A DNA stretch of 35,140 nucleotides from Spirochaetes bacterium GWE1_32_154. GTDB taxonomy: Bacteria > Spirochaetota > GWE2-31-10. Under the pieces are notes generated by a model. The model did no database searches and had not been told where the DNA came from. It was given only the letters and a program-made list of their open reading frames with translations. The DNA is taken from contig MIAY01000022.1 in the NCBI GenBank assembly GCA_001829315.1, positions 1 through 35,140 of the forward strand, in the 5' to 3' direction. The translations under genes and the position numbers were made by a program. Shown in pieces: positions 1 to 35,140 of the stretch (within the stretch, counting starts at the first letter, position 1; each line of letters opens with the position of its first letter).

Positions 1-107
1 CCCCCCGATTCAATATCATTGTCAAAACGCAGGAACTTCTCCGGTGAAAAACCTTCTCCATCATTAATATACAATAACGAGAAGTTTCGTAAACGATTAT
101 TATATTT
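1..107. repeat. Direct repeat copy 1 (within the glycosyltransferase gene)
   Basis: Bases 1-107 match 475-581 at an offset of 474 bp. Bases 1-99 are identical, base 100 differs (t versus c) and 101-107 match again. The offset is exactly 158 codons, so the repeat is in frame and encodes the start of a module (LRNFSLLYINDGEGFSPEKF and onward). The repeat probably continues beyond the left edge. Confidence 0.95.
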
Positions 108-2054
108 CGTAACTTGCTTATTAAAATATTGTAATGATTTTCTGTTATCAGTTAATATTTTATCTTTTTCTTTTATACCATTTTCGATGATTTTATAATC
201 CAATATTTCTCTATCACCTTTAACAGATAATGAAGTAATATCACCGCTTAAATCGATAAAAATATTAGGGTCAAATGTAGTAAATGAGAAATAGCCATCA
301 TTATCAAGAACGCCATTACATGATATAGTATTTAAATCAAACTGATGGACATCACCTTGATAATCGGTATATGAAATATCAGTTATTTTTACGCGTCCCC
401 AATATCCCTCAAAAGGATCAAATCGCATGCGGACTATATTCTTATACTCAGTTAATGTGAAATTACATTCAAAGCCCCCCGATTCAATATCATTGTCAAA
501 ACGCAGGAACTTCTCCGGTGAAAAACCTTCTCCATCATTAATATACAATAACGAGAAGTTTCGTAAACGATTACTATATTTATTATTATTTTTTATTTTT
601 TCATGTATTAAATTATTTTTTTCATGTATTTTTGATTTATAAATTGTAATTTCTTTATGATTTTTGCTTAACTGAATACCTAAAGATAATTTATCATATA
701 AAATATTCTTAATTGTACTTCGCAATGGTGAAAGTTCAAATACGCCCTCAATAATGAGTTTATTTACACCATTAGGAATGTTATCAATAATTATTTGTGG
801 ATCTAAAGTTTCAAACTTATAATGATTAGAATCAATTATACTACCATTCGTTTTAATATTTAAATCACTAATTTTCTTTATTTTTGATTTTATCATAAAA
901 TAAAATTGTTCAATCTTTAAAGTGATAAAAGCACCTTCTATAGGGTCAAATCGTAAGAATTTAATTAAGGATTTATTAGAAATATCAAAAGTAAAAGATA
1001 TTTTATTTCCTTTAAAGATTGGTTCAATTGAAATTTTATTATTTTCATTAAACCCACTTCCTGAATCAATAAATAGTGAACTCTGAATTAGAATTGGAAA
1101 TTTTATAATTTTTATTAATAGTTCTTTCAAATCATCATTATTTATAATATTTACTAATTTTTGTAATAAAGAAGTATTTGTTTGTGAATTTATAGCTAAA
1201 GCAAATTTATATCTTTCTATTATTTCAATTATTTTATTTAAAATAATATCTTTATATAAAGCATTATTTTGAAACAACTTAAAAATCTCAAAGAAAAACA
1301 TTAAGTGTTTAATTCCATGTTTCATAAATAGCGAATCAATATTATTATATGAATCCCACCATAAACCACCTGAATGTCTTCTATAGACAGACATTATTTC
1401 ATCAATAAAACCAATTTTACCAAATTGAGCATGATATAAATGTAAATACCAATCACCCGGTAAAATATCCTTAGGAATCGTATAGTTAAATTGATTTCTA
1501 TATAGAACTGAATTTGTTTGAATAAAATTTGTTTTTAATAAATTTTCAACAGAAAAAGAGGTAAAATCACTTAAAGTGGGATATAAAGAATCACCCATCT
1601 CTTTATTTTCATATATTACTTTTACAAAATGAAAACAAACCGTATAATCATCATTATTTTCCATAAAGTTAACTTGCTTCTGCAACTTTAAAGGATCAGT
1701 CCAATAATCATCCCCTTCACAAAGAGCTATATATTTACTTTTTGCATTTGGCAAAAGATACGTCTGTAATGGTTTAATACCTTGAGAAAATTGATTTTCT
1801 TTTTGATAAACAGGTTTTATTATATCAGGGTACTGCTCAACATATTTACGTATAATGTTTTGAGTTTTATCAGTAGATGCATCATCATGTATGAGTATTT
1901 CAAAAGGGAAATTTGTTTCCTGTATAAGAAAACCATCCAAACACTCTTCAATAAATTTTTCATGATTATATGTAATACAGCATATTGAAACCAGAGTAAA
2001 TGATTTATCTAATCCCCAATTTTTTATTATATCATCTTGCGTTTTATTTAACAT
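1..2054 (-). CDS. Family 2 glycosyltransferase with tandem C-terminal modules (3' end off the window)
   Basis: I translated this open frame by hand: it runs without a stop from ATG at 2054 to base 1, at least 684 residues, and has no stop inside the window. Residues about 18-250 are a GT-A family 2 glycosyltransferase: the N-terminal strand and TYNHEKF loop, HDDAS at 56-60 and the nucleotide-sugar/metal motif EGDDYW at 113-118. From about residue 324 the protein changes to repeated modules, each with a YINDGEGF-like or IDSGSGF-like opening, an LRFDP-EG motif and a FDPNIFID-like strand. Module A is about 324-500, module B about 500-658 and module C begins near 658. Such LRFDP beta-rich regions are known beside bacterial surface-glycan glycosyltransferases; I infer a glycan-binding or scaffolding role. 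It is the last gene of the rml-wzm-wzt run, so it probably builds the exported polysaccharide. Acceptor and sugar are unknown. Confidence 0.88.
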   Translation of the reverse strand, partial: MLNKTQDDIIKNWGLDKSFTLVSICCITYNHEKFIEECLDGFLIQETNFPFEILIHDDASTDKTQNIIRKYVEQYPDIIKPVYQKENQFSQGIKPLQTYLLPNAKSKYIALCEGDDYWTDPLKLQKQVNFMENNDDYTVCFHFVKVIYENKEMGDSLYPTLSDFTSFSVENLLKTNFIQTNSVLYRNQFNYTIPKDILPGDWYLHLYHAQFGKIGFIDEIMSVYRRHSGGLWWDSYNNIDSLFMKHGIKHLMFFFEIFKLFQNNALYKDIILNKIIEIIERYKFALAINSQTNTSLLQKLVNIINNDDLKELLIKIIKFPILIQSSLFIDSGSGFNENNKISIEPIFKGNKISFTFDISNKSLIKFLRFDPIEGAFITLKIEQFYFMIKSKIKKISDLNIKTNGSIIDSNHYKFETLDPQIIIDNIPNGVNKLIIEGVFELSPLRSTIKNILYDKLSLGIQLSKNHKEITIYKSKIHEKNNLIHEKIKNNNKYSNRLRNFSLLYINDGEGFSPEKFLRFDNDIESGGFECNFTLTEYKNIVRMRFDPFEGYWGRVKITDISYTDYQGDVHQFDLNTISCNGVLDNDGYFSFTTFDPNIFIDLSGDITSLSVKGDREILDYKIIENGIKEKDKILTDNRKSLQYFNKQVTKYNNRLRNFSLLYINDGEGFSPEKFLRFDNDIESG
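475..581. repeat. Direct repeat copy 2 (within the glycosyltransferase gene)
   Basis: This is the second copy of the 107-base repeat at 1-107, with one mismatch. It begins, on the plus strand, with a run of six C (475-480), which reads as two glycine codons on the coding strand. Identity this high at third codon positions points to recent duplication or gene conversion rather than protein-level constraint. Confidence 0.95.
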
Positions 2055-2139
2055 TGAAAATATTATTATCTCCCTAAATAAAGGATGTTTTATAGATTAA
2101 GGTCTTCAATAAATCTATAAAAATTAAATAGTATCTTTT

Positions 2140-2910
2140 TTAATTTTGTATTTTTGATTTTAAAATAAATATCGGCCTATTTAAAAACTCACCTAATTCG
2201 TTATTTCTTATTATGTTATTATCATTTAATTGTCTATAAAAAAATCTATCTGTTTCTTTTTCTGCTATTCCAATATTTTTTATTTCCCATTTTTCACTAA
2301 TTGACTCAGATACAAAATTTATCACTTCTTTTTTTGTGCCATTAATAAATAATGGTAAATTAGTATTACCTTTCCAATTAAAACCCAATTGAAAAACAAG
2401 ATATTTTGTTTTATCTGCCATAAAATTTAAACTATCCACTATACTTTTTTTTGCATTTGTTAGCGATATTTCTTTATTACCATAATCATCACCGATATGG
2501 TGTAGTACATTAAGTAATAAAGTTATATCATATGAGATCTGTTTAAAATTACTTTTAAAATCAACATATTTATTAAAAACAGTAATACTTGAATTAAAAG
2601 ATAATACTTCGGCTGCTAAAGAAACAAAATCAGAATGTTCTTTATTGCCTTCATAAAGATCAACTATTTTAGCACCTCTATTTATTAATTCAAATGTAAA
2701 ATAACCTGAATTTCCACCAATATCTAATATCTTTTTTTTATTTATATCAAGATTTGAAATTATATATTCCATCCTCTCTCTCTCAAATCTTGATTTTATA
2801 TTTAAATTTTCAAACATTAATTTATTATTTAAACATTCCGGTATCAATTGATAATTAGAGTGTTTACTTGATTTTAAATATAGATTTTTTAATAAATCAA
2901 TATTATTCAT
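2140..2910 (-). CDS. Class I SAM-dependent methyltransferase
   Basis: The 256-residue protein has a Rossmann-type methyltransferase core. Motif I is ILDIGGNSGYFTFEL, followed by the acidic end of strand 2 (VDLYEGN). A motif IV-like stretch reads LLLNVLHHIGDD. The N-terminal 60 residues are polar and lysine-rich. There is no signal peptide or membrane segment, so it is cytoplasmic. It starts three bases after the ATP-grasp gene stops, so the two are almost certainly co-translated and likely modify the same product. By context it may methylate a sugar, or an acyl or amino-acid group attached to a sugar, in the surface glycan. The substrate cannot be read from the sequence. Confidence 0.8.
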   Translation of the reverse strand: MNNIDLLKNLYLKSSKHSNYQLIPECLNNKLMFENLNIKSRFERERMEYIISNLDINKKKILDIGGNSGYFTFELINRGAKIVDLYEGNKEHSDFVSLAAEVLSFNSSITVFNKYVDFKSNFKQISYDITLLLNVLHHIGDDYGNKEISLTNAKKSIVDSLNFMADKTKYLVFQLGFNWKGNTNLPLFINGTKKEVINFVSESISEKWEIKNIGIAEKETDRFFYRQLNDNNIIRNNELGEFLNRPIFILKSKIQN

Positions 2911-2913
2911 AAC

Positions 2914-4011
2914 TTATTTACCTCTTTCTTTTAAAAATAATTGCATTGTATCATCAGCTAAATAAATATCATTTTTTGTTAAACATGAATAATTATCAAA
3001 GAAATCATTTTTTGTATAATCATGAAAAGCGATTTCTTTATTATCTCTATTATCAAGATAAATTCCGCCAGACCAGAAATACTTTATACCTTCTTTATAA
3101 TTTAGTTTTGGGATATTATTAATTAAATTATAATCATAACAAAATTTATAAAATAGATCCATATCTGCATCTAAAATTAACTGCGAGGGTCCCCATAATC
3201 GTGGATTAGCTTCTATCATTTTGAAATTAAAATTATCACCTCTCACTTCTATCATTATTAAACCAAAAAATCCAAGTTCTTTTAATAATTTATAATATTT
3301 TATAAATTCATTACTTTTATAATGATCAGAACTTTCAGCAGCTATTATTGATAAACCGCAACTTTGCTGAATTAAATTTTTTTGAGAATAAATAGAATAA
3401 TTACTGTTACTATTTATATATAAAAGTAAATAAATGCTTTGTCCATAAATATATTCTTGTAAATAAAAATCATCAAAATTATAAGTTTTGTTAAAATGTT
3501 GATATTCTTTTTTATTATGTATGATTACTGGTTTTTGAATTAAATTATTATTCGATATATATTTTAAAGGTTTTGCTACAAAAGGATATTGTAAATTATC
3601 AGATACGTATTCATTAGGAATCATTATATCGGCATTTTTACAAATGGTACTGAATTCTTTTTTATCAGAAATTTTAATATAAACCTCTTCGTTGCATAAA
3701 GGAATTATAAAACCTAAAGTTTCTAAACTTTTTCTTTCTTTTAATATAAATCTATTAAGAAATTCAGTAGAAGGTAATATAATTAGATTAGTTAAACCAG
3801 TCTTTGATTTATAATATATAAAATCATCATTATCAAAATTATTATTTTTTCTTATACATAATACTTTTCGTTTATATTCAGTAAGGAAAATGGTATCAGA
3901 AAGACTTTGAGCAATAATAAAATATAAAATATTATTTTTTTCAGCAAACCTACAGAATGAAATAACTGCCCTTTGATTATAACCAGAAAAAATTAATACC
4001 CCTGTATTCAT
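2914..4011 (-). CDS. ATP-grasp ligase-like protein of the surface-glycan locus
   Basis: The 365-residue protein has the ATP-grasp layout. An N-terminal Rossmann-like subdomain (VLIFSGYNQRAVISF) is followed by the ATP-binding lysine strand (YPFVAKPLKY) and the hinge region (LQEYIYGQSIYLLLY). The metal/phosphate segment MIEVRG...FKMIEANPRLWGP carries the conserved Glu and Asn. This carbamoyl-phosphate-synthase-like group typically joins a carboxylate to an amine through an acyl phosphate. It lies directly after a sugar 4-aminotransferase gene, with SD GAAGG before ATG 4011. I infer that it may amidate the new amino group or attach an amino acid to the glycan. No experimentally defined homologue is recognisable to me, and a role in another carboxylate ligation is possible. 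Confidence 0.72.
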   Translation of the reverse strand: MNTGVLIFSGYNQRAVISFCRFAEKNNILYFIIAQSLSDTIFLTEYKRKVLCIRKNNNFDNDDFIYYKSKTGLTNLIILPSTEFLNRFILKERKSLETLGFIIPLCNEEVYIKISDKKEFSTICKNADIMIPNEYVSDNLQYPFVAKPLKYISNNNLIQKPVIIHNKKEYQHFNKTYNFDDFYLQEYIYGQSIYLLLYINSNSNYSIYSQKNLIQQSCGLSIIAAESSDHYKSNEFIKYYKLLKELGFFGLIMIEVRGDNFNFKMIEANPRLWGPSQLILDADMDLFYKFCYDYNLINNIPKLNYKEGIKYFWSGGIYLDNRDNKEIAFHDYTKNDFFDNYSCLTKNDIYLADDTMQLFLKERGK

Positions 4012-4036
4012 AAAAGCCTTCTATCTATTATTTGTA

Positions 4037-5146
4037 TTATAAATTAACATTAATAAAATTAATAATTGTATCACAAATGATCTCTACATCAGATAAATTC
4101 AAATCAGGATAAATTGGTAAACAAATAATTTGATCTGCTACCTGTTTAGCTGTGGCTAATGAAAATGTTTCTTTGTACATAACGAAATCGGTAATAAGAG
4201 GATAAAAATATCGTCTACAAAAAATATTTTTTGTTTTTAAATATTCGTATACTTCATCTCTTGATTTACCACATAAATCTTTATCAATCTGTACTGGAAA
4301 ATAAGCATAGTTATAAACAACATCAGGCTGTTCTCTTTTTAATTGTACTCCCGTAACGTTAAAAAGCAATTCAGTATATTTTAGAAAAATATGTTTTCTT
4401 TTTTCTATATAACTATCCACTTTTTTTAAATACATAAGTCCAAATGCAGCTTGAATTTCATTCATTTTACCATTAATACCAGACTCAATTACGCTAGTCT
4501 CACCAGCAAAACCAAAATTTTTTAATTTGTCAATTCTATTTTTCGTTTCAATATTGTGAGAGATAATAGCTCCACCTTCAATAGTATTGTAAACTTTAGT
4601 GGCATGAAAACTCAAAACTGATAAGTCACCATGTTTTAAAATAGTTTCATTTTTATATTTTACATTAAATGCATGTGCCGCGTCATATATTACTTTCAAG
4701 TGATATTTATCAGCAATTTTTTGTATATCATCACAATTACATGGCCACCCGTAAACATGGACTGGCATTATAGCTGTTGTCTTTTCTGTAATAGCTTGTT
4801 CAATTTTCGTTGGATCCAAACAAAAAGATTCAGGATCAATATCAACAAATACAGGATTAAGATTATTCCATTTTATTGAATGAGCCGTTGCAACAAAACT
4901 ATATGGTGTTGTTATTACGTCACCAGTTATTTCTAATGTTTGTAAAGCAGTTAATAATGCTATAGTACCATTACAGAATAAAGATAAAAATTCAACACCT
5001 AAATATTCTGCTAATTCCTTTTCTAATTTTTTATGAAACTCACCATTATTTGTTAAAACTTTATTATTCCATATTTTTTCTAAATAAGGAATAAATTCAT
5101 CTAAAGATGGTAATGAAGGTTGTGTTACAAAAATTTTTTTATTCAA
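4037..5146 (-). CDS. vioA: DegT/DnrJ/EryC1/StrS aminotransferase, VioA-like (dTDP-4-keto-6-deoxyglucose 4-transaminase)
   Basis: This is a PLP-dependent sugar aminotransferase of about 369 residues. The N-terminal KIFVTQPSLPSLDEFIPYLE, the aspartate region VIYDAAHAF and the PLP lysine in SFHATKVYNTIEGG fit the VioA-type subgroup better than perosamine synthases. It would convert dTDP-4-keto-6-deoxyglucose (the RmlB product made in this locus) to dTDP-4-amino-4,6-dideoxyglucose with glutamate as donor. I chose TTG 5146 because TAAGGTG lies six bases upstream. An in-frame ATG at 5167 would add seven residues but has no SD. A related 4-amino or 3-amino sugar product cannot be excluded, so the symbol is provisional. 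Confidence 0.78.
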   Translation of the reverse strand: MNKKIFVTQPSLPSLDEFIPYLEKIWNNKVLTNNGEFHKKLEKELAEYLGVEFLSLFCNGTIALLTALQTLEITGDVITTPYSFVATAHSIKWNNLNPVFVDIDPESFCLDPTKIEQAITEKTTAIMPVHVYGWPCNCDDIQKIADKYHLKVIYDAAHAFNVKYKNETILKHGDLSVLSFHATKVYNTIEGGAIISHNIETKNRIDKLKNFGFAGETSVIESGINGKMNEIQAAFGLMYLKKVDSYIEKRKHIFLKYTELLFNVTGVQLKREQPDVVYNYAYFPVQIDKDLCGKSRDEVYEYLKTKNIFCRRYFYPLITDFVMYKETFSLATAKQVADQIICLPIYPDLNLSDVEIICDTIINFINVNL

Positions 5147-5176
5147 TATATTCACCTTACGTATCATCAGTTTACA

Positions 5177-6484
5177 TTAAATTTTTTTAATACTTAATTC
5201 ATTATCAAGATAAACTTTTCCATAAACAGAAATCGGGTATCTGCGTTGCATTTCGAATTGATAAGCTATTGGTATATTATCACAAAAATCAACTTGACCA
5301 ATCTCTGCATTTAAAGGAATAGATGCTACTGCTGTTATTGCATAAAAACCTTGTAATAATTTCAACTTAAATTTCCAATCAATAACATAAATATCACCAG
5401 AATGTGCATTATTTATTCTTTTTTCCTCAACACCAGCACTACCATAAATTATACTAATACCGTTTTTATCCTGAATATGATAACCAAAACTTAATTGTTC
5501 AATATCCTCATACGTTTTTAATACAGTTCGTAGTATTATTGTTTGATTAAAATTAACAAGATTAAGTTCATTATATTTTTCATCCAATAAAACAACATTT
5601 AAAAACTCTGCTTTTCCATTTTGTATTCTTTGAAAGTTTGATTTTTGAATAAATGATTTTGAAGGAGTTACATATTTTTTTATATCTTCTTTGTCATAAT
5701 TTATTGTAGCTGATTTTTTATCATTTTGTTTTAATATCTTTTGTTCAGATGAAACTTTCATCTCAAAATATTTTTCGGCAACTTCAGAAGAATCTCCAAT
5801 CATAGTAACTGAACCGTTATCTAATAAAATTGATTTTTTACATAATGATTTTACTGAATCCATACTATGGCTTACAAATAATAAAGTTGTACCATCATTA
5901 TCAATCATCCCTTTCATTCTCAATTTACATTTTGCTTGAAAAAACATATCGCCGACGCTTAAAGCCTCATCTACTATTAATATTTCAGGACTTATGCTGG
6001 TCAACAATGAAAATGCCAGTCTAACAAACATACCACTTGAATATGTTTTAACTGGTTGATAAATAAATTGCCCCAAATCTGCAAATGATAATATTTCATC
6101 AAGTTTTTCATCAAGTTCTTTTTTACGGAAACCTCTTATTGTCCCGACAAAATAAATATTTTCAATACCAGTAAGATCCGGATTAAATCCAGTTCCTAAT
6201 TCTAATAAAGCAGAAACTCTACCATTAATTATAGCATTTCCCGAACTTGGAATCAGAACTCCGGTTAGAATTTTTAAAAGAGTAGATTTTCCAGCACCAT
6301 TTTTACCAATTATTCCAACTGTTTCACCTTTGCTAATCTCAAATGAAACGTTTTTTAATGCAAAAAAATCAGTATGATATTTTTTTTTATAAGGACTTAA
6401 TGCTTCCTTTAATCTATCAACAGGATCTTTATATAATTTATATATTTTTGTTAAATTATCAACTTTTATTGCTATATCATTCAT
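5177..6484 (-). CDS. wzt: ABC transporter ATPase Wzt for polysaccharide export, with C-terminal glycan-binding domain
   Basis: The 435-residue protein has a complete ABC ATPase: Walker A GKNGAGKS at 60-67, signature SSGMF at 149-153 and Walker B ILIVDEA at 168-174. Residues from about 245 form an extra beta-rich domain (ending IPIAYQFEMQRRYPISVYGK). That extension is the mark of Wzt proteins that recognise the finished, end-capped O-antigen chain before export. It pairs with the Wzm permease immediately upstream and works at the inner face of the cytoplasmic membrane. SD AAAGGAT precedes ATG 6484. The C-terminal domain is usually specific for its own polymer, so it should match the glycan made by this locus. 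Confidence 0.93.
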   Translation of the reverse strand: MNDIAIKVDNLTKIYKLYKDPVDRLKEALSPYKKKYHTDFFALKNVSFEISKGETVGIIGKNGAGKSTLLKILTGVLIPSSGNAIINGRVSALLELGTGFNPDLTGIENIYFVGTIRGFRKKELDEKLDEILSFADLGQFIYQPVKTYSSGMFVRLAFSLLTSISPEILIVDEALSVGDMFFQAKCKLRMKGMIDNDGTTLLFVSHSMDSVKSLCKKSILLDNGSVTMIGDSSEVAEKYFEMKVSSEQKILKQNDKKSATINYDKEDIKKYVTPSKSFIQKSNFQRIQNGKAEFLNVVLLDEKYNELNLVNFNQTIILRTVLKTYEDIEQLSFGYHIQDKNGISIIYGSAGVEEKRINNAHSGDIYVIDWKFKLKLLQGFYAITAVASIPLNAEIGQVDFCDNIPIAYQFEMQRRYPISVYGKVYLDNELSIKKI

Positions 6485-6498
6485 TATGTATCCTTTAT

Positions 6499-7386
6499 CT
6501 ACAAAACATCAGGGAAATGGGGCTTAAGTTTACGAAAAATAAGAGCTCCAGATATAAATAAAAAAATAGTTATAATCCAGAAATATAATGTTTGTAGAGG
6601 ATGTTGCCAAAACCAATAGGTTCCTAAAAAAGACTCCCGATAACCTTGTATTATATATAAAAAAGGATTTAATCTAATAATAATCCCTAATGTAGTTGTC
6701 GATTGAACTTTCTCAATTGGCCAAAATATTGGAGTAAACCAAAATAATATTTGATTTATAACGTTAACAAACTGAGGAACATCTTTTATAAAAACAGTAA
6801 CTGATGAGGTTAACCAAGAAAAACCTAATAAAAAAACTAAACTACATAGTAAATAATATAAAACCTGAATCCATTTTAAAATTGGAAAATACCCGTGAAT
6901 AAAAAAAAATAAAATAATTATGACTAAAAAAAATAAATGTATAATTAAACCTGTTAATATTTTAACAACTGGAATTATACTTGATCTAAAAACAATTTTT
7001 TTTATTAAATAGGAGTAATCGAGAATTGATCGTGATCCTTGTACTAATATTTCAGATATAAAAAACCAAGGTATCATTGCTGAAATTAACCATAATATAA
7101 ACGGATATTCATTTACAGTTTGTCCACTTCTAAATCCAAAACTGAATACAAACCACATAACTAATATATAAACTAAAGGCTGAATAAATGCCCATACAAC
7201 ACCTAAAAAAGAACCTAAGTATCGTTTTGTTAAATCTTTAGTTGTTAATTGATAAATTGTATATCTTGTTTCATAAATTGACAGTAAAAAGTAAAAAAAA
7301 TCTTTTATATTTTTAACTATTTTTTTTCTTAATATAAAAATTATAACAAAAAAGATAAAGATTATTGGTGTAATATAATAAATCAT
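6499..7386 (-). CDS. wzm: ABC transporter permease Wzm for polysaccharide export
   Basis: The 295-residue integral membrane protein has the ABC-2 export-permease pattern. A cytosolic amphipathic entry (TKDLTKRYLGSFLGVVWAFI) precedes about six hydrophobic helices, and the conserved NPFLYIIQGYRE region sits before the last ones. An additional N-terminal hydrophobic helix (residues about 3-19) is unusual for Wzm, but the start is supported by AGGAT eight to nine bases before ATG 7386. With Wzt it should move an undecaprenyl-linked polysaccharide across the inner membrane. No Wzx/Wzy genes are visible, so the export route here is ABC-dependent. Confidence 0.9.
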   Translation of the reverse strand: MIYYITPIIFIFFVIIFILRKKIVKNIKDFFYFLLSIYETRYTIYQLTTKDLTKRYLGSFLGVVWAFIQPLVYILVMWFVFSFGFRSGQTVNEYPFILWLISAMIPWFFISEILVQGSRSILDYSYLIKKIVFRSSIIPVVKILTGLIIHLFFLVIIILFFFIHGYFPILKWIQVLYYLLCSLVFLLGFSWLTSSVTVFIKDVPQFVNVINQILFWFTPIFWPIEKVQSTTTLGIIIRLNPFLYIIQGYRESFLGTYWFWQHPLQTLYFWIITIFLFISGALIFRKLKPHFPDVL

Positions 7387-7402
7387 TAAGACATCCTATA
7401 AT

Positions 7403-7954
7403 TTAATCAAAAAATCGAGCAGAAATATAATTTGGTAAAATACGATCTTTTTCTGATACAAGAATGTTTTCCATTAATGGCCACTCAATTTGAATATCAG
7501 GATCATTCCATCTGATACCTGCTTCTGATTGCTTATTATATATATTAGTACATTTATAAAGAAAATGAGTATCATCTTCCAAGGCTATAAACCCATGTCC
7601 AAAACCATTAGGTATATAAAACATAAAATTATCTTTATCTGAAAGCTCAACGCCAACCCATTTTTTAAATGTTGGTGAATTTTTTCGTAAATCAACAGCT
7701 ACATCCCATACACGACCTTTTACCACTCGCACTAATTTAGCTTGCTCAAATGGGGGGAGCTGATAATGAACCCCTCTAATAGTTCCTTTCTTAGACATTG
7801 AATGATTATCCTGAACAAAATCTTTCGAAATCCCGATTTCACTAAAATCAGATTTTTTATATGTTTCAAGAAAAAAACCCCGTTCATCAGTGAATACCTT
7901 TGGCATTATTAGAATAGGACCTTCTATATTAAATCGTTTTATATCTAAAGACAT
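7403..7954 (-). CDS. rmlC: dTDP-4-dehydrorhamnose 3,5-epimerase
   Basis: The 183-residue cupin-fold enzyme converts dTDP-4-keto-6-deoxy-D-glucose to dTDP-4-keto-L-rhamnose, the third step of dTDP-L-rhamnose synthesis. Family signatures are visible: DERGFFLETY near residue 23, FVQDNHSMSKKGTIRGVHYQ (catalytic histidine in the HYQ segment), VRVVKGRVWDVAVDLR and IPNGFGHGFIALED. Length is normal for RmlC. It sits between rmlA and wzm with short gaps, and SD AAAGGAT precedes ATG 7954. Confidence 0.96.
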   Translation of the reverse strand: MSLDIKRFNIEGPILIMPKVFTDERGFFLETYKKSDFSEIGISKDFVQDNHSMSKKGTIRGVHYQLPPFEQAKLVRVVKGRVWDVAVDLRKNSPTFKKWVGVELSDKDNFMFYIPNGFGHGFIALEDDTHFLYKCTNIYNKQSEAGIRWNDPDIQIEWPLMENILVSEKDRILPNYISARFFD

Positions 7955-7974
7955 TTTATAATCCTTTCATTTTT

Positions 7975-8871
7975 TTATTTAGCCAAACAAGACAAATCTT
8001 TTCTTTCTAAATATATTTTGTTTAAATACTCACCATAAGGAGATTTAATTAATGCATTAGCCAGCTTTAAAAACTGATCTTCATTTATAAAACCTTGATT
8101 AAGAGCAATTTCTTCTATACAAGCTATTTTCAATCCTTGTCTATCTTCAATTGTTTTAACATACTCACCTGCTTCAATCATTGATTCAAAAGTTCCTGTA
8201 TCAAGCCAGGTAAAGCCTCGTCCCATTATTTCTACATTAAGCTTTCCTTTTTTTAAATACTCTTTATTTAAATCAGTAATTTCATATTCACCCCTGCTTG
8301 AAGGCTTTAATTCTTTTGCAATTTTTATAACATCATTATCATAAAAATACAAACCGACCACAGCGTAATTTGATTTGGGATTTTTTGGTTTTTCTTCTAA
8401 TGATAATGCTTTATTACATGTTTTATCAAAATCTACAACACCATATCTTTCTGGATCTTTAACCCAATATCCAAAAACTGATGCACCATTTGTTTTTTTT
8501 CTTGCACTATTCAATAAATCGGTAAAACCATGACCATAAAAAATATTATCACCAAGAATTAAACAAACACTATCATTATCAATAAATTTCTCGCCGATAA
8601 TAAATGCCTGAGCAAGTCCGTTTGGTTCATATTGAATCTCATATGATAAATTAATCCCAAATTGAGAGCCATCACCAAAAACTTCTTTAAATATAGGAGT
8701 ATCCTTCGGAGTTGAAATAATTAAAATATCTTTTATACCTGCTAACATTAAAACAGAAAGAGGATAATAAATTAAGGGTTTATCGTAAATCGGAAGCAAC
8801 TGCTTACACATAACCTTTGTTATTGGATATAATCTTGTTCCTGAACCACCGGCTAAAATAATACCTTTCAT
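7975..8871 (-). CDS. rmlA: Glucose-1-phosphate thymidylyltransferase
   Basis: The 298-residue cytoplasmic nucleotidyltransferase joins glucose-1-phosphate and dTTP to give dTDP-glucose, the entry step of the rhamnose pathway and of the amino-sugar branch. The N-terminal signature [11 protein letters not shown], the following [30 protein letters not shown] and the sugar-binding [11 protein letters not shown] are all intact. Length is typical of the short RmlA type. SD AAGGAG precedes ATG 8871. The product is used by RmlB from the same operon. Confidence 0.97.
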
Positions 8872-8880
8872 GAAAACTCC

Positions 8881-9750
8881 TTAATTAAACTGTTCATATT
8901 TATCAAAAAAAATCTTTAATTGAACTTCCCAATTCAATACTGCTTCACTATATATTGATTTTACTTTACTTTTATCCATATATGAAAAAAACGGCCTTTT
9001 AGCCTTAGTAAGGTATTCACTGGAGCCTACTTCTATTATTTCCACTTCATTAGAAATAATAGAATATTCCTTAGCAAATTGATATATTTTTTTTGAAAAT
9101 TCATACCAATTAATTCGTCCTTCATCAGTATAATGATATATACCATATTTTTGAGAATTTTCACTACAAATTTTAAAAATTAAATGAGCTAGCCCTTCTG
9201 CATTTGTAGGAGAACCATATTGATCATTTACAACCTTAAGTTGACTTCTTTCATTGAATAATTTAATCATAGTGTAAACAAAATTTTTTCCGTATTTCCC
9301 ATATAACCATGCTGTTCTTATTATAAAATATTCAGTACAAATTGACTTTATTTCATTCTCACCGGCTAATTTACTTTTACCATAAACACTAACAGGTTCT
9401 GTTATATCATTTTCATTTAAAGGTTTATCTTCTATACCGCTAAAAACATAATCAGTTGATATATGAATTAGTTTTGCTGAAATCTCTTTACTGATTATAG
9501 CAATATTCTTTACTCCAATATGATTAATCTTATAACAAAGATCGACTTCATCTTCAGCTTTATCAACCGCAGTATATGCAGAGCAATTAATTATCCACGA
9601 TATATTTTTATTTGTGGTAAAATCTCTTAATTTTGAAACATTAGTAATATCAACCTCAATATCAGAACTGACATATTTTATATTTTGATCATTTAATAAA
9701 CAGGTTATTTCTTTACCTAACATTCCGTTGCAACCAATGACCCAAATCAT
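8881..9750 (-). CDS. rmlD: dTDP-4-dehydrorhamnose reductase
   Basis: The 289-residue short-chain dehydrogenase reduces dTDP-4-keto-L-rhamnose to dTDP-L-rhamnose. It has the N-terminal dinucleotide-binding motif GCNGMLGKE, the ISTDYVFSG strand and the catalytic YGKSK (YxxxK). The GSPTNAEGLAHLIF stretch is typical of RmlD. It starts one base after the rmlB stop codon with SD AGAGG inside the rmlB 3' end, consistent with translational coupling. Confidence 0.96.
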   Translation of the reverse strand: MIWVIGCNGMLGKEITCLLNDQNIKYVSSDIEVDITNVSKLRDFTTNKNISWIINCSAYTAVDKAEDEVDLCYKINHIGVKNIAIISKEISAKLIHISTDYVFSGIEDKPLNENDITEPVSVYGKSKLAGENEIKSICTEYFIIRTAWLYGKYGKNFVYTMIKLFNERSQLKVVNDQYGSPTNAEGLAHLIFKICSENSQKYGIYHYTDEGRINWYEFSKKIYQFAKEYSIISNEVEIIEVGSSEYLTKAKRPFFSYMDKSKVKSIYSEAVLNWEVQLKIFFDKYEQFN

Positions 9751-9751
9751 A

Positions 9752-10825
9752 TTAACCTCTTGCTGTATAGTTATTTTCTACCCATTTTAAATATTCACCA
9801 CTTTTAACAGTATTAATCCAATCTGAATTAGATAAATACCATTGAATTGTTTTATCTAATCCTTTTGCAAAATCTACTGACTGTTTCCACCCAAGTTGGT
9901 TTTTGAGTTTATCACAATTAATAGCATATCTTCTATCATGCCCCGGTCTGTCTTTTACATACGTAATTAATTTTTTATAATAATCATTATCTTTTCCTGT
10001 AAAATGAGCCATTCTTTCACATAAATAATGTACAAGAGTTATATTCTCCCACTCATTTTCTCCACCAATATTGTATTTTTCACCGGTGGTTCCATTATTA
10101 ATTACTGCCCAGACTGCACTATTATGATCTTCAACAAACAACCAATCCCTAATGTTCTTTCCATCACCATAAACCGGAAGTGGTTTTTCATCTAGAATAT
10201 TAAGTATCATAAGCGGAATAAGTTTTTCAGGAAAATGATAAGGTCCATAATTATTTGAACAATTTGAAAGTGTAACCGGTAAGTGATATGTATGAAAATA
10301 TGAAAAAACAAGATGATCGCTTGACGCTTTTGATGCTGAATAAGGACTTCGAGGATCATACGGTGTGTCTTCATAGAAAAAACCTGTATCACCTAATGAA
10401 CCGTACACTTCATCAGTCGAAACATGATGAAATAAAACATCGTGCCGTTCTCCCCAGAATTTTCTTGATACTTCAAGTAACGTAAATGTACCAAAAACAT
10501 TAGTTTTAATAAAAGCTTCAGGACCTGTAATTGAACGATCCACGTGAGACTCTGCTGCAAAATGAACTACTGTATCGATGTTATATTTTTTAAAAATATC
10601 TTCAATTTTGCTTTTGTCACATATATCTGCTTTCTCGAAAAAATATCGTTTATCACCAAATTCAGATTTTATATCCTTTAAACTATGCATATTACCCGCA
10701 TAGGTTAGATTATCAACATTTATAACTGTACCGGTAAAATCCGTATTTTTCATAACATATCTTATGAAATTAGATCCTATAAACCCGGCTCCACCAGTTA
10801 CTAAAATATTAGAAAGCTTTCTCAA
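9752..10825 (-). CDS. rmlB: dTDP-glucose 4,6-dehydratase
   Basis: The 357-residue extended SDR enzyme makes dTDP-4-keto-6-deoxyglucose, the branch point for rhamnose (RmlC/D) and for the 4-amino sugar (VioA-like enzyme). It shows GGAGFIGSNFIRY, HFAAESHVDRSI, the STDEVYGS strand and the YSASKASSDHLV catalytic YxxxK. The start is TTG at 10825, preceded by GCAGGAG with a seven-base spacer. It is the first gene of the ten-gene minus-strand run, about 33 bases downstream of a predicted -10 box. Confidence 0.97.
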   Translation of the reverse strand: MRKLSNILVTGGAGFIGSNFIRYVMKNTDFTGTVINVDNLTYAGNMHSLKDIKSEFGDKRYFFEKADICDKSKIEDIFKKYNIDTVVHFAAESHVDRSITGPEAFIKTNVFGTFTLLEVSRKFWGERHDVLFHHVSTDEVYGSLGDTGFFYEDTPYDPRSPYSASKASSDHLVFSYFHTYHLPVTLSNCSNNYGPYHFPEKLIPLMILNILDEKPLPVYGDGKNIRDWLFVEDHNSAVWAVINNGTTGEKYNIGGENEWENITLVHYLCERMAHFTGKDNDYYKKLITYVKDRPGHDRRYAINCDKLKNQLGWKQSVDFAKGLDKTIQWYLSNSDWINTVKSGEYLKWVENNYTARG

Positions 10826-10857
10826 TGTAACTCTCCTGCAATATTAAATTTTTAGAT

Positions 10858-10886
10858 ATCATACCACATATATTTTTTTTTTTCAA
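10858..10886 (-). promoter_or_regulatory. Sigma-70-type promoter of the rml/wzm/wzt operon
   Basis: On the minus strand TTGAAA (10886-10881) and TATGAT (10863-10858) are separated by 17 bp. The spacer begins with an A8 tract. The start would fall about 25 bases upstream of the rmlB TTG. It is the only strong candidate before the ten-gene run. Confidence 0.65.
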
Positions 10887-10930
10887 TAAATCAATGATTT
10901 TTTTTATATAATCATATTTGAATATTTTGT

Positions 10931-10959
10931 TTGAAAAAAAAATAAAATTAAAGTATAAC
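10931..10959 (+). promoter_or_regulatory. Sigma-70-type promoter of gmd-manC
   Basis: TTGAAA (10931-10936) and TATAAC (10954-10959) are separated by 17 bp, diverging from the rml promoter 45 bp away. Both -35 boxes are followed by A-tracts. The leader to the gmd ATG would be about 40 bases and contains SD AAGGA. Confidence 0.6.
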
Positions 10960-11007
10960 GGTATTTGGATAATTATAATTTATACTTAATAAAGACAAGG
11001 ATTTTAA

Positions 11008-12081
11008 ATGAAAAGAGCACTTATAACAGGTATTACCGGTCAAGATGGATCTTACCTTGCTGAATTATTACTTGAAAAAGGATATGAAGTTCATGGTATG
11101 ATAAGACGGTCGAGTTTAATAAATACTCATAGAATTGATCATTTATACTCAGACCCTCACAATAAAAATGTTAAATTATTTTTGCATTATGGAGATTTAA
11201 CAGATTCAACAAACATTATTCGTCTTATGCAACAAATAAAACCCGATGAAATATACAACCTTGCCGCAATGAGTCATGTTAAAGTTTCTTTCGATACACC
11301 TGAATATACCGGTAATGCTGATGGTCTTGGTACACTTCGATTTTTAGAAGCAATTCGTTTATTAGGACTGGAAAAAACAACTAAATTTTATCAAGCATCA
11401 ACAAGTGAATTATATGGAAAAGTTGTTGAAACTCCTCAAACTGAGTTAACACCATTTTACCCAAGGTCGCCATACGCTGTTGCAAAAATATATGGCTACT
11501 GGATAACAAAAAATTATCGTGAAGCGTATGATATATTTGCTTGTAATGGTATTTTATTTAATCATGAGTCTCCAAGAAGAGGTGAAACATTTGTTACAAG
11601 AAAAATTACAATGGCTGCTGCTGCGATAAAAGTAGGACTACAAGATAAATTGTATTTAGGAAACATAGATTCTAAACGGGATTGGGGGTATGCAAAGGAT
11701 TTTGTTGAAGGTATGTGGATGATGCTTCAACATAAAGAAGCTGATGATTTTGTTTTATCAACAGGCGAAACTCATACGGTACGAGAATTTATTGAATTAA
11801 CTTTTAAAGAACTTGATATTGAAATTGAATGGAAAGGTCACGGTGTTAATGAAAAAGGTTTTGATAAAAAAACTGGTAAAACTATTATTGAAATAGACCC
11901 ACAATATTTTAGACCAACAGAAGTTGATTTACTATTAGGGGATTATTCAAAAGCGAAAAAAATATTAGGTTGGGAACCATCAACTAAGTTTGTTGATTTA
12001 GTGAAAATGATGGTTAAAGCAGATTTAGACTTAATGGTAAATAAAAAAAATAATCCAAGTCAATCAAACAATATGTGGTAG
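11008..12081 (+). CDS. gmd: GDP-mannose 4,6-dehydratase
   Basis: The 357-residue extended SDR enzyme converts GDP-D-mannose to GDP-4-keto-6-deoxy-D-mannose. Diagnostic stretches are [19 protein letters not shown], the following IRRSS NADP-binding loop, [10 protein letters not shown], the catalytic [10 protein letters not shown] and [15 protein letters not shown]. Length is normal. It is followed seven bases later by manC, which supplies its substrate. No GDP-fucose synthase, GDP-rhamnose reductase or perosamine synthase lies next to it, so the final GDP-sugar cannot be named from this window. Confidence 0.97.
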
Positions 12082-12088
12082 GTTAATA

Positions 12089-13486
12089 ATGAAATATGTA
12101 ATACTAGCCGGGGGAAGCGGTAGCAGACTTTGGCCAATGAGTAGAAAAAATACACCAAAGCAATTTATTAATCTTGTTAATGACAAAACAATGTTACAAA
12201 ATACTGTAGAAAGGGTAACAAAACAAGATGGAGAAGATATTTTTGTAATATCGAACAATGATTCTAAATTTATTATTAATGATCAAATTAGTTCTTTATT
12301 TAAAAAATTTAATGAAAAGAATATAATTATTGAACCTTGTGCTAGAAATACAGCACCTGCAATTGCATATGGTTGTTTGTTTTTTGAAGAAAATGATATT
12401 ATTGCAATCTTATCATCCGATCATCACATCACTAACCCTTCAAAATTTAATGAAATATTAACTCAAGCTGAAGAAATTGCTCGGGAGAATTATATAGTTA
12501 CTCTTGGTATTATTCCTGATAGCCCAAGAACCGGATATGGTTACATAAAAAAATCTGATACAACAATAAAATCAGGTTATAAAGTCGAAAAATTTGTTGA
12601 AAAACCTGATTTAGTAACTGCTGAAAAATATGTAAAAGATGGTGGATTTTATTGGAATGCAGGCATCTTTATATTTAAAGTATCAGTTTTATTAAATGAA
12701 TTAAAACGTTTATCCCCTGAATTATTTGAAAATCTATTAAAAATTAAAGAAAAAATAAGCAATAAAAAAGAAATTCTTATTTCAGATTTTGAACGATTTA
12801 AAAAAATATCAATTGATTATGCAGTGATGGAAAAATCAGATAAAATTTGTGTTATACCTTCAGAATTTGGCTGGAGTGATGTCGGAAGTTTTAAATCATT
12901 GTATGATATATTACCAAAAGATGATAATAATAATGTATTTAATTCAAGCGATATACTAAGTATTGACACAAAAAATACTTTTATAATGGGAACAACAAGA
13001 AAAATTGCTACTATTGGTTTAAATGATATAACAATTATTGACACACCGGACGCATTGTTAGTAGCATCAAGTAACAGTACTGAAAAAGTAAAAAATATCG
13101 TTGAGATCCTTGAAAAAGAAGAAGATGAAGTTATTATTAATCAAAAAACAATTTACAGACCATGGGGTTCGTATACTATTCTTGATGAAGGTCCAAATTA
13201 TAAGGTTAAACAACTTTATATACGACCCGAACAAAGTATAAGTTTACAATACCATCATCATAGATCTGAAAACTGGACAGTAGCCAGTGGGATTGCCGAA
13301 GTAACTAAGGGAGACGAAATAATTACATTAAAACCATCTGACACTGTTTTTATACCGGCAACAGTTCACCATCGATTACATAATCCATCAAAAGTAAGAT
13401 TTTTAAAAATAATTGAAGTTCAAACCGGAGAATATCTTGGCGAGGATGATATTATTCGGATTAAAGATAATTACAAAAGGGTATAA
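12089..13486 (+). CDS. manC: Mannose-1-phosphate guanylyltransferase / mannose-6-phosphate isomerase (bifunctional type)
   Basis: The 465-residue protein makes GDP-mannose from mannose-1-phosphate and GTP. The N-terminal pyrophosphorylase carries AGGSGSRLWPMSR followed by the KNTPKQF lysine, then FVEKPD and the WNAGIFIF sugar site. From about residue 345 it has the type II phosphomannose-isomerase cupin (YRPWGSYTILDEG, QYHHHRSENW, FIPATVHHRLHN) with its metal-binding His and Glu residues present. It is the second gene of the gmd-manC unit. SD AGGT precedes ATG 12089. It feeds Gmd and probably also mannose units of the surface glycan. Confidence 0.96.
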   Translation: MKYVILAGGSGSRLWPMSRKNTPKQFINLVNDKTMLQNTVERVTKQDGEDIFVISNNDSKFIINDQISSLFKKFNEKNIIIEPCARNTAPAIAYGCLFFEENDIIAILSSDHHITNPSKFNEILTQAEEIARENYIVTLGIIPDSPRTGYGYIKKSDTTIKSGYKVEKFVEKPDLVTAEKYVKDGGFYWNAGIFIFKVSVLLNELKRLSPELFENLLKIKEKISNKKEILISDFERFKKISIDYAVMEKSDKICVIPSEFGWSDVGSFKSLYDILPKDDNNNVFNSSDILSIDTKNTFIMGTTRKIATIGLNDITIIDTPDALLVASSNSTEKVKNIVEILEKEEDEVIINQKTIYRPWGSYTILDEGPNYKVKQLYIRPEQSISLQYHHHRSENWTVASGIAEVTKGDEIITLKPSDTVFIPATVHHRLHNPSKVRFLKIIEVQTGEYLGEDDIIRIKDNYKRV

Positions 13487-13511
13487 ACTAAATAAATAAT
13501 ATAGTTTTAGG

Positions 13512-13547
13512 ATGTATCATTTTTTAATTTGAAGATGGTACATTTTC
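13512..13547 (+). terminator. Weak stem-loop after manC
   Basis: ATGTATCAT (13512-13520) can pair with ATGGTACAT (13535-13543) with one G-U pair and a 14-base loop, followed by only four T. It lies 26 bases after the manC stop, between convergent manC and ftsK. The stem is AT-rich, so termination would be inefficient. Confidence 0.3.
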
Positions 13548-13619
13548 ATATCTAATTTATAATATCACTAACAATACTAACACCACGTGGTATTTAAATT
13601 ATAAAAACCAAAACACACC

Positions 13620-16265
13620 CTACCCTATAATCTCACGTGGTTTAGAACCTTGCATTGGCCCGACAATACCCATTTCTTCCATTTCTTCAACCATCCGGGC
13701 AGCCCGGTTATAGCCGATATTAAGTCTTCGTTGTAAGTATGATGCCGATGCTTTTTTGCTTGTCTTTACGATTTCAATTGCTTCATTAAACAATGGGTCT
13801 TGTGAGCGTTCTCCACTGGTAAATAAATCAGATTCTTCTTCAATACCCAGTATTTCAGCTAAATCGATATATTCAGGTTCTGCAATACTTTTCCAGTGTT
13901 CAGCTATTAAATCAACTTCATCTTTACCAAGATATGCACCTTGTAATCGAATAGGAAACGGTTGGATAGGACTTAAATAAAGCATATCTCCTTGCCCCAG
14001 AAGTTTTTCTGCACCTTTCTGATCTAATATAATACGCGAGTCCTGATATGAAATAACCTGAAATGCAAATCGTGCCGGAACATTTGATTTTATTAAACCG
14101 GTTATAACATCAGCTGAAGGTCTTTGAGTCGCTAAAATTAAATGTATACCAACAGCTCGTGCTTTAGCAGTTAAACGGGCAAATAACAATTCTGCCTCTT
14201 TACCCGAAGTTGTCATCAGATCGGCAAATTCATCAACAAAAGCAACAATATATGGAATATTGGTAAAACTAAGTTTTCCTGACTTAACAAGTTCCCTATA
14301 TTCAGAAATATCACGAACACCTGTCTTTCCTAATAAGGCATAACGCTGTTCCATTTCATAAACCAGATACTTGAGTGCATTTATTGCATCTTTTGAGTCT
14401 GTTATTACTGGAGTTAATAAATGCGGAATTCCGTCATACGGTTGTAACTCAACAATTTTAGGGTCAATTAAAATCAATCTAACTTCATCAGGAGATCTTG
14501 AAAATAATATTGAAGATAAAAAGACATTTACACAAACCGATTTCCCCGCACCTGTTGCCCCGGCAATTAAAACATGAGGCATTCGATGTAAATCAATAAC
14601 AATGATATTACCATAAATATCTTTACCAATACCAACCGGTATCTGGAATTTATTTGAAGTAAAGTTTTTACTGTTAACAACTTCTTTAAAAGACACGAGT
14701 TCTCTTTTTTTATTTGGAACTTCAATACCAACAACTTTCTCACCGGGAATCGGGGCGATAATACGTATTGATTGAGCGGCAAGCCGCAATGCAAGATTAT
14801 CTGATAAACTCTCAATTTTTGATAATCGTATACCCGGAGCCGGTATAATTTTAAATAAGGTAACCACCGGACCATGAATAATATCACACACATCGGCTTT
14901 TATTCCAAATTCAGCTAATGTTTGCTCAAGAATTAAAGCATCTTCATTTTCAATCCTTCGATATTCATCGCTATCAATATGTTCAATTACATCATCTAAT
15001 ATTTCCATACCGGGAAAAACACTTACTGTTTCTTCCTGTTCATATTCATTGAAAATATCATCTTCATCTAATTCATCGTGATAGTCTCTTAATTCTTCAT
15101 TTGATCGTAATGCTTTTTCCTGTAAATAAACATTTGCATTAGTATCAACAAATTTTTTAATATCATCAAAATTGATTGAATTATCTATTTCGTTATTATC
15201 ATCAAACTCTTCAATTTCAGTTTCCGCTTGTATAGTTTCAATATCTTCAGTATTTTTTGACATAACATCATAATCTTCAGTTTCTATCTGATATTCACCC
15301 ATGTCATGAATATCAGTTTTTCCATACTTTACAAAATCAGATTCAATTGGGTACGCAAATGCAGCAGAATCATCATCTTCAACTAAATGATGATCTGAAA
15401 AATCAGTATACTCATCGATATTATCAAATGTTTCAATTGGCTTAGGCTGATTATCATGATTTTCTTTCCATTCTAAAGGCCAATTTTCTTTAACTTTTTG
15501 ATAATATTCATCATTATCAATTGAGTGAAGATTAATATAATTTTCATCAGTAGATATAATTTCTTTTTCATCAGGTATGGGTAAATCACTTAGCGTGTCA
15601 ACCTCATCAAATTGTTCAACAGTATCAGTTTTATTCGTTAGTTTAAATTTTTTAACCGGTATATCATTGGTAGAAAAAAGCGGAGTTTCTATTCGTTTAT
15701 CATATGATTCATATACAACTTTTGACAGCCAGGGGATGGTATCATTCTTTTTTCGAATAACTCGTTTCTGTATGTCAATTTTTTTAAGACCAATACCTAA
15801 AACACCAAGTATTCCATAGACAATCTTTTGTCTGACCGGAAGAAATAAAAGAAAAAAAGCCGTGATTAGAAATAAAAAAATAATAACATATTTTATTACA
15901 TAACCATTTTGCATAAATAATCTATTGATAATTAAACCATATTTTCCCATTTCTATAGTATTATTAATGGTAATCGAAAAAAAGAGTGGTAATTGGCTTA
16001 TCAGCACAGAATATCCGACAATAACGCTTATTTTATCAATTAAACCTATTTCAAATGTAATAATTGCACCGGTAATAATAATAATGGATAAAAAGAGTAG
16101 TGAAAATGAACCAAAATAATTATTAATTGAAAATAAATATTGTTTTGAAAAAAAACCGAAGAAATATGAATGTAAATATGATCCATCAATATATAATACT
16201 ATAAAAAAAAGACCCAAACACATACAAAGTGAACCAAGAATTGTTTTTCCTTTAATTCCACTCAT
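13620..16265 (-). CDS. ftsK: DNA translocase FtsK/SpoIIIE
   Basis: This 881-residue septal DNA pump clears chromosome termini during division. The N-terminal about 165 residues hold four hydrophobic helices. Residues about 190-440 form a strongly acidic, low-complexity linker. The motor has Walker A GATGAGKSVCVN near residue 567, Walker B AFVDEFADLM near 672 and LILATQRPSADVI. The last about 65 residues are the winged-helix gamma domain (SYLQRRLNIGYNRAARMVEE) that reads polar chromosome motifs. It starts 24 bases after uppP stops, so the two are probably one transcript. A nine-G tract occupies the ribosome binding position. Confidence 0.96.
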   Translation of the reverse strand: MSGIKGKTILGSLCMCLGLFFIVLYIDGSYLHSYFFGFFSKQYLFSINNYFGSFSLLFLSIIIITGAIITFEIGLIDKISVIVGYSVLISQLPLFFSITINNTIEMGKYGLIINRLFMQNGYVIKYVIIFLFLITAFFLLFLPVRQKIVYGILGVLGIGLKKIDIQKRVIRKKNDTIPWLSKVVYESYDKRIETPLFSTNDIPVKKFKLTNKTDTVEQFDEVDTLSDLPIPDEKEIISTDENYINLHSIDNDEYYQKVKENWPLEWKENHDNQPKPIETFDNIDEYTDFSDHHLVEDDDSAAFAYPIESDFVKYGKTDIHDMGEYQIETEDYDVMSKNTEDIETIQAETEIEEFDDNNEIDNSINFDDIKKFVDTNANVYLQEKALRSNEELRDYHDELDEDDIFNEYEQEETVSVFPGMEILDDVIEHIDSDEYRRIENEDALILEQTLAEFGIKADVCDIIHGPVVTLFKIIPAPGIRLSKIESLSDNLALRLAAQSIRIIAPIPGEKVVGIEVPNKKRELVSFKEVVNSKNFTSNKFQIPVGIGKDIYGNIIVIDLHRMPHVLIAGATGAGKSVCVNVFLSSILFSRSPDEVRLILIDPKIVELQPYDGIPHLLTPVITDSKDAINALKYLVYEMEQRYALLGKTGVRDISEYRELVKSGKLSFTNIPYIVAFVDEFADLMTTSGKEAELLFARLTAKARAVGIHLILATQRPSADVITGLIKSNVPARFAFQVISYQDSRIILDQKGAEKLLGQGDMLYLSPIQPFPIRLQGAYLGKDEVDLIAEHWKSIAEPEYIDLAEILGIEEESDLFTSGERSQDPLFNEAIEIVKTSKKASASYLQRRLNIGYNRAARMVEEMEEMGIVGPMQGSKPREIIG

Positions 16266-16270
16266 AAAAG

Positions 16271-16279
16271 CCCCCCCCC
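16271..16279 (-). repeat. Homopolymer G9 tract at the ftsK ribosome binding site
   Basis: Nine consecutive C on the plus strand (16271-16279), G9 on the coding strand, lie five bases upstream of the ftsK ATG in place of a normal SD. In DNA this AT-rich a run of nine G is striking. Slippage would change ribosome binding or spacing rather than reading frame. Confidence 0.85.
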
Positions 16280-16289
16280 GGAAAAGTTT

Positions 16290-17138
16290 CTATACACTAA
16301 AACCAATAATAAATGAAACCACTATGGGTATAATTAAATATATGGCGAAAAAATAGATTTTACCTGTTTGAATCATTTTTAATAATAATTTTAATGCTAA
16401 AAAACCTATACAAAACGAAACTAAAAAACCAACGATATACTGCCAGATTAAATTATTTTGAAAAATGAGCTCACCTTGAAGTATATCAACAAGTTCAAGA
16501 ATAAATGCAGCAATTATTAATGGAATACTTAATAAAAATGAAAACCTGCCAGCTTCTTTTTTATCAACACCTGATAAGAGTGCACCTGAAATTGTAGCTC
16601 CTGCACGTGAAACTCCGGGTAAAAGTGCAAAAATTTGAAAAAATCCTATAGCAAACGCTTGTTTATATGTCATTTTTTTTAATATTGCAGTTTTTTTATA
16701 TCTAACAGTAGCTGTAAGAATTAAAAAAACAGAAGTTAATACAAATGAAAAGCCTACAAGAATAAATATTTTAGAATTGCTGATAACAAAATAAGTATTT
16801 AATACATCTTTAATCAAAAAACCGACAATGGCAGCCGGAAGTATTGAAACAATAAAGAGAGAATAAATTCTTAAATAATCATTTCGATCAGTCACACCTT
16901 CAAAAAGAGATGATTTATACGATGTGTAAAAGACACCTGAAATGAGATCTTTAATATCTTTAAAATAGATACAAATAATTGAAAATAAAGTTCCAAGATG
17001 AATTATAATATCAAACGACATATCTACATTAAGATTAAATATTTTTTTTAACAAAAAAATATGTCCGGAGGAGGAGATTGGCAAAAATTCTGCAATTCCC
17101 TGCACTATTGAAATGAAAATAACTTTTAGAAAATCCAT
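16290..17138 (-). CDS. uppP: Undecaprenyl-diphosphatase (UppP/BacA)
   Basis: The 282-residue polytopic membrane enzyme dephosphorylates undecaprenyl diphosphate to recycle the lipid carrier for peptidoglycan and surface glycans. Both catalytic signatures are intact: QGIAEFLPISSSGH near the N-terminus and PGVSRAGATISGALLSG in the middle. About eight hydrophobic segments span the protein. It begins at ATG 17138 and is followed by ftsK. Supplying carrier lipid is functionally consistent with the ABC-exported polysaccharide locus nearby. Confidence 0.96.
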   Translation of the reverse strand: MDFLKVIFISIVQGIAEFLPISSSGHIFLLKKIFNLNVDMSFDIIIHLGTLFSIICIYFKDIKDLISGVFYTSYKSSLFEGVTDRNDYLRIYSLFIVSILPAAIVGFLIKDVLNTYFVISNSKIFILVGFSFVLTSVFLILTATVRYKKTAILKKMTYKQAFAIGFFQIFALLPGVSRAGATISGALLSGVDKKEAGRFSFLLSIPLIIAAFILELVDILQGELIFQNNLIWQYIVGFLVSFCIGFLALKLLLKMIQTGKIYFFAIYLIIPIVVSFIIGFSV

Positions 17139-17221
17139 ATTACACCATATTATAATTTTTTTTATTTATTATAGTTTTACTATAACACAAAATTGATGGA
17201 TAATAAACGATTTTTAATAAA

Positions 17222-17261
17222 AAAATGGGGCGCTTGCATAAATGCAAACGACCCCATTTTA
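17222..17261 (-). terminator. Rho-independent terminator of flaA
   Basis: A strong hairpin lies 16 bases after the flaA stop codon. On the minus strand AAAATGGGG..CGTTTGCAT pairs with ATGCAAGCG.CCCCATTTT around a short loop. It is followed by a T-rich stretch, and the AAAA/TTTT ends extend the stem. Confidence 0.88.
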
Positions 17262-17276
17262 AACAAAGAGTTTAAA

Positions 17277-18419
17277 CTATTTGTCCATTTTTTGTCTTTC
17301 TAAGAATCTAAGAATTTCGGCATTACCGATCTTAGAAAATTCTCTTTTCTTAGCTTCTTCTCTTCTTGTAGCAAGAATACCCCAAGCATCTTCATGAATG
17401 ATTGGTAAATCTTCTCTTTCAAGAACAGCTTCATCATAAGTAACAACAACATCTTTTATGTAAGAAACAAAATCGCCACCTAATTGATCACCTTGTCTGT
17501 ACACTCTAAAACCATAAATTTTAACAAATGGTTCAGATCTTGGATACAAAGGAACAATATAAAGGTCTCTATTAGCTGCATTAGCTATATAGTTTGGATT
17601 AGTCCAAGTAATTTTTCTCCAACCGTCAAAATCAAGGTACTGTGGCATATGGTATTCTGTTACAATATCGTTTTCATTCTTCAAAAGCACTGATATTGAG
17701 TTTTTAAACTGACAACCATACACTCTTAAATCTAATGATTTAATAATACCAACATTTCTAACAACACCTTTACCATTAAGGAATTTTGTTCCTCTATCTT
17801 CTTTAGTAAGAATTGATGGATCGTAAACAATACCGCCTCTATCATCTTTAGCTAATTTTGAAGCATAATCTGCCTTAAGGTTACCTTTTTCATCAGTCCA
17901 CATATCTTCATACACTGGAATTTCAAAAGGTGGTTTTATTATTGCCCAGTTGTTAAATGCTGAATCGGAAAATCTGATTCGAGCACCAAGGATAGTATAT
18001 CCCTCAGGATCTTTTTGTTGATCAGCTGTTTGATCTTCTGATCTAAGAACGCTAACAAATTTAGTATGCCATTCTTTTGTAAAGGAATTACCTTTGTTTT
18101 CAACAGTACTTGCTGATGAATTAAGCTTAACATTCCAGTTTCCTGCTGCAAGTGATGTATTCATTGTTTTCACATCATCACCTGAGAAATTTGAACCTGC
18201 TATACCGGAATAATCAATAAGAGTAGGCATATGTTGCGTAAGTTCCGCAGGGTGTTCACTGAATGGAACCTCGCCTATACCTTTACTCTGTTCAGGAAGA
18301 CCAGTACCATTAGCTTTTAATAAATCAAAATCAATAAGAACTGATGTCTTACCGTAAACTGAAGTACTTAAGCCAATGAATAAGAGTACTCCTGTAAATA
18401 GGGAAATCCTTCTTCTCAT
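17277..18419 (-). CDS. flaA: Flagellar filament outer-layer (sheath) protein FlaA
   Basis: This 380-residue exported protein belongs to the spirochaete FlaA family, the sheath protein of periplasmic flagella. An N-terminal signal peptide (MRRRISLFTGVLLFIGLSTS) with a cleavage site after SVYG leads into SVLIDFDLL. The body contains family-like stretches such as LRVYGCQFKNSISVLL and VKIYGFRVYRQG. I chose ATG 18419 because AAGGAG lies nine to ten bases upstream. An upstream ATG would add 12 residues, spoil the signal peptide and lack an SD. The gene has its own sigma-70-type promoter and a strong terminator and looks richer in G+C than its neighbours, consistent with high expression. Confidence 0.9.
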   Translation of the reverse strand: MRRRISLFTGVLLFIGLSTSVYGKTSVLIDFDLLKANGTGLPEQSKGIGEVPFSEHPAELTQHMPTLIDYSGIAGSNFSGDDVKTMNTSLAAGNWNVKLNSSASTVENKGNSFTKEWHTKFVSVLRSEDQTADQQKDPEGYTILGARIRFSDSAFNNWAIIKPPFEIPVYEDMWTDEKGNLKADYASKLAKDDRGGIVYDPSILTKEDRGTKFLNGKGVVRNVGIIKSLDLRVYGCQFKNSISVLLKNENDIVTEYHMPQYLDFDGWRKITWTNPNYIANAANRDLYIVPLYPRSEPFVKIYGFRVYRQGDQLGGDFVSYIKDVVVTYDEAVLEREDLPIIHEDAWGILATRREEAKKREFSKIGNAEILRFLERQKMDK

Positions 18420-18469
18420 ATTTCTTTTCTCCTTAAAATAAATAATATTTAACATGGACTATAAAACAA

Positions 18470-18499
18470 ATTATATTATATAAACAATTCTATTGTCAA
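18470..18499 (-). promoter_or_regulatory. Sigma-70-type promoter of flaA
   Basis: A perfect TTGACA (18499-18494) is followed after 18 bp by a perfect TATAAT (18475-18470). An overlapping second TATAAT (18480-18475) lies too close (13 bp). The leader to ATG 18419 is about 45 bases. No sigma-28-type element was evident. Confidence 0.78.
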
Positions 18500-18529
18500 C
18501 ATAATATATTTTTTCCTAATTAAAATTCG

Positions 18530-18564
18530 TCAAAGTACATACATAAACTTTAGCATTACTTTGA
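18530..18564 (-). terminator. Possible weak terminator after the GerMN gene
   Basis: TCAAAGTA (18564-18557) and TACTTTGA (18537-18530) form an eight-base inverted repeat with a 19-base loop that overlaps the stop codon. It is followed by CGAATTTTAATT, which is only moderately U-rich. It would separate the upstream operon from flaA. Confidence 0.3.
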
Positions 18565-19062
18565 TAAATAATTATTATCCGAAATTACTCCTTTGTCAAG
18601 AGGTCCGTAATTTCCAATATAATTAAACAATATACCTTCTACATAAAAAAAAGCTCTTTCTATACTTTTATCATTAAATCTAATTGTATGCATAATTGAA
18701 TTAATAATAATAGCAGGATCATCAATTGTCTCAAACGTTTCTCTGTTAAAATCTAAATTAACACTGTTTTTTTCTATTACTACAGCAAGTAACTTTGATT
18801 TAGAGTTAAATTGATTTTTAAAATCAGGATTTACCGGTCCCAATAACAAATCATCAATTATTGCTGTGAGATGTTTAATTTTATTACTCTCTTTTTTAAC
18901 TTCTCTATTTTCATAAACCAGTTTATTATCTTTTGGATTAACATAAAACATTTTAACATATAATGTACTATTAAAACAAGAAAAACATATAATAATTAAA
19001 ATAATAGAAGAAATTATAAAAAAAACTTTTTTTCTAAAAACCAATAATTGATTCATACTCAT
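18556..19062 (-). CDS. GerMN-domain envelope protein
   Basis: The 168-residue protein has one N-terminal hydrophobic segment (about residues 12-32) followed by a GerMN-like domain: KIKHLTAIIDDLLLGPVNPD, the LLAVVIEKNSVNLDF strand and INSIMHTIRFNDKSIERAFF. GerMN domains are extracytoplasmic and occur in sporulation, germination and envelope proteins. This organism need not sporulate. The gene overlaps the 3' end of the amidase by 29 bases, so the two are probably translationally coupled and act together at peptidoglycan. A CFSC segment inside the hydrophobic region is not a convincing lipobox. Confidence 0.78.
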   Translation of the reverse strand: MSMNQLLVFRKKVFFIISSIILIIICFSCFNSTLYVKMFYVNPKDNKLVYENREVKKESNKIKHLTAIIDDLLLGPVNPDFKNQFNSKSKLLAVVIEKNSVNLDFNRETFETIDDPAIIINSIMHTIRFNDKSIERAFFYVEGILFNYIGNYGPLDKGVISDNNYLSK

Positions 19063-20203
19063 TTATAAAATCACACATCCCTTTAAAGATTCCTGCAATT
19101 ATTTTATTTGAATAAGATTCATTTGTCAATCTTTTTGCTTCATAATTATTAGATAAAAAACCAATTTCAACAAGAACCGCAGGCATGATTGAATTTTTGA
19201 CAACTATATAGGTATTTTCTTTAACACCTCGATCTTTAGAAACATTTCCTATTTGAATATTTAAGTTATTTTGTATTTCTGTTGCTAATTTCTTTGAATC
19301 TATATACAATTCATCATTTGCCATAGAATTTAATATATTTTCGATATCTTTATCATTTGAAGCATATCCTTTTTCAATAATATTTCTTTTATAGTCATCA
19401 ACAATATACCATGTTTCAAAACCATACGGTTTTGTAGAAATTGAAGCATTAACATGAATAGATAAAAATATTGTATGACCGTATTTTTTCATTGTATCAT
19501 TTGCTATTTTTGATCTATTTTCAAGCGGGACAAAAACATCGGTTCGGCGAGTCATGATTATTTTTTTTTCAGGGAATTTTTCTTTAAGTACTTTTTCTAA
19601 TTTCAACGCCGTTTTAAGTGTAATTTGCTTTTCAACTACCTGCCCCCTATAGGTACCGGGGTCACTACCTCCATGCCCTGCATCAATAACGATTGCATTA
19701 ATAGAGATTTTTTCAGGTTTTTTTGTATAAATAAACTGTTGATTATTCTCTTCTTTTGTTTGTTCAACTTCATCAGCTGTAATCTGAGCATCAAAATAGC
19801 TGTATTGTATATTTTTATTTGAAATCTTTTTAAGTATTTTATTAAATCCGGTTTCGTTGATTCTGACTTTACCATTCGATAATTTTATGATGTCATCAAG
19901 AAAAACTAAATTGTTATTTATTTCAACATACGCCGAACCATACAGGATTTTTAAATGCAAAGAATCATTACTGTATTCAATAATCGATCGAGAAACATCA
20001 TATTCTACTTTCATATTAAAATAATCAGATAAAATTGTTATATCAATTTCTTCACACCAAACAAGTATATACCCCAGTAAAAATAAAATTGTAATTATTT
20101 GTTTTCTTGAATTAACTAAAAGGAAGAGATTGAAGCAAAAATTCAAGATAAAGAGAATATTTTTCCTTGAGTCTCTATTATTCCTTTTGGGCATATATTT
20201 CAA
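19034..20203 (-). CDS. N-acetylmuramoyl-L-alanine amidase (Amidase_3)
   Basis: This is a peptidoglycan amidase of about 389 residues with an N-terminal hydrophobic export segment (IITILFLLGYILVW). A middle region of about 130 residues reads like an amidase-associated or copper-amine-oxidase-N-like beta domain. The catalytic domain carries all zinc and catalytic residues: VIDAGHGGSDPG, the glutamate in VVEKQITLK, SIHVNAS and the terminal VLVEIGFLSN. It should cut the amide between MurNAc and the stem peptide during cell separation. TTG 20203 is chosen because AGGTGA lies five bases upstream. GTG 20212 or ATG 20194 are alternatives. All of them lie inside the 3' end of the upstream fusion gene. 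Confidence 0.9.
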   Translation of the reverse strand: MKYMPKRNNRDSRKNILFILNFCFNLFLLVNSRKQIITILFLLGYILVWCEEIDITILSDYFNMKVEYDVSRSIIEYSNDSLHLKILYGSAYVEINNNLVFLDDIIKLSNGKVRINETGFNKILKKISNKNIQYSYFDAQITADEVEQTKEENNQQFIYTKKPEKISINAIVIDAGHGGSDPGTYRGQVVEKQITLKTALKLEKVLKEKFPEKKIIMTRRTDVFVPLENRSKIANDTMKKYGHTIFLSIHVNASISTKPYGFETWYIVDDYKRNIIEKGYASNDKDIENILNSMANDELYIDSKKLATEIQNNLNIQIGNVSKDRGVKENTYIVVKNSIMPAVLVEIGFLSNNYEAKRLTNESYSNKIIAGIFKGMCDFINEYESIIGF

Positions 20204-22646
20204 AAGTATCACCTAATTTGAATATTTTCGCATACATATTTATAAAACCGGTTACAAATTTATTGCCAAGTAATTTGTCTGAAGTTATAAATCGTGATGG
20301 ATGTATTCCTGTAATTCTAATTTTAATATTTTTAAAGCCATTTCTCATTAATACTTTTTTTAACATATCAGGATTAAATATATAAAAATGATCATCGGGA
20401 TGGTGTTTTAAATAGTTTTTAGTCTTTTTATTTATTGAATACCCTACTCCATTGGGAGTTGATAATGCCAATACACCATTTTTATTTAAATGTTTATTAA
20501 ACATAAATATTAATTTTTCATAATCTGCTATATGTTCTAAAACATAAAAAGAAGCAATAACATCAAATGTATCAGAATTTTTTTCGAGGTTTGTATTGTC
20601 AGCAACACATGCATTGATATGTAATGTATTTTTTATATAGTCAACCGCATATTCAGATATATCATAACAAACAGATTTAAAACCATTTTCCTGTGCATAC
20701 TCTGCAAAAAAACCAAGCCCTGATCCAAAATCAAGTAAAGTACCTGATTTTATATACTTTTTTATCATCTTTAGTCGATTTTCTGCAAATTTTCTGATAT
20801 TTTCCCGATCTTCTTCATACGTTTTTCCATACTGTTCTTTATATTCTTTAAAAAAATAATCATTATCATAATTTATTTTTTTCTCAACAAGATAATCAAT
20901 AAAATACAGACCACAATTTTCACATTTATACATATTCCATTCATTATTTCTGCCTGCAGTTTTTACCGTAAGATTACAACAATTATTACATAACAAAACA
21001 GAAGGTGATGATTCATCAATAATTTGTATAATATCATTCACTTTAGACCCGATTGTGCTATGATATGCTTTTTGAAGTACGACAGAATCCGGAAGAAAAC
21101 ACGTGTCATTTTCCATTTCTTTTATAGCATCTACGAGCGTTTTTTCAAAATTGTATTTGTCATCAACAAGATCTTTTTTAATAAAATAACTATACTGATA
21201 TTGTTTTGTTAAACTATCATAATAATAAGAATTATTTAATAGTAAGGCCGGTGTCTCAAGTTTCATTGTTTCAAAAAATGTCATACCAAAAGAAGTTATA
21301 ACCAGATCCGTTTCCTGAATAAATTCTTCAAGAGAATCAGGGCTGTAAATAATTTTAATATTTTCAAAATTATCAATTTTTTCTTTAAAATAAGGACCGA
21401 CAATAACAGTAAATTCATACCCCAAGCCTTGTAAACCTCTTAATACTCTATTTGTCAACAATGAACTGTCAACTGCACCAAAACTTATTAGTATTTTCTT
21501 TAAACCATCGATTTTTTTACATTTTAATTTCGTTTCATTGATAAAAACGTATTCTAACCCCTCAAAATTATACCGGTCATTTTTTTCAGATGCAATTGTA
21601 TAGGAATTTAAACTCATAAATGCTAAATCCGTTCCTTCACCGGCATCATCAATACTGAAAACAGGCCCTAAATTCAAAAAAAAGCCCATTTGTTCTAATG
21701 TAGTATTTTTAACATCCACAATAACCCGGTCATACATTCCGTCTTTTAAAACAGATTTTTCTACTTCATCAAGCGATATAAAATCAAAACCTGATTTTTT
21801 CAGATATTTTTCACCATCTTTATTGTCTGATAATTGAGTTATAGTAATACTAAATTTGTCTTTTAATAACGTAGCAATTGCTAATGACCTTTTTATATGA
21901 AATAAACCAAATTCATTTCCTGAATCAGTAATAATTAATGCCGTTCTAAAATTATCAAATTGTAATTCATCCCATACATTAACCACCGAGTGCATTGTAA
22001 GATTTAATTTTCTTTGATTTATTTTTTTAATAAAGAAATTAACACGTTCAAAATCATCCCTTGTGTCAACAGTAAGTCGAATTTCTCCTCGACCAGCCTC
22101 ATCATTATGGTATTTTTCAGTTACTATTTTGAATTCATTCGTATTTCGATAAATGAATGGCGTAACATGTTCTAAATCGTATGGTATATCACTTTTTAAA
22201 AGAGCTTTTACTAATGCTGATGTTTTTACTACTTCGACTCCGCTTCCATACGGCACAGGAGCAAGATATGCTAAATCCGCATTGGTTTTATTAAAAAGTT
22301 CAATCGTTTGAATTGCGATTTCAGATGATGATAAAGGATTATCTCCGGTTGCACGAATAACAGTATCAACCTCATAAAATACCGCAGCATCAACAAATCT
22401 TTTTAACACATTTTGTGAATTACCTGCAAATATATCCCATCCAGCCTCATCAGCTATTGGTTTTAAAACATCATAACTTTCATTTGATGTTAGTATAACT
22501 CTATGATCTGCCGGCACTACCGATAATCTGTCGATAACGTGATTAATAAGAAGTTTACCCGATAAATTAAGTAACGCCTTACCGGGCATTCTGTTTGAAT
22601 TTAATCTTACTTGCAGAAACAGCCCGATTGAATTGATTTTTACCAT
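20178..22646 (-). CDS. Triple fusion: SpsF-like cytidylyltransferase + SpsG/PseG-like domain + zinc-ribbon methyltransferase
   Basis: This 822-residue protein has three enzyme parts. Residues 1-about 235 are a CMP-sugar synthase-like nucleotidyltransferase with an intact QVRLNSNRMPGKAL loop and ATGDNPL metal site. Residues about 236-545 resemble SpsG/PseG (GT-B-like): the glycine loop with histidine FGLFHIKRS at 246-254, SFGAVDSSLLTNRVLRGL, and TSFGMTFFETMKLETPALLL. Residues about 553-578 hold paired cysteines (CNNC and CENC), followed by a class I methyltransferase with LLDFGSGLGFFAEY and FYVLEHIADYEKL. In nonulosonic-acid pathways PseG removes UDP and PseF adds CMP; here the order is SpsF then SpsG with a methyltransferase added. 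It follows the SPASM gene by 21 bases. I infer synthesis and decoration of an activated sugar, perhaps for flagella or envelope. Confidence 0.85.
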   Translation of the reverse strand: MVKINSIGLFLQVRLNSNRMPGKALLNLSGKLLINHVIDRLSVVPADHRVILTSNESYDVLKPIADEAGWDIFAGNSQNVLKRFVDAAVFYEVDTVIRATGDNPLSSSEIAIQTIELFNKTNADLAYLAPVPYGSGVEVVKTSALVKALLKSDIPYDLEHVTPFIYRNTNEFKIVTEKYHNDEAGRGEIRLTVDTRDDFERVNFFIKKINQRKLNLTMHSVVNVWDELQFDNFRTALIITDSGNEFGLFHIKRSLAIATLLKDKFSITITQLSDNKDGEKYLKKSGFDFISLDEVEKSVLKDGMYDRVIVDVKNTTLEQMGFFLNLGPVFSIDDAGEGTDLAFMSLNSYTIASEKNDRYNFEGLEYVFINETKLKCKKIDGLKKILISFGAVDSSLLTNRVLRGLQGLGYEFTVIVGPYFKEKIDNFENIKIIYSPDSLEEFIQETDLVITSFGMTFFETMKLETPALLLNNSYYYDSLTKQYQYSYFIKKDLVDDKYNFEKTLVDAIKEMENDTCFLPDSVVLQKAYHSTIGSKVNDIIQIIDESSPSVLLCNNCCNLTVKTAGRNNEWNMYKCENCGLYFIDYLVEKKINYDNDYFFKEYKEQYGKTYEEDRENIRKFAENRLKMIKKYIKSGTLLDFGSGLGFFAEYAQENGFKSVCYDISEYAVDYIKNTLHINACVADNTNLEKNSDTFDVIASFYVLEHIADYEKLIFMFNKHLNKNGVLALSTPNGVGYSINKKTKNYLKHHPDDHFYIFNPDMLKKVLMRNGFKNIKIRITGIHPSRFITSDKLLGNKFVTGFINMYAKIFKLGDTFEIYAQKE

Positions 22647-22667
22647 CTATTTTCCTTAAAATTTATA

Positions 22668-24104
22668 TTAAAAATTAAAAATATAATAATCATCACAATT
22701 TTTACAGCATTCTCGATATTCTGCTTTTGTTTGTGATATAAATTCTTTTTTATATACATCAGGTGCATCATCCACTGTACAATGCAATTTTTCATTTGAG
22801 TACATACATAATTGTATAGCTAAATCCGGTGTAAATGAAATTTCCCGTCTTATATGATAACACGGGAATCGCTTTAGTGGAGAAAGATCGACTACTTTTC
22901 TATCCGGTAGAGTACCGCAATATTGAGAGTATTTTCTTAATATTAAGTTTTCCATATCTTTATTTTTTAAAAGTGCCTCAATATCATCTTCATTACATGT
23001 CATACGTACAATTTGCCTATATGTAGTAAACCCTTTATTTTTTAATAAAGTAAACGCTGCTTTCGGGATATTCAGATCATATCCGTTATGAATTTTTTTA
23101 TAAGTCTCATCTGAAAAGGCATCAATTTTTATAACAAATGTAATGTTTTCTTTAAAATCATTTAATGCTTCAGTTATGTTATCTGTAACACAATATCCGT
23201 CAGTTTCAATAATTAATTCTAATTTTTTTTCAATAACAGAAGTGACCATAGTAATAAAATCAGGATGTCTTAAAGGATCTCCCCGTCCATTGAAAATTAT
23301 TTTTATATGAGGATTCATAGTCTGTAATGTCACAAGTACACGATCAAACTGTACCGGATCACAAAAAACATCAGGACTATTTTTAGCCGGATAATATATA
23401 GGTTCAGTATTTGACACAGTTGTTATTTCGAAGAATGCTCCGTACACTGTTGTATAGAATAGATGCTGATTTTTTAATAAATAATCAACCAGATCATCAT
23501 ACGTGGTATCAGGTGAAATTGAGTTAAGCAGATTATCAAGAAAAATCTTTTCCGGCTTTCCGTATGTGCCAAAAGATATTCTATATAAACGTAAATCATG
23601 TTTAGAAATAAATGTTTCTATATCAAAAGAATTAATATCTTTTGATATAGCGTAAAACAAATAATCATCACGTATTTCCTGATTTTCACCACAAAGAGTT
23701 ATCAGGTTTTTTAAACAATTGGGAGTAATAATCTGAGGGACTAAAAAATCGGGAAACCCAATACTATACGTATAATCTGCAACATATTTTTCATGTCTAT
23801 CAATCATCGTTTTAACATACTGAATATCAAAAAAAGGATTTCCGGAAGTATGTATTACAATATTGTCAGAATTTTTTGATTCTTTTAATATAGATTTTAA
23901 TATAACACCTATTGTTTTATTTTCAATTACCACGTTTTTAACAGTATCCGGTACAGTAGTAATCGTTCCGGTTTGTAACAAAATAACCCGTTCAAAAAGG
24001 GTTCTGTCAATTTTTGAAATAATATAGTCAAGAGTTGTTTTTGAGTTATCGGTTAATGTAACATCATTATTTTGAAAAATACCGTCAAGAATAAGAGTGT
24101 TCAT
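22668..24104 (-). CDS. Spirochaete SPASM-domain protein with degenerate radical SAM and nucleotidyltransferase-like domains
   Basis: The protein has 478 residues from ATG 24104, chosen because CAGGAG lies five bases upstream; an upstream in-frame start would add 45 hydrophobic residues without an SD. Residues 1-about 140 resemble a cytidylyltransferase fold (IVIHTSGNPFFDIQYVKTMI) but lack the PGK loop. Residues about 220-400 follow the radical SAM barrel, including a GGEP-like FNGRGDPLRHPDF at 271-283. Where the CxxxCxxC cluster should be (about 230-240) it reads TTVSNTEPIYYP with no cysteine. The C-terminus keeps SPASM-type cysteines at 415, 433, 442, 466, 467 and 470. I recall this architecture as the spiro-SPASM family (TIGR04321). 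Without the SAM cluster, radical chemistry is unlikely; an auxiliary iron-sulfur or structural role is inferred. Confidence 0.82.
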   Translation of the reverse strand: MNTLILDGIFQNNDVTLTDNSKTTLDYIISKIDRTLFERVILLQTGTITTVPDTVKNVVIENKTIGVILKSILKESKNSDNIVIHTSGNPFFDIQYVKTMIDRHEKYVADYTYSIGFPDFLVPQIITPNCLKNLITLCGENQEIRDDYLFYAISKDINSFDIETFISKHDLRLYRISFGTYGKPEKIFLDNLLNSISPDTTYDDLVDYLLKNQHLFYTTVYGAFFEITTVSNTEPIYYPAKNSPDVFCDPVQFDRVLVTLQTMNPHIKIIFNGRGDPLRHPDFITMVTSVIEKKLELIIETDGYCVTDNITEALNDFKENITFVIKIDAFSDETYKKIHNGYDLNIPKAAFTLLKNKGFTTYRQIVRMTCNEDDIEALLKNKDMENLILRKYSQYCGTLPDRKVVDLSPLKRFPCYHIRREISFTPDLAIQLCMYSNEKLHCTVDDAPDVYKKEFISQTKAEYRECCKNCDDYYIFNF

Positions 24105-24311
24105 GAAAGCTCCTGATACATTATAGAAATAATTATAGATAAGAAATACCATACAAAATAGAATCAAAATATGTAAAAGATATAACTTAATATTTCGTAT
24201 ATTTATAGCATAATTACAAATTATAATGTATAATAACAAAAAGAATATCAGATGTGAATAGAAAAATTGTAATAATTATATTTAAATACTGTATTTTTAT
24301 ATAAAGCTCTA

Positions 24312-24340
24312 TTGATTTTATTGATCAGTTAATTTATAAT
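24312..24340 (+). promoter_or_regulatory. Sigma-70-type promoter of cheW
   Basis: TTGATT (24312-24317) and TATAAT (24335-24340) are separated by 17 bp. The leader to ATG 24372 is about 25 bases with TTTGGAG as SD. The rest of the 267-base divergent region is AT-rich; on the minus strand a TATAAT (24137-24132) with a poor -35 may serve the SPASM operon. Confidence 0.65.
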
Positions 24341-24371
24341 TAAAAAATAGTTTATTATTTGGAGTTTGAAT

Positions 24372-24839
24372 ATGGAAACACTCATGTCATTAGTTACATT
24401 TAAAATAGGCAATGAACTGTATGGAATCGATATTATGGAAGTTCGCGAAATTGTACGACTTACAGAGGTTACTCCGATTCCTAATTGCCCTTCATTTGTG
24501 GACGGAGTAATTACATTACGGGGAGAAATCATACCGATTGTTGATCTTGGTAAACGGTTTCACTTTCAACCTCTGGAATATACTGAAGAAGATGAGTTAT
24601 TACGCGGGATTATTATTATAAATGCTGAAGATATGATTATCGGGGTTATGATAGATCAGGTGAATAGAGTTGTTAATATCAGTTACGACCAGATTCAACC
24701 GCCACCGCAGGTAATTGCGGGCATTGGGGCAGAATATATTCAAGGTGTTGTAAAAACCGAAAATAATTTACTTATCATTTTAAATATCAAAAAGTTATTC
24801 AGCCGATACGAATTGTTGCAGTTAACCGGTAGAGCTTAA
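24372..24839 (+). CDS. cheW: Chemotaxis coupling protein CheW
   Basis: The 155-residue single-domain CheW couples chemoreceptors to the CheA kinase at the cytoplasmic face of the membrane. It shows LVTFKIGNELYGIDIMEVRE, IPNCPSFVDGVITLRGEIIP and IVDLGKRF, then IIINAEDMIIGVMIDQVNRV and a final NLLIILNIKKLF. The start is ATG 24372, seven bases after GGAG; a TTG at 24366 is too close to the SD. It diverges from the SPASM-fusion operon and precedes the lysine-less DegT homologue, which ties that group to motility by position. Confidence 0.95.
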   Translation: METLMSLVTFKIGNELYGIDIMEVREIVRLTEVTPIPNCPSFVDGVITLRGEIIPIVDLGKRFHFQPLEYTEEDELLRGIIIINAEDMIIGVMIDQVNRVVNISYDQIQPPPQVIAGIGAEYIQGVVKTENNLLIILNIKKLFSRYELLQLTGRA

Positions 24840-24923
24840 AGTCATTTCTGCTATAAGCAAATAATATTTTTGTATTTAATCTACGTTAAATATTACCTAA
24901 AAATAAATATCATGAGGTTTTTT

Positions 24924-25991
24924 GTGAAAGATTTTATTGAAGTTCATAATCCGTCTATTAAAAGAAAAGATTTAGAATATGTATTGGAATCAATGATACA
25001 TGACAATCTTGAATATGGGGTTTCTGCCAAAACACTTGAGACAAAACTGAGTGAAAGAACCGGTTCTAAATATTGTATTGCTCTTAATTCATATTACACT
25101 GCGATTGATATAGTTTTTGAAGCACTTAATTTAAATGAGGGAGACGAAATTCTTATTCCGTCCTATACCCCTTCAATATATCTTGATATTATTTTAAGAA
25201 GAAAATTAAAGCCGGTTGTCATTGACACTGCTGAAAAATCATATTTTCCGGGCATTGAACAAATACAGAATGCAATAACTGACAAAACGAAAGTTTTAAT
25301 AGTTATTCATAATTTTGGCTACACTATTGACTGCAGCGGGTTTACCCCATTAGTTCCTGTGGTACTTGAAGATATCACAAAGGTTCCCGGTGCATTAGCC
25401 GGTACAAAGAAATCCGGTGAGTATGGACAATATGCGATCAGCTCGTTTTCAAGTACCGAATTGATTACAACAGGTGATGGTGCCGGAGTTTTCTGCAGTG
25501 ACAAAAAAGATTACCAGACTCTTTCTAAATTAATTTATGAATCTGCTACTGAAAATGAATCTGAAAATCTGTATCAATACAAGATTCATGGTTTAATGCC
25601 TGATATTAATGCTGCAATGGGTGTAAGTCAGCTTTCCAGTCTTGAAAAAAGATTGGATTTACGAAAAAAAATCGGTTCGATTTATGAAGAATCTTTATTA
25701 AAAAGTCGATGCAGTTTTATCCCAAGTATTGATGGTTGTGAAAGATATTATGCTGATTTTCCTTTTCAAATAAAATCAGGTTTAAAAGATGCTATTGCAT
25801 TTTTTAAAAAGAACGGTGTTGAGGTTATTAAGCCTTATGAAAAACCAATTCATCATTATTTAAATTTACCAAAAGAAAATTATCCGAATACAGAAAAATT
25901 ATTTTTATCATCCCTATTAATTCCATCAGGGTCTACATTATTAAAAAAAGATGTTGAAAAAATATCCAAGTTATTAATGGCAATGATTTAA
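24924..25991 (+). CDS. DegT/DnrJ/EryC1/StrS-family protein lacking the PLP lysine
   Basis: This is a 355-residue fold-type I sugar-aminotransferase homologue. Family landmarks are IEVHNPSIKRKDLEYV, CIALNSYYTAIDIVF, GDEILIPSYTPS and the aspartate in VVLEDITKVPG (Asp150). The segment normally reading SFHPTKNLTTGEGG reads SFSSTELITTGDGAG, so the Schiff-base lysine is Glu179 (GAA at 25458-25460). Transamination is therefore not expected. Known lysine-less relatives such as ColD use histidine, not glutamate. I chose GTG 24924 because TGAGG lies six bases upstream; ATG 24912 has no SD. It lies between cheW and NAD kinase. It could be a pseudoenzyme partner, a sugar-binding protein, or a new activity. 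Confidence 0.85.
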   Translation: MKDFIEVHNPSIKRKDLEYVLESMIHDNLEYGVSAKTLETKLSERTGSKYCIALNSYYTAIDIVFEALNLNEGDEILIPSYTPSIYLDIILRRKLKPVVIDTAEKSYFPGIEQIQNAITDKTKVLIVIHNFGYTIDCSGFTPLVPVVLEDITKVPGALAGTKKSGEYGQYAISSFSSTELITTGDGAGVFCSDKKDYQTLSKLIYESATENESENLYQYKIHGLMPDINAAMGVSQLSSLEKRLDLRKKIGSIYEESLLKSRCSFIPSIDGCERYYADFPFQIKSGLKDAIAFFKKNGVEVIKPYEKPIHHYLNLPKENYPNTEKLFLSSLLIPSGSTLLKKDVEKISKLLMAMI

Positions 25992-26012
25992 AATTTTTTA
26001 TTAAAATATTCT

Positions 26013-26041
26013 TTGACTTTCTATGGGCATTTGATTATTAT
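26013..26041 (+). promoter_or_regulatory. Promoter immediately before nadK-recN
   Basis: TTGACT (26013-26018) and TATTAT (26036-26041) are separated by 17 bp, with a TG three bases before the -10. Transcription would begin around 26048-26052, at or just before the nadK ATG. No SD precedes that ATG, so a leaderless or near-leaderless mRNA is plausible. Confidence 0.5.
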
Positions 26042-26051
26042 CTACCTACTT

Positions 26052-26891
26052 ATGAAAAAATTTGCCCTCATCGGATTTGATGAAAAAACAAGCATTCATT
26101 TATTCATTGAAAAAATAAAAAAACTTTCAGAAAAACTAAATTTCAAATGTGATTATTTTATATACAGTAAAAAAGATTTTAATTTGTATGATAAACTATA
26201 TGATAATCAAATAATAAATTGTTACGATGCTGCAATATCAATTGGCGGTGATGGAACATTTCTTTATACTTCCCGGATATTTGCGGGGACGGACATACCG
26301 GTTTTTGGTGTAAATCTGAGTAATCTCGGGTTTAATACACGTATTGAAATAGATGAAATTGAACAATACATTCTCAATTTTCTTGAGGATAGAATAGAAT
26401 ATGAGTATCGTGATATTCTCGAAGTTTCTATTGGTGACAGTAATGAAACGTATTGTGTAATTAATGACGGAGTTATTTCGCACACCGGTATTTCAAGAAT
26501 GATCCGGTTAAAAGTTTCTCTTAATGATGACCCGGTTTATAATTTTAATGGTGATGGTATAATTATCAGTACATCAATAGGTTCAACTGCATATAATTTA
26601 AGTGCCGGCGGTCCGATTTTACATCCTTCAGTAAAGGCTATTGCCATGTCGCCGATTTGTGCTCATACACTTGCAATCAGACCATACATAATACCGATAA
26701 ATGAAATAATTACAATTGAAGTGCTACAATCTTCAGCACAACCTCAAATAACACTTGATGGACAAAAAACAATTATTTTAACCCCAGGAGAAAAGATTTT
26801 CTTTAAAAATTCACATAAAAAAATTAAAATTATTAAAACAGTTAAAAGTTTTTCTGAAATTTTGAAAGATAAATTAGGATGGAATATATAA
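26052..26891 (+). CDS. nadK: NAD kinase
   Basis: This 279-residue enzyme phosphorylates NAD to NADP. The GGDGT motif is at residues 65-69, followed by VFGVNLSNLGFNT, the NDGVISHTGISRM segment, FNGDGIIISTSIGSTAY and LSAGGPILHP, all conserved in the family. The start is ATG 26052. No SD is visible and a promoter lies directly upstream. The stop codon overlaps the recN start codon (TAATG at 26889-26893), so the two genes are co-translated. A TTG at 26013 would add a hydrophobic N-terminus absent from the family. Confidence 0.94.
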   Translation: MKKFALIGFDEKTSIHLFIEKIKKLSEKLNFKCDYFIYSKKDFNLYDKLYDNQIINCYDAAISIGGDGTFLYTSRIFAGTDIPVFGVNLSNLGFNTRIEIDEIEQYILNFLEDRIEYEYRDILEVSIGDSNETYCVINDGVISHTGISRMIRLKVSLNDDPVYNFNGDGIIISTSIGSTAYNLSAGGPILHPSVKAIAMSPICAHTLAIRPYIIPINEIITIEVLQSSAQPQITLDGQKTIILTPGEKIFFKNSHKKIKIIKTVKSFSEILKDKLGWNI

Positions 26892-28588
26892 TGATATCTA
26901 ATCTAACCGTAAGAAATTTTGCACTCATTGAAAATTGTGAACTTAATTTATCTGAGAAATTAAATATTATTTCCGGAGAAACCGGTTCAGGAAAATCAAT
27001 TATTATCCAGGCATTAGCAATATTACTTGGCGATAGAGCAAGTGTTGATCAAATTCGAAGCGGTATGGATGAAGCTATCCTCACAGCAACGATTTCAATT
27101 GATAACAATAAATACATTACAAAATATTTAGATAATCTGGGTATTTTAATTGAAAATGATGAAATTGTGCTTAGAAGAAATCTTCTTGCTTCAGGTAAAT
27201 CAAGATCATTTATAAATGGAACACAAGTAACAAGTAAGGAATTATCATATATTTCATCAATTTTATTTGATTTTCACGGACAACATGATGGTATCGGTCT
27301 ACTCAAAAAAGAAACCCATATTCGTTATTTAGACGGCTATTTAAAAATTGAAAATAAAATTTCAAAACTTCAGGAATTATATCACTCATTAAATACAATA
27401 AAAAAAGAACTTGAACAATTAAGTAAAAATGAATCAGATAAAGCAAAAAAAATTGAATTATTAGAATATGAAATTGATGAAATTGAAAAAGCGAAAATAC
27501 AGCAGGGTGAAGATAATGAACTTAATGAAAAAATAAAAATTTTTTCCAATATGGAAAAAATAGTAAATCTTAGTAATGAATTATCAACTCTTTTCACAGA
27601 TGAAAAGGGAATTATTAATATGTTAAAAAATGCTAAAAATATTACCGGACAATTAGCAGAACTTGATAAAGATTTTTCTCAAAATGAGAATGATTTAACT
27701 GATTTTTTTTATAAAGTTGAAGACATCAGTTCTGAACTTATCAATCGTGTATCAAAATATAATTTTAATACACAGCAATTAGATGAACTTATCGAAAGAA
27801 GTGCTTTATATGATAAACTTAAAAAAAAATATGGCGGCAGTTTTGAAACTATATTAAAACATTGTGAAACAGCTAAAAAAGAACTGTCAGACATGGATAA
27901 TCAGGAAGAAAAAAAAATAGAATTGTTGGAACAATTACAATTCTCAGTTTCTCAATATACAAAAATCGCTCAGGAAATATCTGTATTACGAAAGAATAAT
28001 TCTCAATCTCTTGAGAAATCAATTATTGAAGAACTAACCTATCTTGGTATGTCAGATCCTGACTTTAAAGTTAATTTAACTGTTGAAGAAGATGAATTAT
28101 CTCCAATATTATTTAATGGCATACCGGTAAAATACACTTTGTATGGTTGTGATAAAGTTGAGTTTTTAATTTCACCAAATAAAGGCGAACCGGTTAAATC
28201 ACTTTCAAAAATTGCCTCAGGTGGAGAATTAAGTAGAATAATTCTTGCATTAAAGTCTATATTAGGAAAAAACGATTCGGTCAGAACGATGATTTTTGAT
28301 GAAATTGATGTGGGTATTGGAGGCAAAGTTGCACTTTCTGTTAGTAGTAAAATAAAACAACTATCAAAAGAAAAACAAATTATTTGCATAACCCATCTTC
28401 CTCAAATTGCTGCTAATGGGGATGGTAATTTCTTAATCCATAAAGAAGTGAATGAAGGAAGAACTTCTTCTAAGATTCTCAAATTGGATGAAAGACAAAA
28501 AATTAGTGAAATAGCAAGAATGCTTTCGGGAAGTTTAACAGAAAATAGTTTGAAACACGCTGAGGAACTTATTACGAGTCTTAAATAA
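26891..28588 (+). CDS. recN: DNA repair protein RecN
   Basis: This 565-residue SMC-like ATPase acts early in double-strand-break repair. Walker A GETGSGKS is at 29-36, then FHGQHDG. A long coiled-coil middle (about 155-365) is rich in Lys, Glu and Leu. The ABC-type signature ASGGELSR is near 443 and Walker B MIFDEIDVGIGG near 467, followed by CITHLPQIAA. I chose ATG 26891, in a TAATG overlap with nadK and with AGGATGG upstream, over the in-frame ATG at 26879. Confidence 0.96.
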   Translation: MISNLTVRNFALIENCELNLSEKLNIISGETGSGKSIIIQALAILLGDRASVDQIRSGMDEAILTATISIDNNKYITKYLDNLGILIENDEIVLRRNLLASGKSRSFINGTQVTSKELSYISSILFDFHGQHDGIGLLKKETHIRYLDGYLKIENKISKLQELYHSLNTIKKELEQLSKNESDKAKKIELLEYEIDEIEKAKIQQGEDNELNEKIKIFSNMEKIVNLSNELSTLFTDEKGIINMLKNAKNITGQLAELDKDFSQNENDLTDFFYKVEDISSELINRVSKYNFNTQQLDELIERSALYDKLKKKYGGSFETILKHCETAKKELSDMDNQEEKKIELLEQLQFSVSQYTKIAQEISVLRKNNSQSLEKSIIEELTYLGMSDPDFKVNLTVEEDELSPILFNGIPVKYTLYGCDKVEFLISPNKGEPVKSLSKIASGGELSRIILALKSILGKNDSVRTMIFDEIDVGIGGKVALSVSSKIKQLSKEKQIICITHLPQIAANGDGNFLIHKEVNEGRTSSKILKLDERQKISEIARMLSGSLTENSLKHAEELITSLK

Positions 28589-28715
28589 TTTTTTTATAAA
28601 AATTTGTAATATTATTAGCTAACATTTCCGATATATTGAAATGACATATAAAAAATTAAATATACATATATTAAATTGTTAGAAAACATACAAATTTAAT
28701 TAAAAGGAATTCTGA

Positions 28716-29522
28716 ATGGCCAAGATCACCGATGATCAAAGGAATCAATATCAGGAAAGTGTTCAGTTTTATAAGAAAAAGCTTGAAGAAATTGTAACTG
28801 AACAACATAAAATTAAATCATCATCAAATGAATCAGATAAAATATCAAATGAAATTAAAATCATAAAATTAAATTTAAATATGATAACAATTTTTTGTGG
28901 AATGAATGATTTAAGTGTCGATTTACTAAATGTTAAAAACACTGCTTTTTTAGATAAAGCAAGACAGCAAATCTATGATATCCTAATCAATTTAGGCAAT
29001 ATTGTAACCAATTATTTAGATGTACCGTTTTCTGAATATTCTGATAATCTAAAAAAACTTGACTTTATGTCAGATGAAGAAAAACTTAGATTTGTACGAT
29101 ATATTGGATTATGTAATGATTTAATTAAAAAGAGCTTTGGTGAAAACACAAAATGGAAGTGGTCATTTGTTGATATTGATAGCCGTTTTGCAATTATAAC
29201 AAAAAATATTTTTGACTTAAAAAAATATCAAAAAATAGACCAACCTACTGAAGCTGGATTCAGGGAAAGAAGAGCACACCTTTCGATCATACAAAAATTA
29301 CTTCAAAACGCTTCAAATGGTTTACGAGAAAAATATGAACTTAGCACTAAAAGTATTGAAGATTTAAAACGAGCTATTGATTTTCAAAAGGCTCTTTTAA
29401 GAATAAATAGTGTTATTGGTGATACAGATAAAGTTGAAACAGGAAAAAAACAAATTGAAGTATGGACTACATTACTTGAAAAATACCTTTCAGAATTGGA
29501 ATCAAAAAAAAGAGTGAGATAA
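28716..29522 (+). CDS. Unknown helical cytoplasmic protein
   Basis: I do not recognise this 268-residue protein. It has no signal peptide or membrane segment. It is charged and helix-rich, with heptad-like stretches at residues about 10-55 (YKKKLEEIVTEQHKIK) and about 200-262, and a more globular middle with FCGMNDLSVDLLN and KWKWSFVDIDSRF. The C-terminus is basic (SKKRVR). It starts at ATG 28716 with AAGGA upstream and is convergent with the next gene, their stops only a few bases apart. It stands alone, 127 bases after recN. I assign no function. Confidence 0.7.
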   Translation: MAKITDDQRNQYQESVQFYKKKLEEIVTEQHKIKSSSNESDKISNEIKIIKLNLNMITIFCGMNDLSVDLLNVKNTAFLDKARQQIYDILINLGNIVTNYLDVPFSEYSDNLKKLDFMSDEEKLRFVRYIGLCNDLIKKSFGENTKWKWSFVDIDSRFAIITKNIFDLKKYQKIDQPTEAGFRERRAHLSIIQKLLQNASNGLREKYELSTKSIEDLKRAIDFQKALLRINSVIGDTDKVETGKKQIEVWTTLLEKYLSELESKKRVR

Positions 29523-29525
29523 CAT

Positions 29526-30242
29526 TTATATTCTATTTAAAATTGTATTGACTCTAACTAAAAAATCACATCGTTTGGTAAAAATTGATTTTTGATTATC
29601 TGCTTTAAAACTATTCACAGTAGATACTATTCTTTCCCGCTCATAGTAAAAATCCATAAGATCCCATATTATTTCATTTTGTAATTTTGTAAAAAATGGC
29701 GAAAGATTTTCCCAGAAATAATCATAAAAATCTTCACTATAAATATTAAATGCTCTCGTATCACCGCTAAATTTAATATTAGATTTTATTTTTTCAAATA
29801 GTATTATATATGAACTATTTTTTTCATATATAAAATTTTTATATAATGAACTATTTATTGACAAATTCATACTATAATTTTGGATTTCTGATGAATGGAT
29901 ATTTATCAGTTTTTTATCGGTATTTTTTGAAATTAAAACTCTATCTTTGCTCAATGAAATTAAATTACCTGTTATGTGAACACCGTCATTTTTTATTATA
30001 GATATTGAATTTTCAATTTTTTCACTATCAGAACTCATACAAATTTTATCAATTGCTGACTTATTAAATATATATTTATTATTTTGTATTTTTACATAGA
30101 CCGTATTGAGATTTAAAGATTCTACAGTACAAACTATGCTTGACCCGTCCGTTAAATAAAGAGTATCAGGATAAATACTAACACTGTACAATAAGAAAAG
30201 TAAAATAAATAATGCTTTAAAATTATTATATATAAATAAAAT
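29526..30242 (-). CDS. Unknown exported protein, probable AUU start
   Basis: The first ordinary start codon is TTG 30191, but it has no SD and would remove the signal peptide. The frame is open upstream and encodes FKALFILLFLLYSVSIYP, a convincing signal-peptide core. The best start is ATT at 30242, six bases after GAGAGG, giving about 238 residues. The mature N-terminus DTLYLTDGSSIVCTVESL followed by VYVKIQNNKYIF resembles small beta-rich 'ligand-to-KDGS' repeats of exported proteins, and the rest is not recognised. It begins just after the LiaF-like gene stops, so the two are coupled. Function unknown; a periplasmic location is likely. Confidence 0.65.
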   Translation of the reverse strand: MLFIYNNFKALFILLFLLYSVSIYPDTLYLTDGSSIVCTVESLNLNTVYVKIQNNKYIFNKSAIDKICMSSDSEKIENSISIIKNDGVHITGNLISLSKDRVLISKNTDKKLINIHSSEIQNYSMNLSINSSLYKNFIYEKNSSYIILFEKIKSNIKFSGDTRAFNIYSEDFYDYFWENLSPFFTKLQNEIIWDLMDFYYERERIVSTVNSFKADNQKSIFTKRCDFLVRVNTILNRI

Positions 30243-30244
30243 AA

Positions 30245-30754
30245 TTATCCTCTCTTTGTATCAGTTACAAGATATATTCCCAAATAAATAATAAAACAAG
30301 GTATCAATAGTAATAAAAATTTTTTAAAATCAGACAATATATTAAAAGTATAAAGCATTAATACAATTGAAATAAAGAAAATAAATAAACCGGGTATATA
30401 AATACCTATACTTTCTTTATTAATAAAGATTTTATACAAAATAAATGTTAATCCGATTAACATTGGAATAACAGGCCATAAATGGGTCAGTGTGTACCCT
30501 GTATTCTTAATCAATAGATCATAAACAATAATAAAAACATTTATTAAAAATAAAATCGATCCGGTAATGAATAACTTCCCATTTTTAATTTTATTTGAAA
30601 AAGCCTTTAATAAAAGATGTATCGATAGAAAAATTGTTAATATCGATACTGCATAAAGAATTGATAAATTAAAAAAGATATTTAATAAACCTAAAATCCC
30701 AAGAGTTATCAGGTACGCACCAACAACTTTTTTATTTTTAAACACAATTTTCAT
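30245..30754 (-). CDS. Small LiaF-like/DUF5668-type membrane protein
   Basis: The 169-residue polytopic protein has about five hydrophobic helices and almost no soluble part. The stretch LTHLWPVIPMLIGLTFILYK resembles the transmembrane domain seen in LiaF-type stress-sensing proteins, where LWP-(hydrophobic)-G is typical. The C-terminal LiaF sensor domain is missing, so a LiaF role cannot be assumed. AAAGGGG precedes ATG 30754. It is probably co-transcribed with the exported unknown that follows. Confidence 0.7.
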   Translation of the reverse strand: MKIVFKNKKVVGAYLITLGILGLLNIFFNLSILYAVSILTIFLSIHLLLKAFSNKIKNGKLFITGSILFLINVFIIVYDLLIKNTGYTLTHLWPVIPMLIGLTFILYKIFINKESIGIYIPGLFIFFISIVLMLYTFNILSDFKKFLLLLIPCFIIYLGIYLVTDTKRG

Positions 30755-30809
30755 ATTTACCCCTTTTTCAAATTATAGTACTGCATAATTTTTTTAGCAC
30801 CAATCATCA

Positions 30810-31778
30810 CTATGCTTCATTTCCATTAGTTTCTACTTTTGATTTTGCGACTACCATCTTTAAACTTTCGATTGCTATTTCAATCATTCCATCTTCAGGT
30901 TCTCTTGTTGTTAATAATTGAAAAAATAATCCCGGAGAAACAAAAAATTTAACGATTGGATTTTTTTCATGTTTAGCTGATAATTTTAATAATTCGTAAC
31001 TGATTGAAGCAACAAAAGGCATCCCAATTATAATATGTGAAAAAATGATAACTAGTTTCTGTAATGATTTATGTAATGTTAAATACCACTCCTGGCTATT
31101 GAAATATACATTAAAAAAAGGAAAAACTATAATTGTTATAATAAAAACAATAAAAATAAATGAGGTTCCACATCGAGGATGAAGTCTTGACGCTGTTTTC
31201 ACTTTTTCAATGGTTAATTCAAAACCTCTTTCAAATGCATTAATAGTTTTATGCTCTGCTCCATGATACCCGAATAATCTCTTCGTATCCTTTAATAAAG
31301 AGATAAGAAGTAAATACACAAAGAAAAAAACCATTCTGATAACACCGGAAACAATATTATATAAAAATGGATTTTGTACATGATCTAATTTAAATAATTC
31401 GGTGATAAAATATGGTGCTCCGACAAATAGTAACATGGCAATACCAAAGGCAAACACAAATGATAAAATCATAGTAAACTGATTAGATTTTTTATTTGAC
31501 TGGACTTCTTCCGGGAAAGCGATATCAGCTGATTTATTTAAAACTTTGGTTCCAAGTATAATGTTCTCATAAAAACCTGAAATACCTCGAATAAAAGGTT
31601 TTCCTAATATTTTAATTCGTTTACCGAGAGCAATGTAGTCCTGCTCTTCTTTGTATAAAGAACCATCAGGTTTTCTAACAGTAAAAGCATACCCTTCACC
31701 ACTTCTCATTAGTACACCTTCAATTATGGCTTGACCTCCATAAGCGAGATTCATATCTTTTGGTTTTTTATTGCTCAA
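30810..31778 (-). CDS. DUF1385 family membrane protein (YqhQ-like)
   Basis: This 322-residue protein begins at TTG 31778, seven bases after AAGGAG; an in-frame upstream ATG would add 27 unlikely residues. It shows the DUF1385 signatures YGGQAIIEGVLMRSGEGYAF, the KPFIRGISGFYENIILG segment and the conserved YHGAEHKTINAFE, then SRLHPRCGTSF. Four or more hydrophobic helices follow. The His and Glu of HGAEHK suggest metal binding, but no biochemical function is established for the family that I know of. It has its own promoter and diverges from the M29 peptidase gene. Confidence 0.88.
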   Translation of the reverse strand: MSNKKPKDMNLAYGGQAIIEGVLMRSGEGYAFTVRKPDGSLYKEEQDYIALGKRIKILGKPFIRGISGFYENIILGTKVLNKSADIAFPEEVQSNKKSNQFTMILSFVFAFGIAMLLFVGAPYFITELFKLDHVQNPFLYNIVSGVIRMVFFFVYLLLISLLKDTKRLFGYHGAEHKTINAFERGFELTIEKVKTASRLHPRCGTSFIFIVFIITIIVFPFFNVYFNSQEWYLTLHKSLQKLVIIFSHIIIGMPFVASISYELLKLSAKHEKNPIVKFFVSPGLFFQLLTTREPEDGMIEIAIESLKMVVAKSKVETNGNEA

Positions 31779-31805
31779 TGTATTGCTCCTTAAGTATTTA
31801 TCATT

Positions 31806-31833
31806 ATTATAATATAAAATTACATTGTTACAA
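31806..31833 (-). promoter_or_regulatory. Promoter of the DUF1385 gene
   Basis: On the minus strand TTGTAA (31833-31828) and TATAAT (31811-31806) are separated by 16 bp, giving a leader of about 20 bases with AAGGAG. The -35 box lies in an 11-base palindrome, ATTGTTACAAT (31824-31834). Confidence 0.6.
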
Positions 31834-31930
31834 TATATATGATTTACATTTATTTTCAAACCTTTTTACAATTATTTGAATGAATCGTATTCTATACATA
31901 AAAATAAAGCATAAAAAAATGTTTCATATG

Positions 31931-31980
31931 TACTGAATATACAATTAATTCTACCGGTTTTTTATTCAGTATGATATACT
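31931..31980 (+). promoter_or_regulatory. Extended -10 promoter with flanking inverted repeat, before the M29 peptidase gene
   Basis: TATACT (31975-31980) is preceded by TG at 31972-31973, an extended -10, and there is no good -35. A perfect nine-base inverted repeat, TACTGAATA (31931-31939) and TATTCAGTA (31963-31971), brackets the -35 region and abuts the extended -10. That layout suits an operator for a dimeric regulator, although it may only be a structural dyad. Confidence 0.45.
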
Positions 31981-32001
31981 TTCATATTAAGGAAGGTTAT
32001 T

Positions 32002-33225
32002 ATGGATAAATTATTGAATGAAAAATATGCTCAACTTATTTTGAATAGAGGAATTAATCTGCAAAAAGGTCAATGCGTTCGTATTATGACAACAGTTGAC
32101 TCATACCATTTTGCTTTAACAATACTTGAAAAAGCATATTCGCTCGGTGCTAAGTTTGTAAAAATAGAAGTGGCGAGTGATTATACCACTTTACATAGAG
32201 CTAATAATTCTCAAAAGGAATTTATAGACTATATACCGGATTATGAATATGCCAACAACAATATGATGATTGCTGAAAACTGGGCTTTTATCAGCATAAC
32301 TAATACTGATGAATTTGATGTTTTAAACAATGCAAATACTGAAAATGTTCAATCTTTAATGAGAAATGCACAAATAACCAGAAAAAAATTAAGGGATAAA
32401 CTAATGAGTGATAAACAGTCATGGATAGTTGTCGCCTACCCCGGTCCGAAATGGGCAGAAAGAATATATGGTTCTTCAAATGAACTCCATAAACTCGAAG
32501 ACGCTTTTAAGAAGATTATGCGACTTGACAAAGATGATGTTGATTCATACTGGAATGCACATTCAAATACATTAATTAACCGATGCCACTATTTGAATGA
32601 CCTGCATCTGGATAAACTTATTTTTAAAAATAAATTAGATGAACTTGAAATCGGATTAAATACCACTTCAATATGGCATGGAGGTCCGGCAAAACTTCCT
32701 GACGGCAGATTATTTATGCCAAATATGCCAACCGAAGAAGTTTTTACGACACCTGATTTTACGAGAACCAATGGCAGAATATCAGTTGTGAAACCTGTTG
32801 ATGTTTTTGGAACAACAATAAAAGATTTAAAACTGGAATTTAGAAATGGTGAAGTAATCAATTTTAATTGTTCAAAAGGTATGGACATGATGGAAAAATA
32901 TCTGTCAATTGATAAACAGGCTAAATTTTTAGGAGAGGTTGCGTTAGTTGATAAAAATTCACCAATTAATACATCATCTTTATTTTTTAACAGTATTCTA
33001 TTTGATGAAAATGCTTCATCGCACATAGCCTTAGGAGCGGGATATCCGAGTTGTATAAAAAACAATCAGAATTTACTATCTGATGATGACAGATTGGCTG
33101 CTGGATGTAATGTGTCATCAGTACATACGGACTTTATGATTGGTACTGAAGACACATGTGTAACCGGATTTACTTCGGATGGTAAAGCGATACAAATAAT
33201 GAAAGATGGTTCATTTGTTATTTAG
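32002..33225 (+). CDS. M29-family aminopeptidase (AmpS/PepS type)
   Basis: The 407-residue cytoplasmic metallopeptidase removes N-terminal residues from peptides. The M29 metal-site segments are present: MPNMPTEEVFTTPD (Glu pair), LGEVALVDKNSPI, the histidine in FDENASSHIALG and the final HTDFMIG. Length matches the family (about 400-415). AAGGAAGG precedes ATG 32002. It converges with the radical SAM gene, and the two reading frames overlap by 15 bases at their stops. Substrate preference cannot be inferred. Confidence 0.93.
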   Translation: MDKLLNEKYAQLILNRGINLQKGQCVRIMTTVDSYHFALTILEKAYSLGAKFVKIEVASDYTTLHRANNSQKEFIDYIPDYEYANNNMMIAENWAFISITNTDEFDVLNNANTENVQSLMRNAQITRKKLRDKLMSDKQSWIVVAYPGPKWAERIYGSSNELHKLEDAFKKIMRLDKDDVDSYWNAHSNTLINRCHYLNDLHLDKLIFKNKLDELEIGLNTTSIWHGGPAKLPDGRLFMPNMPTEEVFTTPDFTRTNGRISVVKPVDVFGTTIKDLKLEFRNGEVINFNCSKGMDMMEKYLSIDKQAKFLGEVALVDKNSPINTSSLFFNSILFDENASSHIALGAGYPSCIKNNQNLLSDDDRLAAGCNVSSVHTDFMIGTEDTCVTGFTSDGKAIQIMKDGSFVI

Positions 33226-34116
33226 GGACAATTTAAGTTTAGCTTGAATTCCATTTAATATACGCTTTTTATCGGTGCTCCATTGTGGTTCAATTAATGT
33301 TTTCCATGGAGCATCACCTGTTAACCGATGAATTACTATTCCAGGTTCAATTATTGTTAATAATTCAGAAACAGTATCAATATATTGATTGATTGACATA
33401 CAATGTACCGGATTTTTAATATGATATTGTTCTAAAAGTGTATCTTTCATGATATGAAGCATCTGAATTTTTATACCATCAGCTTTGATTGCTGATATAT
33501 ATCGAATAAAAAATTTATAATCATCAATAGTTTCACCTGGCAGTCCAATAATTTGATGTATAACGATGTGAACATTTAATTTTCTTAAACGGTAATAATT
33601 ATACTCAAAACTCTTTAAGTCATATCCACGATTTATAAAAAATGCAATATCATCATGTATTGTTTGTAAACCAAGTTCAACTTGAACATACGTTCGTTGT
33701 GATAAATCTGAGAGTAATTCTATTACATCGTCTGATAAACAATCAGGTCGTGTTGCAATTGCAACTCCAACAGCCCCCGGATATGAAATTGCTTCTTCAT
33801 ACATGGCACGTAATGTATCAACCGGTGCATAGGTATTGGTAAAAGCCTGAAAATATGGTAACAGTAAACCATTCGTATTTTTTGCATGTATCTTTTTTAT
33901 TCCTTCAGAAATTTGATTTGTTATTGATAATGCAGTTGATGAACAAAAATCACCGGATCCTCGTGGACTACAAAAAATACAACCGGAAGAACTAATTGAA
34001 CCATCTCGATTGGGACAGGTAAAGCCAGCATCAATTGAGATTTTATAAACCTTTTTTCCAAATTTGTTTTTGAAAAAAAAATCAGCAGAATAATAATTTT
34101 TATCAAAAAAAATCAA
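33211..34116 (-). CDS. Radical SAM protein, TIGR01212/YtqA family
   Basis: The 301-residue radical SAM protein has the family cluster motif: the first cysteine in GFTCPNRDG and the following GCIFC pair. It also has LLPYFQAFTNTYAPVDTLR, VGVAIATRPDCLSD and VQVELGLQTIHDD, all hallmarks of the TIGR01212 group. The start is TTG 34116 with AAGGT upstream. The family has a conserved fold but, as far as I know, no firmly assigned reaction, although tRNA or cofactor modification has been considered for relatives. It overlaps the M29 gene tail-to-tail by 15 bases. Confidence 0.93.
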   Translation of the reverse strand: MIFFDKNYYSADFFFKNKFGKKVYKISIDAGFTCPNRDGSISSSGCIFCSPRGSGDFCSSTALSITNQISEGIKKIHAKNTNGLLLPYFQAFTNTYAPVDTLRAMYEEAISYPGAVGVAIATRPDCLSDDVIELLSDLSQRTYVQVELGLQTIHDDIAFFINRGYDLKSFEYNYYRLRKLNVHIVIHQIIGLPGETIDDYKFFIRYISAIKADGIKIQMLHIMKDTLLEQYHIKNPVHCMSINQYIDTVSELLTIIEPGIVIHRLTGDAPWKTLIEPQWSTDKKRILNGIQAKLKLSLNNK

Positions 34117-34162
34117 AATTTATACCTTTTTTGTTTTAAAATTTTATTTTTACTATGAAGAC

Positions 34163-34190
34163 TTGACAGAAATCTTTTAAATAATATAAT
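34163..34190 (+). promoter_or_regulatory. Sigma-70-type promoter of the RRM gene
   Basis: A perfect TTGACA (34163-34168) and perfect TATAAT (34185-34190) are separated by 16 bp. The leader is about 70 bases. A perfect ten-base inverted repeat, AAACAGGATT (34193-34202) and AATCCTGTTT (34211-34220), lies across the expected start site. Confidence 0.75.
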
Positions 34191-34266
34191 AAAAACAGGA
34201 TTAAATCAACAATCCTGTTTATTGTATATAAACGATATTGTATAAAAAGAAAAGGAATAAAGTCAA

Positions 34267-34542
34267 ATGGGAACTAAAATTTACGTAGGAAACATGAACT
34301 ATGGTACAACAGAAGACGCTCTACACGATGCATTTTCTGAGTTTGGTGAGGTTGTCTCAGTTAAAATCATTATGGACAGAATGACTGGCAGACCAAAAGG
34401 TTTTGCATTTGTTGAAATGGCTACAGACAAAGCAGCTCAGGATGCAATTAATGGAATGAATGAAAAAGAATTAGAAGGAAGAATGCTTCGTGTCAATGAG
34501 GCTAACGATAAACCAGAAAGACCGTCTTTTCAAAGACATTAA
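34267..34542 (+). CDS. RRM-domain RNA-binding protein
   Basis: The 91-residue protein is a single RNA-recognition motif. RNP2 is KIYVGNM near the N-terminus and RNP1 is KGFAFVEM near residues 40-47, with the expected beta-alpha-beta spacing and a short polar tail (NDKPERPSFQRH). Small bacterial RRM proteins bind single-stranded RNA and are often abundant or cold-responsive. The promoter is near consensus and a strong terminator follows, so this is a single-gene, probably highly expressed unit. Confidence 0.95.
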   Translation: MGTKIYVGNMNYGTTEDALHDAFSEFGEVVSVKIIMDRMTGRPKGFAFVEMATDKAAQDAINGMNEKELEGRMLRVNEANDKPERPSFQRH

Positions 34543-34576
34543 AAAAAAAGCTGTCATTTATGACAGCTTTTTTTTT
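34541..34576 (+). terminator. Rho-independent terminator of the RRM gene
   Basis: AGCTGTCA (34549-34556) pairs perfectly with TGACAGCT (34561-34568) around a TTTA loop. It is flanked by an A-run and followed by eight further T. It begins right after the stop codon. The A/T flanks make it potentially bidirectional. Confidence 0.93.
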
Positions 34577-34626
34577 GCCCCCCCTTATTCTATTGCTCGT
34601 TAGATTTATTAATAAAAGAGGTATGT

Positions 34627-35064
34627 ATGAATACTGTTAAAAATGGCGATACTGTTATAATTAATTTTTCAGGGAAAGACAGTTCAGGGACTACTTTTGA
34701 CACAACATTTGATAAAAAACCGATATCGTTAGTTATTGGTGCAGGTTTATTTCTTCCTTTTTTTGAAAAAGCTATTATTGGTATGTCAGTTCATCAAAAG
34801 AAAAAAATTAAAATTGCCTGTAATAATGCCTATGGAGAAGAAAAAAAAGAACTGATATTTTCAATAGACAAAAATATTTTTCCTGATAGCACTCCCCCAA
34901 CCCCGAACATGGTTCTTGAATTTAAACAACCTGACGGGAAAATATTATGTGCTAAAATTCTTTCAGTTTCGGAAAAAAGCGTTACTGTAAATACCAATCA
35001 CCCGCTGGCCGGTAAAGATTTATTTTTTGATATTGAATTATTAGAAACCCGAATTTCGATTTAG
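34627..35064 (+). CDS. FKBP-type peptidyl-prolyl isomerase, SlyD-like
   Basis: The 145-residue SlyD-type FKBP is a prolyl isomerase/chaperone of the cytoplasm. The FKBP parts are VKNGDTVIINFSGKDSSGTT and LVIGAGLFLPFFEKAIIGMS. An insert-in-flap domain of about 60 residues follows NAYGEEKKELIF. The closing NTNHPLAGKDLFFDIELLE is typical of SlyD. The histidine-rich metal-binding tail of E. coli SlyD is absent. AGAGG precedes ATG 34627. It sits 50 bases after the RRM terminator and a C7 tract. Confidence 0.93.
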   Translation: MNTVKNGDTVIINFSGKDSSGTTFDTTFDKKPISLVIGAGLFLPFFEKAIIGMSVHQKKKIKIACNNAYGEEKKELIFSIDKNIFPDSTPPTPNMVLEFKQPDGKILCAKILSVSEKSVTVNTNHPLAGKDLFFDIELLETRISI

Positions 35065-35071
35065 AAAATAT

Positions 35072-35138
35072 TTGAAAAACCTCCTGTTTTGTATTAAAAT
35101 TTTATTGAGAAAAAAATAACACATTTTATAACAGGAGG
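35072..35138 (+). promoter_or_regulatory. Leader of a gene beyond the window: promoter-like boxes and CCTCCT/AGGAGG dyad
   Basis: TTGAAA (35072-35077) and TAAAAT (35095-35100) are separated by 17 bp. Inside the spacer CCTCCTGTT (35080-35088) is the exact reverse complement of AACAGGAGG (35130-35138), which is a consensus SD for a start codon just past the window end. If transcription comes from slyD, the two could pair and hide the SD. If it starts from the local promoter, the upstream arm is not in the RNA. Confidence 0.45.
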
Positions 35139-35140
35139 CA

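Follow-up and report, generated by a model that had tools for sequence, protein, structure and literature searches.

A spiroSPASM protein lacking the radical-SAM cluster in a spirochete operon most likely devoted to flagellin glycosylation

The spiroSPASM gene and its neighbourhood

The stretch of DNA analysed here, referred to as the window, comprises 35,140 nucleotides of contig MIAY01000022.1 from Spirochaetes bacterium GWE1_32_154 and carries on its minus strand (22668..24104) a gene of 478 codons, with an ATG at 24104 and a stop at 22668, encoding a protein of 478 aa. The coordinates given in the first-pass annotation are correct, and the gene is read from the minus strand, the plus strand of the interval being full of stops. 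The comparison with the TIGR04321 model, which that annotation had suggested as a check, assigns the protein to the NCBIfam family spiroSPASM (302.1 bits, E 7.2e-90, with a cut-off of 250 bits), with which it shares its length and the C-terminal CxxCDxYYxFNF end. It is encoded by the single spiroSPASM gene of a 4.03 Mb spirochete assembly, and a profile search of this genome found no Cys-bearing paralogue able to compensate for it, the remaining matches being ordinary radical SAM proteins. Another gene of the window, 9 kb away (33211-34116, minus strand), encodes a radical-SAM-like protein whose CPNRDGSISSSGCIFC-type cysteine region is intact; it looks ordinary and unrelated to the operon described below.

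Downstream, after 21 bases, comes a gene coding for an 822-aa fusion of an SpsF cytidylyltransferase, a PseG-like protein and a SAM-methyltransferase (20178..22646), which is overlapped by the gene of an N-acetylmuramoyl-L-alanine amidase of the Amidase_3 type (19034..20212); a Germane/GerMN-domain protein (18556..19062) and the flagellar outer-layer (sheath) protein FlaA (17277..18455) come next, all on the minus strand. The genes from spiroSPASM to FlaA are overlapping or close, and the last three are conserved neighbours. SpiroSPASM heads a conserved operon composed of a GT-like gene, SpsF, the PseG-like/methyltransferase gene, an ATP-grasp ligase, the amidase, GerMN and FlaA; the gene order seen in the window is repeated throughout the phylum, where a GT-like gene and an ATP-grasp ligase are usually inserted. 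Among the 90 loci with enough sequence, 81 have SpsF downstream of spiroSPASM and on its strand. The label "GT-like" is our reading of the sequence, Pfam having given no match. A GT-like relative was not found in the genome of the window. An ATP-grasp relative with 50% identity occurs at another place in this genome, as a 754-aa fusion with an FMN-dependent dehydrogenase (L200:8554-10818, on contig C11 of genome G000). Both findings weigh against the pathway proposed below. The SpsF, PseG-like and methyltransferase parts are fused in the window and at loci L202, L102 and L084, and are separate genes in other relatives. On the plus strand, divergent from spiroSPASM, are found cheW (24366..24839), present as such in seven loci of the clade, and a gene matching the profile of the DegT/DnrJ/EryC1 aminotransferases, PseC/LegC-like (24870..25991), a possible partner in the pathway.

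Three domains, two lost active sites

The AlphaFold2 model of the whole protein has a pLDDT of 94.7 and a pTM of 0.91, and a Foldseek search of the PDB with the whole chain returned SuiB, SkfB and BtrN, in addition to a Leptospira cytidylyltransferase. Three domains can be delimited.

The N-terminal domain (residues 1-214; 23463..24104, minus strand) adopts the fold of SpsF-type cytidylyltransferases but has no R..S.R.P.K nucleotide loop, as indicated by hhalign, AlphaFold2, Foldseek and the loop pattern. A likeness of this region to the SpsF encoded by the next gene had been proposed from the pairing of NIVIHTSGNPFFDIQYVK with TVIRATGDNPLSSSEIAI. This pairing is far beyond chance, because the profile-profile alignment of residues 1-214 with the neighbouring SpsF recovers it in the same register (probability 98.8, E 5e-17, 208 columns). 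Moreover, SpsF neighbours match the spiroSPASM family HMM at many loci, and in several genomes genes adjoining spiroSPASM match the N-terminal half of the TIGR04321 model. Modelled in isolation, the domain has a pLDDT of 95.7, and nucleotidyltransferases or their relatives make up 50 of the 50 PDB matches listed by Foldseek, the best among them being 6oew, the Leptospira cytidylyltransferase (E 4.8e-9). An unrelated fold would have refuted the first reading, which has thus survived this check. The fold and the full-length profile homology are common to residues 1-213 of spiroSPASM and to the SpsF/CTP_transf_3 proteins; unlike the latter, the spiroSPASM domain falls below detection by PF02348 and has no nucleotide-binding loop, and the clade of the window protein also lacks the metal-binding Asp of the DxP motif. 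The absence of the PGK loop, already noticed in the first reading, extends to the family: the R..S.R.P.K pattern occurs in 113 of 129 SpsF sequences and gives a single, spurious match (L129) among the spiroSPASM N-domains. Of the 148 homologues, 122 retain the Asp of the DxP motif; it is replaced in the window protein, which reads SGNP.

The second domain (residues 215-405; 22890..23462, minus strand) is a radical-SAM partial barrel without the ligands of the SAM cluster, recognised by PF04055, AlphaFold2 and Foldseek. PF04055 matches residues 263-379 with 36.4 bits (cut-off 29.5), which places the domain in the radical SAM superfamily by fold, while the CxxxCxxC motif of this superfamily is missing: where relatives read CPQxCxYCPY, the window protein has TTVSNTEPIYYP (residues 228-239; 23388..23423, minus strand), and in the exact alignment S231, P235 and Y238 stand in the place of the three cysteines. 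The GGEP-like FNGRGDPLRHPDF is present as described in the first-pass annotation (residues 271-283; 23256..23294, minus strand), though with D in place of E276. A displaced cysteine triad forming a SAM cluster, which that annotation had named as one of two outcomes that would speak against it, was rejected from the positions of all twelve cysteines (130, 138, 248, 305, 370, 396, 415, 433, 442, 466, 467 and 470), with no triad upstream of the tail. The motif itself can vary, as in the relative L176 with its shifted CX4CX2C, and a hidden cluster sustaining an active radical enzyme could be imagined on that ground; the cysteines of the window protein form no triad before the tail, and 49 relatives are devoid of any cysteine in the motif region, so that this is extremely improbable.

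The third domain (residues 406-478; 22671..22889, minus strand) had been taken for an intact-looking SPASM tail with six cysteines. All six are present (415, 433, 442, 466, 467 and 470), and only C415, C433, C467 and C470 are invariant, in 78 of 78 sequences of the first alignment and in 148 of 148 homologues, Cys-bearing and Cys-less alike; their codons lie at 22860-22862, 22806-22808, 22704-22706 and 22695-22697, respectively, on the minus strand. The assignment to SPASM does not hold. The SPASM motif consists of seven cysteines binding two clusters, arranged as CX9-15GX4C-gap-CX2CX5CX3C-gap-C (PMC6231123). The tail of the window protein reads CX17C, a gap and CX2C, and the chain stops eight residues past C470; it is too short for the seven-Cys motif and fits the four-Cys, one-cluster pattern of the Twitch domains. 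PF13186 (SPASM) has no match in the window protein, though relatives match it. By profile, the closest solved relative is BtrN (E 3e-15), whose cysteines align with C433, C467 and C470; C415 is outside the aligned stretch. The BtrN counterpart of C415 is presumed from its spacing, and with it the window protein has the four cysteines of the BtrN-type Twitch domain. BtrN is a Twitch sugar-type (aminocyclitol) dehydrogenase with an auxiliary [4Fe-4S] cluster fully ligated by four cysteines (PMC6231123, PMC9012708). The two proteins (4m7t for BtrN) share the barrel, the Twitch domain and the expected four-Cys auxiliary cluster; BtrN has a SAM cluster and no nucleotidyltransferase domain, whereas the window protein shows the reverse. 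From the conservation of the four cysteines in 148 of 148 homologues, we infer that the Twitch domain holds one four-Cys [4Fe-4S] cluster, so that the auxiliary cluster, as first proposed, is probably live.

Loss of the SAM cluster across the family

From the whole genomes of the phylum 78 distinct homologues were collected, and 80 from named genome records, giving 148 distinct sequences after merging; the named records were searched with a 19-row alignment, the 78-row one being too diverse, and a search of genome contigs with the single protein found no homologues. The cysteines of the SAM cluster are kept in 66 of the 148 sequences (65 with CxxxCxxC and one, L176, with the shifted motif) and lost in the other 82, where the motif region retains no cysteine in 49 cases, one in 27 and two in 6. 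Intermediate states of the motif, in which it reads CX4CX2C or retains just one or two of its three cysteines, are seen in the Treponema genomes carrying L176, L168, L177 and L185.

The changes of state were counted on a maximum-likelihood tree from which the motif columns had been left out (LG+G4 with a quick search and SH-aLRT support). Parsimony requires at least 16 of them on the uncollapsed tree, or 19 when regain is forbidden, and at least nine independent ones once the branches with support below 95 are collapsed; with shuffled labels the mean is about 49. Nine is the figure relied on here, since a quick search leaves the deep branches uncertain. Cysteine loss bears no relation to the presence of the GT-like, ATP-grasp or amidase genes.

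The barrel has not decayed after the loss and is still under purifying selection in Cys-less members: its dN/dS (Nei-Gojobori) ranges from 0.08 to 0.35 in 15 Cys-less pairs (median 0.14) and from 0.09 to 0.23 in nine Cys-bearing pairs (median 0.19), and in Cys-less pairs the ratio is low over all three domains. Furthermore, E300 is kept in 82 of 82 Cys-less members, which also keep T301, G303, D328, Y335, R367 and E372, and the E276 of the GGEP-like motif is found in 88% of them. The first-pass annotation had spoken of two dead enzyme folds. This stands as far as the loss of both active sites is concerned; for the barrel, "dead" is too strong a word, given the purifying selection and the retention of E300, T301, G303, D328 and R367.

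The frequency of the loss, together with the one or two cysteines left in 33 of the 148 sequences, could suggest a passive remnant, in which the radical domain and its cluster are decaying and the N-domain alone, or nothing at all, matters. Such a reading is already disfavoured and appears highly unlikely in view of the low dN/dS in all three domains of Cys-less pairs, the intact reading frames, the four auxiliary cysteines conserved in 148 of 148 sequences and the retention of the gene in a reduced genome of 1.1 Mb (L202). Since the protein has remained conserved through at least nine losses of the SAM cluster, a useful role without radical chemistry is indicated.

This role might be enzymatic. 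According to this alternative, the barrel of the Cys-less protein is a binding site for the sugar, and perhaps for SAM as well, and the auxiliary cluster itself carries out non-radical chemistry or a two-electron redox reaction on the glycan precursor. In its favour, the barrel residues listed above are kept in Cys-less members, the dN/dS of the barrel is as low in Cys-less as in Cys-bearing members, and the relatives BtrN, DesII and BlsE act on sugar-like substrates. However, the four predicted ligands are all cysteines, as in BtrN (PMC9012708), which leaves no open iron for a substrate; moreover, no catalytic site was recognised, and in the window protein itself E276 is replaced by D. Such an enzyme is the main rival of a role as partner or scaffold next to SpsF, which is preferred here, and we consider it possible, if rather doubtful.

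A minor feature of the lost site is the residue at position 237 (23394-23396 in the window), which is Tyr in 71 of 82 Cys-less and in 24 of 66 Cys-bearing sequences, the Cys-less loop tending to [IV]-Y-x-P. This is a hint of possible convergence, and the independent pairs (2.3 vs 0.0 of 9) are too few for the difference to be significant.

Flagellin, nonulosonic acids and the probable role of the protein

Strong spiroSPASM matches (E below 1e-20) were found in 303 of 351 flagellin-bearing genomes of the phylum and in 0 of 42 flagellin-less ones, counts that are non-independent, being shaped by ancestry and partly reflecting the history of one clade. At least three of the co-absences with flagellin look independent (f49; g83 vs g139 in f44; g158 vs g124/g143 in f50). 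In a sample of 41 genomes picked on spiroSPASM status alone, a strong NeuB match and a Maf (MptE-like) protein are each present in 28 of 28 genomes with spiroSPASM, compared with 1 of 13 (NeuB) and 0 of 13 (Maf) without it, four flagellin-bearing f36 genomes being included among the latter. The genome of the window has flagellin, Maf and NeuB. The f36 spirochetes are flagellates with small genomes (0.9-1.9 Mb) that have flagellin and, where sampled, no spiroSPASM, Maf or NeuB, and they therefore appear to lack the flagellar glycan system.

Taken together, the PseG-like protein, SpsF, NeuB and Maf point to a nonulosonic-acid glycan of flagellin, a product deduced from the neighbouring genes. 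The operon would thus make a CMP-activated nonulosonic acid of the pseudaminic-acid type and attach it to flagellin. In a paper of 2017, the glycan of Treponema denticola is reported to be a sugar of the pseudaminic type whose N7 bears a deoxy-hexanoyl group that is O-methylated; such a structure would suit the methyltransferase and ATP-grasp ligase encoded in the operon. Because the amidase, GerMN and FlaA share the operon, and its tie to flagellin is a correlation, another surface polysaccharide or glycoprotein, e.g., the FlaA sheath or the cell envelope, could be served instead of the flagellin FlaB. We judge this unlikely, in view of the strict dependence on the presence of flagellin and on Maf, whose family members in other bacteria attach nonulosonic acids to flagellin (PMC4065374, PMC11339370). 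Moreover, the FlaBs of T. denticola bear a glycan of 450.2 Da needed for filament assembly (PMC9481697). This is a spirochete flagellin with an unusual and essential glycan whose genes are left unassigned in the passages used here; its link to the spiroSPASM operon is one that we infer.

On balance, it seems probable that the window protein is a three-domain pseudo-enzyme, made of a pseudo-nucleotidyltransferase, a radical-SAM barrel without the SAM cluster and a BtrN-type Twitch domain, which has a probable non-radical job in an operon most likely producing CMP-activated nonulosonic acid for flagellin. As judged from sequence, it is most likely a pseudo-radical-SAM partner in nonulosonic-acid glycosylation of flagellin. 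Its ancestor was probably a BtrN-like radical enzyme modifying a glycan precursor bound to its SpsF-like domain. The radical step would be dispensable, because the SAM cluster has been lost repeatedly, on at least nine occasions, while a second function would be indispensable, because the auxiliary ligands and the barrel have been conserved without a break. Both the auxiliary Fe-S cluster and the pseudo-nucleotidyltransferase fold would belong to what cannot be dispensed with. The present protein would probably keep a sugar or sugar nucleotide, or else the SpsF-PseG-methyltransferase protein, within a complex of which the auxiliary cluster would be a structural or redox element. More tentatively, the auxiliary Twitch cluster, and not the SAM cluster, may be the indispensable cofactor of spiroSPASM, which would then be an Fe-S protein on a radical-SAM scaffold controlling or performing a non-radical step of flagellin glycosylation, e.g., as a redox gate on the SpsF-PseG-methyltransferase assembly.

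SpiroSPASM has already been named as a family, and pseudo-SAM/SPASM proteins as a kind are not new. TIGR04347, a pseudo-rSAM/SPASM family of haloarchaea by its name, is SPASM-like without the SAM cluster and is matched by 4 of 81 spiroSPASM relatives; it is a separate family, and unlike it spiroSPASM has many intact radical members, the SpsF-like fusion and the flagellar-glycan operon. A search limited to open papers found none on spiro-SPASM, TIGR04321 or a radical SAM protein of spirochete flagellin glycosylation; the SpsF ancestry, the Twitch assignment, the repeated loss within one family whose auxiliary cysteines are invariant, and the connection with a flagellin-glycan operon are additions made here to the open literature found. 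The usual explanation of the auxiliary clusters of SPASM and Twitch enzymes is that they accept the electron of the radical. In spiroSPASM the auxiliary ligands have stayed unchanged through at least nine losses of the radical cluster, which implies a second function and offers natural proteins in which the auxiliary cluster can be studied alone.

The locus also points to an uncharacterised, phylum-wide operon of spirochete flagellin glycosylation, kept even in a genome of 1.1 Mb. In this single-contig genome of 1.14 Mb, a size like that of the syphilis group, the Cys-less spiroSPASM gene (L202:8736-10415) encodes all four auxiliary cysteines and is followed by a GT-like gene and an SpsF-methyltransferase fusion.
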